From Saprospiraceae bacterium (GTDB lineage Bacteria; Bacteroidota; Bacteroidia; Chitinophagales; Saprospiraceae), in the NCBI GenBank assembly GCA_016787285.1, contig JAEUUV010000120.1, forward strand, positions 1 to 63,572: 63,572 nucleotides of DNA, read 5' to 3'. Below, piece after piece: positions 1-63,572 of the stretch. A program made the position numbers and the translations under genes. Numbering within the stretch: position 1 is the stretch's first letter; every line of letters begins with the position of its first letter. The notes below the pieces were generated by a model that made no database searches, was not told where the DNA came from, and saw nothing but the letters and a program-made list of their open reading frames with translations.

Positions 1-37
1 CCGGCGAGGCGGAGACCTTCAATCTCCGCCTCGCCGG
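1..37. repeat. Perfect 15-bp inverted repeat at window edge
   Basis: Positions 1-15 and 23-37 are exact reverse complements around a 7-base loop. The G+C-rich hairpin could end transcription of a gene outside the window, but the T-run (51-56) is 13 bases away, so a simple Rho-independent terminator is not clear. It could also be a copy of a palindromic repeat. The left context is not visible. Confidence 0.6.
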
Positions 38-88
38 GGTTTGAATAATCTTTTTTACTACCCACAATTGCTCTTTCGCGTTATAAAC

Positions 89-125
89 AAAACGCAATCA
101 CCTGACGGGCAGGTGATTGCGTTTT
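89..125 (-). terminator. Terminator behind tRNA-Pro
   Basis: A perfect stem of about 16 bp with the loop ACGGG is flanked by A-runs on the left and T-runs on the right. On the minus strand it follows the 3' end of tRNA-Pro by a few bases. The symmetry means it could also stop plus-strand transcription. Confidence 0.8.
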
Positions 126-129
126 TTAG

Positions 130-203
130 TCGGGATACCAGGATTCGAACCTGGGACCCCCTGCTCCCAAAGCAGGTGCGCTACCGGACTGCGCTACATC
201 CCG
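130..203 (-). tRNA. tRNA-Pro (anticodon TGG)
   Basis: Read on the minus strand, the acceptor strands CGGGATG and TATCCCG pair, the anticodon loop carries TGG, and the T arm contains GGTTCGAATCC. The discriminator base is A and CCA is not encoded. It is followed by its own hairpin terminator at 89-125. It is separate from the upstream tRNA-Ser, which has its own terminator. Confidence 0.95.
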
Positions 204-292
204 AAAATTCAATTTTCCGGCAGAATATGGAATCTGGCAATTACTCCTGATTCCAAGTGGGATGCACTACAAGAGCGCAAAAATCCCTCTGC

Positions 293-320
293 AAAAAAGG
301 CCCGCCGTGTTGTGCGGGCC
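293..320 (-). terminator. Terminator behind tRNA-Ser
   Basis: The stem GGCCCGC/GCGGGCC is followed on the minus strand by a run of six T. It lies directly downstream of tRNA-Ser and separates it from tRNA-Pro. Confidence 0.85.
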
Positions 321-323
321 TTG

Positions 324-412
324 CGGATGGGGCGGGATTCGAACCCGCGGTACAGGGTTACCCGTACGTCGGTTTAGCAAACCGGTGGTTTCAGCCACTC
401 ACCCACCCATCC
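324..412 (-). tRNA. tRNA-Ser (anticodon GCT)
   Basis: On the minus strand, GGATGGG pairs with CCCATCC, the anticodon loop TTTGCTAA carries GCT, and a long variable arm (class II) is present. The discriminator is G as expected for serine, and CCA is not encoded. A TACATTTG promoter box lies 25 bases upstream and a terminator follows at once. Confidence 0.95.
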
Positions 413-436
413 GAACGGTGCTGAAAAAAGCGAGCG

Positions 437-444
437 CAAATGTA
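437..444 (-). promoter_or_regulatory. -7 element TACATTTG of the tRNA-Ser promoter
   Basis: The minus-strand sequence TACATTTG fits the Bacteroidota sigma-A -7 consensus TAnnTTTG. It lies 25 bases upstream of the mature tRNA-Ser 5' end. Confidence 0.7.
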
Positions 445-527
445 GGCGCTTGATCCTTGAATTGCCAAAAATCTTTTCAAGTTTTTGTCAAACTATTACA
501 CAGACATGTGATCAGTGGATGGTGCAA

Positions 528-1958
528 TCAGGTATTCAGGCTCATGTTGATCTTTTTCTCCAGATCAGAAACCGTGTCACGAAAAATCATGTCCGTGTCC
601 ATCATATCCTGAACGGCCTTGCAGGAATAAATGACGGTGCTATGGTCACGTCCTCCGAAGGTTTCGCCGATTGCTTTTAGCGACTTATTGGTCATTTTCT
701 TTGCAAGGAACATGGATAACTGTCTGGCAATAACGATGTTCCGCTTGCGTGTCTCCTGATGAAGTCGTTCGACGGGCACGCTGAAGTGCTCGGCTACAAG
801 CGCCTGAATGAATTCAACAGTAATTTCCTTGTTGATTGTTTTGACGAAATTCCGAATGACTTCTTTTGCCAGTTCTATATCCACGTCACGTCGGATCAGC
901 GTAGACTGCGCCAGAAGACTGATCATGACGCCCTCCAGTTCCCGGATGTTATTTTTGATGTTGTAACAAATGAACTCAAGCACGTCATTGGGAATATCCA
1001 CGCCTTCCTGTTCCATTTTAGCACCTAAAATGGCCATTCGGGTTTCCAGATCCGGCGCCTGCAAATCAGCGCTCAAGCCCCACTTGAATCGGGAGGTGAG
1101 CCGGTCTTCAATCCCTTCGAGGTCTTTGGGTGCCCGGTCGGAAGTCAGAATAATTTGCTTGCCGTTTTGGTGCAACTGGTTGAAGATGTGAAAGAAAATC
1201 TCCTGCGTTTTTTGTTTGCCCGACAAAAACTGGATGTCGTCAATGAGGAGCACATCAATCATCTGGTAAAAATTCACGAAGTCGTTCACGGCGTTGTTCT
1301 TTATCGCCTGAATGATTTGGTTCGTGAATTTTTCTGCTGAAACATAAAGCACAGCCTTGTTGGGAAAACGCTGCACGATTTCGTTGCCAATCGCATGCGC
1401 GAGGTGCGTTTTGCCCAGACCAACATCACCAAAAATGACTAACGGATTGAAGGCGGTACCGCCGGGCTTTTTGGCAATAGCCATGCCTGCATTACGCGCC
1501 AAACGGTTGCAGTCACCCTCAATGAAGTTCTCGAAGGTATAGTTATGCTTCAGTTGTGGGTCTACCTTGATCCTTCGAATGCCGGGGATAACGAACGGAT
1601 TCTTGATCATTTCGGCGTCGAAGACACCGGGCACCGGCTCGTTGTCTTTTTCCGAAGAGGGTTTGTTGCTGGGCTGCTCCACGGGAGGAGGGGGTGTCTT
1701 TGAGACACCGTCCAGAATATGGTAGAGCAACCGCCCGCGTTCGCCAAGCTCTTGCCGAATGCTCGTTTTGAGCAACTGAACGTAATGCTCCTCCAGCCAC
1801 TCGTAAAAAAACTTGTTTGGCACCGAGATGGTCAACTCGTTGTTTTCCAGCCGCACAGGCCGGATAGGCTCAAACCACGTTTTAAAACTCTGTGGCGTTA
1901 CGTTTTTTTTGATGATACGCAGACAACCGTCCCATACCATCAGGCAGTCCTTTGTCAT
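528..1958 (-). CDS. dnaA: Chromosomal replication initiator protein DnaA
   Basis: DnaA binds 9-bp DnaA boxes at oriC and melts the origin in an ATP-dependent way. The protein shows the N-terminal DnaB/DnaA-interacting region (start DCLMVWDGCLRIIKK), a low-complexity linker, an AAA+ core with Walker A GDVGLGKTH and Walker B VLLIDDIQF, and the C-terminal DNA-binding signature GGRDHSTVIYSCKAV. I chose the ATG at 1958 (about 476 aa) because family homology begins right after it; an in-frame ATG at 1997 would add 13 residues without family similarity. The gene is monocistronic, with a 540-base upstream region that holds a DnaA box, suggesting autoregulation. Confidence 0.97.
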   Translation of the reverse strand: MTKDCLMVWDGCLRIIKKNVTPQSFKTWFEPIRPVRLENNELTISVPNKFFYEWLEEHYVQLLKTSIRQELGERGRLLYHILDGVSKTPPPPVEQPSNKPSSEKDNEPVPGVFDAEMIKNPFVIPGIRRIKVDPQLKHNYTFENFIEGDCNRLARNAGMAIAKKPGGTAFNPLVIFGDVGLGKTHLAHAIGNEIVQRFPNKAVLYVSAEKFTNQIIQAIKNNAVNDFVNFYQMIDVLLIDDIQFLSGKQKTQEIFFHIFNQLHQNGKQIILTSDRAPKDLEGIEDRLTSRFKWGLSADLQAPDLETRMAILGAKMEQEGVDIPNDVLEFICYNIKNNIRELEGVMISLLAQSTLIRRDVDIELAKEVIRNFVKTINKEITVEFIQALVAEHFSVPVERLHQETRKRNIVIARQLSMFLAKKMTNKSLKAIGETFGGRDHSTVIYSCKAVQDMMDTDMIFRDTVSDLEKKINMSLNT

Positions 1959-2227
1959 ACCCATGATGGTGCATTTGGTGTAGATCGGAAAACCCACAAA
2001 TTACTGTTACGAAAATCCCTTTATCGAGACAGGGTGACAAAGTTTTGACTTTTCCTGCAAACCCCGAAATGGAATCTCCTTTTTTCGACAAATTTTTTTT
2101 AACACATTCGGGTTTGGGATACCGGGATTAAAGGTGCGTCTTGAGAATCAGACTAGTAGGTGTCAGAGCAAACAAATTCACCTGAAAATTCGCTTTTATT
2201 TTATTTTTTTTGACACATTTCCTTTAA

Positions 2228-2236
2228 TTATCCACA
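2228..2236 (+). promoter_or_regulatory. DnaA box TTATCCACA
   Basis: This is an exact match to the consensus DnaA box TTATCCACA, inside an AT-rich stretch 270 bases upstream of the dnaA start codon. Location and exact match make it a likely DnaA binding site. Confidence 0.65.
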
Positions 2237-2276
2237 CAAATCATTAAAAACAAAATAATTGTTTGAGGTGTATGCG

Positions 2277-2306
2277 GCAGCGTTTGGCAGTTATGGCTGC
2301 TTTTTT
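2277..2306 (+). terminator. Terminator-like hairpin of an unassigned plus-strand transcript
   Basis: GCAGC (2277-2281) pairs with GCTGC (2296-2300) and is followed by six T. The stem is short, and no plus-strand gene lies upstream, so it would have to end an unannotated transcript or be fortuitous. Confidence 0.3.
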
Positions 2307-2500
2307 AGTACGGAAATATGGACTAAGTATGCTGTTTATCAAGGGCAAAAAGACTTGGATGCAACCCGTAGGTGCAGGAAACGAGTGTGTTTCCCAAATC
2401 ACTTAGCCATGCCAGGAATCAGAGTAAAAATCTTGTAAAAGAATTGTTATTTTGGATTTTGAAGGTAATGCTATCGTAACCAGCAGGTTAGATGAAAATT

Positions 2501-3025
2501 TTAAAAAAGTCGGCCTGCTTCCATACGAATCGCCACGAGTGCCCGATGGAGTGGGGTGGGGCCTTCCTGCTCTTCAAGAAGAGAAAATATCCGTTTGACC
2601 AGCTCCTCTGCATCGGTATTACTGTCCAGATCCTCTGCTGCTTTGGTTACCAGCATCAGGGTTTGTTCCCGGGCCAGCGTGATAATTCGCCACAAGGTCT
2701 CGGAGACATATAGTTGTTGGGAAGTATTGTGCTCAAACTCCTGGCTGATGCTAAGCAGCAGCGCGCCTGTCAGGTCGCCGACCTTCATGCCGGGGGTTCG
2801 AATGCGAAGTAAAGTATTCGGCAGTGATACCCGGTCGCACAACAGCGTCAGTCTTTCGTAGGCTTGTATGCGCAGCGGCAAGGTAATTTTCTGTGCATCC
2901 TGTTGCAGGAGCATGCGATCCACACGCTGACGTTCATCAAGCAGCAACTTGAGCAGAAAATACGCCGTGAAAAATACAATCAGGCCGGGTATGGTAAATT
3001 TCAGAAGTTCGAGAAAAAGAGCCAT
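2501..3025 (-). CDS. Conserved membrane-anchored protein, DUF7935-like
   Basis: The 174-residue protein starts with a single hydrophobic segment (about residues 8-28, FTIPGLIVFFTAYFLLKLLL). A charged, mostly helical cytoplasmic part follows, rich in Leu, Arg and Glu, with no catalytic motif that I recognise. Its size and opening resemble a small family found across Bacteroidota that I recall as DUF7935; the match is from memory. It is transcribed divergently from the IscA-type gene, and a TACCTTTG promoter box lies on the minus strand around 3063-3070. The function is unknown. Confidence 0.75.
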   Translation of the reverse strand: MALFLELLKFTIPGLIVFFTAYFLLKLLLDERQRVDRMLLQQDAQKITLPLRIQAYERLTLLCDRVSLPNTLLRIRTPGMKVGDLTGALLLSISQEFEHNTSQQLYVSETLWRIITLAREQTLMLVTKAAEDLDSNTDAEELVKRIFSLLEEQEGPTPLHRALVAIRMEAGRLF

Positions 3026-3114
3026 AGATGTGCGCGATCACGGTATTTTTTAAAAGGGCGGCAAAGGTAGTCAGCACAATTGAACATTGATACCCGCCTT
3101 GCGTTAATTGCTCG

Positions 3115-3122
3115 TATTTTTG
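3115..3122 (+). promoter_or_regulatory. -7 element TATTTTTG upstream of iscA-type gene
   Basis: TATTTTTG matches TAnnTTTG and lies 28 bases before the ATG of the IscA-type gene, in the divergent intergenic region. Confidence 0.6.
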
Positions 3123-3150
3123 GCCCTTCATTTTTATTGAGCATAAATTT

Positions 3151-3507
3151 ATGGAAACAGTACTTGAAACGACCACTACGGCACCTATCGGCCTGACGCA
3201 AGGAGCCATGGAGCAACTGCAACTAATTCGTCGGCAAGAAAACATCCCGGAAGATCATGGCCTTCGGGTTGGCGTAAAAGGCGGGGGATGTTCCGGATTT
3301 TCCTACATCTTGGGGTTCGACATGCCGCAAGAAAACGATGATATTTTTGAGGTTGGCGGCCTGAAGGTGATTATGAATAAAGCACACGCGATCTACTTGC
3401 TCGGAATGGAAGTGGATTTCGTCAATGGATTAGACAATCGCGGATTCACGTTCAACAACCCCAACGCCACATCTACTTGTGGTTGCGGTACGTCTTTTTC
3501 TGCTTAA
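3151..3507 (+). CDS. A-type iron-sulfur carrier (IscA/ErpA/HesB family)
   Basis: This 118-residue protein belongs to the A-type carriers that accept Fe-S clusters and pass them to apo-enzymes in the cytoplasm. The three family cysteines are visible: one in GGGCSGFSY (about residue 49) and two in the C-terminal STCGCGTSF. Length is typical. No isc or suf genes are next to it, so which pathway it serves cannot be decided here. It is a stand-alone gene with its own promoter; the convergent mnmD gene follows. Confidence 0.93.
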   Translation: METVLETTTTAPIGLTQGAMEQLQLIRRQENIPEDHGLRVGVKGGGCSGFSYILGFDMPQENDDIFEVGGLKVIMNKAHAIYLLGMEVDFVNGLDNRGFTFNNPNATSTCGCGTSFSA

Positions 3508-3541
3508 GTGTAGTCTTAAGTGGTCTATCTGAACATTTTCG

Positions 3542-4204
3542 TCATTTCCATGCCCGAGTCATTTCCCGCTTGCCAGGAGGGCCGGCCAGCCTTTCGACCT
3601 CGAATCCAACGCTCTTAAGCGTTCGCTTCACATCACCTTTGGCGCAGTAAGTCACCAGGCAACCATCGGGGCCAAGGGTTTTGTACATCAAGCGCATAAT
3701 TCGCTCCGTCCAGAGTTCAGGTTGGGCTTGGGGAGCAAATGCATCGAAATAAATCAGGTCGAACACCTGACTTGTTCGAAATGCCTCCAGCCGTATACGT
3801 TTTTTGTGCAGTGAGAAGTGCCCCGAAAGTTTCATATTCCGATCCCAAGGGCATTGATGCAGGTACATAAAATCGGGCGCACTACCCACGGTGGGCGCTA
3901 TTTGTTCTCCATAATTCAATGTTTCGACGGTTTCGAGCGGCAGCGGATATGCTTCAATGCCGGTATACCGGATACTTAAATTGCGTTTTTCGGCTTCCAC
4001 CCATGTCAGCAGCGCATTCAATCCTGTTCCGAAGCCTACCTCCAGTATGTTTAATTCAGATTTCAAGGCTGCTTGGAAGCGCAACCCGGCATCAATGAAT
4101 ACATGCAATGACTCGGTGATTGCGCCATATCGAGAGTGATACGTCACACCGTATTGTTCGGCAAAAATCGAGTGAGAACCATCCTGTGTAAGAAAAGGAG
4201 ACAT
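3542..4204 (-). CDS. mnmD: tRNA (5-methylaminomethyl-2-thiouridine)(34)-methyltransferase MnmD
   Basis: MnmD methylates the amino group of nm5U at the wobble position of certain tRNAs, the last step of mnm5 formation. The opening DGSHSIF....GVTYHSRYGAI and the SAM-binding stretch ILEVGFGTGLNALL (about residues 50-65) are characteristic, as is FDLIYFDAFAPQAQPELWT (about 148-166). At 220 aa it is the short, stand-alone methyltransferase form without the MnmC oxidase domain. It is the only gene on its strand until the DUF1573 gene upstream. Confidence 0.9.
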   Translation of the reverse strand: MSPFLTQDGSHSIFAEQYGVTYHSRYGAITESLHVFIDAGLRFQAALKSELNILEVGFGTGLNALLTWVEAEKRNLSIRYTGIEAYPLPLETVETLNYGEQIAPTVGSAPDFMYLHQCPWDRNMKLSGHFSLHKKRIRLEAFRTSQVFDLIYFDAFAPQAQPELWTERIMRLMYKTLGPDGCLVTYCAKGDVKRTLKSVGFEVERLAGPPGKREMTRAWK

Positions 4205-4287
4205 GGCATGTGCAAACGTACAAAAAATAAGCCCGGACGGTATTACACCGGCCAGGCTCGTATCGTCAAACCAAAAATCAATCAGTA

Positions 4288-4719
4288 TTATTTACCACCC
4301 AGACCGCCATTGCCGGCCGGTACACTTTCCTGAGCAGGAGCGTCTTTTACTTCCCCTTTGATGGTCAGCATACGGGTTTCAGTAGCCTCGTTGGTGGTGA
4401 TGGTAATCGTTTTCGTGAAGGCGCCGGGGCGCTGGGTGTCGTAGCGTACTTCGATGAAGTTGCTCTCACCGGGCATGCAAGGCTCTTTCGGGTAGCTCGG
4501 AACCGTACAACCGCAGGAGCCTTTCGCTGTTTTGATGATGAGCGGCTCGTTGCCGGTATTGGTGAATTTAAACTTGCGCAGCGGCTCGGAACCTTTAGCA
4601 ATCGTGCCGTAGTCAACTGTGGTGTTTTCAAAAGTCATTACGGGGCCATTCTGAGCCTGAGCGGAGACATAGTAAGCGCCGAAAAGGGCGAAAGCGAGGA
4701 TAGCGAGTACTTTTTTCAT
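4288..4719 (-). CDS. Secreted DUF1573 domain protein
   Basis: The start at 4719 gives a good signal peptide (MKKVLAILAFALFGAYYVSA, cleavage after AQA), so the mature protein is exported. It consists of one DUF1573 domain, an Ig-like fold common in Bacteroidota: FDYG-type opening (NTTVDYGTIAKGSEPLRKF), the central Cys pair GSCGCTVPSYP, then the VRYDT strand and TITTNE. The short tail is glycine-rich (GNGGLGGK). Function is unknown; such domains are thought to be structural or ligand-binding. It lies downstream of the HlyD gene on the same strand, 154 bases away. Confidence 0.88.
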   Translation of the reverse strand: MKKVLAILAFALFGAYYVSAQAQNGPVMTFENTTVDYGTIAKGSEPLRKFKFTNTGNEPLIIKTAKGSCGCTVPSYPKEPCMPGESNFIEVRYDTQRPGAFTKTITITTNEATETRMLTIKGEVKDAPAQESVPAGNGGLGGK

Positions 4720-4873
4720 CGGAAGTAGAAATAGTTTGTGAAAAGAAAAATTCTGTTCTCGTTGCTTGACGGCACAAAAGTAGGGCGACATGAAACGCCG
4801 CCAAAGCCATGCGCTGTTAACGATGTCCAAACAAAATCAAACCCTTTTTGAAGAGGCACTAAAAGTAGGAAAA

Positions 4874-6166
4874 TCAATGCCTTGAAGCGAAAACTTGCTC
4901 ATAAATCCGCTGCAACAAACGCTTCTCATCTGTGATGATTTCTGCAGTTCCTTCCAATTGTTGTTCAAAAGCAACAGGCCTTCCGTATGTGGTTTTCAAC
5001 CCGTCGGGAAGCACCACAATTACTGCGTACTTGTCGTCTTTTGGAACTAATGATTTGGAGTACACATAACCGCGCAGGGTTCCGAATTCGGAATAGGGGT
5101 AACTGTCTAATTTAATTACCACACGCTGCTTAGAATGCACTTTGCCGCTGTTGGCTACGGGCAACAGTAAACGCCCGACTACTTTTCCACTTTGTGGAGG
5201 TATTATGACAAGCAACTGCTGTCCGGCTCTGACGTACTGTTTTTCCACAAAAAAGTTGGCGTTCAGCGACACCTGACCGGCTATGGGGGCTGTAATGAGG
5301 TAGGTTTGTTTCCAGCGGTCGAGCGCTGTTTTCAGGTTGCTGAGCGACTGCCGCACACGCCCCGCCGAGGTCAGCGCGCTTTCCTCTTCACTGAAAGATG
5401 CATCGGTACTGCTTTTATTCAGGCTGGTAATTTCATTTTGTTTTCGAAGAATATTGTCTTCCAATGCGTCCATCTGTCGCTCAAGGTCATCCACACGCTG
5501 CCGCTCTTTTTCCAGATCGTTGCGCGAAATGCCGCCTGCTTCGTAGAGATCGCGCTGGCGCTGGTACAATTCCCGAGCACCTTGCAATTGTGACTGCATA
5601 CGCAGCACGGCCTTTCGATCAACGGCGATGCTTTGGTTCAGCTTAGCAACTTGTTGTTTGATCGCTTCCTTACCGGACCGCACGGACGAACTTTTGTCGC
5701 TTTTCCCAAATCGGTAAATATCTACTGCCTGCACAAAAACCGCATAATCGGTTTGTAATTCGCCAATCTCCAGCCCGTCAGGTGGCTGTATTTTCCCGAT
5801 AGAGTCCGGAACACAACGCAACCAGTAATTTACATAGGTGTCCAAATTTCTGACATCTGAATATTCGGCAGTGCTTTGGAGTGCCGCAAGCACATAGCCT
5901 TCTTTTACAACCTGACTGTCGCGGGCAAAAAAACCGGCAATGTGGCCGTCGGTACGAATAACCACGTCTACCGGTGGAGCAGAGGGGGTAATAGTGATGC
6001 GCGCCGACACCACATCGGGGTAACTAATAATGGTGGCAACCCCCAGCAAGGCGGCTACACAAACGAATACAACAAACGTGCCCCAGCGGACGAGCCATCC
6101 GGGCGGAGTGCCGAGGATTTCCTGTACTTCCTCCGAGCGCAGTTCGACGTATTCGCGTTCTTCCAT
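4874..6166 (-). CDS. HlyD-family membrane fusion protein (exporter adaptor)
   Basis: The 430-residue protein has a short cytoplasmic tail, one transmembrane segment (about residues 28-50, WGTFVVFVCVAALLGVATII), a biotinyl/lipoyl-like half (TDGHIAGFFARDSQVVKEG), a long coiled-coil hairpin (about 150-270) and the second lipoyl half plus beta barrel (APIAGQVSLN...YVRAGQQLLVI). This is the layout of periplasmic adaptors of type I secretion. Its start is 2 bases from the stop of the C39 ABC exporter, so both are surely one operon and one machine. No TolC gene is seen nearby. Confidence 0.9.
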   Translation of the reverse strand: MEEREYVELRSEEVQEILGTPPGWLVRWGTFVVFVCVAALLGVATIISYPDVVSARITITPSAPPVDVVIRTDGHIAGFFARDSQVVKEGYVLAALQSTAEYSDVRNLDTYVNYWLRCVPDSIGKIQPPDGLEIGELQTDYAVFVQAVDIYRFGKSDKSSSVRSGKEAIKQQVAKLNQSIAVDRKAVLRMQSQLQGARELYQRQRDLYEAGGISRNDLEKERQRVDDLERQMDALEDNILRKQNEITSLNKSSTDASFSEEESALTSAGRVRQSLSNLKTALDRWKQTYLITAPIAGQVSLNANFFVEKQYVRAGQQLLVIIPPQSGKVVGRLLLPVANSGKVHSKQRVVIKLDSYPYSEFGTLRGYVYSKSLVPKDDKYAVIVVLPDGLKTTYGRPVAFEQQLEGTAEIITDEKRLLQRIYEQVFASRH

Positions 6167-6168
6167 AG

Positions 6169-8364
6169 TTACATGCCGAGTTCAAGTTGGTTTTTTACCA
6201 AATGGTAATACACTCCACGTTTGTAGGTCAATTCCTCGTGGGTGCCCTGCTCCACCAGCTCGCCTTTTTCCAGGACAATGATATTGTCTGCATTGCGCAC
6301 TGTACTGAGCCGGTGCGCTACAATCACAACGGTTTTATTCTGAAAAACCTGCTCCAGGTTGTGCATGATAACCCGTTCGTTGTAAGCATCAAGCGCATTA
6401 GTGGCCTCGTCAAAAAACAGATAGCGCGGGTTTTTGTACACGGCCCTGGCGATGAGGATGCGTTGGCGTTGTCCCTGACTGAGGCCGACGCCGTCGGGAC
6501 CGATTTTGGTGTTGTAGCCCAGTGGCAGGGTTTCGATAAACGACTGGATATTTGCCACTTTGGCGGCATACAGCAATTGCTGCCGGTTGATATTGTCCGT
6601 ACCAAGCGCAATGTTGCGGGCGATAGTATCGGAAAATATGAATCCGTCCTGCATGACCACGCCACAGCGGTCGCGCCAGAGTTGGTGATCAATATTGGAC
6701 AAACTGATTTCTCCCAGCCGGATAGCGCCTTCGATCGGGTTGTAAAAGTTGAGCAACAGCTTGACTAATGTCGTTTTGCCGCTACCACTGCTGCCGACCA
6801 CAGCTGTTATTTTCCCTTCCGGGATCGCCAGTGCAACATGGCGCAACACCCAGGGCTCGTGCGGGCCGCCGTAGCGAAACGACAGATTTTCAGCCACTAG
6901 GTCGCCGTTATCCGGCAACACGGTCACTTTGGCGGCATCTTTCGGCTCCTCGTCCGGCTTGAGGTGAATTTCGTTCATGCGCTCCAGGCTGATTTTGGCC
7001 TCTTGGGCGGCAAGAATGAATTGCACCAGCGATTCCAGCGGCGCATTGGCGTGGCCGATGATGTACTGCACGGCGAGCATCATGCCGAGGGTCATGTCGC
7101 CGTTGATGACGGCCGTAGCAGCCGTGATCGAAATCAGGATATTTTTCCCTTCGTTGATAAATGCTGCTCCTGCACGCTGCATCTGATCGGTAGCCAGATA
7201 GTCCACGCTGATGCGGAAAAGTTTGGCCTGAATACGTTCCCAGGCCCAGCGTTTCTGGCGCTCGGCATTGTGCAATTTGATTTCCTGCATGCCGTTGACC
7301 AACTGGATCAGGGCGTTCTGGTTGTCGGCCATTTGCTCGAAGCGACGGTAGTCGAGTGCGCGGCGGCGTTGCAGGAAAATCGCTATCCAGCCAAAGTAGA
7401 GCATGGCCGCAATGAAAAAAATGGCAAAAATCCAGGTGTTGTAAAACAGCAGAACTACCCCGAATACCAGCAGGTTGACCACAGAAAACAGCGTAACCAG
7501 AGAGGACGAAGTCAAAAACCGCTCGACGCGTTCGTTGTCGTAAATGCGCTGAAGCAAATCGCCCGTCATTTTGGAATCGAAGAATGCCATGGGCAGGCGC
7601 ATAAGTTTGATCAAAAAGTCGGAGACCAGATTGATGTTCACGCGCGTACCGATATGCAGCAAAATCCAGCCCCGGATAAATTCCACGGCTACCTGGCTAA
7701 AAAACAGCATCCCCTGTGCCGCAAGGATGAGGTAAACGAAGTTGAGGTCGTTGAGTTGCACGCCCTTGTCTACCAACGCCTGCATCAGAAACGGGAAGAT
7801 CAACTGGATGATGCTGCCGAGAATTAGTCCCAGAAAAAGTTGCCAAATCAGGCGTTTGTGCGGTACCAGATACTGCCGGAGGATGCCCAGGCCCGAGCGG
7901 TTGGTGGTTTCGCCCTCGCGCTGAAAAAACTCCGGCGAGGTTTCCAGCAACAGCAAAATACCCTGCGGTTCGGTGTTGTACACGTCGCTGATCCAGTTGT
8001 CCAGAAACTCTTGCTCCGTCATTTGTACCTTCCCCAAGGCCGGATCGGCTACGTACACCTTGCCGTTTGCGATGCGGTACACGACCAAAAAGTGGTTCTG
8101 TTTCCAGTGCGCAATGCAGGGAAGCGGCAGTTCATTTTGCAGCCGGCCAAAGTTGGTTTTCACGCCAAGCGTGCGCAGGCCGATCTTCTCGGCAGCATCG
8201 GCAATGCCCATGAGCGAGGTGCCCTCGCGGTCGAGGTACGACAGTTCCCGCAGGTATTCCAAAGAATAATGTCGCCCGTGGTGCCGCGCCACCATACGCA
8301 GGCAGGTAGCGCCGCAGTCCGACGCATCAAGTTGTTTGTAAAACGGGAAATTATCGGCCAGCAT
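6169..8364 (-). CDS. Peptidase-containing ABC exporter (C39 peptidase + ABC)
   Basis: This is a bacteriocin-type exporter that would cut a leader after a double-glycine motif and export the cargo with ATP. The N-terminal C39 peptidase has the catalytic Cys in SDCGATC (residue 17), His in NHFLVVY (about 92) and Asp in VADPALG (about 108). A six-helix membrane domain follows, then the nucleotide-binding domain with Walker A GSSGSGKTT, signature LSQGQRQR and Walker B YLFFDEAT. All catalytic residues are present. It is coupled to the HlyD gene downstream. No short precursor with a GG leader was found in the window, so the cargo is unknown. Confidence 0.95.
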   Translation of the reverse strand: MLADNFPFYKQLDASDCGATCLRMVARHHGRHYSLEYLRELSYLDREGTSLMGIADAAEKIGLRTLGVKTNFGRLQNELPLPCIAHWKQNHFLVVYRIANGKVYVADPALGKVQMTEQEFLDNWISDVYNTEPQGILLLLETSPEFFQREGETTNRSGLGILRQYLVPHKRLIWQLFLGLILGSIIQLIFPFLMQALVDKGVQLNDLNFVYLILAAQGMLFFSQVAVEFIRGWILLHIGTRVNINLVSDFLIKLMRLPMAFFDSKMTGDLLQRIYDNERVERFLTSSSLVTLFSVVNLLVFGVVLLFYNTWIFAIFFIAAMLYFGWIAIFLQRRRALDYRRFEQMADNQNALIQLVNGMQEIKLHNAERQKRWAWERIQAKLFRISVDYLATDQMQRAGAAFINEGKNILISITAATAVINGDMTLGMMLAVQYIIGHANAPLESLVQFILAAQEAKISLERMNEIHLKPDEEPKDAAKVTVLPDNGDLVAENLSFRYGGPHEPWVLRHVALAIPEGKITAVVGSSGSGKTTLVKLLLNFYNPIEGAIRLGEISLSNIDHQLWRDRCGVVMQDGFIFSDTIARNIALGTDNINRQQLLYAAKVANIQSFIETLPLGYNTKIGPDGVGLSQGQRQRILIARAVYKNPRYLFFDEATNALDAYNERVIMHNLEQVFQNKTVVIVAHRLSTVRNADNIIVLEKGELVEQGTHEELTYKRGVYYHLVKNQLELGM

Positions 8365-8428
8365 GGTGGTGGGTCAACCTCAGCAATGAGCGGGCAAAAC
8401 TAAGTTATTTCTCTCAGCAACGGCGTTT

Positions 8429-9745
8429 TTACTCGGTAGCAGGTTGTTTCCCGGCAACCAAGTTGTAGGCCCGGATAAACGCCTGGTAAAACAATTTTCC
8501 CTGCACGGCATACCCTGCCCTGGAATAGTGCACCGAATCGGGCGCCATAAGCCCCGCCGATTTCCAGTTCTGGGCCGAATGTTCGCCGCCGGCCAGATGG
8601 AATAAATCCCACAGCGCATACCCGTTTTCGCGCGCAAATCGCCGGATATCGGCACAAATCGGCCCCATATACGGGTTGAACCCGCGCCCCTTCAGGTAGG
8701 AATCGGCAGGCGTCGTGAACAAAATGTACGCGCCGGGGGCATATTTCTTGATCTGGCCGACCAATTCGCCCATCTGCTGGTACACAAAATTTTCGGTGAG
8801 TTTGCCCTGTGCTTCATTGGTTCCGAAGGAAAGAATGACAAGGTCGGGATTCAGGTCGGCCAGTTGGCGAGCAAAATACCTGGCACGAACAAAATCGGAA
8901 AACTTGGCGCCGTTCACCCCGATCGAATGGTACACCACGCCCGCCATTTCGGTTTCCAGAACGATACCGTCGAGGGCTATACGCCCGGCGGGCGTATAGC
9001 CCTCCGGTCTGGAAAACAACAGGTTGGCCTGCGAAACCGGGCGGTCGAAATAGTAGGATCGGAAAAACGCGTCTTGCTGAAACAACAAGGCTTTCTGGTT
9101 GCTCAGGTCATCCTGCACAGAAATGTCAAGTGGGCCGTCTTCCTGCCGGTGCAGGATGGTCACTTTGGTAAACAAACGCGTTTCCGCTGTAGAGGTGTCG
9201 CGCAGGCGCAGGCTGAGTTTGCCGGACGAAGAATTGTTTTCAAGCATAAAACCACTCAAGCCAAAGGGAGTCGCCATGTCAAGATTTCGTTGGCAGTTGC
9301 TTCCGAACCAAGGTGCATCCGTTTCGATCAGGTAGTCCCTCGGGCCGTTTGATCCGGCCAGTTTGTACGGAAAAACCAGTCCACGGCCCGCATCTCCGAA
9401 TGCATTCTGCACGCGCCGGCGCACCTCGTGGGTCAGGTAATTGCCCAGAATGTGGGAGTCACCAATATGCACAATGTTAATTTTTTGACCGCCATGCACC
9501 CGTTGTCCATACATTTTCCGAAAAAACGGCTCCAGATAGCCGGCATTTTCGATGCCGTTTTCTTCCTGCCGGAAAAAACTGTAGCCCACGGTGTCCTGGT
9601 CGGTAAATTCCACTTTGGGCGGACGAAACTGGGACTGGCAGCGAACTGCGCAAAAGAGCAGGCACAACAGGCACAGGACACTGCGCACGTGGGCGAGCCT
9701 GACTAACCTCTGAAAATTGAACATGCGAAAGGACATCTCGATCAT
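8429..9745 (-). CDS. Secreted SGNH/GDSL-type hydrolase
   Basis: A hydrophobic N-terminal signal (about residues 16-38) precedes an SGNH hydrolase domain. Block I IVHIGDSHILGN holds the nucleophile Ser, block III is LSFGTNE with the oxyanion Asn, and block V is DSVHYSRAGY with Asp and His. Enzymes of this fold remove or transfer acyl groups from polysaccharides or lipids. It follows a second SGNH gene by 23 bases and precedes the C39 exporter by 64 bases on the same strand. A perfect 33-base palindrome lies inside the gene at 8972-9004. The substrate is unknown. Confidence 0.88.
   Translation of the reverse strand: MIEMSFRMFNFQRLVRLAHVRSVLCLLCLLFCAVRCQSQFRPPKVEFTDQDTVGYSFFRQEENGIENAGYLEPFFRKMYGQRVHGGQKINIVHIGDSHILGNYLTHEVRRRVQNAFGDAGRGLVFPYKLAGSNGPRDYLIETDAPWFGSNCQRNLDMATPFGLSGFMLENNSSSGKLSLRLRDTSTAETRLFTKVTILHRQEDGPLDISVQDDLSNQKALLFQQDAFFRSYYFDRPVSQANLLFSRPEGYTPAGRIALDGIVLETEMAGVVYHSIGVNGAKFSDFVRARYFARQLADLNPDLVILSFGTNEAQGKLTENFVYQQMGELVGQIKKYAPGAYILFTTPADSYLKGRGFNPYMGPICADIRRFARENGYALWDLFHLAGGEHSAQNWKSAGLMAPDSVHYSRAGYAVQGKLFYQAFIRAYNLVAGKQPATE
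8972..9004. repeat. Perfect 15-bp palindrome with 3-base loop inside an SGNH hydrolase gene
   Basis: Positions 8972-8986 and 8990-9004 are exact reverse complements around GGC. On the coding (minus) strand the element reads through in frame as EGYTPAGRIAL. So perfect a hairpin inside a coding region suggests an inserted palindromic repeat or a folded mRNA element. Confidence 0.85.
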
Positions 9746-9768
9746 GGTAAATTATTGTCGGGGCTTTT

Positions 9769-11163
9769 TCAGTTTCCCGCGTCTGCCTTCTTTTTTTCAT
9801 CCAAAAACAGTTTGGCAAACTTGTGCCCAAGCATTTTTCCACCCTCATGCGTCAGGTGGGTGTAGTCCCGGTTGGCCAGCGACGGGTGGCTTTTTTCAGC
9901 AAAAATAATCATGGCGCCCGGCCCGCCCATTCCCCGGAACAGGTCGTAAAACAAAAAGCCGTGTTTCAACGCCAAGCCGCGCTGCATGTCCGCAATGGCA
10001 GGCACGCTCGGCAGCGTAGCAATTTCGCCATCCACTTTGCCCGCCCGATCCGCTACGCTGATGATCAGGATCGGTTTTCCAGGGAAACACTTGCGCAGGT
10101 GCGCAAAGGTCTGATCCAGTTCGGATTCGTACCAGCGCAGGTTGTCCATTTTGTCCGTCACGGCATTCAGCCCGAGTTGCACCACAATCAGGTCGTATCG
10201 CTGAACGGCGTCAAACTGCCGTGCCAGTGCCGGTTCGATCAATTTGAGCCGCCCGCCGGTATTTCCACGCACCGAGAAATTATCCAGATAAAAGCCGGGG
10301 CCGCTTTCCAACGACGCCCCGTACAGGATCAGGTTACTGTCCGGCTCATCAAAACGGAACGCGAAAGCGCGGATGGCGCCTTGCGTAGGCGTCCAGTCCC
10401 AGGTGCCGAGCAACCCGCTTGTGGCGGGAAGCGTGTCGGTGCGGGGCGGCATGTCGGCATTTTGCCAAACAAAAGCGGCGCTTGAATCCGCCCGGTAAAA
10501 CAGACGCAGCCTTCCCCATCGGCTTGTATGATGGAAATAGTCGGCGCCTTCGTAGTGCACAAACGCGTGTGGTTGCGGACGGTACACAAACCCGTTGATG
10601 CCGAATGGCTGTCTGCTCTGGTGGTTTTTGGTGATTGAATAGGTGTTCCACTTTTCATACCGATGCACTAATGTCCGTTTGAAACGCGCCACTTCCGAAG
10701 TAATCGGCACATAACCTACCCCCGAACCACCCCAAAGTGTCTGGAGGGTATCGCGAAGATCACCCAGCAGGATGTCGCCTTCCACAAACGAATCGCCGAA
10801 AAATGCGACCCGGACAGTGCGCTTGTGGGAACGGATGGAATCTATTGCCGAAAAAAATCGCCTCAATCCTTGCTGCTCCGGTGTGTAGTCTTCCAACACC
10901 CAGCCCCACAAGGCGGCATCTACAAAGCGGATGGCGAGCGTGTCGTCGGTCCTGTTGTTCGCCTGCGCCGTATCCAGAGAAAATTCGACTGCAACGGTGT
11001 CCGGAACAAACTTTCCGTCTGATGCCCGGATATCGGACAAGATGTCCATTTTGCGAATCGGAATGCCGTCCAATGCCAGGTTATCCGGCAACAGCGACAG
11101 GCCTGTCAGCAACAGGAACACCAGGAATACAAGTCCGAGCGATTGGCCAAGGTAATTTTTCAT
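9769..11163 (-). CDS. Membrane-anchored SGNH hydrolase-like protein
   Basis: A transmembrane anchor or signal (about residues 8-28, SLGLVFLVFLLLTGLSLL) is followed by a long domain with SGNH blocks: VAFFGDSFVEGD (Ser), VVQLGLNAV (Asn) and YTHLTHEGGKMLG (His; the Asp three residues before it is replaced in TLTH-like context, D in RDYTH). The two SGNH genes here resemble the acyl-transfer or deacylation partners often seen next to MBOAT acyltransferases in Bacteroidota, but no MBOAT gene is visible. A TACCTTCG box upstream on the minus strand may be the promoter of the whole block down to the HlyD gene. Confidence 0.82.
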   Translation of the reverse strand: MKNYLGQSLGLVFLVFLLLTGLSLLPDNLALDGIPIRKMDILSDIRASDGKFVPDTVAVEFSLDTAQANNRTDDTLAIRFVDAALWGWVLEDYTPEQQGLRRFFSAIDSIRSHKRTVRVAFFGDSFVEGDILLGDLRDTLQTLWGGSGVGYVPITSEVARFKRTLVHRYEKWNTYSITKNHQSRQPFGINGFVYRPQPHAFVHYEGADYFHHTSRWGRLRLFYRADSSAAFVWQNADMPPRTDTLPATSGLLGTWDWTPTQGAIRAFAFRFDEPDSNLILYGASLESGPGFYLDNFSVRGNTGGRLKLIEPALARQFDAVQRYDLIVVQLGLNAVTDKMDNLRWYESELDQTFAHLRKCFPGKPILIISVADRAGKVDGEIATLPSVPAIADMQRGLALKHGFLFYDLFRGMGGPGAMIIFAEKSHPSLANRDYTHLTHEGGKMLGHKFAKLFLDEKKKADAGN

Positions 11164-11247
11164 GCGGCGCGAAGGTACGGAGCAAGGTGCATCGGCGCGA
11201 TTCGGCGAGGTGTTGAAAAAACAGCGGATACAGCCCCGGCACTTGGC

Positions 11248-11255
11248 TACCTTTG
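11248..11255 (+). promoter_or_regulatory. -7 element TACCTTTG of the nspC promoter
   Basis: TACCTTTG matches TAnnTTTG and lies 22 bases before the nspC ATG, predicting a 5' leader of about 16 bases. Confidence 0.65.
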
Positions 11256-11277
11256 CCGCCTTTCAACTGCACAAACT

Positions 11278-12420
11278 ATGGACATATCCAAAATCCCGTC
11301 TCCCTGCTTCGTACTTGATGAAGCCTTGCTGCGCAAAAATCTGCAATTGATTGATCGCGTACAGCGTGAAGCCGGCGTTCAAATCATTCTGGCGTTCAAA
11401 GGTTTTGCTATGTGGAGCGCTTTTCCGCTAGTTCGTCAATACTTATCGGGGGCTACTGCTTCATCCCTGAGCGAAGCGCGTCTGTGTTTTGAAGAAATGA
11501 AAACCAGGGCGCATACCTACTCGGTGGCGTATTTGCCCCGCGAATTCGGGCAAATCATGAAGTACTCCAGCCACATCACGTTCAATTCGCAGGCGCAGTA
11601 CAAACGCTTCCGACGCCGGCTGGAAAAACATCCGGAGCGGATCAGTCCCGGTATTCGGGTCAATCCGGAATGGTCGCCTGTGGGTACGGCGCTGTACAAC
11701 CCCGCAGCCCCCGGTTCGCGTTTGGGCGAGGTGGCGGAAAATTTCAAGGGACGCCTGCCGGAAGGAATCGAAGGCCTGCATTTTCACACCTTGTGCGAAA
11801 GCAGCAGTTTTGATCTGGAACAAACGCTGGAGCATTTTGAACAACGCTTCGGCGCTTTTTTACCCGGCCTTAAATGGGTCAATTTCGGCGGCGGACATCT
11901 GATGACCCGACACCGCTACGATGTGGAACACCTCATCGGCGTGCTTCGCGCATTTCGGGCGCGACATCCGCACTTGCAGGTTATCCTTGAACCAGGCAGT
12001 GCCATCGCATGGGACACCGGCGTGCTCGTGGCGAGTGTGCTGGATGTGGTGAAAAACAAAGGCATCAAAACGGCTATACTCGATGTGTCCTTCACGGCGC
12101 ACATGCCCGATACACTCGAAATGCCCTACCGCCCCCGGGTGCGAAACGCCAATGCCGAGCCAACACCCTCCGACAAATTCCAGTACCGGTTGGGCGGCGT
12201 GAGTTGCCTGAGCGGTGATTTTATGACCGAGTATGCCTTCGACCGCCCGCTGAAGGTGGGACAGAAGATCGTGTTTGAGGACATGATCCACTACACCATG
12301 GTAAAATCCACCACCTTCAACGGCGTGACACACCCCGCCATCGCGATCTGGCGCGAAGATGGACGATTGGACGTGGTAAAAAAATTCGGTTACCGCGACT
12401 ACAAAGGCCGTCTTTCGTAA
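11278..12420 (+). CDS. nspC: Carboxynorspermidine decarboxylase NspC
   Basis: NspC is a PLP-dependent fold-III decarboxylase that turns carboxyspermidine or carboxynorspermidine into spermidine or norspermidine. The PLP lysine is in ILAFKGFAMWS (about residue 37), and the family stretch RVNPEWSPVGTALYNPAAPG and the C-terminal GVSCLSGDFM loop, with the active-site Cys, are present. I start at the ATG at 11278, which follows a TACCTTTG promoter; the frame is open further upstream but that part has no homology. A partner arginine decarboxylase is at 52181, so spermidine may be made from agmatine by the carboxyspermidine route. The partner dehydrogenase is not in the window. Confidence 0.93.
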   Translation: MDISKIPSPCFVLDEALLRKNLQLIDRVQREAGVQIILAFKGFAMWSAFPLVRQYLSGATASSLSEARLCFEEMKTRAHTYSVAYLPREFGQIMKYSSHITFNSQAQYKRFRRRLEKHPERISPGIRVNPEWSPVGTALYNPAAPGSRLGEVAENFKGRLPEGIEGLHFHTLCESSSFDLEQTLEHFEQRFGAFLPGLKWVNFGGGHLMTRHRYDVEHLIGVLRAFRARHPHLQVILEPGSAIAWDTGVLVASVLDVVKNKGIKTAILDVSFTAHMPDTLEMPYRPRVRNANAEPTPSDKFQYRLGGVSCLSGDFMTEYAFDRPLKVGQKIVFEDMIHYTMVKSTTFNGVTHPAIAIWREDGRLDVVKKFGYRDYKGRLS

Positions 12421-12430
12421 AGTCTCCAGA

Positions 12431-12457
12431 CCTTCCAGGTTTGTCAAACCCGGAAAG
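12431..12457. terminator. Hairpin between convergent genes
   Basis: CTTCCAGGTTT and AAACCCGGAAAG pair around GTC with one mismatch. It lies between the stop codons of nspC and the small membrane protein gene and may end both transcripts; there is no strong T-run. Confidence 0.5.
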
Positions 12458-12458
12458 T

Positions 12459-12593
12459 CTACTTGATGAGAATATACACCAGTACGATCAGCGCCACCGT
12501 AGCAACAGCCACAATTGCGAGGAATTTTTGCAGTTCTTCCTTGTCTTTAAGGTTCTGGCGGGACTTCGGTGCGAGTTTGTGTTTGCTTGCCAT
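12459..12593 (-). CDS. Small single-span membrane protein (44 aa)
   Basis: A complete short ORF reads MASKHKLAPKSRQNLK, a charged linker KDKEELQKF, and then a hydrophobic segment of about 19 residues (LAIVAVATVALIVLVYILI) ending in Lys. It has an ATG and a stop (TAG) and the layout of a tail-anchored small membrane protein with a basic cytoplasmic side. It starts 45 bases after the stop of the POT transporter gene on the same strand, so the two may be cotranscribed. I do not recognise the family; the function is unknown. Confidence 0.7.
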   Translation of the reverse strand: MASKHKLAPKSRQNLKDKEELQKFLAIVAVATVALIVLVYILIK

Positions 12594-12638
12594 AATGCGT
12601 TAATTATGAGTTACGAACGATAAACTTTTGCTTGATTT

Positions 12639-14279
12639 TTATACGATTCCCTGTTCACGGAACAGCCTGTTCAGCCACTTCAGCATCAGGGCCAGTGCAA
12701 TGGCCGCAATTGCCAACAGGGCAAAATTGACCCAGAAGAAGTCGGCTTTGTTGTCGTAGCCGTCCCACAGCGTGGCCAAAATACCGCTGAGTTTGTTCCC
12801 GATAGACGTGGCGAGTTGCCAGCCCCCCATCATCAGTCCGGCGATTCGGGCCGGCGCCATTTTGGACACCATGGAAAGTCCCATCGGGCTGAGGCAAAGT
12901 TCGCCTACTGTGACCACACCGTACGTAGCTATAAGCCACCACACGGAGGCCTTTTCAGCGCCGTTGTGGCAGGCGTACACCGCCCAGACGGTAACTAAGG
13001 TAGATAAGGCCGAGATCACGAGGCCCAGTCCTATTTTCCCCGGCGTCGTCGGTTCGCGTTTTCGCTTACGCATGAAACCGAAAAACCAGACCACAAGCGG
13101 GGTGAGCACGATCACAAAAAACGGGTTGACGGACTGGTAGATTTCCGTGGAAACTAATTTGATCGTTTGGCCAAGTGGCGGGCGTTCCGGCTCCGGCACA
13201 TTCAGCAGATAGGGTGGGGTAGTGACCCCCATCACAATTTTTCCGGTCTCCGGGTCTTTGGTGGTTCGGAACTGCTCGTCGTACACCGGGAAGGTATCCG
13301 GTTCATTTTTCACTTCCTGCACCATACCCATGAAACGGGCGGGTGATTCCATCCAGGCCGGCATAGAGCGGTCGGTGTAAAATTCCGCCCAGGTCGTGAG
13401 CGCGGTACCGTTTTGTTTGAATACCGCCCAGAACACAATCACCACGGCATAGATGGAAAGCAGGGCTTTGATACGAGATTTTTCCGCCTCCGGAGCCTTC
13501 CACAAAATCCACAGAAAAAAGCCGACAATGGGAAGCGATCCGAAAATGAACGCATCGTTGGAATCGGAGCCAAGCACATTGCCCGGAATGTTCCAGGCAA
13601 AAAGACCGGTCAAAATTGCCGGCAGGAGTACCGACGACAGCAGGGTAACCACGCCGGCTTCGGCAGGATTCACTTCCTTGCGTACATCGGCATGCGCCAT
13701 TTGTTTTGACCCGAGCATAAACACCAACACGCCGATAAACATACCGATACCGGCTGCGGCAAAAGCATATCCCCAGCCGTAGTTGTTGCGCAGGTATGCC
13801 GCCACGAAGTTGCAGATCAGGGCGCCGATGTTGATGCCCATGTAGAAAATGTTGTAGCCGTCGTCTTTTCTGGCCCGATACCGGTCTTCGTTATACAAAT
13901 TCCCCAACAGCGTGGAAATGTTGGGCTTGAAAAAGCCATTGCCGAGGATCATTACGCCCATGGACAGGTAGAACGTCGTCAGGTTGTTGGGAATCGCCAG
14001 AAGGAGATAACCGATGCCCATCAACGTGCCTCCAAGCACAATGCTCCGCCGGTAGCCCAGCACGCGGTCGGCCAAAAGCCCACCAACGAATGGTGTGACA
14101 TAAACCAGTGCGATAAATGTTCCGTAAATATCCGAAGCGGTAGCCCGTTCGAATCCGAGGCCACCGGCCTGCGTGTCGGTCATGTACAGGAAAAAAATCC
14201 CGATCATGAGGTAGTAGCCGAAGCGTTCCCACATTTCGGTTAAAAACAGGAAGGGCAATCCGGCAGGATGTTGGCGCAT
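12639..14279 (-). CDS. POT/PTR-family proton-dependent peptide transporter
   Basis: This 546-residue major facilitator protein imports di- and tripeptides with protons. The N-terminal family motif around TEMWERFGYYLM (the ExxER proton-coupling motif is seen as EMWER), the loop ADRVLGYRR and the PTR2 signature region NIGALICNFVAAYLRNNYGW are visible. It has about 14 hydrophobic segments, with a large insertion (about 320-380) seen in some Bacteroidota homologues. A TATTTTTG promoter box lies upstream on the minus strand near 14303-14310. Confidence 0.93.
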   Translation of the reverse strand: MRQHPAGLPFLFLTEMWERFGYYLMIGIFFLYMTDTQAGGLGFERATASDIYGTFIALVYVTPFVGGLLADRVLGYRRSIVLGGTLMGIGYLLLAIPNNLTTFYLSMGVMILGNGFFKPNISTLLGNLYNEDRYRARKDDGYNIFYMGINIGALICNFVAAYLRNNYGWGYAFAAAGIGMFIGVLVFMLGSKQMAHADVRKEVNPAEAGVVTLLSSVLLPAILTGLFAWNIPGNVLGSDSNDAFIFGSLPIVGFFLWILWKAPEAEKSRIKALLSIYAVVIVFWAVFKQNGTALTTWAEFYTDRSMPAWMESPARFMGMVQEVKNEPDTFPVYDEQFRTTKDPETGKIVMGVTTPPYLLNVPEPERPPLGQTIKLVSTEIYQSVNPFFVIVLTPLVVWFFGFMRKRKREPTTPGKIGLGLVISALSTLVTVWAVYACHNGAEKASVWWLIATYGVVTVGELCLSPMGLSMVSKMAPARIAGLMMGGWQLATSIGNKLSGILATLWDGYDNKADFFWVNFALLAIAAIALALMLKWLNRLFREQGIV

Positions 14280-14392
14280 AACGTTGATTTGATGTTCGGG
14301 GCAAAAATAGGTGCAAATGAAAGTTTCGCAAGAAAAGGGCCGCCATATCTTTACGGCTTCTTTTTTCCGTGTTATTGAAATCTGATTTTACG

Positions 14393-14851
14393 ATGAAGAA
14401 TAGATTCGTGCTGCTGCTCCCGGCCTTTGTGCTGGGGATCGCATCGGCTGCTCTTGCCCAGCAACCCCTTACCAAACCCACGCCCCCCTCACCCGGCCCG
14501 TCGTTCGAACCGCTGGCACTTTCGATGGAAGACAGTGTCATGGTAACCATTATTCTCAAGCACCAGCAAGGGAAAAACCTGTACGAAATACGTCGGGTGC
14601 TGGAGGCTCAGGGATTCTGGGATATGTTCCCGCCCGAGGATTCCCGCGTCATTTCCTGGACGCTGGCCATGGGCCTGGGGCACGTCATTGTATTGCAGGT
14701 ACCGGTGAGCGGCGTGCGGCGGCTCAATTTAGCCATCGAAAACGGCGCGTGGGGCGCCTTCGACTCCGAGTTTTACCTGTCGTACGACTACGAGTCGCTT
14801 TGGAGAGAATACCTCGAAAAGCGGGAAGCGGCCAAGGATGACCGCAATTAA
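14393..14851 (+). CDS. Secreted protein of unknown function
   Basis: The ATG at 14393 gives a clear signal peptide (KNRFVLLLPAFVLGIASAALA, cut before QQPL). The mature part of about 130 residues is rich in acidic and aromatic residues, starts with a proline-rich stretch and has a compact alpha/beta-looking core (DSVMVTIILKHQQGKNL ... LGHVIVLQVPV). No motif is recognised. It has its own likely promoter (TATCTTTA) and is convergent with msrB. I do not assign a function. Confidence 0.75.
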   Translation: MKNRFVLLLPAFVLGIASAALAQQPLTKPTPPSPGPSFEPLALSMEDSVMVTIILKHQQGKNLYEIRRVLEAQGFWDMFPPEDSRVISWTLAMGLGHVIVLQVPVSGVRRLNLAIENGAWGAFDSEFYLSYDYESLWREYLEKREAAKDDRN

Positions 14852-14863
14852 ATTAACGTGTGA

Positions 14864-15253
14864 TTATTGATTTTCAGCCGCCGGCACAAACCGGATGGAC
14901 AAGGAGTTCACACAATGACGGATATTTTTAGCCGTCATGCGCTCACCGTGAAATACGTGGCCAAGATGGCCGCCGCAGTTGGCACAAAGAATTTCAATCC
15001 GGCGCATCCCGAGCGTCTGGTCTTCCTCCCGCAAGACTGCACCGGGTAACTCGTCATCAAAAGACGGCCAGCCACAGCCGCTGTCGAATTTGTCTGCCGA
15101 GCGGTACAGCGGCGTATTACACCGCCGGCACACAAACATGCCGTGGCCTTTGTGATTCCAGTACTCGCCCGAAAATGCGCGTTCCGTACCTTTTTGGGCA
15201 ATGACATACTCCTCTTCGGGCGTGAGTTTGTTCCAGTTATCCTGATTTTGCAT
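14864..15253 (-). CDS. msrB: Peptide-methionine (R)-S-oxide reductase MsrB
   Basis: MsrB reduces methionine-R-sulfoxide in proteins using thioredoxin. The 129-residue protein has both zinc CxxC pairs (CRRC and CANC) and the catalytic cysteine in [22 protein letters not shown] is the usual substrate-site motif. It follows the DUF4407 gene by 14 bases on the same strand, so they are probably cotranscribed. Confidence 0.96.
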
Positions 15254-15267
15254 GGCTGACTTGTTTG

Positions 15268-16386
15268 CTACGCTTCCATAGACCAGTTATACGGCTTGGC
15301 CTTCAACTCTTCCAGTTTTTCCTTGAGTTTGTAGTCAATCAAGGCTTTTTCGGCTGTAATTCGTGCCAGAACAAGGTGCTTGCCTGTGTCCGTGTCGAAT
15401 TTGAGTTTGTTGTTTACTGCATTTGCTCGAAGCGTGGTGGACTCCCTGTTGGCCATTTCAAAGACGTGCTCGTGCTCGTGCAGGAGATAATCATACGGAC
15501 TGCGGTACGAAATCAGTTTGACCATAATCGGCGCCGTTTCGATTGCCATAAACAAAAAAGTGATGAAAAGGCTGGCGTAGAGAATGGCAAGACTTTTTCC
15601 GCTCAGTCTCGACAAGGCCTCCATGCGGGCTGCAAGGCCGTCATAACGAGTGCGTTTAAGTTGGGTGATTTCCGTTTGCACGGTCGTTTCAAGCGCCTGA
15701 ACGGCTTTGGTTTTTTCTACAATTTGGGGTTGGTTGAGGGCAAGTGTTTGCTCCAATTCCGCCTGCGCCTTGTCGGCTTCATCCTTTTTGGCGCGGTAAA
15801 TCGGGCCTAGGTTCTTTTTGCCCGATCCGCCGGTACCGTCGGCTTCCTGCACGGCTTCTTTGACAAGTGCGTCGCGTTTGGCAGTTTTTTCGGCTATTTC
15901 GGACTTGAGTTGCTCGATTCGTGCGGCTTCCACCTTGATCTGTTGCTGATAGCGTGCTTTGAGCCGGTCTTCCTGCTGCTTGTACACCTCCTGCTCCATC
16001 GTCACCAACTCTGCCTGAATTTCCTTGTCGAAAATCTTCAGTTCGAGCGGTTTGGAAATTACGAGCGCCAGTAAAACAGCCAGGAGGAGTCGCGGCGCAG
16101 CCACCAGGAGATCGCGCCACCAGTTACCGTTGCTCTTCATGCTCAACACGATATAGCGATCGAGGTTGAAAATCATAGCCCCCCAAACGAGGCCGAAACC
16201 GATTGCCATGAAGTAGGAACCGAATACCGTGTACAGTGCATAACTCGCTGAAAAAAAGGCAAGCACGCCCGTGAAAAAAATCGTGGCGCCAATGCCCACG
16301 TACTTGTTGGTGTCGGACGGGCAACGCTCCAGAAAGGACCGCTCCACGCCGGAGCAGAAGAGGAAAAAATTTTGTAGTTGTTTCAT
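15268..16386 (-). CDS. DUF4407 membrane protein with long coiled coil
   Basis: I start at the ATG at 16386 ([15 protein letters not shown]), where family homology begins; the open frame upstream is not supported. The 372-residue protein has three hydrophobic segments near the N terminus (about 33-105), a long charged coiled coil (about 125-250, rich in Glu, Gln, Lys) and a fourth hydrophobic segment (about 270-290) with [12 protein letters not shown]. This is the layout of DUF4407 proteins. Their function is unknown. It precedes msrB in an apparent operon. Confidence 0.85.
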
Positions 16387-16539
16387 AGCCGGAATAGCTC
16401 GATTGCTTCGGGGCCTTAAACTTGAATTGCCCGAAATTATTTGTTTTCGGGGGCAATTATCGGCGAATTTTTGACGCGAGAAAAGTTTTTTTTGGAAGCC
16501 GGCATTTTTCTGTTTCATGGAACTTTGGCCAAAATCATC

Positions 16540-16547
16540 TATTTTTG
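16540..16547 (+). promoter_or_regulatory. -7 element TATTTTTG upstream of mobA
   Basis: TATTTTTG matches TAnnTTTG, with a TTTGG stretch about 16 bases further upstream, and lies 61 bases before the chosen mobA start. Confidence 0.55.
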
Positions 16548-16608
16548 GGGCCGCAATTGCGCTTAGGCCCTTTTGAATGGAAATAAATCGTACGCAAGTT
16601 TCACACGG

Positions 16609-17232
16609 ATGAACCGCATCAGGAAAGGGCATTTACCCGAAGTTAAAGGTCTGGTTTTGGCTGGAGGAAAATCCACCCGGATGGGACGCGACAAGGGATT
16701 GATCCCGTGGCATGGTCTGCCCCAGCGGGAATATCTGGTTGATTTGCTTCAATCGCTGGGCATCCAGGCCTTTATTTCCTGCCGCCCCGAACAGGTTGCC
16801 TCCATCACCCCGCTTCGTGCAATTCCGGATAAATACCCCGACTCCGGCCCCTTGGGCGCTATCGCATCGGCTTTTGCGGAAGATTCCTTTGCGGCCTGGC
16901 TTGTGATAGCCTGCGATATGCCGCTCGTTGACCATGCTGTTTTACAATACCTGCTTAACTCCCGCAGACCTGATTTTGCCGCAACGGCTTTTCGATCTCC
17001 ATCCCTCCCAGGCGATACACCCGACCCGCTACTTGCCATCTGGGAGCCGGCGGTGCTGCCTGTGCTGAAATCTTCGATGAAAAAAGGGAACAAAAGTGTC
17101 CACCGCGTTTTGACGACTGCCGGTGTCTTTCTGCTGGAACCTCCCGACCCTGCGGTATTGACGAACACCAATATGCCCGAAGAAATGGCTATGATTGACC
17201 CGTTTTTAAAAGAAATTTTCTTGCTTCACTAA
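16609..17232 (+). CDS. mobA: Molybdenum cofactor guanylyltransferase MobA
   Basis: MobA attaches GMP to molybdopterin. The nucleotide-binding motif LAGGKSTRMGRDKG (about residues 17-30) and the VIACDMPLV Mg-binding motif are present, as expected for an NTP_transferase_3 protein of about 200 residues. The ATG at 16609 leaves 12 residues before the first strand, which is usual; an upstream ATG at 16573 is possible. No other molybdopterin genes are nearby. The next gene follows by 15 bases and may be cotranscribed. Confidence 0.9.
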   Translation: MNRIRKGHLPEVKGLVLAGGKSTRMGRDKGLIPWHGLPQREYLVDLLQSLGIQAFISCRPEQVASITPLRAIPDKYPDSGPLGAIASAFAEDSFAAWLVIACDMPLVDHAVLQYLLNSRRPDFAATAFRSPSLPGDTPDPLLAIWEPAVLPVLKSSMKKGNKSVHRVLTTAGVFLLEPPDPAVLTNTNMPEEMAMIDPFLKEIFLLH

Positions 17233-17247
17233 TCACTTAGTAATGCC

Positions 17248-18150
17248 ATGAGTGCAAATTCCAACTCCCGCGTATACGGCATTGTGGTCACCATTTTGCT
17301 GCTGCTTTCAGCCGCTGTCGGCTGGTTTTTCTGGCAAAAATCAAAAGATGCAATTGCCGAAAACGAGCACCGCCAGGTGGCAATAGATTCCCTGACGCAG
17401 ATCAAGACAGGACTTGAGCGGGAATTGGACAGCCTGTCGTTTGCCTATTCCGATTTGCGTACCGAAAACGAAAACCTGCAAGGCAAAGTGACCTCGACGG
17501 CGGCCCTGATCGAGCAAAAAGAAATCGTAATCAAACAGATCAAATCAGCGGCAGCCAAAGATTTATCCGACCTGGAAAAACAAGTCGGTGATTTGCAGCG
17601 CGTAAAAACCGAATACGAGACGGTCGTCACGGTGCTCCGGCAGGAAAATCAGCAATTACGTGAGGCCAATGAAGTCCTGACAGACAAAAACGCCAAACTG
17701 GAAGAGCAGGTCAATGACTTGGCCAAGCAACTGGAAGCACAAATTCAAAAAACACAGGCCGCGGCATTCAAGGCTTCATCGTTCCGGGTAGAGGTCGAAC
17801 TGCGCAACGACAAACTGACCGTGCGCGCCCGCCGGGCACGGGAGTTGCTCATCAGTTTCGATCTGGCCGATGTGCCGCAAAATTTTCAGGGGCCGCAAAA
17901 ACTATACTTGTCTGTAACCGACGACAAGGGCACCCCGATCACTACCAGCAACCCCATCAAAACAACCGTGTATGCCCCGACCGGTCCGGTGGAAATTGTG
18001 GCGCAACAGGTCAAACAAGTCGTCCTGGAAACCACGCAACGCCTGTCCATCGCCCACAAACTGGAAGATCGTCTGAAAGCGGGTAATTACGTGGCCGCGG
18101 TGTACTGTGACAAAGGACTTCTTGGGGCGTCAAGTTTTCGCCTGCGTTAA
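17248..18150 (+). CDS. Membrane-anchored coiled-coil protein
   Basis: The 300-residue protein has one N-terminal transmembrane segment (about residues 9-29, YGIVVTILLLLSAAVGWFFW), a long coiled coil (about 35-175) with many Glu, Lys, Gln and Leu, and a C-terminal beta-rich domain (about 176-300). The last part looks like an Ig-type fold (KLYLSVTDDKGTPITTS...NYVAAVYCDKGLLG). Similar proteins are common in Bacteroidota without known function. It stands 30 bases before tamB; an envelope role would fit but is inference. Confidence 0.75.
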   Translation: MSANSNSRVYGIVVTILLLLSAAVGWFFWQKSKDAIAENEHRQVAIDSLTQIKTGLERELDSLSFAYSDLRTENENLQGKVTSTAALIEQKEIVIKQIKSAAAKDLSDLEKQVGDLQRVKTEYETVVTVLRQENQQLREANEVLTDKNAKLEEQVNDLAKQLEAQIQKTQAAAFKASSFRVEVELRNDKLTVRARRARELLISFDLADVPQNFQGPQKLYLSVTDDKGTPITTSNPIKTTVYAPTGPVEIVAQQVKQVVLETTQRLSIAHKLEDRLKAGNYVAAVYCDKGLLGASSFRLR

Positions 18151-18180
18151 CACCGAACCCGAACCGGACGCACGCATGCC

Positions 18181-21100
18181 GTGCCCCAATCGAAAAAAAT
18201 GGAAGAGACAACGCCCAAAGCACATTCCGAACCAGAAGGCTCGGACAATGCCCGGCCCAGGTGGCAGGCAGTGCTCCGCCGTATGTGGCGGCGCCTGGAG
18301 AATGTCGCTTTCGTTGTAGTTGCTACCCTGATTTTTTTGTATTTCCTCCTGCAGTCTTCCGCAGTACAAAACTGGATCATCGGCAAAATCACCTCCTACC
18401 TGTCCGGCGAACTGGAGACGACGGTGGAAATTCAGCACGTGGATATTTCCTTTTTCGACAACCTGGTGCTCGACGGCTTGTTTGTAGCCGACCGGCGCGG
18501 CGACACCCTGATCTACGCGGAAAGATTCAAAGTCGGCCTCAACTCCAATATTTTCTCCCTGCTCCGCAACCGGCTGGAGATAAACGAAGTATCCCTTTCC
18601 CGCGCCCGGGTGAATATCCGGAAGTTAGAAGGCGACACCACCACCAACCTGCAATTCCTGCTGGACTATTTCGCGGGCTCGCCGCCCGACCCGAACAAGA
18701 AACCTGCGCCGTTCCAACTGCGGGTTCAAAACCTGCGCCTCCACGATGTACAGTTTCTGTCGGAAAACAAAATGGCAGGCAAACGCATGTTCGCATCGAT
18801 AGGTACCGGCGCCATCCGCATCAACAAGTGGGATTTCAAAGCCAATACCATCGAGGCACCGATTATTGATCTCAACGATGTGATTTTTTCGATTGCCGAG
18901 TACCCCGCTCTGGAAACTGATGACGACGGCGATAAAATCCCCGAAAAATCGCCCCCCGACCCGAATCCGCTGCGGGCACTCGTGGGCAAACTTGTGCTCC
19001 GAAACGCCCAATTTTCGTTGGACAGATTCGATGATACCCCCGTTCGGCACGACGCTGTCGGGAACATGGATTTTTCCCACCTCTCGGTTCGCAACATTGC
19101 CATTGAGGCGGACAGCGTGACGGCAAGCTCCGACCTGGCTTTCACCGGCAGGCTGCGCCACCTGGCGGCTACCGAACAATGCGGCTTCTCGATCCAGCAC
19201 CTCGAATCGAACGAGGTGTATGTGAACGACACCATCACTGCCCTCTACGGTATGCGCCTGGAAACCAACGGCAGCACCCTGGGTGACACCCTCGCACTGC
19301 GCTACTCCACGTATTACGACTACGAACGATTTACCAACCGGGTGTATCTGGACGGCCGATTTGCTGCGGGTTCAAAAGTCCGCCTGGGCGACATCATGTT
19401 CTTCAGCAAAGACCTCGAAGAGAATTCATTTTTCCTGAAAAACCGGGACTTGGCACTCGAATTAACCGGCTACATGGACGGCAGGATCAACCGCCTCAAC
19501 GGCCGCTCGCTAAATATCCGGTTAGGCAACGAATTGTCCATCGTGGGTAATTTCGATGGCGACGACATGGCCGAAGGCAGCGACCGTATGCGCCTGTTCT
19601 TCGACCTCGAACGCGCCAAAACCAACATGCAAACCATACGCGAGATCATTCCGGGCTTCGATGCACCGGCATATTTCGACCGACTGGGCAACATCAGTTT
19701 CAGTGGCACGTACCAAATCCTTTTCGGAATAAACCACATCCTGACGGGCGACCTCACCACGCAGATCGGTTACGGCAACGTGGATATGAAACTGGACCTT
19801 CTGGGCGGACCGGAAAAGGCAACCTACTCCGGGTTCCTGAACATGAACGATTTTGACCTGGCCAAGTGGACGGAAAACGACGATTTCGGAAAATCCACCT
19901 TCCGGGTGAATATTTCAGAAGGCACCGGACTGACACTCAAGACCATCAAATCGCAGTTGAACGGCACCGTGGATTCCCTGTACTTCCGCGGGTACAACTA
20001 CCGGAACGTGGAGATGAACGGGCGTTTCGAGCAGTCCGTCTTCGCGGGTCAACTCAACATTGAAGACCCAAACATCAATTTTTCCTTCGACGGTACCGTC
20101 AACTTGCGCGACTCGATTCCGGAGTACGATTTCAAGGCAGACCTGAACCGGGTAGACCTCGGGGCGCTGAATCTCGTGGACAAAGACTGGGTATTGTCGG
20201 GCAAAATCCAGAAAATCAAACTTTTCGCCCGAAACCTCGACGACCTGCGCGGCGCAATCGTGCTCCGGAATTTCCAACTTATTCAGGATAAAAAATACCA
20301 CCACCATGTGGACTCACTGACCTTCGCAGCCGCCAACCGCCCGAACGGAAACCGGTATTTCATTCTGTTGTCGGACATTGCCGACGGCATACTTGAGGGG
20401 CGTTTCGAGGTGAACAAAATGGCTGCCAACGCCTTGCAATTTTTTCAACAATATTACCCCAATCTGTCGCGGCAGTCGTTTGGCGTTCAGGCGTACGACT
20501 CAACCTACCTAAACGACAATTACAAAGTCAACATCCAGATCAAAAACACCCGGAGTTTAACCAAATTGCTGGACCCTGATCTGGATACCCTGCGCAATGT
20601 CAACATCCGGGCGAATATGAATGCCCGGGCAGGCACCTCGGATTTTCGGCTTGATTTGCCTGCATTTCGGTACGACGGACTGGGTTTGTACGATGCCGAT
20701 CTGGTCTGGAGTAACGAACGGGATCGGGGGAGCTTCACCGTCAACGTGCCCAAAACCGTCATGGCCGATGGCCGTCAGATCGCGCATATCCATTTCTCCG
20801 GAGATATGGCCGACGATGCCGTCAAGTTTACCCTGAATACCGAGGACACGACCTCTATTGTTAAAAAAATCAACCTGCGGGGGGCACTATCCACCGTGGA
20901 CACGCTATGGCAACTGCATTTCAATGCCGCCGCTATTACCCTGTTTGACGAGCAATGGTACATGGAAGATGAAAACTACCTGCGGTTTTCCGACTCCTAT
21001 TTTGAGGCCAGGAACTTTGATTTGATGAGCGGAATCCAGCGGATACGCCTGGAGAGCCACAACGACGGCAAGGGCGCCCGGTTTTCATTGGCCAATTTTG

Positions 21101-23136
21101 ACCTCAACTTTCTGGAGCGCCTGTTCCGCCTTGACAACATTCGTTATCGAGCGAAAATTTACAACCTCGACGTGGAAATCGAGGATGTGTTTGCCATGCG
21201 CGACATCCGGGGGTACATCACAACCGACACGGTTTTCCTGAATGAAAAACCCTACGGCAAGATGAGCGGAAACCTGGAAATTCCGGACTCGGATTCCCCG
21301 ATCTGGTGGCGGGTTTTCCTGCGCGGGAAAGACAATGCCCAGATGCGGATACTCGGGGCGTATGTTGCCGATGGTTTGGGGCGCCGAAAGGTAGACGAAC
21401 TTGGTGAAATCAAGCCCGGGGAGTTCAAAGCCTCCGTACAGTCGGCTAATTTCCCCTTGCAGGCACTGGAACTGATTGTGCCGGATATTTCAAAAACCCA
21501 GGGTACGCTGGGTCTGGACGTGATGCTTGGCGGCCCGTTCAGCCGGGTGGGGATGAAAGGTCAGGCTCGGGTGGAAGGCTCATTTCAACTGGATTACCTG
21601 AAAGCCCGGTTCTACATTCCCGATGAAGTCATTCAACTCAGCGAAACGCAGATTTGGGCCGACAAGGACACCATTCTGGACGGAAGCCGGAAGAACGCTG
21701 CGATTATCCGGGGCGGATTGCGGCACGACCATTTCAACGACTGGCAATTAGACTGCAATATCAAATCGGTAGGCTCTAATTTTATGGCACTCAATACCAT
21801 GCGCGACGATAACGACATGTACTACGGACAAGGTATCGGCAGTTTTGAGGCAAATTTTTCCGGCTCGTTCAGCAAAACCGATATTCGTATCACTGCCGTT
21901 ACCGGCAAGGAAACTCGCCTGTTTATCCCGCTTTCCTCCGCGCGGACGGACATCAAAGACGCCAGTTTTATTACGTTTCGAGATAAAAATGCCCCTCCGG
22001 AAACCCGAAAGGACACGCAGAAACGCTTCGTTTCCAGCGACCTGAAAGGCCTGAACCTTGAAATGAACCTGACCATTACCGACGATGCAGAGGTACAACT
22101 GATCTTCGACGAAGCCGCCGGGGATATCGTGAAGGGTAGGGGAGACGGAAACCTGCGCATTGTGATCAACCGGGAAGGCGAGTTCAAAATGTACGGGAAC
22201 TACCAAATCCGGCGCGGCGAGTACATGTTCACCTTGCTTAACCTGGTAAACAAACCGTTTACGGTAGCGGACGGCGGCACGATCAGTTGGTACGGCGACC
22301 CCTACGGCGCGCAGATCAATTTGGACGCCACATACGCTGAAAACACCTCGCTCACGACTTTTTTGCAGGAAGAACTTTCGGTCACCAACAACCTGAGCGC
22401 CGAGGCCGCCAAATCTACGCGGGTGGTAGTGACCATGCATTTGAAAGGCGACCTGTTCAAACCGAATATCAGTTTTGACCTGAGTTTCCCGAATCTGACA
22501 AGCCAACTCAAATCGCTGACGGACAGCAAAATGTCGCTGTTGCGTCAGGATCAGAACGAACTTACCCGGCAGGTGTTCGGCCTGATCGTGGTGGGTTCGT
22601 TCCTGCCGTCCACCGGGTTTGCGGCCAATATCCAGAGTAGCGACTATCTGGCATCGGCGTTCAACACCCTGACGCAGGTGTTGAGCAACCAATTTTCGAG
22701 TTACCTGACCACGTTGGCTTCGGAGTGGTTTGGCGGTGCGGTGTCCAGTATTGAGTTCAACATTGCGTACAATGAGTACCGCAACCAGACAACTCCCGAC
22801 CAGAGCAACCTTTCACAAATCGGCCGGGAACTTCAGGTGCGGCTCAGCAGCGGGTTTGCCAACGACCGCATCACCGTGCAATTGGGTTCGCAGTTTGGAC
22901 TGGGGCAGCCGGGTACCACCACGGCGGACGGTTTCCTGGGCGAAGATGTGACCGTGGATATTCAGATAACCGAAAACAGGCAGTGGCGGTTGCGGGTGTA
23001 TCAGCGCACCGAACCCGACATTGCAGGCGGTTCGCGGCGTTCCCGCTATGGTTTTGGCATCAACTTCCGCAAGGAGTACGACACGTTCAACGAATTGATG
23101 CAGGATTTAACAGGCTGGCTTCGGAAGAAAAAGTAG
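18181..23136 (+). CDS. tamB: TamB-like translocation/assembly protein (DUF490)
   Basis: At 1651 residues this is a very large inner-membrane-anchored periplasmic protein. One transmembrane segment (about 47-66) is followed by about 1500 residues of beta-helix-like sequence and the C-terminal TamB/DUF490 domain, seen in RRGEYMFTLLNL, GGTISWYGDPYGAQINLDAT and the Gly-rich end. TamB-like bridges help move phospholipids or assist outer membrane protein assembly. The GTG at 18181 is the first start; an ATG at 18199 would lose six residues. No TamA/Omp85 gene is adjacent. Confidence 0.9.
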   Translation: MPQSKKMEETTPKAHSEPEGSDNARPRWQAVLRRMWRRLENVAFVVVATLIFLYFLLQSSAVQNWIIGKITSYLSGELETTVEIQHVDISFFDNLVLDGLFVADRRGDTLIYAERFKVGLNSNIFSLLRNRLEINEVSLSRARVNIRKLEGDTTTNLQFLLDYFAGSPPDPNKKPAPFQLRVQNLRLHDVQFLSENKMAGKRMFASIGTGAIRINKWDFKANTIEAPIIDLNDVIFSIAEYPALETDDDGDKIPEKSPPDPNPLRALVGKLVLRNAQFSLDRFDDTPVRHDAVGNMDFSHLSVRNIAIEADSVTASSDLAFTGRLRHLAATEQCGFSIQHLESNEVYVNDTITALYGMRLETNGSTLGDTLALRYSTYYDYERFTNRVYLDGRFAAGSKVRLGDIMFFSKDLEENSFFLKNRDLALELTGYMDGRINRLNGRSLNIRLGNELSIVGNFDGDDMAEGSDRMRLFFDLERAKTNMQTIREIIPGFDAPAYFDRLGNISFSGTYQILFGINHILTGDLTTQIGYGNVDMKLDLLGGPEKATYSGFLNMNDFDLAKWTENDDFGKSTFRVNISEGTGLTLKTIKSQLNGTVDSLYFRGYNYRNVEMNGRFEQSVFAGQLNIEDPNINFSFDGTVNLRDSIPEYDFKADLNRVDLGALNLVDKDWVLSGKIQKIKLFARNLDDLRGAIVLRNFQLIQDKKYHHHVDSLTFAAANRPNGNRYFILLSDIADGILEGRFEVNKMAANALQFFQQYYPNLSRQSFGVQAYDSTYLNDNYKVNIQIKNTRSLTKLLDPDLDTLRNVNIRANMNARAGTSDFRLDLPAFRYDGLGLYDADLVWSNERDRGSFTVNVPKTVMADGRQIAHIHFSGDMADDAVKFTLNTEDTTSIVKKINLRGALSTVDTLWQLHFNAAAITLFDEQWYMEDENYLRFSDSYFEARNFDLMSGIQRIRLESHNDGKGARFSLANFDLNFLERLFRLDNIRYRAKIYNLDVEIEDVFAMRDIRGYITTDTVFLNEKPYGKMSGNLEIPDSDSPIWWRVFLRGKDNAQMRILGAYVADGLGRRKVDELGEIKPGEFKASVQSANFPLQALELIVPDISKTQGTLGLDVMLGGPFSRVGMKGQARVEGSFQLDYLKARFYIPDEVIQLSETQIWADKDTILDGSRKNAAIIRGGLRHDHFNDWQLDCNIKSVGSNFMALNTMRDDNDMYYGQGIGSFEANFSGSFSKTDIRITAVTGKETRLFIPLSSARTDIKDASFITFRDKNAPPETRKDTQKRFVSSDLKGLNLEMNLTITDDAEVQLIFDEAAGDIVKGRGDGNLRIVINREGEFKMYGNYQIRRGEYMFTLLNLVNKPFTVADGGTISWYGDPYGAQINLDATYAENTSLTTFLQEELSVTNNLSAEAAKSTRVVVTMHLKGDLFKPNISFDLSFPNLTSQLKSLTDSKMSLLRQDQNELTRQVFGLIVVGSFLPSTGFAANIQSSDYLASAFNTLTQVLSNQFSSYLTTLASEWFGGAVSSIEFNIAYNEYRNQTTPDQSNLSQIGRELQVRLSSGFANDRITVQLGSQFGLGQPGTTTADGFLGEDVTVDIQITENRQWRLRVYQRTEPDIAGGSRRSRYGFGINFRKEYDTFNELMQDLTGWLRKKK

Positions 23137-23143
23137 TAGCGGT

Positions 23144-25072
23144 TTATCCCAGTTGCTCCATGGCTGTTTCCCACTCGGCATACACTTGCTCCAATTCCGA
23201 TTTCCCGGAATTGTACTTCTGAAGCACGTTCTGCGATTCGGGTTTATTGTAAAAATCCGCTTCGGCCATTTTTCCCTCCATTTTTTTCAACTCCGCTTCA
23301 ATTTCGCTGATTCGGCGTTCGCTGCGCTGCACGGTGCGCTGCAGTTGTTTTTTTTCTTCCGGCGTAAGTGCCGTGCCGGACTTGCTCTGCTCGTCGGGAC
23401 GGGCATAGCCACTTCCCGAGCGTCCACCGCTTGTGGTGCGCATTTCCACTTGGCGCATGTTGTCGAGGCGACGTTTATCGAGGAAATAGTTCACATCACC
23501 GAGGTACTCGTGCAGGCGGTGGTCGCGGAATTCGATCGTGCGGGTGGTGAGGTCGCTGAGAAATTCGCGGTCGTGGCTCACGACGAGCAGTGTGCCGTTG
23601 AAATCGAGCAGCGCCTGTTTGAGCACGTCTTTGGAAAGCATGTCGAGGTGGTTGGTCGGCTCATCAAGCACCAGAAAATTGAATGGGCGCAACAGCATAC
23701 AGGCCAGTGCGAGTCGTGCACGTTCGCCTCCGGAGAGTGCTACCACTTTTTTGTCTACGTCCTCTCCGCTGAACAAAAAGCCCCCGAGGACAGCGCGCAG
23801 TTTGGTGCGCATTTCCGGCGGGCTATATTTTTCCATAGTTTCCAGCAGCGTGATTTTCGGGTCGAGCGTTTCGGCCTGGTTTTGGGCGTAGTAGCCTATG
23901 GACACGTTGTAGCCCAGCGAAGCCTTGCCGCTGGTGGCCGTCTCGGCATTCACCAAAATTTTAGCCAGGGTGGTTTTTCCCTGGCCGTTTTGGCCGACAA
24001 AAGCCACACGTTCGCCGCGCAGGAGTTGGAAATCCACGTTTTCGAGCACTTTCAGGTTGCCGTATCGTTTGGTCAGGTGTTCAGCGGAAGCCACGACTTC
24101 GCCGGAACGCGGCGCATCCGGGAAACGCAGGCGCATGACCGAAGTATCTTGCTCGTCAATTTCCACCCGCTCCATTTTGTCGAGTTGCTTCTGCATGCTC
24201 TGGGCCATCTTGGTTTTGGTGGCCTTGGCCATAAATCGGGCGATGGTTCGTTCGCGGTCGGCAATGACGCGCTGCTGATTTTCGTAGGCAGATGCGAGTT
24301 TTTCGCGGCGTTCGGCGCTGAGTTCCACATATCTGGAATAGGGCGCCTTGTAGTCGTCGAGGCGGCCAAGCATGATTTCAACCGTCCGGTTGGTTACGTT
24401 GTCAAGGAAGCGGCGGTCGTGGCTGATCACAATGGCCATGCCCGGGTACTTGCCGAGCCAGTCTTCAAGCCAGAGGATACTTTCGATGTCGAGGTGGTTG
24501 GTCGGCTCGTCGAGCAGGAGTAAATCAGGCTGACGAAGCAGAATTTTGGCGAGTTCGATGCGCATTTGCCATCCGCCTGAAAACTCGTCGGTGAGGCGGG
24601 TCATGTCGGCGTGTAGAAAACCGAGTCCGGTCAGCACCCGTTCGGCATCGGCGGTAGTGGTGGCGTGTCCGAGGTGGTGCAGGTGTTCGGTGAGGTCACC
24701 CATGTCTTCGAGCAACTTGTGGTAGGCATCGGTTTCGTAGTCCTCCCGCACGGCGAGTTCGGCCTGGATGTCATGCAGTTGTTGTTCCAACGCCAGTACC
24801 TCGGCAAAGGCGGTCATGGTTTCGTCGAGCACGGTTTTGCCTTTAGGCAAAAGCATGTCCTGGTGCAGGTACCCGACCGTGAAGTGCGTGGGCTTGACGA
24901 CGTTGCCCTCTTGGGGCGACATTTCGTCGGCGATGATTTTCAGGAGTGTGGATTTCCCGGCGCCGTTGCGACCTACGAGGCCGATGCGTTCGCCGGGTTT
25001 GACCACCAGATTTACGGAATCAAGCAGGGTGCGATTGCCGTATTTTACGAAGATATTGCTGAGGGTTAGCAT
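23144..25072 (-). CDS. ABC-F family ATPase (Uup/EttA-like)
   Basis: ABC-F proteins have two ATPase domains and no membrane part and act on the ribosome. Both domains are intact: Walker A GRNGAGKST and GQNGQGKTT, signatures EFSGGWQMR and LSGGERARL, Walker B LLLLDEPTNHLD and FLVLDEPTNHLD. An inter-domain linker with many Arg and Lys (about 240-315) and a C-terminal coiled coil (about 560-642) resemble Uup or the YdiF-type. The exact subfamily cannot be fixed by eye. It is a single gene with a TACCTTCG box upstream on the minus strand. Confidence 0.93.
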   Translation of the reverse strand: MLTLSNIFVKYGNRTLLDSVNLVVKPGERIGLVGRNGAGKSTLLKIIADEMSPQEGNVVKPTHFTVGYLHQDMLLPKGKTVLDETMTAFAEVLALEQQLHDIQAELAVREDYETDAYHKLLEDMGDLTEHLHHLGHATTTADAERVLTGLGFLHADMTRLTDEFSGGWQMRIELAKILLRQPDLLLLDEPTNHLDIESILWLEDWLGKYPGMAIVISHDRRFLDNVTNRTVEIMLGRLDDYKAPYSRYVELSAERREKLASAYENQQRVIADRERTIARFMAKATKTKMAQSMQKQLDKMERVEIDEQDTSVMRLRFPDAPRSGEVVASAEHLTKRYGNLKVLENVDFQLLRGERVAFVGQNGQGKTTLAKILVNAETATSGKASLGYNVSIGYYAQNQAETLDPKITLLETMEKYSPPEMRTKLRAVLGGFLFSGEDVDKKVVALSGGERARLALACMLLRPFNFLVLDEPTNHLDMLSKDVLKQALLDFNGTLLVVSHDREFLSDLTTRTIEFRDHRLHEYLGDVNYFLDKRRLDNMRQVEMRTTSGGRSGSGYARPDEQSKSGTALTPEEKKQLQRTVQRSERRISEIEAELKKMEGKMAEADFYNKPESQNVLQKYNSGKSELEQVYAEWETAMEQLG

Positions 25073-25125
25073 AGCGGGCGCGAAGGTACGAATTGCCCTA
25101 CCTTAGCGCCAAAAATCTCTAAATT

Positions 25126-26379
25126 ATGGCAACACATCAACCGGACGCACCGGGCAGTGGCGAAGGCTCGGGCGTAGTTTTTGGAAAACAAATTCTGCTG
25201 TTGGCTTTGGTCTGCATTGCAGGCGTGCTGCTTTACAAAACTTGCTTTTCAGCAGGGGGCTTGTCAACCATGTTTCAAAGCCCGCAAGGGGTTCAACTTA
25301 CATACATCCCGTCGGATTTTCAGCCCAACCTGAACGAAGAGGCAACCCTTCAAATCCTGTCGCAACCGGAGAAATACCGCAAGGAGTTTGACGAACTCGT
25401 GTATAATTTCAACGTGTCCCTGCTGTACCATGTAGCCAACCGGATGAACCTTCCCGACAGCCTGAAGCGCCGACTGGAGCCGGAATACCGCAAACATCAC
25501 GAATACCTGCAAAATTTGTATTTCAGTGATTTTGTGGCACTGAAAGACACCACGGCTGTGATGTATGAAAACTGGTACAGCGACAACGCCAATCAGGCTG
25601 TGCAGGTATTCAACGAAGTAGCGGGCAAATACACCTGTTTTTTCGTCACCCAGATTATGGCGACCTTGCTCAAAGCCACCGACGGACGCCTGATGGCCAA
25701 GGGGAAAAATGTGGACAATCCCTGCGGCATTGCGCTAAGCGAAGGTTTGCGCCCAATGGTAGACCGGCTCCAGACCCGGGCGGCCATCATGGACTTTAGC
25801 GCATCCCGGGGTATGCTGAAAGACAAGGTGCGACAGGGCATTGCCGAGTTGGCCACTTATGAACTGCGTAGTCGCTTAGGCCTGGATAAAACCTTGTCGT
25901 ACAAAATATTCGGTTTTTCTATTTCTGAAACGGACATACGCGTGGAGGCCATCAGCGTCATCAAGTCCGGGTTCAAACTGGATCAGGCTTTCGACGTGAC
26001 GTTCAGCCCCAAAAAAGGCATCGTGTACGTCACGCTGCCGCAGCCGACCATCCTATCGCATGAAGTGTATCCTCGGGTAGACAAATTAGACGTGGGCTTT
26101 CTGGCGGGCATCAGCGGGGAGGAAATGAACAAGAATTTTAACGAATTGCGGCGTCAGTTCCGGCAGGATGCCCTGGACAACGAGCACGTGCTGGACAAGG
26201 CCAAGGCCCGGGCCGACACCGTCATGCAACTCATGCTGGGGCCGGTGGTGAAAAGTATGGGGCGCAAGTACAAACTGGAACTCCGGTATCGGGAACAAAT
26301 TCAGGGAATGCCCGCAGAAGAGACGAACCGCCGGGAAACTTCGCCGGCTACAAGAAACAAGGAGTTTATACCCCAATAA
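25126..26379 (+). CDS. Membrane-anchored DUF4230-like protein
   Basis: A single transmembrane segment (about residues 21-41, GKQILLLALVCIAGVLLYK) is followed by a helical region and a C-terminal domain of about 190 residues. The stretch IVYVTLPQPTILSHEV followed by a helical LRRQFRQDALDN...AKARADTVMQ tail resembles DUF4230, a family of unknown function. The first half (about 60-230) is not recognised. The gene has a TACCTTAG box 22 bases upstream and its stop abuts the stop of the convergent gene. Confidence 0.7.
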   Translation: MATHQPDAPGSGEGSGVVFGKQILLLALVCIAGVLLYKTCFSAGGLSTMFQSPQGVQLTYIPSDFQPNLNEEATLQILSQPEKYRKEFDELVYNFNVSLLYHVANRMNLPDSLKRRLEPEYRKHHEYLQNLYFSDFVALKDTTAVMYENWYSDNANQAVQVFNEVAGKYTCFFVTQIMATLLKATDGRLMAKGKNVDNPCGIALSEGLRPMVDRLQTRAAIMDFSASRGMLKDKVRQGIAELATYELRSRLGLDKTLSYKIFGFSISETDIRVEAISVIKSGFKLDQAFDVTFSPKKGIVYVTLPQPTILSHEVYPRVDKLDVGFLAGISGEEMNKNFNELRRQFRQDALDNEHVLDKAKARADTVMQLMLGPVVKSMGRKYKLELRYREQIQGMPAEETNRRETSPATRNKEFIPQ

Positions 26380-27858
26380 CTACGCCTTTTGTAGCAGTTC
26401 GTTTATTTTTTCGTTGAGCCAGAAGCGCTCGTTCACGTCCTTTTCCTGCTCGATTTCTGCAAGCAATTCCTGTAGACGGACTTTGCCGGGTTGGTCTTTT
26501 TGGCGAAGACGGTCGAGTCGTGTCAAAAACCGGACAAAGTTGTCGTAGCCTGCCTTTCGCCCGTCCGACATGTTATTTTCGCGTACCACGGCCATGCGCA
26601 GGTTATTCAATCTGGTGGAAAACAGCGTCTGGTCTTCCGGCCCACCTTCATAAAAAATTTTCACTTCCAGCAACTTGCTGAAATACTTACAGATATTGTC
26701 GGAAAAATTGGGCAAGTTGAGCACGAGGAGCCTCGCTTTTGGGATTTCGTTTTGAGTGAAGTGAAAATGCGCCATGGCAAGTTGGCAGTAGGATTCCGAT
26801 CCTTGAGGGCCAATGATGCGATGACGATTGACCTCAATGTACTCCAGCACGAAATCAAATTGTTTGAAGAGAATCCCTAGTTTTATCGTGGAAATGAACG
26901 CACTTAAAGTTAAAAACTCATGCTTTTTCAGGCGTTCGGGCGATAACCTACGCTTGAACAGATGAAACAGGGTGTCTTGATATTTCGGGACTTTGAAGTT
27001 TAGTGTGCAAAAGTTGCTCGCAATCGTCTCCAAGCGCTCCAAATGATGGCTGCTCAAGGTGTTTTCCTGCTCTGTCAGAGTATGCAAGTAGGCATCAAAC
27101 AGATCGTCCGACACCTTGTCCCAGGAACTCAATAGTTGCATGGCAGACAAGTGTATTTGCAGAAGCGGTATGGCAAGCCAAGGCTTCTGCAAGGCCTCTT
27201 CTGTTTCTCGAAGAATGGCCTGCACCTGGTCATCATCAAAAATTGGCACCCAGTTGTTTTGATTAAAAAGTGATAGCATCAAATCCAGCCGCCTCACCCA
27301 ATAATACACTTCCAGGGATTTCAACGCCTGTAAATTATTCATATCATCCCTGATTTCGGTCTGCAGACCCATCAGACCGGATTTTGCATGCTCTGCTTCC
27401 CAGTCCTGGTAAAAATCCAGCATTTCGCTGGAATTTCTTTCTGAACTGGCGCGTTCGAGGCGCTTGAGATAGGATGCGGCAACTTCCGTCTCGAACTTTT
27501 CACTGAAATAATATACAAGCCGGGTGCGGGTGCTGGTCGGTCGAATCGAGCTTTTCAGCCGCTCAAATTCAATGAACCGTTCTGCAAAATTCAGCGCCGA
27601 GGTGGTAACATTTTTCAGAGTCTGGAGATTAAAGGTGCGAGTCGGGTATAACACGGCATACACCTGCTCGCGTGTTAACAATCTATCAGCTTCCGCCGCC
27701 TGCGTGTTAAATACCTGAAAAATGTACCCGGTGAGTAGCAATTCCCGGGAGACATCCTTGCGCTCGGTAAAATATGGGGATTGTAAAAACAACTCAAACG
27801 CAGTCTGCTCGGCTTTCGAGAATACGCGCAGGCACTTAACCAAATCAGAATTAATCAT
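26380..27858 (-). CDS. Helical-repeat protein of unknown function
   Basis: The 492-residue protein starts MINSDLVKCLRVFSKAEQ and is almost entirely amphipathic helix, with the spacing of TPR-like helical repeats but no clear repeat signature. It has no signal peptide or membrane segment, so it is probably cytoplasmic. An in-frame ATG 30 bases upstream (27888) is possible. I recall similar proteins only from Saprospiria-type genomes; this is not verified. No function can be given. Confidence 0.7.
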   Translation of the reverse strand: MINSDLVKCLRVFSKAEQTAFELFLQSPYFTERKDVSRELLLTGYIFQVFNTQAAEADRLLTREQVYAVLYPTRTFNLQTLKNVTTSALNFAERFIEFERLKSSIRPTSTRTRLVYYFSEKFETEVAASYLKRLERASSERNSSEMLDFYQDWEAEHAKSGLMGLQTEIRDDMNNLQALKSLEVYYWVRRLDLMLSLFNQNNWVPIFDDDQVQAILRETEEALQKPWLAIPLLQIHLSAMQLLSSWDKVSDDLFDAYLHTLTEQENTLSSHHLERLETIASNFCTLNFKVPKYQDTLFHLFKRRLSPERLKKHEFLTLSAFISTIKLGILFKQFDFVLEYIEVNRHRIIGPQGSESYCQLAMAHFHFTQNEIPKARLLVLNLPNFSDNICKYFSKLLEVKIFYEGGPEDQTLFSTRLNNLRMAVVRENNMSDGRKAGYDNFVRFLTRLDRLRQKDQPGKVRLQELLAEIEQEKDVNERFWLNEKINELLQKA

Positions 27859-27935
27859 GTAAAAAAACAAGTACCGGTTTAAGGGCATCAGCCATGTTGG
27901 CCGGGCAATTATAGGGCAACTAAATCACTTTCAAT

Positions 27936-28352
27936 ATGAATACTTATCAAGAGTCCATCATCATTAACGAAGTAGTTCGGGAACGGGCATCGAATAGTCA
28001 GGTGGAGCAAGCCTGCAGCAGCCTGACGAACAACTATTACTCCCAACTCGCATTTGCAAACATGCCCTACACATTCGATTGGGGCGCCGGAGGCGGCACG
28101 TCGGGACAAGTGAAAATCGCCGTGGGCAGCGCCATATTTATGGTGGAGTACGATGCCGTGAACGAAGCGGTTGTGGTATTTGGCGAGTGCGGCACTACGG
28201 TCTGGGAGCATTTCAGCGTGGCCGACGATACCGTACTCCATTACGCAAATAGCGGGTTTTCCTTCGAAGTACAGTTTGAATTACACGATGGAACCGACCT
28301 CAAAATCGTAGTGGAGACCGGCAGCAACACGACTATTGCAGCCTTCGACTGA
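27936..28352 (+). CDS. Hypothetical protein, 138 aa
   Basis: The protein has no signal peptide, membrane segment or known motif. It is acidic, with an N-terminal helix (NEVVRERASNSQVEQACSSL), a glycine-rich turn (DWGAGGGTSG) and a run of beta strands. It is flanked by a minus-strand gene on each side, so it is a single-gene unit. Codon use looks like that of its neighbours. It could be lineage-specific; function unknown. Confidence 0.65.
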   Translation: MNTYQESIIINEVVRERASNSQVEQACSSLTNNYYSQLAFANMPYTFDWGAGGGTSGQVKIAVGSAIFMVEYDAVNEAVVVFGECGTTVWEHFSVADDTVLHYANSGFSFEVQFELHDGTDLKIVVETGSNTTIAAFD

Positions 28353-28423
28353 GGTTTTTCCCAAGTACTTTTGCGAAAATTTGTAAGCAACTTTTAAAAA
28401 AAATTGCCTATACTTTTGTCCCG

Positions 28424-28590
28424 GATATGCGGCTAATGGCCTGAGAAGGGGATGGGTAATACCGGGAATGCAATTTAAACCGGCGTTTCTACTGGTGCCA
28501 TCCAAAGATGTGCGACACAGAAATGGTCGCCATCAGTTTGAAAACGAAATGTGGGCCGGCAGGTTAACCTCTGCCGGCCCTTACATTTTT
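28424..28590 (+). ncRNA. Candidate small RNA between two convergent genes
   Basis: Two exact TACTTTTG promoter boxes (28366-28373 and 28411-28418) point into a stretch with no ORF longer than a few codons. The stretch ends at a strong hairpin (28553-28580) followed by T residues. Inside, GGATGG/CCATCC and GCGAC/GTCGC can pair. No plus-strand protein gene follows for 8 kb, so the promoters have no other target. I recognise no Rfam family; a 6S-type RNA is one possibility to test. Confidence 0.35.
28553..28580. terminator. Strong hairpin between SRPBCC gene and candidate RNA
   Basis: GGGCCGGCAG (28553-28562) and CTGCCGGCCC (28571-28580) pair perfectly around 8 bases. It touches the stop codon of the minus-strand SRPBCC gene and is followed on the plus strand by TTACATTTTT, so it may serve both directions. 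Confidence 0.7.
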
Positions 28591-29048
28591 CCAAAACGTT
28601 CTTCAAGCACCTGATACCGGTGGTCAAAAATATTATTCAACTGGCTCCGGACAAACAGCGCATGCGCCAGTCGCCCCAAAATCCCCATGGGAAGCCGGTA
28701 GTGCACCAGATCGGTCATTTCCACCCCGCCAGGTATCGCTTTGAAATGGTGCTGGTGATGCCAAAGGGCATAGGGGCCAACCCGCTGTTCGTCTACAAAA
28801 AATTCTCCTTCACGAACGTGTGTGATTTCAGTCATCCAGAACAAGGGGATTCCCAGCAACGGGCTTACCGTGTAGGTAATAATCTGGCCCGGGTACATCT
28901 TTTTAAGAAAATCCGGATCCGACTGAATCTGGAACCCCATGTAGGCAGGGGTGATCTTCTGAAGATTGGCAGGTGAAGAGAAAAAAAACCAAGCTGTTTC
29001 AGGGGCGATGGGCAGGCGTTGTGTGCGTTTTAAGGTATATACTGACAT
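28581..29048 (-). CDS. SRPBCC (START-like) family protein
   Basis: The 155-residue protein opens with MSVYTLKRTQRLPIAPETAW followed by FFFSSPANLQKITP, a typical start of the SRPBCC/Bet v 1-like fold that binds hydrophobic ligands. WMTEITHVREGEFFVDEQRVGPYALWHH in the middle and the C-terminal long helix fit as well. I start at the ATG at 29048; the upstream open frame overlaps a hairpin. It lies downstream of the CBS gene on the same strand but a hairpin separates them. The ligand is unknown. Confidence 0.82.
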   Translation of the reverse strand: MSVYTLKRTQRLPIAPETAWFFFSSPANLQKITPAYMGFQIQSDPDFLKKMYPGQIITYTVSPLLGIPLFWMTEITHVREGEFFVDEQRVGPYALWHHQHHFKAIPGGVEMTDLVHYRLPMGILGRLAHALFVRSQLNNIFDHRYQVLEERFGKM

Positions 29049-29086
29049 GATTTTTTTGCCACTCAAACAGCGCTCCCCTAAAATGG

Positions 29087-29119
29087 TTTCGGCATCGGAG
29101 AGTCTCCCCGATGCCGAAA
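29087..29119 (-). terminator. Hairpin between CBS gene and SRPBCC gene
   Basis: TTTCGGCATCGG and CCGATGCCGAAA pair perfectly over 12 bp. It begins 24 bases after the CBS stop codon, and on the minus strand it is followed by a short T-run (CATTTTAG), so it probably ends the CBS transcript. Confidence 0.6.
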
Positions 29120-29142
29120 TCGAATTGTCTGAAAAAGGCAAT

Positions 29143-29568
29143 TTACATATTGTCCGGAATGAACCTTTCCAGATTCTCCGGGTACTCCTTCAGGTATTCA
29201 TATCGGAGCACATCGTAAGTTGTTACGATTCCCTGAAGTTCATGTTTGTCGTTTACAATCGGGATGGCGTGAAAAAGATGTTCCATCAGTACCTCGGCAG
29301 CGGCTCCGATGTGCTGATCTGGTTCCAGAGTAGCCAGGTGTGTGGTCATCACTTCGCTCACACGCATGTCCTGATACGCGACTGCGGACAGGCCCAATTT
29401 GAACATATCCCAGGACGTGATCAGGCCGACAAGTTTTTTCCCATCCACAATTGGTATGTGGTGAATTTTTTTGGTCATAAAAATTTCCCGGGCCTGACCA
29501 AGTGTGTCCCCTGGTGAAAGGGTAACCACATTGGCGGTCATAATCGTGTGTATGCGTTCGTTCATCAT
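29143..29568 (-). CDS. Protein with two CBS domains
   Basis: The 141-residue protein is a CBS-pair module: the first CBS spans about residues 8-62 (VGLITSWDMFKLG) and the second about 70-130 (LQGIVTTYDVLRYE). The repeated motif HxxPIV (HIPIVDGKKL and AIPIVNDKHEL) is visible in both. Such modules bind adenosyl nucleotides and act as sensors. There is no enzymatic domain attached, so the partner is unknown. It is monocistronic with a TACTTTCG box upstream on the minus strand. Confidence 0.92.
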   Translation of the reverse strand: MMNERIHTIMTANVVTLSPGDTLGQAREIFMTKKIHHIPIVDGKKLVGLITSWDMFKLGLSAVAYQDMRVSEVMTTHLATLEPDQHIGAAAEVLMEHLFHAIPIVNDKHELQGIVTTYDVLRYEYLKEYPENLERFIPDNM

Positions 29569-29687
29569 AGGCCAAGTGCGTATTTAGTGTGGCAAATTTG
29601 AAAAAAGTGAGTTTGAAAAATATCTGCGCCGAAAGTAGAGGGCTTCTGCAAAATCTCCAAACAAACGGAAAATTTAACCTGCAAGAC

Positions 29688-32540
29688 TCAGCGCAGTACG
29701 ACCTTTTTTTGGACAGCCCACCGTGTTGTTTGCAACTCCAACCAATACATGCCCTTGGGCAAATTACCAACCGACACGGGCACTTCAAGCAGCCCATCCG
29801 GGGCCTGAAAATATTTGGTTAGAACCACAACACCCTGCGTGTTTCGAAGCACAAGCGTCAGGTCGCCATCGGAAAACGCATTCCAGCGCAGGATAAAAAA
29901 ATCTTCCGCAGGGTTGGGCACTACCTGGGGTAAATCGCGAATCCCGGCCTCTGCCGTTGCCGACAAGGTCGAATCCACCGCGGCGGTTACCGGAACACGT
30001 TCGCTCAGACACTCATCCGGGTAAAAGTCCACTTCCCAGTTGTAAAAATAGTAATAACGTTCACTGCCCAGATTGGACGTTTTGATGGTAACGTAGCCCG
30101 GAATTTCATAAGGATACGCTACATCCTGATCGCTGCGCCGCAACTGCGGACCGTCGGTACCTAAAATTATCTGATTTGTGGCTTCATCGGTAGTCAGAAT
30201 GAGATCGCTCCCTGCGGGAACATCCATATCCAACGGCACTACGGTGATTCCTGCCGGGATGTTTGCCTGCACACTTTGCAAAAGTGAACCATTCGAACTC
30301 CGCAGGTCAATTTGTCGAATGCCGGCCTTATTGGTGTACACCTTTGTACTTACCAATCGAAACGGCGTGTGGCAGTCGAAAATGATGGCTCCGTTGGTTT
30401 GCATACCGGCGAAGTTCGAGCCGGAGTGGTTTTGCATGCCTGTAAATTCATTCGGCCGGTCGAAGGATTGCAGGTTTGATACCCAAAACATGGTCGAATT
30501 TGACAAAGGAGGTGTTACAAACGGATTACCTGCGAAAATCAGGTTGCCGCCGGACGCCGCATCATACCAAAGCAGTTCATCGCCGGACGCAGTAAGCATA
30601 GCCGGACTATGTGGGGCCACGGTATCCGACACCGGCACGGGCAAATCTGCAGACAGCACCGTGACTTGTACCGCCGCCGATTCAAACTGGGCGCACAAAC
30701 CCTGAACTTGAACCGAATAGGTGCCGGACTCGGAAACTATTATCGAAGCCGTGTTGGCTCCGGTACTCCACTGGTACGCACTTGCCGGAGAAGAAGTCAG
30801 CACTACCGAATCCCCGAAACAAAACGTGGTATCTCCCTGAATTTCAATGGTTGGTACTTCAACCGGATCCACGAGCACAGCCAGATAGTTGGACACCGTG
30901 GTGCACCCGTCTGATGAAGTCGCCGTGACGGCGTACACGCCGGCGGTGTTTGCCCAAATAGAAGTGGTTGAGTCACCGGTGCTCCACAGGTAGCCGGCAA
31001 AAATGTCTTGAACCTGAAGCGATACACTGTCGCCGGAACAAAAAACCGTGCTGCCCAAGGCGGAAATAATTGCCGGTGGCGCCGTGCATTTCCCTTCTTC
31101 CAGCACGATGTACTGATCTACAGCCGGCTGAAGCAGCACGTCCACCGTGCCGGATGGCCATTGCACGACCACGGAGTCAATCTGCGTCAGACTACCCATG
31201 CCGAAATGGATGTGGGTAGAATTCATAATTCCGTAACTCTCGCCCGATCGTACTTCCCGCACCTGCGTACCCAATGCGCTGTACAAAAGCACCTTGGTTC
31301 CGATAGCACTTCGGTTGCTCTGAACGCCGCGCAATGTCATGCCGAAAAAATGATTTCCGTTTCCCGAATTCAGCCAGACCTCGTCCGGGATGTTGCTCGG
31401 TGTGGTATAAACCTGGGCGTAGCCCGCATAAATATCCTGAAACCCGTCGTGGTTCAGGTCGCCGAGTGCGAAGGACTCCATCTGTTTTGTGCCTAAAACG
31501 GGGAGTTCGGAAAAGGTTTTGTTGCCGTTGTTCCGGAAAAGGTAGTGCTGTGTCCCGGCCACGAGAATGTCCACATAGCCGTCGTTGTCAAAATCCCGAA
31601 AAACTCCTTGAATCGGGAGTCCGGCAATTGCGTTGAACAACCCGGCACTCGCAGTAATGTCCGTGAAATGGCCGGATCCGTCGTTCTCCAGCAGTTGGCT
31701 GCTTTGGTCGTGGTTGGTGACAAAACAGTCAAAATCGCCGTCGTTGTCAATGTCGCCAAAGTCCGCTGTCCAACTCTGGGCGCCGATCCGAAGCCCGGAA
31801 GCGTTGCTCAAGTCCTGTGTGTAGGTGCCATCACCGTTGTTCAAAAACAACTGGTTGATTCGCCGACCGTCGTTAGGGTCGGTTACGCCTTGCCGGCACT
31901 TGGCGATGTACAAATCCAGGTCGCCGTCGTTGTCCACATCGCTCCAGACGGAGCCGTAATTGCCCGAATTGTCGGAAGGTGGTTCAGTGACAAACGAAAT
32001 GGCGTTGGAACTATATGTCAGGGTGCCTTGCCCGTCGCCGGTGTTCAAAAAAACGCGTGGTGCGCCGTCGTCGTGGCAAACAAATGCGTCCAGCCAACCG
32101 TCGTGGTTGATGTCGGCCATGTTTACGCACTGCACGAATGTTTGCGGGCCGGGTTGCTGGATGATGTTGAAGGCAACGCCATTGGAAATCAGCACTTTGA
32201 TGCCGTCGTAATCGCCACCGGTCAAAATATCGGGCCGTCCGTTGTTGGTCAAATCCCCGGCGCAAATACCCCATTGGCTCTGGTTGGACACGGCGCCTAC
32301 GACCACATGCTGAAAAGGAGTTCCCGGAGCGGTCTGGTATTCGACAGCCATTTGGTAACCTTGGTTCATGCGCACGATGTCGTCTTTGCCGTCGCCGTTC
32401 ATGTCAAGCACGGCAATGGCCACACCGCTAAAATTCGGTGTCGGAAGCAGCAAGTTTGTTTGTCTGGAAAACTGAATTTGGGCAAAAAGGCCGGGATTTA
32501 GGCAACAGCAAAAGGCGAGGATCAAAAAGCGGAGCGGCAT
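29688..32540 (-). CDS. Large secreted FG-GAP/ASPIC-UnbV protein with T9SS sorting tail
   Basis: After a signal peptide (ILAFCCCLNPGLFA), about 380 residues carry FG-GAP/VCBS repeats with Ca-binding motifs of the type DxNxDGxxD (DMNGDGKDD, DINHDGWLD, DVDNDGDLD, DIDNDGDFD). An ASPIC/UnbV domain follows (AIGTKVLLYS...VVVQWPSG). The second half has PKD/Ig-like segments with paired Cys (FCSGDSVSLQV, FCFGDSVVLTS) and ends in a type A T9SS tail (PNPAEDFFILRW ... KGMYWLELQ). It is therefore expected at the cell surface, with T9SS removing the tail. The function is likely adhesion or binding; inference only. Confidence 0.93.
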   Translation of the reverse strand: MPLRFLILAFCCCLNPGLFAQIQFSRQTNLLLPTPNFSGVAIAVLDMNGDGKDDIVRMNQGYQMAVEYQTAPGTPFQHVVVGAVSNQSQWGICAGDLTNNGRPDILTGGDYDGIKVLISNGVAFNIIQQPGPQTFVQCVNMADINHDGWLDAFVCHDDGAPRVFLNTGDGQGTLTYSSNAISFVTEPPSDNSGNYGSVWSDVDNDGDLDLYIAKCRQGVTDPNDGRRINQLFLNNGDGTYTQDLSNASGLRIGAQSWTADFGDIDNDGDFDCFVTNHDQSSQLLENDGSGHFTDITASAGLFNAIAGLPIQGVFRDFDNDGYVDILVAGTQHYLFRNNGNKTFSELPVLGTKQMESFALGDLNHDGFQDIYAGYAQVYTTPSNIPDEVWLNSGNGNHFFGMTLRGVQSNRSAIGTKVLLYSALGTQVREVRSGESYGIMNSTHIHFGMGSLTQIDSVVVQWPSGTVDVLLQPAVDQYIVLEEGKCTAPPAIISALGSTVFCSGDSVSLQVQDIFAGYLWSTGDSTTSIWANTAGVYAVTATSSDGCTTVSNYLAVLVDPVEVPTIEIQGDTTFCFGDSVVLTSSPASAYQWSTGANTASIIVSESGTYSVQVQGLCAQFESAAVQVTVLSADLPVPVSDTVAPHSPAMLTASGDELLWYDAASGGNLIFAGNPFVTPPLSNSTMFWVSNLQSFDRPNEFTGMQNHSGSNFAGMQTNGAIIFDCHTPFRLVSTKVYTNKAGIRQIDLRSSNGSLLQSVQANIPAGITVVPLDMDVPAGSDLILTTDEATNQIILGTDGPQLRRSDQDVAYPYEIPGYVTIKTSNLGSERYYYFYNWEVDFYPDECLSERVPVTAAVDSTLSATAEAGIRDLPQVVPNPAEDFFILRWNAFSDGDLTLVLRNTQGVVVLTKYFQAPDGLLEVPVSVGNLPKGMYWLELQTTRWAVQKKVVLR

Positions 32541-32656
32541 AGCGGTTTTACAAAAGATGGATTTTAAAACGGCGGCAAGATAGGCCGGCGCCCTTTAGAA
32601 AGGTAGGAGTGTGCAGCAGACACAACAAATTTGCCAATCGCCGACGCTGTGCAGGC

Positions 32657-33583
32657 TTACGTGCGCTGGGCTGCCAGCAGATAAAGCACTGCCATACGCA
32701 CCGCCACCCCGTTTTCTACCTGCTGCAAAATGATGCTTTGGCGACTGTCGGCTACATCGGACGTGAGCTCCACCCCCCGGTTGATCGGCCCGGGGTGCAT
32801 GACCACGATTTCCTTGTCCAAACCGTCCAGCATTTCGCGGTTGATCCCGAAAAACTGGTGGTACTCGCGCAAGCTGGGAAAATACTTGATGTCCTGCCGT
32901 TCCAACTGGATGCGCAGCACATTGGCCACATCGCACCAGCGCAGGGATTCGCGCACATCGTGCGAAACCTCCACCCCGAGTTCGGCGTAGTGTTTCGGAA
33001 TGAGGGTCGGCGGGCCGCAAACCCGCACTTTGGCGCCAAGTTTCAGCAGGCAAAACACATTGCTCAGCGCTACGCGGCTGTGCAGGATGTCGCCGATAAT
33101 CGCCACTTTTTTGCCGGCTACATCGCCGAGTTTTTCCCGGATAGAGTAGGCGTCCAACAAAGCCTGGGTCGGGTGTTCGTGGGTGCCATCGCCGGCGTTG
33201 ACGATGTTGGCCGGGATGTGTTTGGACAAAAAAACGCAGGCGCCGGGCGCCGGATGACGCATCACCACCATGTCCACCTTCATGGCCAGGATGTTGTTCA
33301 CCGTGTCGAGCAGCGTCTCGCCTTTGCTGACGCTGGACGACGAGGCGGTAAAATTGACAATGTCGGCGCTCAGACGGCGTTCGGCCAGTTCAAAGGAAAC
33401 CCGCGTGCGGGTGCTGCTCTCGAAAAACAGGTTGGCCACCGTGATGTCCCGCAAGGAAGGCACCTTTTTGATGGGGCGGTTGATCACTTCCTTGAAATTG
33501 TCGGCCGTCTCGAAGATGAGTTGAATATCGTCTTCGGAGATGTTTTTGATGCCGATGAGGTGGCGTGTGCTGAGTTGCTTCAT
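32657..33583 (-). CDS. pyrB: Aspartate carbamoyltransferase catalytic subunit PyrB
   Basis: PyrB makes carbamoyl-aspartate, the first committed step of pyrimidine synthesis. The carbamoyl-phosphate motif FFESSTRTRVSFE (about residues 50-62), the GTHEHPTQALLD loop (about 133-144) and the HPGPINRGVE motif (about 263-272) are intact, and the 308-residue length is typical. It overlaps pyrR by 4 bases and is in the order gyrA-pyrR-pyrB on the minus strand. No pyrI or dihydroorotase is next to it. Confidence 0.97.
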   Translation of the reverse strand: MKQLSTRHLIGIKNISEDDIQLIFETADNFKEVINRPIKKVPSLRDITVANLFFESSTRTRVSFELAERRLSADIVNFTASSSSVSKGETLLDTVNNILAMKVDMVVMRHPAPGACVFLSKHIPANIVNAGDGTHEHPTQALLDAYSIREKLGDVAGKKVAIIGDILHSRVALSNVFCLLKLGAKVRVCGPPTLIPKHYAELGVEVSHDVRESLRWCDVANVLRIQLERQDIKYFPSLREYHQFFGINREMLDGLDKEIVVMHPGPINRGVELTSDVADSRQSIILQQVENGVAVRMAVLYLLAAQRT

Positions 33584-34134
33584 GCTTGACGCTTTTCAAA
33601 GAATAGAATCTCGTCCGCTCCGTGTACTTCCTTCCAGTGTACTTTTACGTATGCCTCATCAAGCGCATCCACTACCAGCCCGGTGTAGTCGGCCTGAATG
33701 GGCAAATGGCGGTTGAAACGCCGGTCCACCAGCACCAACAGTTCGATCATTTGCGGACGACCATAGTGCTGGAGCGCAGCCAGAGCCGCCTGAATCGTGC
33801 GCCCGGTGTACAGCACATCGTCCACCAGCAGCACTTTTTTGTTGGTCACGATGAAATCCATCTCGTTGGGGTGGGGGGCCAACGGGGTGTCGTGCATCCG
33901 GAAATCGTCGCGGTAAAACGTAATGTCCAGCCGTCCGTATTCGATGCGGGGATTACCGGTCAAAACCTGCAAGCGCTCGTGAATCCGGTCGGACAAGGGC
34001 ACCCCGCGGGGCTGGATACCCACCACACAGGCATCGGAAAAATCGCCCCAGTCTTCGATCAACTGGTGGCAGAGCCGTTCGATGGTCAGACCGAACCGCT
34101 CGCTGTGGAGCAGATTTTTTCCGGCAGTATTCAT
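33580..34134 (-). CDS. pyrR: PyrR-like phosphoribosyltransferase
   Basis: The 184-residue protein has the PRPP-binding motif KVLLVDDVLYTGRT (about residues 99-112) and the PyrR-type context VGIQPRGVPLSDRI and LVLVDRRFNRHLPI. In Firmicutes PyrR senses UMP and controls the pyr operon through attenuation, with some uracil phosphoribosyltransferase activity; for Bacteroidota this is less clear. It overlaps pyrB by 4 bases and starts 5 bases after gyrA, so all three form one unit. I see no PyrR anti-antiterminator-type RNA stem before the gene. Confidence 0.93.
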   Translation of the reverse strand: MNTAGKNLLHSERFGLTIERLCHQLIEDWGDFSDACVVGIQPRGVPLSDRIHERLQVLTGNPRIEYGRLDITFYRDDFRMHDTPLAPHPNEMDFIVTNKKVLLVDDVLYTGRTIQAALAALQHYGRPQMIELLVLVDRRFNRHLPIQADYTGLVVDALDEAYVKVHWKEVHGADEILFFEKRQA

Positions 34135-34139
34135 AATTT

Positions 34140-36620
34140 TTATGCTTCGGTTTCCGCAGGGATTATTTCCTCGTCGGCTTGTTTCACCACCGTCACGTCG
34201 GCAATTTCGTCGTTGTCGTTCAGGCGGATCACCTTCACGCCCTGTGTGTTGCGGCCCATGACACGCATTTCGGAAACGGCTGTGCGAATGGTGACGCCGT
34301 TCGTGGTGGTAATCATCAGGTCGTCCTCGTCGGTCACGGATTTGATCGCCACGAGGTTGCCAGTTTTGGCGGTTACCTGCATGGTTTTCACCCCTTTGCC
34401 CCCGCGCCCGTGCGTCGGATATTCTTCGAGCGCCGAACGTTTGCCGAGGCCTTTTTCCGAAACCACGAGAATAGTGGCGGAGGTGTCCGCCGGATCCACG
34501 CAGACCATGCCGACCACCATGTCGTTGTTCTCGTTGTCCACCCGGATGCCGCGCACACCGGCGGCGCCGCGGCCCATCGGGCGCACGTCCTGTTCGTTGA
34601 ATCGGATCGCGCGGCCGCTTTGCACGGCGAGCAGAATTTCGTTGTTGCCGTTGGTCAGTTTGGCCTCGATCAGGGCGTCGCCCTCGTTGATTTCGATGGC
34701 GTTGATCCCGCCCTGACGCGGACGCGAATAGGCCTCCAGCAGGGTTTTTTTGATCTGCCCGCGTTTGGTGCAGAACATGATGTAATGGCTGTTGATGAAC
34801 TCGTCGTCGTCGAGTTTTTTCCGCAATATAATATAGGCGCGGACCCTGTCTTCTTTAGGAATATTCAGCAGGTTCTGGATCACACGCCCGGCGGTGGTTT
34901 TTCCGCCTTCAGGAATCTCGTACACTTTCAGCCAGAAACAGCGCCCGCTCTCGGTGAAGAGCAGGATCGTCTGGTGGTTGGTGGCGATGAACATGTGCTC
35001 CACAAAATCCTCGTCGCGGGTGCGGACGCCCACGGCGCCCCGGCCGCCGCGGCCCTGCGCCCGGTATTCGGTGCTGGGGGTGCGTTTGATGTAGCCGGCG
35101 TGGCTGATGGTGATGACCACCTCCTCGTCCTCAATGAGGTCTTCGATGCTGATGTCGGCGTCATCTATTTCAATAGCGGTGCGGCGCGCGTCGCCGTAGC
35201 GCTCCATCACTTCCCGGGTTTCGTCTTTGACGATTCCACGCTGGAGCATTTCGTCGGCAAGGATGGCCTTGAGTTCGGCAATTTTGCGCTGCAACTCCTC
35301 GTATTCGGCGCGCACCTTGTCGCGCTCGAGTCCGGTGAGCTGTTGCAAACGCATGGCGAGAATGGCCTTGGCCTGAACTTCGGACAAGCCGAAACGCTCC
35401 ATAAGTCCGGCCCGGGCGGTATCCGCGTCTTTGGAGGCGCGAATGAGCGCAATAACCTCATCGAGGTGGTCGAGCGCGATGAGCAAACCCTCCAGAATGT
35501 GGGCGCGCTCTTCGGCTTTACGCAATTCGAAACGCGTACGGCGCACGATCACTTCGAGGCGGAATTTGATAAACTCTGTGATCAAATCCAGCAGGTTCAG
35601 CGTGCGTGGGCGACCGTTGACGAGCGCGATATTGTTGATCCCGTAACTGGTCTGGAGCGGCGTCAATTTGAACAACTGGCTCAGGATGACATTCGCAGCG
35701 GCGTCGCGTTTCACCTCGATCACGATGCGGACACCCTCGCGGTTCGACTCATCGCGCACATCGGAAATGCCGAGGATTTTTTTCTCGTTTACCAGATCGG
35801 CGATTTTGCTGATGAGCATCGCCTTGTTGACCTGGTATGGAATCTCCGTGACGATGATGGCTTCGCGGCCCTTGTCGTCGGTTTCGATTTCGGTTTTGGA
35901 GCGCACTACCACCCGGCCCCGTCCGGTACGGAAACCTTCCTTGATTCCCGACAAACCGTGGATGATGCCGCCTGTCGGGAAATCAGGCGCCTGTACGTGC
36001 TGCATCAGTTCCTCCACGTCAATGTCGGGATTGTCCACCGCTGCGATTATGGCGGAACACACCTCGACGAGGTTGTGTGGCATCATGTTGGTGGCCATAC
36101 CGACGGCGATACCGCTGGCGCCGTTTACCAGCAGGTTGGGGAATTTGGTGGGCACCACCGTCGGCTCTTCCAGAGAATCGTCAAAATTCAGTTGAAAATC
36201 AACGGTTTCCTTGTCAATATCGCCCAGCATCTCGTCGGCTACGCGGCGCAGGCGCGCTTCGGTGTAACGCATGGCCGCAGGGCTGTCGCCGTCCATGGAA
36301 CCGAAGTTGCCCTGACCGTCCACCAGTGGGTAACGCAGGCTCCATTCCTGGGCCATGCGCACCATGGTGTCGTATACGGAACTGTCGCCGTGCGGGTGGT
36401 ACTTACCCAGCACCTCACCCACGATACGGGCCGATTTTTTGTAAGGTTTGTTGTAGGAAACCCCGAGATCGAGCATGCCGTACAGCACGCGTCGGTGAAC
36501 CGGTTTCAGGCCGTCGCGCACATCGGGCAGGGCACGGCTGACGATCACCGACATGGAATAGTCAATGTACGCGGTTTTTAGTTCGTCTTCAATGTTGATG
36601 GGAACGATCCTCGACTCCAT
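34140..36620 (-). CDS. gyrA: DNA gyrase subunit A
   Basis: GyrA cuts and rejoins DNA during negative supercoiling. The 826-residue protein has the winged-helix catalytic core with the active-site Tyr in [10 protein letters not shown] (about residue 125), the quinolone region [14 protein letters not shown], with the usual Ser and Asp, and a C-terminal beta-pinwheel with a GyrA box of the form [10 protein letters not shown] (about 528-537). Nothing suggests quinolone resistance. It heads a tight operon with pyrR and pyrB. A TACCTTTG box lies about 95 bases upstream. Confidence 0.98.
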
Positions 36621-36715
36621 TCTTGCGATTTACGAATTAGGAAATTTGACTGACGGTCTGGAAGGGCAGGGCAGGGGCCATTTCGGCCTGGATTGCCCGT
36701 TTCCAAATCGGCGCG

Positions 36716-36723
36716 CAAAGGTA
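36716..36723 (-). promoter_or_regulatory. -7 element TACCTTTG of the gyrA promoter
   Basis: The minus-strand sequence TACCTTTG fits the Bacteroidota -7 box. It is 95 bases upstream of the gyrA ATG, implying a leader of about 85 bases for the gyrA-pyrR-pyrB transcript. Confidence 0.65.
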
Positions 36724-36794
36724 CGAAAAATGGTCGGGTAACACCGATTACACACGATATGGCTTTTGTCTCTTTTTTGAAAAAAATCCTCGCC

Positions 36795-36802
36795 TACCTT
36801 TG
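36795..36802 (+). promoter_or_regulatory. -7 element TACCTTTG, 4 bases before a start codon
   Basis: TACCTTTG is separated from the ATG at 36807 by only CCCC. With transcription starting about 7 bases after the box, the mRNA would begin at or near the ATG (leaderless). Confidence 0.6.
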
Positions 36803-36806
36803 CCCC

Positions 36807-38075
36807 ATGCAACTCGCCGCCCAGGCCGTTTTTTGGGGCAGCATGCTGGCCATGCTGCATACCTACCTGTTTTACCCGCTCCTGATGCGGATGCTGGCCC
36901 GGAACAAGCGCCTGAATACTACGGTGTTCACACCCGACGACCCCGACCTGCCGGTGGTATCGGTGCTGATGTCGGTACACAACGAAGAACGGGTCATCGG
37001 CGAAAAAATTTACAGCCTGACCAAACTGAACTACCCGCCCGAAAAACTCCGCATCTACGTCGGCTCCGACTGCTCGACCGACCGCACGAACGATCTGGTG
37101 GCCCATTGTTTTGATATTGACTTCCCGCTGCCGCACGCGCATTTCTCCCTTTTCAAAAATCGGCGCGGCAAACCGCCCGTCATCAACGACCTCGCCGTCC
37201 GCGCGCAAGAAGATTTCGAACAAATTTTCCAACCCGCCTTCGCCAAGGCTACGGCGGGTAAACCCTCCAACCAGCAACTTCCACCCCGGCATATTTTCCT
37301 GCTCACCGATGCCAGCGTCATGCTTGAGCCGGACACCCTGTACCATTTGGTGCGGCATTTCAAAAACGACCGAATCGGCGCCGTGGATGCCAATATGCGC
37401 AGCAAAGGCGTGCGGGAGCAGGGAATCAGCCGGAGCGAGGAGCGCTACCTCGGCGGCGAGGTGCTGCTCAAACACCGCGAAGGCCTTGCCTGGGGCATGA
37501 TGATCGGCCCGTTCGGCGGCTGCTATGCCCTGCGTGCCGACCTGTTCGAGCCGATCCCGCCGCGCTCGCTGGTGGACGATTTCTGGCTGGTATTTCGCAT
37601 ACTGGAGCGCGGTTACCAGGCAATAAACGACCTGAATGCCGTGTGTTACGAAGGCGCCACGCACCGGGTGTCGGACGAATACCGCCGCAAAAAACGCATC
37701 GCTGCCGGCAGTTTTCAGAATCTGGCGCGGTTCCGACGCTGGGTGCTGCCACCCATTACCCGCTTAGGTTTCGCCTTTTTTTCGCACAAAGTCCTGCGCT
37801 GGTTCGGCGGGTTCTTCCTGCTTTTCATGCTGCTTTCTGCGGGTTTCCTGGGGCTGGAAAACCAATTTTACCGCGCCGTGTTTTGGTTGATGCTTTCCGG
37901 AATGACGGGCGTCGTTTTGCTCAATTATATTCAAAATCGCCTGCTGCCCCGTCCGTTCCCCATGCTCACGAATCTGGCGTATTTCCTCGCCATGAACCTC
38001 GCACTCACCGACGGTTTTTTCAAATGGCTGCGTGGCATACGGGAAAATACCTGGCAACGGACAAGTAGAGCGTGA
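36807..38075 (+). CDS. Family 2 membrane glycosyltransferase
   Basis: The protein has an N-terminal transmembrane segment (about residues 5-27), a GT2 domain with NEERVIGEKI (nucleotide binding), VGSDCSTDRTND, the DxD-like LLTDASVMLEP and the EERYLGGEV acceptor motif, and two or three transmembrane segments at the C terminus (about 330-405). This is the cellulose-synthase-like layout of enzymes that make or extend extracellular polysaccharide. The start at 36807 (422 aa) follows a -7 box by 4 bases; an in-frame ATG at 36759 is an alternative. An in-frame palindrome at 37232-37259 inserts about 10-20 residues before the DxD motif. Confidence 0.88.
   Translation: MQLAAQAVFWGSMLAMLHTYLFYPLLMRMLARNKRLNTTVFTPDDPDLPVVSVLMSVHNEERVIGEKIYSLTKLNYPPEKLRIYVGSDCSTDRTNDLVAHCFDIDFPLPHAHFSLFKNRRGKPPVINDLAVRAQEDFEQIFQPAFAKATAGKPSNQQLPPRHIFLLTDASVMLEPDTLYHLVRHFKNDRIGAVDANMRSKGVREQGISRSEERYLGGEVLLKHREGLAWGMMIGPFGGCYALRADLFEPIPPRSLVDDFWLVFRILERGYQAINDLNAVCYEGATHRVSDEYRRKKRIAAGSFQNLARFRRWVLPPITRLGFAFFSHKVLRWFGGFFLLFMLLSAGFLGLENQFYRAVFWLMLSGMTGVVLLNYIQNRLLPRPFPMLTNLAYFLAMNLALTDGFFKWLRGIRENTWQRTSRA
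37232..37259. repeat. Imperfect palindrome inserted in frame in the glycosyltransferase gene
   Basis: ACCCGCC (37232-37238) pairs with GGCGGGT (37253-37259), with GCC/GGC pairing further in. In the gene it reads PAFAKATAGKP. The palindrome sits in a segment that looks like an extra surface loop compared with what I expect for the family. Confidence 0.75.
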
Positions 38076-38113
38076 GCAGGGGAGGGGATACTGAAAAATG
38101 AAAATAGCAGTAC

Positions 38114-39244
38114 ATGACCAATATTCAACTAAACACAATCGAAGAAGCGCTGCTTGATCTGCGTGCCGGCAAAGTGATCATAGTGGTGGACGACGAAGAC
38201 CGCGAAAACGAAGGCGACTTCATCTGCGCGGCAGAGAGCGTGACCCCGGAAATCATCAATTTCATGGCGCAACACGGCCGCGGACTGATTTGCACACCCA
38301 TCGAAGAAAAACGCGCCGACGAACTGGACCTGCCCCTCATGGTGAGCGCCAACACGGCACTACACGAAACGGCGTTCACCGTTTCCATTGACCTGATCGG
38401 CAACGGCTGCTCCACCGGTATCAGCGCCTACGACCGCGCTACCGGCATCCGACACCTGACCATGGCCCAGGCCAAACCCAGCGATTACGCCCGCCCCGGG
38501 CATATTTTTCCACTGCGCGCAAAAACCGGCGGCGTCCTGCGCCGTACCGGACACACCGAAGCCGCAGTGGATTTGGCCCGCATGGCCGGATTTTTTCCTG
38601 CCGGGGTGCTCGTGGAAATTTTGAATCCCGACGGCTCCATGGCCCGGCTTCCGCAATTGCTGGAAGTGGCGAAGCAGTTCGATCTGAAAATAATTTCCAT
38701 TGACGACCTTGTGGCGTACCGGATGCGCACCGAACGGCTCGTGCGCCGGGAATTTCAGACCACCATGAAAACCCTGTATGGCGATTTCGAAGCCATTGTG
38801 TTCACCGATGTTTCCTGCGGCGACTGCCACCTCGTGCTGAAAAAAGGCGACTGGCAAGAAGACGAGCCGGTGCTGGTGCGCGTGCACTCCTGGTCGGAAA
38901 CGGGCGGTATCCTCGGCAGCCTGCTTTCCAACTACGGTGACCAGATTCAGCAGGCGCTCCGCAGTATTTCCGAAGCAGGCAAAGGCGCGTTCGTTTACCT
39001 GCGGCAGGGCGACAAAGCCGACCTGCTCGCCCGGCTGAAGATTTACAAACAGTTCATGGACGACGGCGAGCCGGAAAAGTTTGAACTGCACACCAGCATG
39101 GGCAAGAAGGATTTCGGTGTCGGCGCACAAATCCTGCGCGACCTGAACATCAGCAAAATCCGGCTCCTGACCAACAACCCCAAGCCCCGCACCGGATTCA
39201 TCGGGTATGGGCTGGAAATTGTGGATAATATTCAGTTGGGTTGA
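38114..39244 (+). CDS. ribB: 3,4-dihydroxy-2-butanone-4-phosphate synthase with degenerate GTP cyclohydrolase II half (RibBX-like)
   Basis: The RibB half (residues 1-205) is complete: DDEDRENEGDF holds the catalytic acids and RRTGHTEAAVDL the His, so it should make the riboflavin precursor from ribulose 5-phosphate. The second half aligns with GTP cyclohydrolase II, but the zinc region, normally with three Cys, reads RVHSWSETGGILGSLLSNYG (256-275) with no Cys, and the later RQEGRGIGL-type motif is RQGDKADLL. It therefore cannot be a normal RibA. Such proteins are described as RibBX. The gene ends in a copy of the nearby 8-bp repeat, and no FMN riboswitch is visible upstream. Confidence 0.92.
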   Translation: MTNIQLNTIEEALLDLRAGKVIIVVDDEDRENEGDFICAAESVTPEIINFMAQHGRGLICTPIEEKRADELDLPLMVSANTALHETAFTVSIDLIGNGCSTGISAYDRATGIRHLTMAQAKPSDYARPGHIFPLRAKTGGVLRRTGHTEAAVDLARMAGFFPAGVLVEILNPDGSMARLPQLLEVAKQFDLKIISIDDLVAYRMRTERLVRREFQTTMKTLYGDFEAIVFTDVSCGDCHLVLKKGDWQEDEPVLVRVHSWSETGGILGSLLSNYGDQIQQALRSISEAGKGAFVYLRQGDKADLLARLKIYKQFMDDGEPEKFELHTSMGKKDFGVGAQILRDLNISKIRLLTNNPKPRTGFIGYGLEIVDNIQLG

Positions 39245-39254
39245 CTGGTTGATT
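39239..39254 (-). repeat. Two inverted copies of the 8-bp repeat at the ribB stop
   Basis: On the minus strand this reads AATCAACCAGTCAACC, two exact units of the tandem array at 39391-39510, in reverse orientation. The first copy contains the ribB stop codon. Confidence 0.85.
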
Positions 39255-39301
39255 GGGAGTGTTCAAAAACTGTGTCATCGTCACTTTCCTTAATCTTGGA
39301 A

Positions 39302-39385
39302 CGCCGCGTGCGGGTCTTTTGACCCCGCGCCAACTACTTGATTATCGTACACTTTTGTGCGGGGTCAAAAGACCCGCGCACGGCG
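39302..39385. repeat. Long inverted repeat made of nested palindromes
   Basis: The arms 39302-39328 and 39359-39385 are reverse complements at 25 of 27 positions around a 30-base spacer. Each arm contains its own smaller palindrome (GCGGGTC TTTT GACCCCGC), so it can form one large or two small hairpins. No transposase or ORF is associated. It resembles REP/BIME-like elements. Confidence 0.8.
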
Positions 39386-39390
39386 AAACT

Positions 39391-39510
39391 AGTCAACCAA
39401 TCAACCAGTCAACCAATCAACCAATCAACCAATCAACCAGTCAACCAATCAACCAATCAACCAATCAACCAGTCAACCAGTCAACCAATCAACCAATCAA
39501 CCAGTCAACC
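39391..39510 (+). repeat. Tandem array of 15 x 8-bp units (ARTCAACC)
   Basis: Exactly 15 contiguous units, each AATCAACC or AGTCAACC, with only the second base varying, fill 120 bases with no gap. They start 5 bases after the nested palindrome and end 8 bases before the ubiE -7 box. The unit is not a multiple of three and there is no protein gene in it, so it is a VNTR-type minisatellite. Confidence 0.97.
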
Positions 39511-39518
39511 TATTTGTT

Positions 39519-39526
39519 TACTTTTG
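39519..39526 (+). promoter_or_regulatory. -7 element TACTTTTG of the ubiE-porT promoter
   Basis: TACTTTTG fits the -7 consensus and lies 15 bases before the ubiE ATG. The -33 zone, about 26 bases upstream, falls inside the 8-bp repeat array. Confidence 0.7.
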
Positions 39527-39541
39527 CGCCACTTTTAAAAT

Positions 39542-40285
39542 ATGGATGATAAACCGATGGTGACGCCCTACCAAAGTGCGGAAGAAAGCAAAAAAGCACA
39601 GGTAACGCGCATGTTCGACAAGATTGCCCCGCGATACGATCTGCTCAACCGGGTGCTTTCGCTGGGTATTGATGTGTGGTGGCGGCGCAGGGCATTGGGC
39701 AAATTGCGGGCAGAAAACCCTCGGGAACTGCTCGATGTAGCCACCGGGACAGCCGATGTCGCCCTCATGGCCGCCAAAATGCTGAAGCCTGCCCGGGTGG
39801 TTGGTGTGGATATTGCAGTTCAAATGCTCGATATCGGTCGGGTGAAAATTCAGCAGGCGGGACAGGGATCAGTGGTGACCCTGGAAACCGGCGATAGTGA
39901 AAACCTGCGTTTTCCCGACGCTTCTTTCGATGCTGTGACGGTTGCTTTCGGCGTTCGAAACTTTGAGAACCTTGAAAAAGGTCTGTCTGAAATGCTCCGG
40001 GTGTTGCGTCCGGGTGGGCGAGTGGTAATTCTGGAGTTTTCAAAACCCGGACTTTTTCCGTTCAAACAACTGTACAACGCCTATTTCAAATACGTTTTGC
40101 CGCTCATCGGGCGTTTAACCAGCCGCGACATGCGCGCCTACACCTACCTGTTCGAAAGCGTACAGGCATTCCCCGAAGGCGACGATTTTCTCAAAATTTT
40201 ATCCAAAACCGGTTATCAACATCCGCAATGCGAACGACTTACGCTTGGAATTTGCTCCGTTTACACCGCCGTAAAAGCACGGTAG
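39542..40285 (+). CDS. ubiE: Demethylmenaquinone/ubiquinone C-methyltransferase UbiE (MenG)
   Basis: UbiE methylates demethylmenaquinone with SAM, the last step of menaquinone synthesis. The markers [20 protein letters not shown], the SAM motif [13 protein letters not shown] (about residues 62-74), [16 protein letters not shown] and LEFSKP are all present, and 247 residues is typical. It overlaps the start of porT by 58 bases in another frame, so the two genes are translationally linked. The ubiE-porT order is a Bacteroidota hallmark. Confidence 0.96.
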
Positions 40286-40986
40286 TCCTGCTGGTTTGCG
40301 GCATCGCAGCCCTGCTTGCTCCTCAGTTTGCTCTTGCCCAACGCGCGCAAGGGCACAACTTCAACTACAAGGATTTTCAGGCCAAACCCTACTATTTCGG
40401 CATCAGTCTCGGCCTGAACCAGAGCGATTTCAAAATTTACCACTCCCAGGATTTTATCCGAAATGACTCTTTCAGCCTGGCTCAGGGGGTGACCGGGCCG
40501 GGCTTCAACCTTGGTATCGTCACAAACCTGAAAATCGGCGAGTACTTCGACGTGCGTTTTCTGCCGACGCTTTCGTTCGCCGAACGCAACATCAAGTATG
40601 TGCCGCCGGGGGAAAAATCCCTGGCCTTGACGCGTAAGATCGAGTCGGTATTCGTGGAGTTGCCGTTCCAGGTGCGCTACAAATCGGTGGCATACCACGA
40701 CTTCCGCCTGTTTCTCATCGCGGGCGTCAAGTACGTGTTTGATGTGGCGAGCGACTCCCGCTCCCGCCAGGCATCGGGCTTGATCAAAATTTCGCCCACC
40801 GATTTCCAGTTCGAGTACGGCGGCGGCATCCAGTTTTTCTTCCCGTATTTCATCTTTTCTCCGGAGTTCAAGGTGTCGCAAGGCCTGAACAACGTACTGA
40901 TTTACAACGAGGGGCTGGAGCAAAGCACCATTCTGGAAAAAGTGCTTTCCCGCACATTTACCATTTCGCTGTTCTTCGAGGGCTAA
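40228..40986 (+). CDS. porT: Outer membrane beta-barrel protein PorT (type IX secretion)
   Basis: The 252-residue protein has a signal peptide ([19 protein letters not shown]) and a beta-rich mature part of alternating hydrophobic and aromatic residues (FGISLGLNQSDFKI ... FNLGIVTNLKIGEYFDVRFLPTL), as in the PorT family of T9SS. It ends in an aromatic residue pattern FTISLFFEG typical of outer membrane barrels. Its position after ubiE is conserved. T9SS exports proteins such as the FG-GAP protein at 29688. No other core por gene is adjacent. Confidence 0.9.
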   Translation: MRTTYAWNLLRLHRRKSTVVLLVCGIAALLAPQFALAQRAQGHNFNYKDFQAKPYYFGISLGLNQSDFKIYHSQDFIRNDSFSLAQGVTGPGFNLGIVTNLKIGEYFDVRFLPTLSFAERNIKYVPPGEKSLALTRKIESVFVELPFQVRYKSVAYHDFRLFLIAGVKYVFDVASDSRSRQASGLIKISPTDFQFEYGGGIQFFFPYFIFSPEFKVSQGLNNVLIYNEGLEQSTILEKVLSRTFTISLFFEG

Positions 40987-40998
40987 GTTTCAATTGTT

Positions 40999-41006
40999 TA
41001 CTTTTG
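40999..41006 (+). promoter_or_regulatory. -7 element TACTTTTG, 4 bases before the dnaG start
   Basis: TACTTTTG is followed by TCCC and the dnaG ATG at 41011. This leaves room for a leader of at most a few bases. Confidence 0.6.
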
Positions 41007-41010
41007 TCCC

Positions 41011-42987
41011 ATGATACCGCCCAAAACCGTCCGGGACATCCTCGACGCCGCTCGAATTGAAGAAGTGGTGGAGGACTTCGTGACCCTGCGCAAACGCGGG
41101 GTCAACCTGATCGGCCTTTGCCCGTTCCACCACGAAAAGACGCCGTCGTTCAACGTGAATCCGGCGCGCAACATTTTCAAATGTTTCGGTTGCGGCAAGG
41201 GCGGCGATGCAGTCACGTTTCTCATGGAACTGGAGGGCTTCACCTACCCGGACGCCCTGCGCTGGATCGCTCGCAAGTACCGAATCGAGGTCGAGGAAAT
41301 TCAGCAATCGCCCGAATACATTGCCGAGCAGCAGCTTGCCGAGTCGCTTTACATCGTCAACGATTTCGCTCTGCAACACTTTCAGGATCAACTTTTTGAA
41401 ACCGATGAGGGCAAATCCGTTGCGCTCTCGTATTTCAAAAAACGCGGCTTGCGCGAGGATACGATCCGGGCATTCGGGCTTGGCTATGCACCCGACCAGC
41501 GCGATTTACTCCTGCAACGCGCCAAAACCGCCGGCCACAACCTGGAGCTGCTGAAAAAAAATGGTCTGTGCAGTCAGGACGGTACCCGCGACTTTTTCCG
41601 GGGGCGCGTCATGTTTGCAATTCACAACCTCTCGGGCAAGGTGGCGGCGTTTGCCGGGCGAACGATGTCGTCCGACAAAACCATCCCCAAGTACATCAAC
41701 AGCCCGGAAACGGAGATTTACGTAAAAAACAAAACGCTGTACGGCGCCTTCCAGGCCAAAAAAGCCATTCGCAAACAGGATGAGTGCATCCTCGTGGAAG
41801 GCTACATGGACGTGATTTCGCTGTACCAGGCCGGCATTGAAAATGTAGTGGCGAGTAGTGGGACCTCGCTGACGGAAGGGCAACTGCAACTTATCAAGCG
41901 GAACACGTCCAACCTGAAAATTTTGTACGACGGCGACCCGGCTGGCGTAAAAGCGGCCTTGCGTGGCCTGGACCTGGCTCTGGAGCAGGATTTGAACGTA
42001 AAAATCGTGCTGCTGCCGGAAGGGGAGGATCCGGACAGTTACGTGCAAAAAATCGGCAGCGAGGCCTTCGAGGCGTACCTGTCCCGGGAGTCCAAGGACT
42101 TTATTTTGTTCAAAACTGCCCTGTTGCTCGAAGAAACCCAGGGCGACCCGGTGCGGCGTGCAGGCCTCATCAAAGACATCATGGGCAGCATTGCCCGGAT
42201 ACCGGATCCGATCAAACGCGGGACGTATTTGCGCGAATGCGCGGCTTTGCTGGAAGTGTCGGAACAGGTGCTGCACGAAGAGACGAACAAACTGATCGTG
42301 GCGGCTCTGCGGAAAAAAGCCGACCGCGATGCCCGGCAGCCCGGCGCGGCGTCCGATTCGCAGGCCGAAATGCCGCCACCGGATGTGCCCGTGCCGGCAT
42401 GGGAACCCGGCATACCGGTGCGGGAAAAACCTGTGCAACGCGGCGACGAATTTCAGGAGCGCGACCTCATCCGGCTGCTCGTGCAGTACGGCGATCAGGT
42501 GCTGCCCGAAGAGAACGTCACGGTGGCCGAGTTAATCCTCGCCGACATCGAGGAGTCGTTGGGCGACTTCGACAACCCGCTCTACGGGCGCATTGCCCGC
42601 GAATGCCACGCACATCTGGTGCAGCAACAACCGCTGAGTCAGGCGTATTTTATCAACCACGAGCAGCCGGAAGTGCGCGAACTGGCGATTGACCTGCTGA
42701 GTTCGCCCTGGGAGTACTCGCCCAACTGGGAGTCGAAGTGGAACTTCCCGCTGCAAAACCAGAAAATGCCGGATGTCAATTTCGACACCGACGCCCGAAA
42801 GGCACTGAGTGTGTTTAAAATCCGAAAACTCAATAAGTTGCTGGATACCAACAAGGCCCGCTTGAAAGCAGCCGCCTTGCAGGGCGATGAAAAAAGCGAA
42901 CGCAACCTGCTCCAGATCAACATGAAGATCGAACAGGCCCGGAATAAAATCGCCAAGGAAGCAGGGATTGTGTTGTTGCCAAAATAA
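41011..42987 (+). CDS. dnaG: DNA primase DnaG
   Basis: DnaG makes RNA primers at the replication fork. The N-terminal CHC2 zinc finger (CPFHHEKTPSF ... FKCFGCGKGGD, residues 37-69), the TOPRIM domain with ILVEGYMDVISLYQAG and the DGDPAGVKA acidic motif are complete. The last third is less conserved and probably holds the helicase-binding part. At 658 residues it is a normal size. Its -7 box ends 4 bases before the ATG, so the transcript appears leaderless. Confidence 0.98.
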   Translation: MIPPKTVRDILDAARIEEVVEDFVTLRKRGVNLIGLCPFHHEKTPSFNVNPARNIFKCFGCGKGGDAVTFLMELEGFTYPDALRWIARKYRIEVEEIQQSPEYIAEQQLAESLYIVNDFALQHFQDQLFETDEGKSVALSYFKKRGLREDTIRAFGLGYAPDQRDLLLQRAKTAGHNLELLKKNGLCSQDGTRDFFRGRVMFAIHNLSGKVAAFAGRTMSSDKTIPKYINSPETEIYVKNKTLYGAFQAKKAIRKQDECILVEGYMDVISLYQAGIENVVASSGTSLTEGQLQLIKRNTSNLKILYDGDPAGVKAALRGLDLALEQDLNVKIVLLPEGEDPDSYVQKIGSEAFEAYLSRESKDFILFKTALLLEETQGDPVRRAGLIKDIMGSIARIPDPIKRGTYLRECAALLEVSEQVLHEETNKLIVAALRKKADRDARQPGAASDSQAEMPPPDVPVPAWEPGIPVREKPVQRGDEFQERDLIRLLVQYGDQVLPEENVTVAELILADIEESLGDFDNPLYGRIARECHAHLVQQQPLSQAYFINHEQPEVRELAIDLLSSPWEYSPNWESKWNFPLQNQKMPDVNFDTDARKALSVFKIRKLNKLLDTNKARLKAAALQGDEKSERNLLQINMKIEQARNKIAKEAGIVLLPK

Positions 42988-43016
42988 TTCCCTTGCCGTT
43001 CCGGTGAGCACTTCGT

Positions 43017-43024
43017 TATCTTTG
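43017..43024 (+). promoter_or_regulatory. -7 element TATCTTTG of the Uma2 gene
   Basis: TATCTTTG fits TAnnTTTG and lies 17 bases before the ATG at 43042. Confidence 0.6.
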
Positions 43025-43041
43025 AGAAAAAAACGGCACTC

Positions 43042-43617
43042 ATGTCTGAAAATATCGCGGTAGCGCTCTCCAATACCAAGTTGCTGACCTACGACGACTA
43101 TGTGGCACTGACCCCTCCCGACAGTGGCAACTACGAATTGCACAACGGAAAACTCATTTATATGGCCTCTCCAACACCTGACCACCAGGACGTCGTCACG
43201 GAACTTTGCGCCCGTATGCGCCTGTTTGCTTCCTCCCGAAAATTGGGTAAAGTATTCGCAGCGCCGCTGGATGTCGTTTTTACGCCAACCGACATCCTTC
43301 AACCGGACATTCTGTTCATTGCAACCGAACATCTGTATATCATAGGTGACAAAAAGATTGAAGGTGCACCCGATTTGGTCGTGGAGGTGCTTTCCGACAG
43401 CAACAAACCGAGGGAGCAGCGCTATAAAAAAGAAATCTACGAAACACACGGCGTTCGGGAATACTGGATGATAAACCCTGAAAAAGATAGTGTCACGATT
43501 TTCGTGAACACGAACGGCGAACTCGTGGCCGCCGGGGTGTTCAAAAAAAATGACATCGTTTCGTCGGAGATTCTTCCGGGGTTTAGCATCCGGGTGTCCG
43601 AAATACTGAATACCTGA
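43042..43617 (+). CDS. Uma2 (DUF820) family protein, PD-(D/E)XK nuclease-like
   Basis: The 191-residue protein shows the Uma2 pattern: YDDYVALTPPDSGNYELHNG, the acidic site in QPDILFIAT and the core APDLVVEVLSDSN (about residues 112-124), where Asp and Glu-x-Leu form a PD-(D/E)XK-like site. These proteins are abundant in cyanobacteria and some Bacteroidota. Their role is not established; a restriction-like nuclease is assumed from the fold. The next gene, rnz, starts 10 bases later, so both may be cotranscribed. Confidence 0.88.
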   Translation: MSENIAVALSNTKLLTYDDYVALTPPDSGNYELHNGKLIYMASPTPDHQDVVTELCARMRLFASSRKLGKVFAAPLDVVFTPTDILQPDILFIATEHLYIIGDKKIEGAPDLVVEVLSDSNKPREQRYKKEIYETHGVREYWMINPEKDSVTIFVNTNGELVAAGVFKKNDIVSSEILPGFSIRVSEILNT

Positions 43618-43627
43618 ACCGGAGCGC

Positions 43628-44533
43628 ATGCAGATCAAAATCCTCGGCAACGGCGCCGGCGGCCCGTTTCACGGCCGCAACTACACGGCTCAGGTCTTGC
43701 AGGCAGAGAACCATTTTTTCCTGATTGACTGCGGGGAAGGCACCCAGCAGCAACTGTTTCGCCACAAAGTCCCGTACGACCGTTTCCAGCAAATTTTTAT
43801 CACCCACCTGCACGGCGACCACGTATTCGGCCTCATCGGGTTGCTCACATCCTATTGTCTGAAAAAACGCAGCAAAAAGTTGCAACTGTTTTCGCCAGCC
43901 GGCTTGCAGGAACTGGTGGAACACACCGCCCGGCTGTGCGGAATCTTGTTCCCGTACCCGCTGGAATTCATCGAAGTGGACCCGACAGTTTCCCGGCAGG
44001 TTTTTGAAAACAAACACGTCGAGGTATGGACGATCCCGCTCCACCACCGTACCGCCTGCACCGGCTGGCTGTTTCGGGAAAAACCGCGCCTGCGCAACAT
44101 CCGGAAGGAAAAAATAGAAGAATTCAGCATCCCGATTGCGCTTATTCCCGGCATTAAAGCCGGCGCGGGGCTGAGCCTGCCCGACGGACGAATAATCCCA
44201 AACGAAACGCTCACGGTGCAGCCTGCCGCTCCGCGATCGTATGCTTTTTGCAGCGATACAGCTCCTTCTGAGGCAGTGATTCGAACCGTCAGCGATGCAG
44301 ATTTGCTCTACCACGAAGCGACTTTTACAGAAACCCACCGCGAGGAGGCGAGTATTTCATTTCACTCCACGGCCCGGCAAGCAGCCGAAGTGGCGCGTGC
44401 CGCAGGTGTGAAAAAACTGTTGATCGGGCACTTTTCCGGGCGTTACACCGATGCGGAAGAACACCTCGCGGAGGCACGGGATGTGTTCGTTGATACGTAC
44501 ATTGCTGAAGAGGGGGCTTGGTTTGAGGTGTGA
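43628..44533 (+). CDS. rnz: Ribonuclease Z
   Basis: RNase Z trims tRNA 3' ends, which matters here because some tRNA genes in the window lack an encoded CCA. The metallo-beta-lactamase zinc motif THLHGDHVFG (about residues 58-67), the start LGNGAGG, the SDTAPSE region and the His in LLIGHFSGRY (about 260) are present, as is the TxxGTxxR-like extension in CGEGTQQQ. The 301-residue length is that of the short bacterial form. Confidence 0.93.
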   Translation: MQIKILGNGAGGPFHGRNYTAQVLQAENHFFLIDCGEGTQQQLFRHKVPYDRFQQIFITHLHGDHVFGLIGLLTSYCLKKRSKKLQLFSPAGLQELVEHTARLCGILFPYPLEFIEVDPTVSRQVFENKHVEVWTIPLHHRTACTGWLFREKPRLRNIRKEKIEEFSIPIALIPGIKAGAGLSLPDGRIIPNETLTVQPAAPRSYAFCSDTAPSEAVIRTVSDADLLYHEATFTETHREEASISFHSTARQAAEVARAAGVKKLLIGHFSGRYTDAEEHLAEARDVFVDTYIAEEGAWFEV

Positions 44534-44599
44534 TGTTTTTTGCCATTCCTACGGGATAACAAAAGCATATCCGACCTTCGCCCCCAAAAATTCCGCACC

Positions 44600-45928
44600 A
44601 TGAACATCCTTTTAGGCGACCGGGAGTATTTCCCCGGCATTGGCAAAATCCGCTACGAAGGCCCCGACACCGACAACCTGCTGGCGTTCCGCTTTTACGA
44701 TGAAAACAGGGTCGTACGCGGCAAAACCATGCGCGAGCATTTCAAATTTGCCATGGCATACTGGCACACCCTGTGCGGAACCGGCAGTGATCCGTTTGGC
44801 GCGCCCACTAAGCACCACCCGTGGCTACAGGCCACCGACCCGATCCGGCAAGCCCGCGAGAAAATGGACGCCGCCTTCGAATTTGTAACCAAACTTGGTC
44901 TGCCGTACTACTGTTTTCACGACTACGACCTCGTGGCGGAGGCTGAAACGCTGACGGAAACCGAACAGCGCCTGCACACCATCGGCGAGTATGCCCGGGA
45001 AAAGATGCAAGCCTCCGGCGTGCGGGTGCTGTGGGGTACGGCCAACCTGTTCAGCCACCCGCGCTACATGAACGGGGCTGCCACCAATCCCGACTTCGCG
45101 GTGGTCGCCCGGGCCGGGGCACAGGTCAAAATGGCGCTGGACCTGACCATCGCGCTCGGTGGCGAAAACTATGTGTTCTGGGGCGGGCGCGAGGGCTACC
45201 TTTCCCTGCTGAACACCGACATGAAACGCGAACTGGATCACCTGGCGCGATTTCTCGAAATGGCCCGCGACTATGCCCGTTCGCAAGGTTTTGCAGGCAC
45301 TTTTTTTGTCGAGCCGAAGCCAATGGAACCCAGCAAACACCAGTACGATTTTGATGCCGCCACCACCATCGGTTTTTTGCGGGAGTATGGACTGGAACGG
45401 GATTTCAAACTGAATGTGGAGGTCAACCACGCCACGTTGGCGCAACACAGTTTTCAGCACGAACTCCAGGTAGCAGTCAATGCGGGCATGCTCGGCAGTA
45501 TGGACGCCAACCGGGGCGATTATCAGAACGGCTGGGACACCGACCAGTTCCCCAACAATGTGCCCGAACTGACCGAGGCGATGCTCATCGTACTCGAAGC
45601 CGGCGGCTGGCAGGGTGGGGGAGTGAACTTCGACGCAAAAACCCGCCGCAACTCCACCGACCTCGACGATCTATTTCACGCCCATATCGGCGGCATGGAT
45701 GCTTTCGCGCGCGCACTTCTGGCTGCCGATGCTATTCTGGAAAAATCACCCTTCCGCAATATTCGCCGGGAGCGTTACGCTTCGTTCGACAGCGGCAACG
45801 GGCAACAATTTGAACAGGGGAAACTGAAACTTGGCGACTTGTACGAAATCGCCGGGCAATTGGGCGAACCCGTTCAGCGCAGCGGTAAACAGGAAATGCT
45901 GGAAAATATCGTGAACCGGTATGTCTAA
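44600..45928 (+). CDS. xylA: Xylose isomerase
   Basis: XylA converts D-xylose to D-xylulose (and glucose to fructose). The catalytic His-Asp in [10 protein letters not shown] (about residue 100), the metal-binding [18 protein letters not shown] (about 230) and the [14 protein letters not shown] stretch are intact in a 442-residue protein. I start at the ATG at 44600, where homology begins. No xylulokinase or xylose transporter is next to it, so it may act alone or be regulated separately. Confidence 0.96.
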
Positions 45929-47103
45929 GCCACAGCGCTCGGTTTGCGTTCGGATTGCTCCACGGCATCGGCTTGCGCGCTGTTGGATGCTTCTTCCTGC
46001 GAGCCTGCACTTTTCACCCGTGCAAACCGTGTTTTGAGTTTCAGGAAGGGCTTTTCCATGTACTGGTACGACAAGTGTGCAATACCGATGGTGCTTCCGA
46101 CCGAGACAACGTACACCAGCACATAGTGGTACCACGCTCCTCCAGCCACCCAGCCCGACAGCAGCCAACCCAGTCCGAAAATGACCAGCGGGTGTATTAC
46201 GTAGATGCCGTAGGAGATTTTTCCGAGAAAATCGAACAGGCGCGTGTTCAGGTTCAGCAGGCCGGTGCCTTTGATCTGGCCCAGAATGAGCACCACCGTG
46301 ACGACGGCCATGATCTCGTGGTCAAAAATATTGGCTATGTGAAACCGGTTGGTGGCTGCCAGCGCGATTACCAGCCACCCGGCGGCCTGTACCAGCCGAT
46401 GCGTCGTCAGGCGAATAAACAAAGTGTGGTTGTGGAAATACAAATGTGCCCCCAGAGCACCGAGCATCATGCAATCGAACCGGTTGACGTACATGGCCGT
46501 ATGAAACACACTGCCCGAAAACGCCGCGTAGGCAAATAATTTCAGCGCGATAAAAACAGAAAACAGCACGGATGTTGCCCAAAACAGGCGCCGGTGAAAA
46601 ACGCGCACAAACACCGGCCAAAACAGATAAAACTGCTCTTCCACGCCCAGCGACCAGTAGTGGCCTAGCAAGTCGGACGGAAGTTGGAACGATTTGGGCA
46701 CATTGGGCGCGAAGAAAAAATAGAACAAGTCGCTGATGGACTCGTGCGGTACATTTCCGAGCCGGCTGACCACCAGCGCAAGGATGAGGTACGTGTAGTA
46801 CAGCGGCCAGATGCGCAGGATACGCCGGATGTAAAAATTTTTGACGCTGATCGGTTGTTGCCGGTTTTCAGCCAGCAGCAGGTAGGTGATCAGAAAACCG
46901 CTCAGGGCGAAAAAAATCGTCACGCCGAAGTCGGAAAGGTCAATTCCTTTGGGGTTGCCGTTCGGCAGCGTACCGATCAGGTGTGGGTTCAGGTTGAACC
47001 GGTACAGGTAAACCGTGATGTGCGACAACACCACCGCCAGGGCTGCGATAGCGCGGATGCCGTTCAAGCCCGGAAAAAAAATAGGTTGGCCGCTTTTGTC
47101 CAT
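45925..47103 (-). CDS. Acyltransferase 3 family membrane protein (OafA-like)
   Basis: The 392-residue protein opens [18 protein letters not shown], the signature of acyltransferase 3 proteins with the catalytic His, and later has [19 protein letters not shown]. It has about 10 transmembrane segments and a long cytoplasmic tail. These enzymes put acetyl or other acyl groups on surface polysaccharides. Its gene lies alone on the minus strand between xylA and the aminotransferase gene, overlapping the xylA stop by 4 bases. The glycan target is unknown. Confidence 0.92.
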
Positions 47104-47163
47104 TTTGGTATCGAATTGTCTTCGGCTGACAAGTCAAATTTCCTGCCAAACCACCGCCCACCG

Positions 47164-47171
47164 TACATTTA
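47164..47171 (+). promoter_or_regulatory. -7-like element TACATTTA, 4 bases before a start codon
   Basis: TACATTTA differs from TAnnTTTG at the last base and is followed by CGCC and ATG at 47176. It has the same 4-base spacing as at dnaG and the glycosyltransferase gene. Confidence 0.45.
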
Positions 47172-47175
47172 CGCC

Positions 47176-48015
47176 ATGCCGACGACGATTTTGAACGGGC
47201 GGGTACTCGATGATATTCCTGAACATTTGGAACAGGTGCAACGTGCACTGTTTTACGGCGACGTCCTTTTTGAAACAATCCGGGTTTTTGATGGGAAAAT
47301 GCCCTTGCTAACCCACCATTGGGCGCGAATGTCTGCCGGATTAACAGCGCTGGGTTTTGAAATCCCCACCGACTGGGATGCGACTTTTTTCGGGAGGGAA
47401 ATACTCCGAATAGCGCCCCGAAATGCCCGTGTCCGGCTAACCGTCTGGCGTTCGCTCGGTGGCAAATATGCGCCAACGAATGATTTGCCACAGTACCTGA
47501 TTACTGTCGAAGCATATGATAAAGAACGATTTGAATGGCTTGAAAATGGCCTGCATATTGGAATTTGCACTTCCGCCCGGCTTCCCGTGGATGCCTTTTC
47601 CGGTTTCAAAACACTGAATGCCCCACGGTATGTGGCGGCTGCCCGTGAGGCACGAACCAACGGCTGGGACGATGCGCTGCTGCTAAATATGCACGGGCGT
47701 GTGTGCGAGGCCACATCCAGCAATGTATTTTGGTGGGAACGCGATACGCTTTGCACCGTGCCGCTTTCGGAAGGGTGTGTTTCGGGCGTATTTCGTTCGT
47801 TTTTAATCAATTGGGTGAAGAGGGTAGGGGAGGGGCCTGTTTCTGAAAAAGTCGCTACCCTGGAGGACTTGATGGCTGCCGACGAAATTTTTCTGACCAA
47901 TGCAGTCCGCGGCATCATACCTGTTCGCATTTTTGCGGGCCAAAATTTTCCAGCCATCCAAACCAAGCAACTGTTTAGCCTGCTTGACCACGCGTTACTT
48001 AGCCAACAACAATGA
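47176..48015 (+). CDS. Aminotransferase class IV protein
   Basis: Branched-chain aminotransferase-fold enzyme. The PLP lysine is in FSGFKTLNAPRYVAA (about residue 138), followed by LLLNMHGRVCEATSSNVFWW, the class IV signature, and GCVSGVFRSFL. At 279 residues it is closer in length to aminodeoxychorismate lyase (PabC) and D-amino acid transferases than to IlvE, and the substrate cannot be settled by eye. Frame is open far upstream, but homology begins at this ATG. Its stop overlaps accC by 4 bases (ATGA), so the two are cotranslated. Confidence 0.88.
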   Translation: MPTTILNGRVLDDIPEHLEQVQRALFYGDVLFETIRVFDGKMPLLTHHWARMSAGLTALGFEIPTDWDATFFGREILRIAPRNARVRLTVWRSLGGKYAPTNDLPQYLITVEAYDKERFEWLENGLHIGICTSARLPVDAFSGFKTLNAPRYVAAAREARTNGWDDALLLNMHGRVCEATSSNVFWWERDTLCTVPLSEGCVSGVFRSFLINWVKRVGEGPVSEKVATLEDLMAADEIFLTNAVRGIIPVRIFAGQNFPAIQTKQLFSLLDHALLSQQQ

Positions 48016-49487
48016 AAAAAATATTAGTTGCCAACCGGGGTGAGATAGCCCTGCGCGTCATGCGTACCGCCCGCCGCATGGGCATCAAAACCGTAGCCGT
48101 GTATTCGGAAGCCGACCGGCATGCGCCCCACGTACGATTTGCCGATGAGGCCGTTTGTATCGGGCCTGCACCGTCCTCTCAGAGTTATCTGCTGGCCGAC
48201 AAAATATTGGAGGTCGCTTCCGGGGTAGGCGCCGACGGCATACACCCCGGCTATGGTTTTCTGAGTGAAAATGCGGTTTTTGCTCAAAAAGTAGCCGATG
48301 CAGGCATTTCGTTTATCGGCCCAAGTCCGCGTAGCATCGAGATGATGGGCAGCAAACTTGCCGCAAAAGAGGCTGCTAAACGTTTTGAAGTGCCGATGGT
48401 GCCGGGCATCGAAGAGGCCATCACCGACGTGGAAATGGCCAAGGAAATCGGCAGAAGGGTAGGGTACCCGATCCTGATCAAGGCCAGCGCCGGCGGTGGC
48501 GGAAAGGGCATGCGGGTAGTGGAGCGCGAGGCAGAATTACAGGAACAGATGGAACGGGCCATTTCGGAAGCAATTTCTGCATTTGGCGACGGGGCGGTTT
48601 TTATTGAAAAATTTGTCACCTCGCCGCGGCATGTGGAAGTGCAGGTACTGGGCGATACGCACGGAAATGTGGTGTACCTGTTCGAACGCGAGTGCTCGGT
48701 GCAGCGCCGCCACCAAAAAGTGGTGGAAGAGGCGCCGTGCGCAATTGTTACTCCCGATATGCGCCGCGCCATGGGCGAAGCGGCGGTACGGGTGGCCAAG
48801 GCCTGCGAATATGTGGGGGCCGGCACGGTAGAGTTTCTGGTGGATGCCGACCGGAATTTTTATTTCCTCGAAATGAATACTCGCCTTCAGGTGGAACACC
48901 CGGTTACGGAATTTATCACTGGCCTTGATCTCGTGGAATGGCAGATTCGCGTGGCACGTGGCGAAGCCCTCGCGTTTTCACAGAACGACCTGACCATCAA
49001 TGGCCATGCGCTCGAACTACGCGTCTGCGCTGAAGACCCGTTGAATAATTTCCTTCCATCCGTGGGTACGTTGCACCGGTATCGGATTCCTACCGGGGCC
49101 GGCATCCGGGTAGATGACGGGTATACAGAAGGCATGGAAGTGCCTATTTTTTATGATCCCTTGCTGGCCAAATTGGTCGTGCATGGAAAAACCCGCGATG
49201 AGGCCATTCAAAAAATGAAAGAAGCCATCGCGAATTATGAAGTCGAAGGGGTGGCCACTACATTGCCTTTCGGGCGGTTTGTAATGGAGCATCCGGCTTT
49301 TATTTCTGCCGATTTCGATACCAATTTTATCAAAAACTACTACACCCCGGATACGCTTCTGCTTGCCCAACAGGCGCCTGCTGCCATTGCGGCCAAACTT
49401 GCCTTGCGCCTGCATTTGCAACAAAAACGAAATTTGAATGTCTTGCCCCCGACGGTCAGCAACTGGAGCGATCGCGTTTCAAAATAA
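48012..49487 (+). CDS. accC: Biotin carboxylase subunit of acetyl-CoA carboxylase
   Basis: AccC carboxylates the biotin of AccB with ATP and bicarbonate, the first step of fatty acid synthesis. The ATP-grasp Gly-rich loop ASAGGGGKGMRVVE (about residues 158-171), the metal-binding EMNTRLQVEHPVTE and the opening KKILVANRGEIALRVMR are all intact. The 491-residue length fits the stand-alone subunit, with no biotinyl domain fused. accB is not adjacent, so it may instead serve another biotin-dependent carboxylase. It overlaps the aminotransferase gene and is followed by a glycosyltransferase gene after 2 bases. Confidence 0.94.
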   Translation: MKKILVANRGEIALRVMRTARRMGIKTVAVYSEADRHAPHVRFADEAVCIGPAPSSQSYLLADKILEVASGVGADGIHPGYGFLSENAVFAQKVADAGISFIGPSPRSIEMMGSKLAAKEAAKRFEVPMVPGIEEAITDVEMAKEIGRRVGYPILIKASAGGGGKGMRVVEREAELQEQMERAISEAISAFGDGAVFIEKFVTSPRHVEVQVLGDTHGNVVYLFERECSVQRRHQKVVEEAPCAIVTPDMRRAMGEAAVRVAKACEYVGAGTVEFLVDADRNFYFLEMNTRLQVEHPVTEFITGLDLVEWQIRVARGEALAFSQNDLTINGHALELRVCAEDPLNNFLPSVGTLHRYRIPTGAGIRVDDGYTEGMEVPIFYDPLLAKLVVHGKTRDEAIQKMKEAIANYEVEGVATTLPFGRFVMEHPAFISADFDTNFIKNYYTPDTLLLAQQAPAAIAAKLALRLHLQQKRNLNVLPPTVSNWSDRVSK

Positions 49488-49489
49488 AC

Positions 49490-50413
49490 ATGACAACACC
49501 TGTTCTTTTGCTGGTTTTTAATCGCCCCGACCATACCCGAAAGGTGTTTGAACGTGTGCGGGAAATGCAACCGGAGTCCTTGTACATCAGTGCCGACGGC
49601 GCGCGTACGCATGTGCCGGAGGATGCAGAAAAGTGCGCTTCGGTACGCGCCATTGTTGAAAAAGTAGATTGGCCCTGCGCGGTGCATACTAACTTTATGG
49701 CTGAAAACCACGGGTGCCGCGGGGCGGTACACGCCGGAATTTCGTGGTTTTTTCAGCAAGTGGAGGCAGGCATCATTTTGGAAGACGACTGCTTGCCCGA
49801 TCCCTCGTTCTTCGGGTTTTGCTCCGAATTACTTGATCGCTATCGGAACGACCCGGAGGTGATGCACATTGCCGGGAATAACCCGGATCCGCAGGTTTGC
49901 CGCGGTCTGGAGGCCAGTTACTTATTTTCGAGGTTTTCATTGATCTGGGGCTGGGCAACCTGGCGAAGAGCCTGGCAGCATTACGACCCGAATTTTACCG
50001 GGCTGGAGTCCATGTGGAATGACCCGGGAAGTGCTCTTTATAGCCTCGTCGGGGATAAGGCTGCGTGCCGATATATGTTCGACAAATTTTTGCGGACACG
50101 CTCCGGCGAGTTGGATACCTGGGACTATGCCTGGTTTTTCAGCATACTGAAAAACAATGGGTTGTGTATCGTTCCGAAGGTAAATCTGGTGCGAAACATC
50201 GGTTTTGATGACACAGGCACACACACGTCAAAAGAACTTGCCGTTTACCGGCACAACGAAGTTTCCAGCCTTGGCGCCCACTTGGTTCACCCCACGCAGT
50301 TCACACCGGATCGCTCGATCGAACTGGCGTTCTTCCATGCTTCGCAAAAGGACAAACTAAGGCTTTGGTTACGCCGGCTGGCGCCATGGTTTTTTTACAA
50401 ATCTGTTTCCTGA
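49490..50413 (+). CDS. Family 2-like glycosyltransferase
   Basis: The 307-residue protein has a nucleotide-sugar-transferase start (VLLLVFNRPDHTRKVFERV) and the divalent-metal motif IILEDDCLPDPSFF (about residues 93-106), typical of GT2-like enzymes. WGWATWRRAWQHYDP is shared with a group of glycosyltransferases found in Bacteroidota polysaccharide clusters. No membrane segment is seen. It is coupled to accC by 2 bases although the functions look unrelated. Acceptor and sugar are unknown. Confidence 0.82.
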   Translation: MTTPVLLLVFNRPDHTRKVFERVREMQPESLYISADGARTHVPEDAEKCASVRAIVEKVDWPCAVHTNFMAENHGCRGAVHAGISWFFQQVEAGIILEDDCLPDPSFFGFCSELLDRYRNDPEVMHIAGNNPDPQVCRGLEASYLFSRFSLIWGWATWRRAWQHYDPNFTGLESMWNDPGSALYSLVGDKAACRYMFDKFLRTRSGELDTWDYAWFFSILKNNGLCIVPKVNLVRNIGFDDTGTHTSKELAVYRHNEVSSLGAHLVHPTQFTPDRSIELAFFHASQKDKLRLWLRRLAPWFFYKSVS

Positions 50414-50416
50414 ACA

Positions 50417-52009
50417 TCAGTCGCAGTCTTCCAGGATAATAAATCCGGCATCAAACGGGTTCAGGTTTTCTTTGAGCATGTCCAGATATCGTTCACCGTA
50501 CCTGAGGTAGTAGGGGATAAAATTGTCGTGCCGCTCCTGCAAACTACCGACAGGAAACAGTTTTTCCCTGAGGCTTCGCAATTGACCTATGGCAACTTCG
50601 TGCTTTTGTTTTTCAGCGCGAACCAGCCGGCTTTCCCATTGCTGAAGATGTGCAATCATTTTGACCTCATCTGCCCGAACTGCTTTCTCCAAGGTAGGGT
50701 CTATTGCCTGGGCTTTTTGAGCCAATTTGTCGTAAATCTCTTGTAAATCAACAACTTCTGATTTAAGATGAACTTCGGCATCTGCTTGCCCCTCCACATA
50801 TGCCCGGACAAGCGCATCGGAATCCTCGAAGTACCGCGCAGGGGAGAAACCGAACTTTAGTGAACGTTTGATAGAATCCTTGTCGAACCACAGAACCGAA
50901 TTGCGCCGGATCAGAATAGGGTAGGGGACACCATAGTGTTCGAACAGGGAACTGCGTTCCAGCCAGTATGCCAATTCTCCGCCACCGCCCACATATGCCA
51001 GGTTCGGCAGGATAAGTTCCTGAAAAAGAGGACGTAGCAGAACATTTGGACTGAATCGCTCGGGGTATTGTTCCAATTCCGTTTTCATCGTTTCCGGCGT
51101 GAACGACAGATCAGTATGGAGTACCTGGTATTGACCGTTTTCAAAAACAATTCGTTCTCTGCTCCCGGGTTGCATGTAGAACAAGTTGATATCCCGAGGT
51201 ATGGCCTGGCCTTTGAAACCACGGCTTGCGAGTTTTTCAATGGTCTCGGTTACCAGCCTGTGCGCAGTTTGTCGGCTGAGATCATCCCACATAATCGGAA
51301 TGAACTTGCGCTTCAGGTCGGGGTGATTCATGTTGAATACGACTAAGCCGAAACGACCGAAAAGTGTGTGTAACAAGGCCTGGGTAGCGTCTGCAAACGT
51401 GGCACTTTGTGTGTAACACTGCTCAATTTTTTCCCAAAGAGTATGCGCATTTTCGGTGTCACCGAGTATCGGTCTTAATTCTTCGAGAACAGGGCCAAGG
51501 GTTGCTGCCGGCATGGTGCCGACAGGGCCGCCAAAGTCCGGAGTCCAACGTATTTCCTTGTTAAACAAACGAATATGATTTAGTTCATCCAGATCATGGT
51601 CTTCGCTGCCGAGCACAAAAATCGGGATGATTTGTTTGCCGGTGGTTTTTTGTACCTCGATGGCAAGGTTAATCGTGGAAATCGCTTTGTACACGAAATA
51701 CAGCGGCCCCAGGAGCAGAGTTGGCTGATGTGCCGTTGTGACAGAGAATGTATCAGTCTGCAGTAAGAGCGTAATTTGCTCCTGCACAACTTCCGAGTCG
51801 GCCAATCCCTGGTATTGTGCACGAAGGACCGCTACGAGCGTTTCCCGGTCGGTTTGTATCGTTTTACGCGACTCAATGGCCTGCAAAAACCCATCCGGAT
51901 CAGGTTCATAGCGATAAAACGATCTTAGGGCAGGGTCTTGGGTAGCGTAAGCAACATCAGTTTTACTGAGTTGACTTACAGCAGAGAAAGGCAGGAGCGT
52001 TTTGTGCAT
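50417..52009 (-). CDS. bshC: Bacillithiol biosynthesis cysteine-adding enzyme BshC
   Basis: BshC adds cysteine to glucosamine-malate to finish bacillithiol, the low-molecular-weight thiol of Firmicutes and many Bacteroidota. The sequences TTAHQPTLLLGPLYFVYKAI and PIFVLGSEDHDLDELNHI (about residues 99-165), GGGGELAYWLERS and a C-terminal coiled coil (about 430-500) are characteristic. The ATG at 52009 (530 aa) is preferred over one 13 codons upstream. Neither bshA nor bshB is near. Confidence 0.93.
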   Translation of the reverse strand: MHKTLLPFSAVSQLSKTDVAYATQDPALRSFYRYEPDPDGFLQAIESRKTIQTDRETLVAVLRAQYQGLADSEVVQEQITLLLQTDTFSVTTAHQPTLLLGPLYFVYKAISTINLAIEVQKTTGKQIIPIFVLGSEDHDLDELNHIRLFNKEIRWTPDFGGPVGTMPAATLGPVLEELRPILGDTENAHTLWEKIEQCYTQSATFADATQALLHTLFGRFGLVVFNMNHPDLKRKFIPIMWDDLSRQTAHRLVTETIEKLASRGFKGQAIPRDINLFYMQPGSRERIVFENGQYQVLHTDLSFTPETMKTELEQYPERFSPNVLLRPLFQELILPNLAYVGGGGELAYWLERSSLFEHYGVPYPILIRRNSVLWFDKDSIKRSLKFGFSPARYFEDSDALVRAYVEGQADAEVHLKSEVVDLQEIYDKLAQKAQAIDPTLEKAVRADEVKMIAHLQQWESRLVRAEKQKHEVAIGQLRSLREKLFPVGSLQERHDNFIPYYLRYGERYLDMLKENLNPFDAGFIILEDCD

Positions 52010-52152
52010 AACGTGTGCAAACAACTTGAAAACAGACGACAAGAACAAGTAAATGCAGGCAAAGTTGCTGCATAATAAATTTATAACTACTAATTTATGT
52101 TATGTTAAATTAACGATTTGAATTTTGAACTTCCCCGATTCTTAAAAGCGGA

Positions 52153-52160
52153 TACCTTTG
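52153..52160 (+). promoter_or_regulatory. -7 element TACCTTTG of the arginine decarboxylase gene
   Basis: TACCTTTG fits TAnnTTTG, with TTTG about 28 bases upstream near the -33 position, and lies 20 bases before the ATG at 52181. It marks the true start and excludes the upstream TTG start. Confidence 0.65.
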
Positions 52161-52180
52161 CGCGCATTTTAAATTTTTCG

Positions 52181-53599
52181 ATGAAAAACACGTACTACGA
52201 TCTGGTCGCGCAGACCTTTGATTTTCCCCAAGATGGTTTTCGGCTCAAGAACAACCATCTGCTTTTTAATGAAATTGACGTTTACGATTTGATTCAGAAG
52301 TATGGCTCGCCGCTCAAACTGACATTTTTGCCCAAAATCGGGGAAAAAATACAGACCGCCCGCAAGTTGTTCCGGGATGCGATACAGCGGTATAACTACA
52401 CCGGAAAATATGTCTATTGTTACTGCACCAAGAGTTCGCATTTTGCATTTGTGTTGAATGAAGTATTGGAGAACGGCACACAATTAGAAACCTCGTCGGC
52501 ATTCGACATTGATCTGGTCTGGCGCCTGTACCGGCTCGGAAAAATCAATAAAAGCACGACAATCGTCAACAACGGATACAAACCTATCGCCTATGCCCGA
52601 GGCATCGCTCGGCTGATTGACGAGGGGTTTCAGAATGTCATCCCGGTATGCGACAATGCAGCCGAACTGGAAATGTACGACGCCCTCGTCAAAAAAGGGA
52701 ATTACAACATCGGCTTGCGCATGGCGACCGAAGAAGAACCGAATTTCGAGTTTTATACGTCCCGTCTTGGCATCCGCCAAAGCGAGATTATGAACTTTTA
52801 TCAGGAAAAAATCGCCACAAACCCTAAGTTCAACCTCAAGATGCTGCACTTTTTTGTGGATATCGGCATCAAAGACACCATATACTACTGGAGCGAACTG
52901 AAACGGGGAATCAAAACCTACTGCGCCCTGCGCAAAATCTGCCCTACCCTATCGTGCCTGAATATCGGCGGTGGTATGCCAATTCGCAATTCGCTGGGTT
53001 TTGAGTACGACTACCCCTACATGGTGAACGAAATTGTGCGCCTTATCAAGGAATACTGCGACGACGAGGGCGTGCCCGAGCCGGATATCTACACGGAATT
53101 CGGGAAATACACCGTTGGCGAGAGCGGAGCGACCATATTTTCGGTTATCGGGAAAAAACAGCAAAACGACGCTGAACAATGGTACATGCTGGACAATTCA
53201 CTCATCAACACCCTGCCCGACAGTTGGGGTATCAAGGAGCGATTCATCTTGCTACCGATCAACCACTGGGACAAGGAACATCAAAAAGTGAATATCGGCG
53301 GCATCAGTTGCGACAACGCCGACTACTACAACTCCGAGGCGCACATCAACCAGGTCTATTTGCCTGTCTATGATGAAGTTAAGGAGGAGCCACTGTACAT
53401 CGGGTTTTTCCATACGGGGGCTTACCAGGAGTCATTGAGCGGCTATGGCGGGCTAAAACACTGCCTGATTCCTTCGCCCAAACATATTCTGATTGACAAA
53501 AATTACTACGGTGAACTTACCGACTGGGAGGTGTTTCCGGAGCAGGATGCCGACTCCATGCTGCGTATCCTTGGGTACGATTCGCCGTATGCGTCCTGA
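52181..53599 (+). CDS. speA: Arginine decarboxylase (SpeA-like short form)
   Basis: Fold-III PLP enzyme that likely makes agmatine from arginine. The PLP lysine is in YCYCTKSSHFAFV (about residue 86), the Gly-rich phosphate loop is LNIGGGMPIRNS, and the C-terminal ISCDNADYYNSE loop holds the substrate-binding Cys-Asp. At 472 residues it is shorter than E. coli SpeA (about 660) because the long insertion is missing, as in many Bacteroidota homologues. With nspC at 11278 it fits a polyamine route from arginine. The ATG at 52181 follows a TACCTTTG box. Confidence 0.82.
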   Translation: MKNTYYDLVAQTFDFPQDGFRLKNNHLLFNEIDVYDLIQKYGSPLKLTFLPKIGEKIQTARKLFRDAIQRYNYTGKYVYCYCTKSSHFAFVLNEVLENGTQLETSSAFDIDLVWRLYRLGKINKSTTIVNNGYKPIAYARGIARLIDEGFQNVIPVCDNAAELEMYDALVKKGNYNIGLRMATEEEPNFEFYTSRLGIRQSEIMNFYQEKIATNPKFNLKMLHFFVDIGIKDTIYYWSELKRGIKTYCALRKICPTLSCLNIGGGMPIRNSLGFEYDYPYMVNEIVRLIKEYCDDEGVPEPDIYTEFGKYTVGESGATIFSVIGKKQQNDAEQWYMLDNSLINTLPDSWGIKERFILLPINHWDKEHQKVNIGGISCDNADYYNSEAHINQVYLPVYDEVKEEPLYIGFFHTGAYQESLSGYGGLKHCLIPSPKHILIDKNYYGELTDWEVFPEQDADSMLRILGYDSPYAS

Positions 53600-53603
53600 T
53601 CGT

Positions 53604-54149
53604 TCAGAGTGTCCAGTAACCCAGGTATTTCAAAAAAAGTTTTGTCAGGTTCTCTGCATCGGAAATGCCGCGATGGTGGGTGCCGGTGAACAGGATATCC
53701 TCCCGCTCCACGGCTTTGCGGAGGCCAATCGAACGACGCAGTTGTTTCATTTGCATGTACTGTTCCTTCAGGTTCGCATGTTGTTCGGCCCAATCGCTTT
53801 CCAACCGGTGCAGGCGGCAGTCGTTGACAAACATTTTTTTATCGAAACTTCCCCAGGAGCAGAGCACATAGTCCTCCTCGTCCATGCGTGCCCAATGCTG
53901 AAATTCTTCAATGACATCTGGAAATGTATCGGCCCGGTTCACGTCAATTTGAGAAATGCTGGTCAGGTCGCGGCAAAATGGAGACAGCGTAGGATGCATA
54001 ACCGGGCGGATGAACCGGTTAAACTTGCCACGCACCTCGCCGTACTGGTTGACCCGAAAGGCGCCGATTTCAATCGTTTCCTGCACATACCCCGGCGGCG
54101 TGTGCTCCCAGCAGGTGGCTTCAAGGTCGTAGATTATGTAGTTCATCAT
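53604..54149 (-). CDS. DnaQ-like 3'-5' exonuclease
   Basis: The protein has the DEDDh exonuclease motifs: Exo I in YIIYDLEATCW (Asp and Glu), Exo II in the middle (SWGSFDKKMF), and Exo III in HHRGISDAENL with the His and Asp. This places it with the ERI-1/KapD type of RNase T-like nucleases. I start at 54149; a second Met follows directly and the upstream open frame has no homology. It is divergent from the glycosyltransferase gene at 54248, only 98 bases away. The natural substrate is not known. Confidence 0.87.
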   Translation of the reverse strand: MMNYIIYDLEATCWEHTPPGYVQETIEIGAFRVNQYGEVRGKFNRFIRPVMHPTLSPFCRDLTSISQIDVNRADTFPDVIEEFQHWARMDEEDYVLCSWGSFDKKMFVNDCRLHRLESDWAEQHANLKEQYMQMKQLRRSIGLRKAVEREDILFTGTHHRGISDAENLTKLFLKYLGYWTL

Positions 54150-54247
54150 TGTACACGTATGCAGCGGCGCTCGTTCGAGTCGCAATTCCACAACGGACGC
54201 AAAGTTTGAACAAAAGTTCAGAGTTTTGGCCAAAAATATTGACACAG

Positions 54248-55453
54248 ATGCGCGTAGCCCTGTTGACTACCTACCCACACGGCGGTGCCGGTATTGCATG
54301 CCGGCGCCTGCAAGCGGCGTTGCTTGAATCCGGTACGCAGGCCGATCTGCTTACCCGAAACGACACACCATCCCGATGGCCTTTTTATGCAGAACGCCTC
54401 TCTTTCCTCCCCTATGAGCGCGACAAGAGCGTACGTTTCTCGTTTTCGTTAGCCAATTTCGGAGCAGACATGAGCCGGCATCCTGTTGTCCAACAGACAG
54501 ATGTATTGCATTTGCACTGGATAAATCAAGGATTTTTGTCCCTCCGCAACATCGGGCAATTAGCCAAACTCGGTAAACCAATTGTTTGGACGTTGCACGA
54601 TATGTGGGCGTTTACCGGCGGATGCCACTACAGCGGCACCTGCACAAACTACCAGCAAACCTGCGGAAATTGTCCATTTTTGCGCCAACCCGGGCCAAAG
54701 GATTTGTCGCACCGGGTGTGGCAGCGCAAACAAAAGGAACTGCCGGCCAATATTCATTTTGTCACCTGTAGCGAATGGCTGGCCGAACAAGCCCGTGCGA
54801 GTACCTTGCTACACAATTATCCGGTTGTTTCCATTCCAAATCCGATTGATACGACGGTTTTTACTCCGGTTCACCCCGATGAGCGCCTGCATTTCCGGCG
54901 TCAAAACGGAATCGCGGATACTTCTTTGCTAGTACTCTTCGTAGCTGTCAAGGTACAGGACGAGCGCAAGGGATTTCGCTACCTTCAGCAAGCACTGACC
55001 GAACTCCAGACCGGGCGACCGGATTTAAAAGTTGATCTTTTGGTGTTGGGCAATACCCGGACGGATTCCATCCCCCCCCTACCCTACCCTTGCCATTTTT
55101 TAGGTATGATCAACGATGTCAATCAGTTAGCAAAAATTTATGGAGCGGCTGACCTCTTTGTCATTCCTTCTCTAGAGGATAATTTGCCCAATACCGTGAT
55201 GGAAGCCCTCGCCTGTGGTACGCCGGTTGTCGGCTTTGAAACGGGTGGAATTCCGGAAATGGTGGAGCATCGGCAGCACGGATTCATTGCAGCACAAGGC
55301 GATAGCGCAGGCCTGGCAGCAGGAATCACCTGGGTTGGCGAAAACAGGGAGAGGTTGCGAACTGTCGCCCGATCAAAGGCTTTGCAGGCATACGCCAATG
55401 CGGTGGTGGCACAGCGTCACATCGCACTTTACCGGCAACTACTGGCAAAATAA
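54248..55453 (+). CDS. Family 4 glycosyltransferase
   Basis: The 401-residue protein opens with MRVALLTTYPHGGAGIACRR, has VWTLHDMWAFTGGCHYSGTC with several Cys, and the C-terminal Rossmann part with the nucleotide-sugar motif VIPSLEDNLPNTVMEALACG (E-x7-E). This places it in GT4 with the WcaC-like enzymes of exopolysaccharide synthesis. No membrane segment is seen. It has no cluster around it; donor and acceptor are unknown. Confidence 0.9.
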   Translation: MRVALLTTYPHGGAGIACRRLQAALLESGTQADLLTRNDTPSRWPFYAERLSFLPYERDKSVRFSFSLANFGADMSRHPVVQQTDVLHLHWINQGFLSLRNIGQLAKLGKPIVWTLHDMWAFTGGCHYSGTCTNYQQTCGNCPFLRQPGPKDLSHRVWQRKQKELPANIHFVTCSEWLAEQARASTLLHNYPVVSIPNPIDTTVFTPVHPDERLHFRRQNGIADTSLLVLFVAVKVQDERKGFRYLQQALTELQTGRPDLKVDLLVLGNTRTDSIPPLPYPCHFLGMINDVNQLAKIYGAADLFVIPSLEDNLPNTVMEALACGTPVVGFETGGIPEMVEHRQHGFIAAQGDSAGLAAGITWVGENRERLRTVARSKALQAYANAVVAQRHIALYRQLLAK

Positions 55454-55461
55454 TCCGGCGC

Positions 55462-56448
55462 TTACAGTTTGGCCAGTTCGTTTTTAAGGTACTCAATTAC
55501 CTTGATTTCCACCGGATCTACTTGGCGGGCCTCGGCCAGATATACCGACATCCAGTCGCCGAGATGCACGAGATAAAGCATTTTTTCCGCCGCGGATTTC
55601 CCTTTGGAATACACCTCGATGGACGCTCCAGCGAAATGTTCGATGATTTCCTTGATAATATTCATGCGCACCGTGGTGCGCTCGTAGTCGTCGCGGTTGC
55701 GCAGCCAAATGACTGCCACATCAGGGCGTTCGGTGCGCCAGCCGACGAGTTCGTTGTGATTCATTTCGGGCAAAACATGGTGCCAGCACAGCATCTTGGC
55801 GTTTTCGTTGATCTGCTGGCGCCAACGTACTGCCACAGCCTCCGTGGTATCGGCGCAGTACAGCACAGGAGTTTTGTCTGCCAGAAATCCGGCGAGTTTT
55901 TGGGCACGTTTTTGAATATTGGCCTGATCGCGCACCAGCAGTTTTCGGGCGGCTTCGATCTGCCGAAATATGCGCCCGCTGATCAGTTTGGCGCCGCGCA
56001 ATACCGCCAACTGCGCCACGATGGAATATCCCAGGCAAGCCCGCGGGCTGCTCCATCCCCCGGGCACTTGCACGTAGTCGAAACCGTGTTGTTTGGCCAG
56101 TTCGAGCAGTTTGCCACCGGAAGTCACGCACACGATTTTGGCGCCGGTAGCGCGCAGTTGTTCGAACACCTGCACGGTTTCTTCCGTGTTGCCACTGTAC
56201 GAAGAGCAAATGGCAAGTGTGTGTTTGTTGGCCCAATGCGGCGCATCATAGCCTTTGTTTACCACGATAGGCGCTTTACATTCAGCACCCAGGAGGTCTT
56301 GCACAAAGTTGCCGCCGATACCGCTGCCGCCAAGGCCGGAAACAAGTACCGTGCGGATGGGAGACGTATGTTTTTTCAGAGAAACCGCCGCAGCAATTTG
56401 AAGCGCTTCGGCTAACTGGTCGGGGAAACGAGCAATCATTTTGTCCAT
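55462..56448 (-). CDS. Bifunctional phosphoglucose/phosphomannose isomerase (SIS domain)
   Basis: The 328-residue protein has an N-terminal SIS domain with VSGLGGSGIGGNFV (about residues 36-49) and ICSSYSGNTEETV (about 80-92) and a C-terminal bact-PGI domain ending with HLGDWMSVYLAEARQVDPV. Members interconvert glucose-6-P or mannose-6-P with fructose-6-P. The catalytic Glu, His and Arg of the family are probably in MNHNELVGW and PRACLGYS. It is monocistronic and converges with the GT4 gene. Confidence 0.93.
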   Translation of the reverse strand: MDKMIARFPDQLAEALQIAAAVSLKKHTSPIRTVLVSGLGGSGIGGNFVQDLLGAECKAPIVVNKGYDAPHWANKHTLAICSSYSGNTEETVQVFEQLRATGAKIVCVTSGGKLLELAKQHGFDYVQVPGGWSSPRACLGYSIVAQLAVLRGAKLISGRIFRQIEAARKLLVRDQANIQKRAQKLAGFLADKTPVLYCADTTEAVAVRWRQQINENAKMLCWHHVLPEMNHNELVGWRTERPDVAVIWLRNRDDYERTTVRMNIIKEIIEHFAGASIEVYSKGKSAAEKMLYLVHLGDWMSVYLAEARQVDPVEIKVIEYLKNELAKL

Positions 56449-56506
56449 GGCGCGAAGGTATTGAACGCCGACAGGGTTTCAAACCCGGATTTCAGAGAAA
56501 AATTTA

Positions 56507-57334
56507 TCAAAAAACCTTCCAGGGCTTCCATCGCAGCGGCACCAGCCGGAAATGTTGCTTGACCTCGACTTCCGGGTTTAGAAAAGCAAAACCCAAATCG
56601 AAACAGTCAATCGTAAGCCTGACCTGCTCGTGTTGTTTGATTTTTTCCCAGGCTGCGGTCATCTCCGCCGACCAGTACATGTCGTCGAATACCAGCACCG
56701 ACCCGGCGTGACAAAACGGCAGGCAGCGTTCAAAATAATCGAGCGTTGCGGCTTCGCGGTGATGGCCGTCGAAAAAGACGAGATCCGCCTGCCCGAGCGC
56801 CTCGAGCGCCGGGCCGAGTGTCTGCTGAAACGGGCCGCTGACGACTTCCGCCTGATGGTGCAAATCCAGAATACCGAGATTGGTTCGGGCTACATGCGCC
56901 ACCGTATCGCTGCCTTCCAGCGATATCAATCGCGCGTGCCGGGCGCCGGAGGCCAGGTACATCGCCCCAATGCCGACCGAGGTACCGAGTTCGAGTATAC
57001 TCCCGGGGTGCAACCATTGCGCGGTGCGGAAAAGCATACGCCCCTGGCAGGGCGAGCTGGCTGCCTTTCGTGCCAGATTCCGAACTGAAACCTGCCTCAA
57101 AACCGGCTTTCCGGCACTTGCAGCGGCGCCATGATCTTCCACTTCCAGCGTAATCGGGCTTGTCCGCATTTCCCGCCGCAGTGCTTCGATGTCCTCAAAC
57201 GCATAGTACCAGCGTCGGTCTTCCAGCACGACGTTTACCCACTCGAACACGAAGGGAGAATGCACCTGATACCGGGTGTTTGCGGCGGTGTAGAAGCGCA
57301 GAAAATGGCTGATTCGATGCAGGATTTTTTGCAA
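56507..57334 (-). CDS. SAM-dependent methyltransferase, O-methyltransferase-like
   Basis: The catalytic part is clear: SAM motif ILELGTSVGIGAMYLA (about residues 115-130), ISLEGSD (motif II), LVFFDGHHREAATLDYF with the metal or acid site, and VLVFDDMYWS. It resembles the catechol O-methyltransferase fold of Bacteroidota proteins that begin near ANTRYQVHSPFVF. No ATG lies before that motif; I take the TTG at 57334 (LQKILHRISHF) as start. Upstream the frame stays open for 970 bases only because it is antisense to the DUF72 gene, and I do not include it. Confidence 0.8.
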   Translation of the reverse strand: MQKILHRISHFLRFYTAANTRYQVHSPFVFEWVNVVLEDRRWYYAFEDIEALRREMRTSPITLEVEDHGAAASAGKPVLRQVSVRNLARKAASSPCQGRMLFRTAQWLHPGSILELGTSVGIGAMYLASGARHARLISLEGSDTVAHVARTNLGILDLHHQAEVVSGPFQQTLGPALEALGQADLVFFDGHHREAATLDYFERCLPFCHAGSVLVFDDMYWSAEMTAAWEKIKQHEQVRLTIDCFDLGFAFLNPEVEVKQHFRLVPLRWKPWKVF

Positions 57335-57406
57335 GGGATTGAAACGGGCTATTTTGTAAAAAAAAATGAACAGCGGCGAAAGTACGGCAACGCCTACTTT
57401 TACCGC

Positions 57407-58324
57407 ATGGATTTTGGCAAACTCCCATCGGTGGACGGTGTCCACTTCGCCTTGCCGCCCGATCCGCCGGAAAACCTTGGCGTACTCGGAGCACTCTCGC
57501 CTCGAACAGGTGCGCCGGTGGTTTACCTCGGCGCCACGGGCTACAACATGAAGCCCTGGGTCGGGCGCTGGTATCCACCCGGAACGCGGGATAAAGAATT
57601 TCTGGTGCATTACGGGAAGCAGTTTAGCACCATTGAGCACAACACCACGCACTACTGAGTCCCCGATTCGGCCACAGTGACGCGCTGGCGCGAAGAGGTA
57701 CCCTCCGATTTCCGGTATTGCCCAAAAATTCCGCAAACCATCAGCCATGCCCGCGACCTGGGGCTGAACGGCTCTGAAATCCGGATTTTTTGCGAGGTTA
57801 TTCGCGAACTCGGCAAGGCACTGGGCTGCTGTTTTATGCAGTTGCCACCATATTTCAGTCCGCAACAACTGCCAGTGCTCGACCGGTTTCTGGAGACCTG
57901 GCCTGCCGATATCCCGCTTGCCGTGGAGGTACGCCATCCGGCGTTTTTCGATACCGGCATCGGTGGCGAGGATTTTTTTCAACTGCTGCGTGCGCACGGT
58001 GTTTCCACGGTCATTACCGACGTGGCGGGTCGCCGCGACGTTTGCCACATGCGCCTCACTACCGGCTGCGTACTTGTCCGGTTTGTGGGCAATACCCTGC
58101 ATCCAACGGATTTCACGCGAATTGCCGACTGGGCGGATCGCCTGACACGCTGGTTTTCGCAGGGGCTGCGGGAGGTGTATTTTTTCTGCCACGAACCGGA
58201 CAACCTGCTGGCGCCCGATCTGGCAGCGTATGCGGCGGCGGTTTTCTCCGAAAAAATACCCGGTGTGCGGCTGCGCGGGCCGGCGGAATATGTGCCTCCG
58301 GCGCATCAGGGTACATTATTTTGA
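57407..58324 (+). pseudogene. DUF72 (YecE-like) gene with an in-frame nonsense codon
   Basis: The frame from 57407 codes for a DUF72 protein: VYLGATGYNMKPWVGRWYPPGT near the start and FSTIEHNTTHY at 57656, then TGA, then VPDSATVTRW and a normal second half (DFRYCPKIPQTISH, VRFVGNTLHPTDF, VYFFCHEP). The same frame continues, so the only defect is the TGA at 57656-57658. DUF72 proteins usually have Arg there (THYRxP), and CGA to TGA is a single transition. Other genes in the window end in TGA, so the code is standard. Real mutation or sequencing error cannot be told apart. Confidence 0.85.
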
Positions 58325-58438
58325 CCCAACCGGGAGCATCCTTTCTGCAACGCATTGACGAATTAACACAAATTTACCGCACGAAAAACCTGCGATTCCC
58401 CACATTTGCCGCCAATCGCTCAACTACCCGCTTGCTCC

Positions 58439-60493
58439 ATGACTTTTTTTCACCGCGATATATCCTGGTTGTCGTTCAATTACCGTGTGCTTCAGGAAGC
58501 CAAAGACCCCGCCGTGCCTCTGCTGGAACGCTTGAAATTTTTGGCCATCTACTCGTCCAACCTCGACGAATTTTTTCGTATTCGCGTAGCCAACATCAGG
58601 AACCTGAAAAAAGTAGGAAAAAAGACCAAGGCTGAACTGGATTTTGTGCCGCGCGACGTGCTGCGGGAGATTCACACCATCGTGAACCACCACCAGGAAG
58701 AAGTGGCGCAAATTTTTGAAAAACAAATTGTGCCCGAGTTGCGCAAGCACAACGTGTACATTTTGCGGCGCATGGACCTGAACGCCGAGCAGCGCCATTT
58801 TGTGGAAAGTTATTTCCACAACAACCTGCTGCCCTTCGTGATGCCCGTCTTGCTGGTTAAACAGCGCATCCGGGCGTTTTTGGCCAATGCCCACCTGTAC
58901 CTCGCCGTGCATTTGCGTCCGCGGAAAAAACCGCTCGCGCCCAGCGAATACGCTCTGGTCAAAATTCCCTCGGATCAGTTGCCCCGGTTTGTGGCGCTGC
59001 CCTCGGCGGGCGGTCGTCACGATTTGATCCTGCTCGACGACATCGTGCGACATTCCGTGTCGTGGCTGTTTCCGGGATACGACATTCAGGATACCTACTC
59101 CATAAAACTCACCCGCGACGCCGAGTTGTACATTGACGATGAGTTTTCGGGCGACCTGGTGCAGAAGATCAAAAACAGTCTGGCCAAACGGCAGGTAGGC
59201 CCCGCCAGCCGCTTCGTGTACGACCGCGAAATGCCCGATCACCTGCTTCAATACCTGAAGGAAACCTTCGATCTCGGCAAAAACGACATGCTGCCCGAAG
59301 GGCGCTACCACAACAATTTCGATTTTTTCAAATTCCCCGATTTCGGACTTAGTCACCTGAAAAACAAACCCTTACCTCCCCTACCCCACCCTTTACTGCA
59401 CGACACCGCCGACCCGTTCAGTATCATCCGGGAAAAAGATCAGATGTTGCATGTGCCCTACCAGTCGTATCACGCGGTGGTCAATTTTTTTGAAAAAGCA
59501 GCCAGAGACCCCGAAGTGACGCACATCAAGGTAATTCAGTACCGGGTGGCCAAACGGAGCAAAATACTCGAAGCGCTCATGGAGGCCGTGCGGGAGGGCA
59601 AGCAAGTGTCGGCATTTGTGGAAATTAAAGCCCGCTTTGATGAGGCCGCCAACCTCGAATGGGGCGAGCGGCTTGAACGGGCCGGTGTCCGGGTGCACTA
59701 CTCGTTCCCGGGAGTGAAAGTACACTCCAAACTGGCGCTCGTCCGGCGCCTGGAAAACGGCAAACCCCGCCTGTATGCTTACTTGGCCACAGGCAATTTC
59801 CACGAAGAAACCGCGCAGGTATACTCCGATTTCGGCGTTTTCACCACCGATCCGAGGCTGACGGCCGAAGTCAGCAATGTGTTTTCGTTTCTGGAAAACA
59901 TCAAGCCGCCCCGGCAGGAGTTTGAGCACCTGTTTGTCGGAAAATTCAACCTCCGTCCGGCGCTGAATGCCCTGATTGACTACGAAATAGCCGCGGCAAA
60001 AGCCGGCAGGCCGGCACGTATTCTGATCAAGACCAACAGCATTGAGGACAAGGATGTGATCCGGAAACTGTACGAAGCCTCCCGGGCTGGGGCGAAAATC
60101 CAGTTGATCGTGCGTGGAATAAACTGCCTCGTGCCCGGCGTTGAGGGCCAGAGCGACAACATCGAGATGATCAGCATCGTGGATCGTTTTCTGGAGCACG
60201 CACGTGTCTTTGCGTTTCACCACGACGGTGCGGAAAAAATGTTCCTGTCGAGCGCCGACCTCATGCAGCGCAACCTCAATTTCCGCATCGAAACAGCCTT
60301 CCCGATTTACGATGCGGATATTAAAAACGAAATCATGGACTTGCTGAACCTGCAACTGGAGGACAACGTGAAAGCGCGGGTCATTGACCGCTTCGACCGC
60401 AACGAATACCGGCGTGGAAACTCAGATATCCCCGTGCGTGCCCAATTGGAAACCTACTTCCATTTCAAGCGGAAAACTGAAAAACGCAGCTAA
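58439..60493 (+). CDS. ppk1: Polyphosphate kinase 1
   Basis: PPK1 makes polyphosphate from ATP and can run in reverse. The start FFHRDISWLSFNYRVLQEA is the family start, the phosphorylated His is in GVKVHSKLALV (about residue 425), and the second His in HHDGAEKMFLSSADLMQRN (about 585) and Arg residues of the C1/C2 domains are present. At 684 residues it is a normal size. I start at the ATG at 58439. It precedes tRNA-Gly, which has its own promoter. Confidence 0.97.
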   Translation: MTFFHRDISWLSFNYRVLQEAKDPAVPLLERLKFLAIYSSNLDEFFRIRVANIRNLKKVGKKTKAELDFVPRDVLREIHTIVNHHQEEVAQIFEKQIVPELRKHNVYILRRMDLNAEQRHFVESYFHNNLLPFVMPVLLVKQRIRAFLANAHLYLAVHLRPRKKPLAPSEYALVKIPSDQLPRFVALPSAGGRHDLILLDDIVRHSVSWLFPGYDIQDTYSIKLTRDAELYIDDEFSGDLVQKIKNSLAKRQVGPASRFVYDREMPDHLLQYLKETFDLGKNDMLPEGRYHNNFDFFKFPDFGLSHLKNKPLPPLPHPLLHDTADPFSIIREKDQMLHVPYQSYHAVVNFFEKAARDPEVTHIKVIQYRVAKRSKILEALMEAVREGKQVSAFVEIKARFDEAANLEWGERLERAGVRVHYSFPGVKVHSKLALVRRLENGKPRLYAYLATGNFHEETAQVYSDFGVFTTDPRLTAEVSNVFSFLENIKPPRQEFEHLFVGKFNLRPALNALIDYEIAAAKAGRPARILIKTNSIEDKDVIRKLYEASRAGAKIQLIVRGINCLVPGVEGQSDNIEMISIVDRFLEHARVFAFHHDGAEKMFLSSADLMQRNLNFRIETAFPIYDADIKNEIMDLLNLQLEDNVKARVIDRFDRNEYRRGNSDIPVRAQLETYFHFKRKTEKRS

Positions 60494-60561
60494 AATCCGA
60501 GCCAATAAATTTTTTTAAAAATTTCCTGAACGAAGGCTTGTCTGTTTCAATGGTGCTGATC

Positions 60562-60569
60562 TATCTTTG
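60562..60569 (+). promoter_or_regulatory. -7 element TATCTTTG of the tRNA-Gly promoter
   Basis: TATCTTTG fits TAnnTTTG, with a TTG 24 bases upstream, and lies 38 bases before the mature tRNA-Gly. Confidence 0.65.
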
Positions 60570-60606
60570 CACCCGCTTTTGAGGCCGAACAAGCCTTGAG
60601 TGACAA

Positions 60607-60682
60607 GCGGAAATAGCTCAGCTGGTAGAGCGCAACCTTGCCAAGGTTGAGGTCGCGAGTTCGAATCTCGTTTTCCGCTCCA
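60607..60682 (+). tRNA. tRNA-Gly (anticodon GCC)
   Basis: The acceptor GCGGAAA pairs with TTTCCGC, the anticodon loop TTGCCAA carries GCC, and the T arm has GTTCGAATC. The 3' CCA is encoded at 60680-60682, unlike tRNA-Pro, tRNA-Ser and tRNA-Leu in this window. A terminator follows. Confidence 0.96.
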
Positions 60683-60715
60683 CGAAAACCCGCGCAACTG
60701 CGTGGGTTTTTTCGT
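60683..60715 (+). terminator. Terminator behind tRNA-Gly
   Basis: CGAAAACCC and GGGTTTTTTCG pair around a GC-rich inner stem. The stem ends in a T-run directly after the tRNA-Gly CCA, so the next tRNA has its own promoter. Confidence 0.8.
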
Positions 60716-60725
60716 TTGTGCGACC

Positions 60726-60733
60726 TACTTTTG
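60726..60733 (+). promoter_or_regulatory. -7 element TACTTTTG of the tRNA-Leu promoter
   Basis: TACTTTTG fits TAnnTTTG and lies 12 bases before the 5' end of the tRNA-Leu gene, predicting a very short 5' leader. Confidence 0.7.
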
Positions 60734-60745
60734 TCGGCGCAAAAT

Positions 60746-61065
60746 GCCCGGGTGGTGGAATGGTAGACACGCAGGACTTAAATTGAAATTTGAGTGCTCG
60801 CCGGGAAACCGGCGATGCAAAACCGCTTAAATTCGGGGAAACCTTCGCCCTCAAAGCATGGCGATCCCGAGCCAAGTCCCGATTATAAATCGGGGAAGGT
60901 GTAGAGACTTGACAGGCGGCGCCTACGTCCCGAAATCATCAGGATATGGCGAAGAGAAAGTCCAGACCACGAAGCCCGACCGGTGTCGGGTGCGGCGAAA
61001 GCCGAAGTGTGTACGAAAATCCTGTGACCGTTGAGGTCGTACGGGTTCGAGCCCCGTCCCGGGCA
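60746..61065 (+). tRNA. tRNA-Leu (anticodon TAA) interrupted by a group I intron
   Basis: The exons are 60746-60779 (34 bases) and 61016-61065 (50 bases). Joined, they give a normal class II tRNA: acceptor GCCCGGG/CCCGGGC, D loop AATGGTAGAC, anticodon stem CAGGA/TCCTG with loop CTTAAAA, variable arm GACC-GTTGA-GGTC, T arm ACGGGTTCGAGCCCCGT and discriminator A. The intron splits the anticodon after its first base (U34), the same place as in cyanobacteria and plastids. CCA is not encoded. If splicing failed, the cell would need another tRNA for UUA codons, so splicing is probably efficient. Confidence 0.95.
60780..61015 (+). ncRNA. Group I (IC3-type) self-splicing intron, 236 bases, no ORF
   Basis: A ribozyme that removes itself with two transesterifications started by guanosine. 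The conserved elements in order are: an internal guide GAGT (60792-60795) pairing with exon end ACTT with a U-G pair at the 5' splice site, a P2 hairpin CGCCGG-GAAA-CCGGCG (60800-60815), P (ATTCGGGGAAACC), Q (ATCCCGAGCCAAG), a P6 hairpin CCCGAT/ATCGGG, R (GGTGTAGAGACTTGACAG) and S (GAAGAGAAAGTCCA), and P9-type hairpins. The last base is the omega-G at 61015. P, Q, R and S closely resemble those of cyanobacterial tRNA-Leu introns as I recall them. Confidence 0.93.
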
Positions 61066-61067
61066 CA

Positions 61068-61541
61068 TTATCGAAGGCGCAGGCGTTGCTTGCGCCTTCG
61101 CCATGTGTGGGTCAATGCGTGGCAATTAGGGCAAAGAAGAGTCAAGTTATCAAGGCTGTTGTTGCTTTTGTCCCCATCAATGTGCTCTAATTCTAACGGT
61201 ATTGGTTGGCCCTGCCATTGTGAAATCCCACATTTATAGCACTTGCTTTCAAAATATCCTTCTTTAAGAAGTCGTTTGCGCAACTTGTGCGACTGATATG
61301 TAGAACCTCTCACCAGCAGTTGTTCTATTGTTTTTGGCGGGTTAGGTCGAAAGAGCAAACCTTGATTCCATCCTTTTCCTGTGAAATGCGCCGTATCTAA
61401 GCCATACTCAGCAATTTTTCGTTGAATGGTTGAATAATTGCCGCCCGCTTCTTTGAGGCCGAGGTGGCTTAAGACTTGACGAATCGAAGTGGACTGTGCA
61501 ATAGCATCAATCAATTGCTCTTTGGTGTACGAATATTTCAT
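61068..61541 (-). CDS. HNH endonuclease next to the intron-containing tRNA
   Basis: The 157-residue protein has an N-terminal helix-turn-helix-like region (KEQLIDAIAQSTSIRQVLSHLGLK and STIQRKIAEYGLD) and a C-terminal HNH domain with two CxxC pairs (CYKCG and CPNCH), LELEHIDGDKSNNSLDNL and LLCPNCHALTHTW. This is the layout of small free-standing HNH enzymes linked with phages and homing. It ends 2 bases from the tRNA-Leu 3' end on the opposite strand and starts 4 bases from the divergent GldN-like gene. By hand count, three 60-base lines inside it have 40-45% G+C against 62% in a line of the next gene, a sign of transfer. Confidence 0.9.
   Translation of the reverse strand: MKYSYTKEQLIDAIAQSTSIRQVLSHLGLKEAGGNYSTIQRKIAEYGLDTAHFTGKGWNQGLLFRPNPPKTIEQLLVRGSTYQSHKLRKRLLKEGYFESKCYKCGISQWQGQPIPLELEHIDGDKSNNSLDNLTLLCPNCHALTHTWRRRKQRLRLR
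61072..61100. repeat. Perfect 10-bp hairpin at the junction of tRNA-Leu and HNH gene
   Basis: CGAAGGCGCA (61072-61081) and TGCGCCTTCG (61091-61100) pair around 9 bases. On the minus strand it codes for the last residues of the HNH protein; on the plus strand it follows the tRNA by 6 bases and could help end its transcription, although no T-run follows. Confidence 0.6.
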
Positions 61542-61545
61542 AAGC

Positions 61546-62610
61546 ATGAACAAGGTTAAATTCAGTAACAAAAGTAGTGTGAGCGCCTTTTTGATTGCGT
61601 GCTGCACAATTTTCTTTTCTCCACTCCACGCCCAATACGACGACCTGCTGCGCAAAAACCGCTATACCTGGGTGGCGGAGTACACCGCCGACTACGAACT
61701 GAACCCGTTGTACAGCGAAACCGTGGAGTCGGAAATGAACCTGACACAAGTCATTCATCTTGGAAATGAAGCAAAACAAAACGGACTTTATCACGACCTG
61801 AACCTGAAATACTACCTGAGCGATGTCCTCCTGCCTGCGTTGCGCAGCGGCGCTTTTGCCTGCTACGCCGATGAACATCTGACCCAATTACTCGCTTCAA
61901 GCCAGATTGAAAAACGCCTGACACATTCGGACACCGTTGCATCATTTGATCCCCCCGGAGGGAAAGCCATCGTCGTCAATGATTTGCGCCCGGAAGAAAT
62001 TGACCTGTTCCGCATCCGGCAAGTGTTCTACTTTGATCGCCGCAAAAAACAATTCGGCGCACGGCTACTGGCCGTCGCCCCACTGTTGAACAAGACCGAC
62101 GACGAAGGGAAAGTGACCGAACGAGCGCCGCTGCTCTGGATAAAAATCCCCCCGAAAGACAACTGTGAGGTCGGCAAAATCGCCCGGAACGCCAACTACG
62201 CCGTGCAGACGTTCATGCGCGGCAATACCCCGGAAGCGGAGGATATGAAAACCGGAAAAGGAAACCTCGATCTGAAAAAATGGACCTTTTCGGAAGTGCA
62301 TAAGCCGTCCCATAAAAATCTTTCCTCAGACACCTACGACGTGCTCGGACAGAAGGTGTTGCAAAGCCGGATTTATACCACAGACACCGTAATCGTTTAC
62401 GATCCAGTTGATTATGCTGAAACAGTGCGGGTCGTGGAAAACAACGCCATTGACCGTGTCGAAAAAATCCGTTTCGTCCAAAACTGGTACTACGACGAGC
62501 GCCGGCACCGGCTCGCCATGCAGGTGGTGGCGGTGGCGCCTATGGCCGCCGTCCGGGATTCGGAAGGCAACCTGCGGTACCACAAGCCACTGTTTTACAG
62601 TAAGTACTAA
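61546..62610 (+). CDS. GldN-like secreted protein (type IX secretion)
   Basis: After a signal peptide (SAFLIACCTIFFSPLHAQ), the 354-residue protein carries two copies of a GldN-type unit: RIRQVFYFDRRKKQFGARLL..APLLNK...LLWIKIP (about 170-225) and RFVQNWYYDERRHRLAMQVV..APM..RDSEGNLRYHKPLFY (about 310-354). GldN/PorN is a periplasmic T9SS core protein, normally after gldK, gldL and gldM; those are absent here, so this may be a paralogue. It starts 4 bases from the divergent HNH gene, so its promoter must lie inside the HNH coding region. Confidence 0.7.
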   Translation: MNKVKFSNKSSVSAFLIACCTIFFSPLHAQYDDLLRKNRYTWVAEYTADYELNPLYSETVESEMNLTQVIHLGNEAKQNGLYHDLNLKYYLSDVLLPALRSGAFACYADEHLTQLLASSQIEKRLTHSDTVASFDPPGGKAIVVNDLRPEEIDLFRIRQVFYFDRRKKQFGARLLAVAPLLNKTDDEGKVTERAPLLWIKIPPKDNCEVGKIARNANYAVQTFMRGNTPEAEDMKTGKGNLDLKKWTFSEVHKPSHKNLSSDTYDVLGQKVLQSRIYTTDTVIVYDPVDYAETVRVVENNAIDRVEKIRFVQNWYYDERRHRLAMQVVAVAPMAAVRDSEGNLRYHKPLFYSKY

Positions 62611-62618
62611 ATAGTTGG

Positions 62619-63572
62619 CTACTTCAGCAAATCCCAGTAGTCCTGCCCTACTCCGAAGCCCATTGCCTGCGCTTTTTCAGCACTTTCCCGGGCTTTGGTT
62701 TTGTCGCCCAGCATGAGGTAGCAACGGGAGCGGTTGAGCCAGGTTTCCCCCTTCATCGGGTCAATGGCAAGCGCCTTTTCAAAATCGGCCAACGCTTCGC
62801 GGTACATGCGCTTGCCGTTGAACAGCGCTGTTCCGCGGCCATTGAGCGCATCGGCATCGTTGGGGCTAAGTTCGAGTGCGCGGTTGAAATCGGTCAGCGC
62901 CTCGTCGTAGCGCTTGAGCCGCTGGTTGGCTGTGGCCCGAATGACATAGCCTTTCGGGTCCTCAGGTTTGAGTTTTATAATGTTATCGGCGTCGGGTACG
63001 GCGGCTTCCGGGCGCCCCAGTCGGATATTAGCCAGACTTCGAATGTCGAGCGAGGCATAGTGTCCGGGGTTGTGCGTCAGGGCAGTATCGCAGTCGGCAA
63101 CAGCCTTTTCCATCAGGGCTGAGTATTGTGTGGGATTGGTCGTTTTCTGTGCTTCCTGGTAGTAGAAATTGGCCCGGTTGGAGCGTGGCACCCAGGCCCA
63201 GGGATACTGCCGGATGACGTTCGTCCAGAGCGTTTCGGTGCTTTTCCAGGTCTGAATATAGCGGCTGGATAGTAAGCCCAAAACAACTGCAGCGAGCAGC
63301 AGCAGGCCCTGTTTTAGCACGGTTGCATATTTGGAAGGCACTTTTTCCGCAACGAGCATGGCCAGCGCAAACGCCAATCCGATGTAGGGCACATACGTGT
63401 AGCGCTCGCCGAGGATGGTATTGCCGATGGCAATGAATTGCACCACCAGAATAATGTTGATCAGGTAAAACAGCAGCCCGAACGTCAGGACTTTATTTTT
63501 CCGAAAGTACCAGGCTGCGAAAAGTGCGAGCAGGAGCAATGCGGGTGCTATCGTCAGTTCCATCCCCCATGC
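62619..63572 (-). CDS. TPR membrane protein, N terminus outside the window
   Basis: The visible part starts with two to four hydrophobic segments (LLLLALFAAWYF, LTFGLLFYLINIILVVQFIA, YIGLAFALAMLVA, GLLLLAAVVLGLL) including GERYTYVPYIGL, and continues with about four TPR units (YVIRATANQRLKRYDEALTD, LNGRGTALFNGKRMYREALAD, WLNRSRCYLMLGDKTKA). This is the C-terminal half of a TMTC-like membrane protein with a TPR tail. The frame stays open past the window end, so the start is not seen. Some relatives act in protein O-mannosylation, but this cannot be inferred for this one. Confidence 0.82.
   Translation of the reverse strand, partial: AWGMELTIAPALLLLALFAAWYFRKNKVLTFGLLFYLINIILVVQFIAIGNTILGERYTYVPYIGLAFALAMLVAEKVPSKYATVLKQGLLLLAAVVLGLLSSRYIQTWKSTETLWTNVIRQYPWAWVPRSNRANFYYQEAQKTTNPTQYSALMEKAVADCDTALTHNPGHYASLDIRSLANIRLGRPEAAVPDADNIIKLKPEDPKGYVIRATANQRLKRYDEALTDFNRALELSPNDADALNGRGTALFNGKRMYREALADFEKALAIDPMKGETWLNRSRCYLMLGDKTKARESAEKAQAMGFGVGQDYWDLLK

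Follow-up and report, generated by a model that had tools for sequence, protein, structure and literature searches.

An ORF-less group I intron in the tRNA-Leu(UAA) gene of a Saprospiraceae bacterium and an adjoining free-standing HNH endonuclease gene with counterparts in phages

Introduction

The group I intron in the tRNA-Leu(UAA) gene of cyanobacteria and plastids is frequently cited to illustrate an ancient intron kept by vertical inheritance. It is of subgroup IC3, whose defining traits are a short P5 without P5abc and GAAA loops on P2 and P9.2. The locus analysed here is interrupted in the same gene, at the same site (U34|A35) and by an intron with the same P1–P9 architecture, but differs from the cyanobacterial case in the host phylum, in the patchiness of the intron within the host genus, and in an adjoining gene for an HNH endonuclease. 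Three cyanobacterial introns align throughout with introns of the present type, although their last P7 pair is not U-A. The CAU and CCU introns of beta- and alphaproteobacteria in our data set, which we take to be the IC3 introns of Azoarcus tRNA-Ile and of tRNA-Arg(CCU), have core sequence anchors in common with the present intron and lie in other tRNAs at other positions.

In an excerpt of PMC4033280, tRNA group I introns are listed for cyanobacteria, alphaproteobacteria and betaproteobacteria, and IC3 introns are described as devoid of P5(a–d) in an excerpt of PMC11835236. According to an excerpt of PMC11915505, group I introns occur in the tmRNA of Saprospiraceae; those Bacteroidota introns lie in the T-loop of tmRNA, whereas the present one lies in the anticodon loop of a tRNA. 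The intron of Synechocystis tRNA-fMet (PMC8450103, excerpt) is also an anticodon-loop intron. In collaborative homing, as described for phages, an ORF-less intron and an enzyme encoded outside it share one target, and the enzyme gene may later enter the intron (PMC3984707, excerpt). The present locus likewise combines, at one site, an ORF-less intron and a separate endonuclease gene, the pair by which collaborative homing is recognised; it differs in that the host gene is a bacterial tRNA gene and that the HNH target at the insertion site is only presumed.

Results

Interrupted tRNA-Leu(UAA) gene

The window, that is, the whole stretch analysed, comprises 63,572 nt of contig JAEUUV010000120.1 of a Saprospiraceae bacterium (GCA_016787285.1; genome G000 below). 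The features discussed are as follows.

58406..60493, + strand: polyphosphate kinase 1 gene (ppk1), conserved upstream neighbour
60607..60682, + strand: tRNA-Gly(GCC), conserved beside tRNA-Leu(UAA)
60746..60779, + strand: tRNA-Leu(UAA) 5' exon, last base U34 (anticodon U|AA) (ARAGORN, sequence)
60780..61015, + strand: 236-nt group I intron ending in G, no endonuclease frame (cmscan, ARAGORN, drawn helices, covariation)
61016..61065, + strand: tRNA-Leu(UAA) 3' exon, from A35 to the discriminator A, CCA not encoded (ARAGORN, sequence)
61068..61541, - strand: free-standing HNH endonuclease gene, 157 aa, ATG at 61541 (chosen start), stop codon 61068-61070 (phrog_10822, E 2.1e-51)
61546..62610, + strand: gene for a GldN-like protein (54 bits; NCBIfam cut-off 85.9), start placed by hand

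With introns allowed, ARAGORN reported tRNA-Leu(taa)i(35,236), a gene with a 236-nt intron after position 34; when joined, the exons (60746-60779 and 61016-61065) folded as tRNA-Leu(taa). The proposal of the initial annotation that removal of 236 bases after U34 rebuilds tRNA-Leu(UAA) was thus borne out. The group I core noted there was recognised as well: the insert matched the Rfam model Intron_gpI from end to end (cmscan; model positions 1-253 of 253, 45.4 bits, E 1.6e-10). This score is 4.6 bits lower than the gathering score of 50, and a default Rfam scan is therefore silent on the intron; ARAGORN run without introns also missed the gene. Because both defaults overlook the interrupted gene, a genome that carries one appears, in routine annotation, to be short of an essential tRNA. 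The intron is the sole group I match at E<=1 in all contigs of G000. The minimum free energy (MFE) fold of the interrupted gene has a z of -3.7, with 0 of 100 shuffles as low, and this fold differs from the group I fold.

Genome-wide, G000 contains 39 tRNA matches. ARAGORN on the stretches with these matches returned tRNA-Leu genes with the anticodons CAA, UAG, CAG and GAG but no second tRNA-Leu(UAA), and it returned no gene for one weak match, L039. A pattern for the uninterrupted gene, with up to two mismatches, gave zero matches in G000. A second intact copy, named by the initial annotation as one of the findings that would speak against its reading, was accordingly found by neither search of the assembly; with 345 contigs and a completeness of 96.65%, a copy may conceivably have been missed. 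Since no other tRNA-Leu(UAA) was found, decoding of the UUA codons of the host seems, judging from the genetic code, to depend on splicing of the window gene.

Group I fold and covariation

The following helices were drawn in the window.

60777..60794, + strand: P1, exon CUU (60777-60779) with guide GAG (60792-60794), U-G pair at the splice site (in 35 of 35 introns)
60798..60815, + strand: P2 with a GAAA loop (drawn helices, alignment, covariation)
60823..60919, + strand: P3, 60823-60828 with 60914-60919, enclosing P4–P6a (100% of cells paired, two-sided changes in five of six pairs)
60834..60869, + strand: P4, 60834-60837 with 60866-60869, and a short P5, 60842-60843 with 60860-60861, no P5abc (drawn helices, covariation)
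60904..60963, + strand: P7, 60904 and 60906-60910 with 60958-60963, A 60905 unpaired, pseudoknot with P3 (100% of cells paired)
60920..60951, + strand: P8 (drawn helices, covariation)
60975..61004, + strand: P9 and P9.2, the latter with a GAAA loop (drawn helices, covariation)

P7 with its unpaired A 60905 is presumably the guanosine-site region. The model tested comprised P1, P2, P3, P4, P5, P6, P6a, P7, P8, P9, P9.2 and the tRNA anticodon stem, all drawn from the window, and the alignment contained 35 tRNA-Leu(UAA) introns from Bacteroidota, Pseudomonadota, Acidobacteriota and cyanobacteria, hand-picked from 39 located introns plus the window. Standard pairs filled 95.9% of 1997 cells of the P1–P9.2 model including the pseudoknot, a percentage biased towards the model because the structure was drawn from one of the 35 sequences; sliding by 1–3 columns lowered it to 31–44%. 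Two-sided changes occurred in 38 of 58 pairs. None of 500 shuffles reached any of the five measures, a contrast that is inflated by related rows in the alignment. P8 covaried in three of its four pairs. P7 was nearly invariant, with two-sided variation in one pair of six, the last, which was seen as A-U, U-A, C-G and G-C; P1 showed a two-sided change in no pair. The guide pairing with a U-G at the splice site and the terminal G, both pointed out in the initial annotation, are present, and the P3–P8 fold, including the P7 pseudoknot, can be drawn and is backed by covariation.

The window intron has the IC3 traits, namely a short P5 without P5abc and GAAA loops on P2 and P9.2, and its core can be aligned with tRNA introns of cyanobacteria, alphaproteobacteria and betaproteobacteria. 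Sequence and predicted structure place the insert among the IC3-like group I introns of tRNA genes, and splicing in vivo is predicted.

The same locus with and without the intron

Among 100 relatives, the tRNA-Leu(UAA) gene contains an intron in 10 (G000, G010, G021, G022, G029, G032, G041, G044, G047, and G070) and is uninterrupted in 78; neither state was called in 12. The pattern for the uninterrupted gene had matched 80 of the 100; in G052 and G070 it hit nothing but a CAA tRNA, at two mismatches, and these two were discounted, which left the ten interrupted genomes without a match. The genus of the window (n = 42) comprised 7 interrupted, 30 uninterrupted and 5 uncalled genomes, the rest of the family (n = 19) 2, 15 and 2, and the rest of the order (n = 39) 1, 33 and 5, respectively. 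In G047 the intron is placed one nucleotide earlier (U33|U34). tRNA-Gly(GCC) adjoins tRNA-Leu(UAA) in interrupted and uninterrupted congeners, and ppk1 lies upstream wherever the stretch reaches that far. The order ppk1, tRNA-Gly, tRNA-Leu is the same with and without the intron, which indicates that it was the native gene that the intron entered. At least two changes of intron state were required on a ppk1 tree with 153 columns, which comprised 16 congeners out of 24 loci tried; gain and loss are indistinguishable in this count. The intron comes and goes among close relatives.

In one congener (G033, locus L078), two stretches of about 1.1 kb come after an uninterrupted tRNA-Leu(UAA), and each of them closes with the group I intron 3' end and the tRNA 3' exon. 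The arrangement looks like a cassette array built on tRNA-Leu(UAA).

Spread of tRNA-Leu(UAA) introns

Under strict filters, group I matches at E<=1e-4 were found in 29 of 395 Bacteroidota genomes, and the tRNA-Leu(UAA) intron was present in at least nine of the 395, with exons read by eye and some matches left without a host gene. An occurrence in Bacteroidota, as stated in the initial annotation, was confirmed. A search of the cyanobacterial phylum, made for comparison, gave a group I match in 25 of 79 genomes. A pattern scan of genome contigs placed 39 of the 116 matches listed in tRNA-Leu(UAA): 29 from Pseudomonadota, 5 from Bacteroidota, including Arsenicibacter rosenii and Emticicia agri, 2 from Acidobacteriota, and 1 each from Bdellovibrionota, Planctomycetota and Vulcanimicrobiota. 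Other hosts of the same intron kind were tRNA-Arg, fMet, Thr, Phe and more, and 16 of the 116 were assigned no host gene. Host genes named by ARAGORN were corrected from the exon letters where the split was shifted, and one locus (L156) was removed from the tRNA-Leu count, which fell from 40 to 39, the Leu exon pairing being present in 39 of the 40 and absent in L156. The scan yields no frequency, because its pattern was derived from the core of the window intron itself. tRNA-Leu(UAA) introns are widespread, with six phyla among the matches listed, yet patchy, as in the genus of the window.

Intron trees

A core was extractable from 132 of 146 introns, and long or divergent rows were dropped; the trees contained 114–176 rows and 142–149 columns, with many forks open. 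The 15 cyanobacterial tRNA-Leu introns formed one clade (100/99, and 100/100 in two other trees) with the window intron outside, and none of the 15 was nested among the Saprospiraceae introns. The rows nearest to the window intron were tRNA-Leu introns of Saprospiraceae and Cytophagales. Its core is up to 85% identical to those of Saprospiraceae tRNA-Leu introns (median 78%), up to 82% to those of other bacteria, up to 75% to viral ones, and at best 64% to cyanobacterial ones (median 60%), the lowest group by median. The window intron therefore groups with introns of other Bacteroidota, apart from the cyanobacterial ones with their compact clade, and a cyanobacterial donor is not supported, in view of this separate clade and the identity of at most 64%. 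A spread wider than that given in the reviews consulted, one of the two readings offered in the initial annotation, is upheld by the 39 of 116 listed matches in six phyla.

A single clade of all tRNA-Leu(UAA) introns gave an AU p of 0.208, and a clade of Bacteroidota and cyanobacteria an AU p of 0.72, with a likelihood even above that of the free tree. Neither grouping is rejected, and a deeper ancestor in common with the cyanobacterial introns may exist. A claim of multiple origins, suggested by a p of 0.0015 for one clade when L148 and L145 were in the set, was withdrawn at the p of 0.208 obtained when they were left out, as in the final tree; L148 is a tRNA-Leu for ARAGORN but has exons like those of a CAU tRNA, and L145 is doubtful.

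HNH endonuclease gene

The stop codon of the HNH gene lies 2 nt from the discriminator base of tRNA-Leu, the two genes being convergent, and its ATG lies 4 nt from the start of the gldN-like gene as placed. The protein matched Pfam HNH_3 at 3.4e-5, 1.0 bit under the cut-off. The gldN-like gene is downstream in four other loci too, and in two congeners, one intronless (L049) and one interrupted (L042), it follows the tRNA with no HNH gene between them; for this reason the window HNH gene looks like an insertion.

Over 148 aa, the window protein shares 51% identity with an ORF that lies in the tRNA-Leu(UAA) intron of G047; its identity to the ORF in the corresponding intron of G041 is 38%. At E<=1e-15, homologues were found in 4 of the 100 relatives and 3 of the 395 Bacteroidota, five distinct genomes altogether. 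The gene lies beside the interrupted tRNA-Leu(UAA) in G000 and inside its intron in G041 and G047. In G351 it runs into an uninterrupted tRNA-Leu(UAA), overlapping the 5' half and stopping in the anticodon loop, which hints that the target may be the insertion site. In G040 it lies at a contig end in the same gldN order as in the window, with its tRNA-Leu outside the view; we infer a second free-standing case beside tRNA-Leu. The window is alone among the ten interrupted relatives in having the gene outside the intron, and seven of the ten have no HNH match at E<=1e-15. A tree of 40 HNH proteins paired the window protein only with that of G040 (99/76); on it, the inside or free state needed four changes, at least two of them forced by the starred branches. 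No homologue on plasmids was matched at E<=1e-10. The new element at this locus, absent from the initial annotation, is a free-standing HNH nuclease gene that abuts the tRNA-Leu 3' exon and has counterparts in phages; its product is presumed to cut site-specifically.

Phages and viral contigs

HNH homologues at E<=1e-10 were found in 197 phage records. We inspected 22 phage stretches, hand-chosen from the top rows of the 197 and including some close kin. In 19 of the 22, a tRNA was within 100 nt of the HNH gene or the gene was in a tRNA-Leu intron; in 15, tRNA-Leu was within 100 nt of the gene or around it, tRNA-Leu accounting for 24 of the 91 tRNAs there. Three of the 22 loci had no tRNA within 100 nt, and the family also adjoins non-Leu tRNAs. 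The HNH gene of a 595-kb uncultured phage (LR756511) lies within a group I intron of tRNA-Leu(UAA). In Agrobacterium phage Atu_ph07 (L301), a member of the family lies 290 nt from tRNA-Leu(UAG), and the intron core was matched elsewhere in the phage.

The intron-pattern scan of viral contigs placed 46 of the 120 matches listed, 39 of them distinct, in tRNA-Leu(UAA). The Leu exon pairing was present in 45 of the 46, the exception (L388) being split one base earlier. Five of these 46 introns contained an HNH gene, ten had one within 100 nt on the 3' side, and 31 had none within 100 nt. Five of the ten are convergent with the tRNA 3' end at 0–9 nt, the geometry of the window; L322, L363 and L370 among them share one geometry and identity, two being identical. 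A search of viral contigs for close HNH relatives by peptide patterns confirmed none, although the intron-pattern scan did retrieve such HNH genes. Comparison of six such contigs with PHROGs revealed clear phage genes in four, namely rIIA/rIIB in L364, L383 and L330 and tail fibre and baseplate genes in L323. In L409 and L343, ATPase-like and HNH proteins were the sole matches, so that some contigs may not be viral. The presence of the pairing of intron and HNH gene in phages as well suggests a route by which such introns may travel.

A 40.9-kb viral contig (L327) encodes an integrase and an endolysin and ends in an interrupted tRNA-Leu(UAA), whose intron contains an HNH gene and has a core 76% identical to that of the window. 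Since the integrase gene adjoins the interrupted tRNA, this temperate phage may use tRNA-Leu(UAA) as its attachment site. SAR11-type phages with an HNH gene are described as integrating at tRNA-Leu(TAG), with no intron mentioned in the excerpt concerned (PMC6811365), and the phage introns known by 2014 were all in protein genes according to an excerpt of PMC3984707. Excerpts of PMC11835236, PMC7886860, PMC12363816 and PMC13096335 make no mention of a tRNA-Leu intron. We recognised no report of a tRNA-Leu intron in Bacteroidota or a phage in the literature covered, which mostly excludes subscription journals, so that one may have been published.

Discussion

We favour the reading, at a probability of roughly 0.7, that the window holds an ORF-less tRNA-Leu(UAA) intron and a separate, phage-shared HNH gene associated with tRNA-Leu, which likely take part in collaborative homing. 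The structure, the absence of a second copy from the searches, the presence and absence of the intron at one locus, the adjacency of the HNH gene and the same pairing in phages are the observations behind it. In the precursor tRNA, the guide GAG would pair with CUU of the 5' exon, an external guanosine bound in P7 would attack after U34, and the freed 5' exon would then attack after the last G of the intron to give an intact tRNA. tRNA-Leu genes that lack the intron would be cut by the HNH enzyme in or close to the anticodon, and the use of an intron-bearing copy in repair would spread intron and HNH gene together. Phages would be the carriers of both, and the window may represent a stage before, or after, the move of the HNH gene into the intron.

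The main competitor, which we consider unlikely but the most serious, is a functional intron beside an HNH gene that was inserted independently, the intron having arrived by reverse splicing or with the whole tRNA locus. It agrees with the distribution among the seven interrupted congeners, in which the gene is free-standing only in the window, inside the intron in G041, and without a match at E<=1e-15 in the other five, as well as with the 31 of 46 listed viral tRNA-Leu introns that have no HNH gene within 100 nt and with the occurrence of the same intron kind in tRNA-Arg, fMet, Thr, Phe and others. An independent insertion would not, however, lead one to expect the gene at tRNA-Leu(UAA) in all five Bacteroidota genomes found, two of which have it inside the intron and one of which is placed there by synteny only, or the same convergent pairing in phages. 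A relic, either a broken intron or a pseudogene, would agree with the score under the Rfam gathering threshold; all helices form, however, the joined exons give a tRNA fold and the searches of the assembly showed no further copy, and we regard a relic as very improbable.

Old vertical inheritance, with an intron deep in bacteria that was lost many times, accords with the insertion site, nearly always the same, and with the single clade of tRNA-Leu(UAA) introns left unrejected at AU p 0.208. We nevertheless think it improbable, given the uninterrupted gene in 30 of 42 genomes of one genus, the two or more state changes in the ppk1 tree of 16 congeners (whether gains or losses), the presence of the intron in at least 9 of 395 Bacteroidota genomes, and the many viral contigs that carry it. 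The shared insertion site with the classical cyanobacterial intron is also what a recent transfer from a cyanobacterium or plastid would leave, but such an event has hardly any likelihood in view of the clade of 15 cyanobacterial introns that leaves the window out (100/99) and the identity of at most 64%.

Extending the preferred reading, we tentatively suggest, at somewhat short of an even chance, a two-part mobile unit common to phages and bacteria at tRNA-Leu(UAA), made up of an ORF-less intron and a dedicated HNH gene. The gene would occupy three places, beside the uninterrupted gene, beside the interrupted gene and inside the intron, with the window as the middle stage, and a phage reservoir would seed bacteria, perhaps once cyanobacteria. 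In contrast to the view of an old, vertically kept intron, the site is occupied patchily in six phyla, variably within one genus, and in many viral tRNA genes. This patchy occupation, with the nuclease in three arrangements, makes two questions testable: whether phages are movers of tRNA introns, and by what steps intron and endonuclease are joined in one mobile element.

Other introns in tRNA genes

Core-only intron matches in relatives were considered as tmRNA introns; this was dropped, those inspected lying in tRNA-fMet and tRNA-Arg, with one unsure. The initiator tRNA-fMet(CAU) is split by group I introns in Saprospiraceae-family relatives (L071, L050/L081, L074, L075, L077, and L079), at U33|C34 where ARAGORN places the site so, and several of these introns hold whole or broken I-Ssp6803I-like frames. 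The frame of L074 matched PDB 2ost, which we take to be I-Ssp6803I, the enzyme of the Synechocystis tRNA-fMet intron, at E 2.4e-60. A Saprospiraceae fMet intron thus encodes a 2ost homologue; the Synechocystis system differs from the window in its host gene, fMet (U33|C34 in the relatives here), and in a PD-(D/E)XK enzyme instead of HNH.

Genes called tRNA-Gln(CUG) by ARAGORN are split by group I introns in L203 (Emticicia), L204 (HyVt-532), L248 and L251, and the intron of L203 contains a frame with HNH-like spacing. Within one family of another Bacteroidota class, tRNA-Arg(UCU) genes contain introns (L250, L253-L255, and L258-L260), and tRNA-Pro and tRNA-Cys flank each. Group I introns were also seen in tRNA-Asn(GUU) of the Actinomycetota Microbacterium (L152) and Tsukamurella (L153), and in genes called tRNA-Thr or tRNA-Phe of Patescibacteria-type MAGs (L110, L128, L142, L151, L163, and L186).
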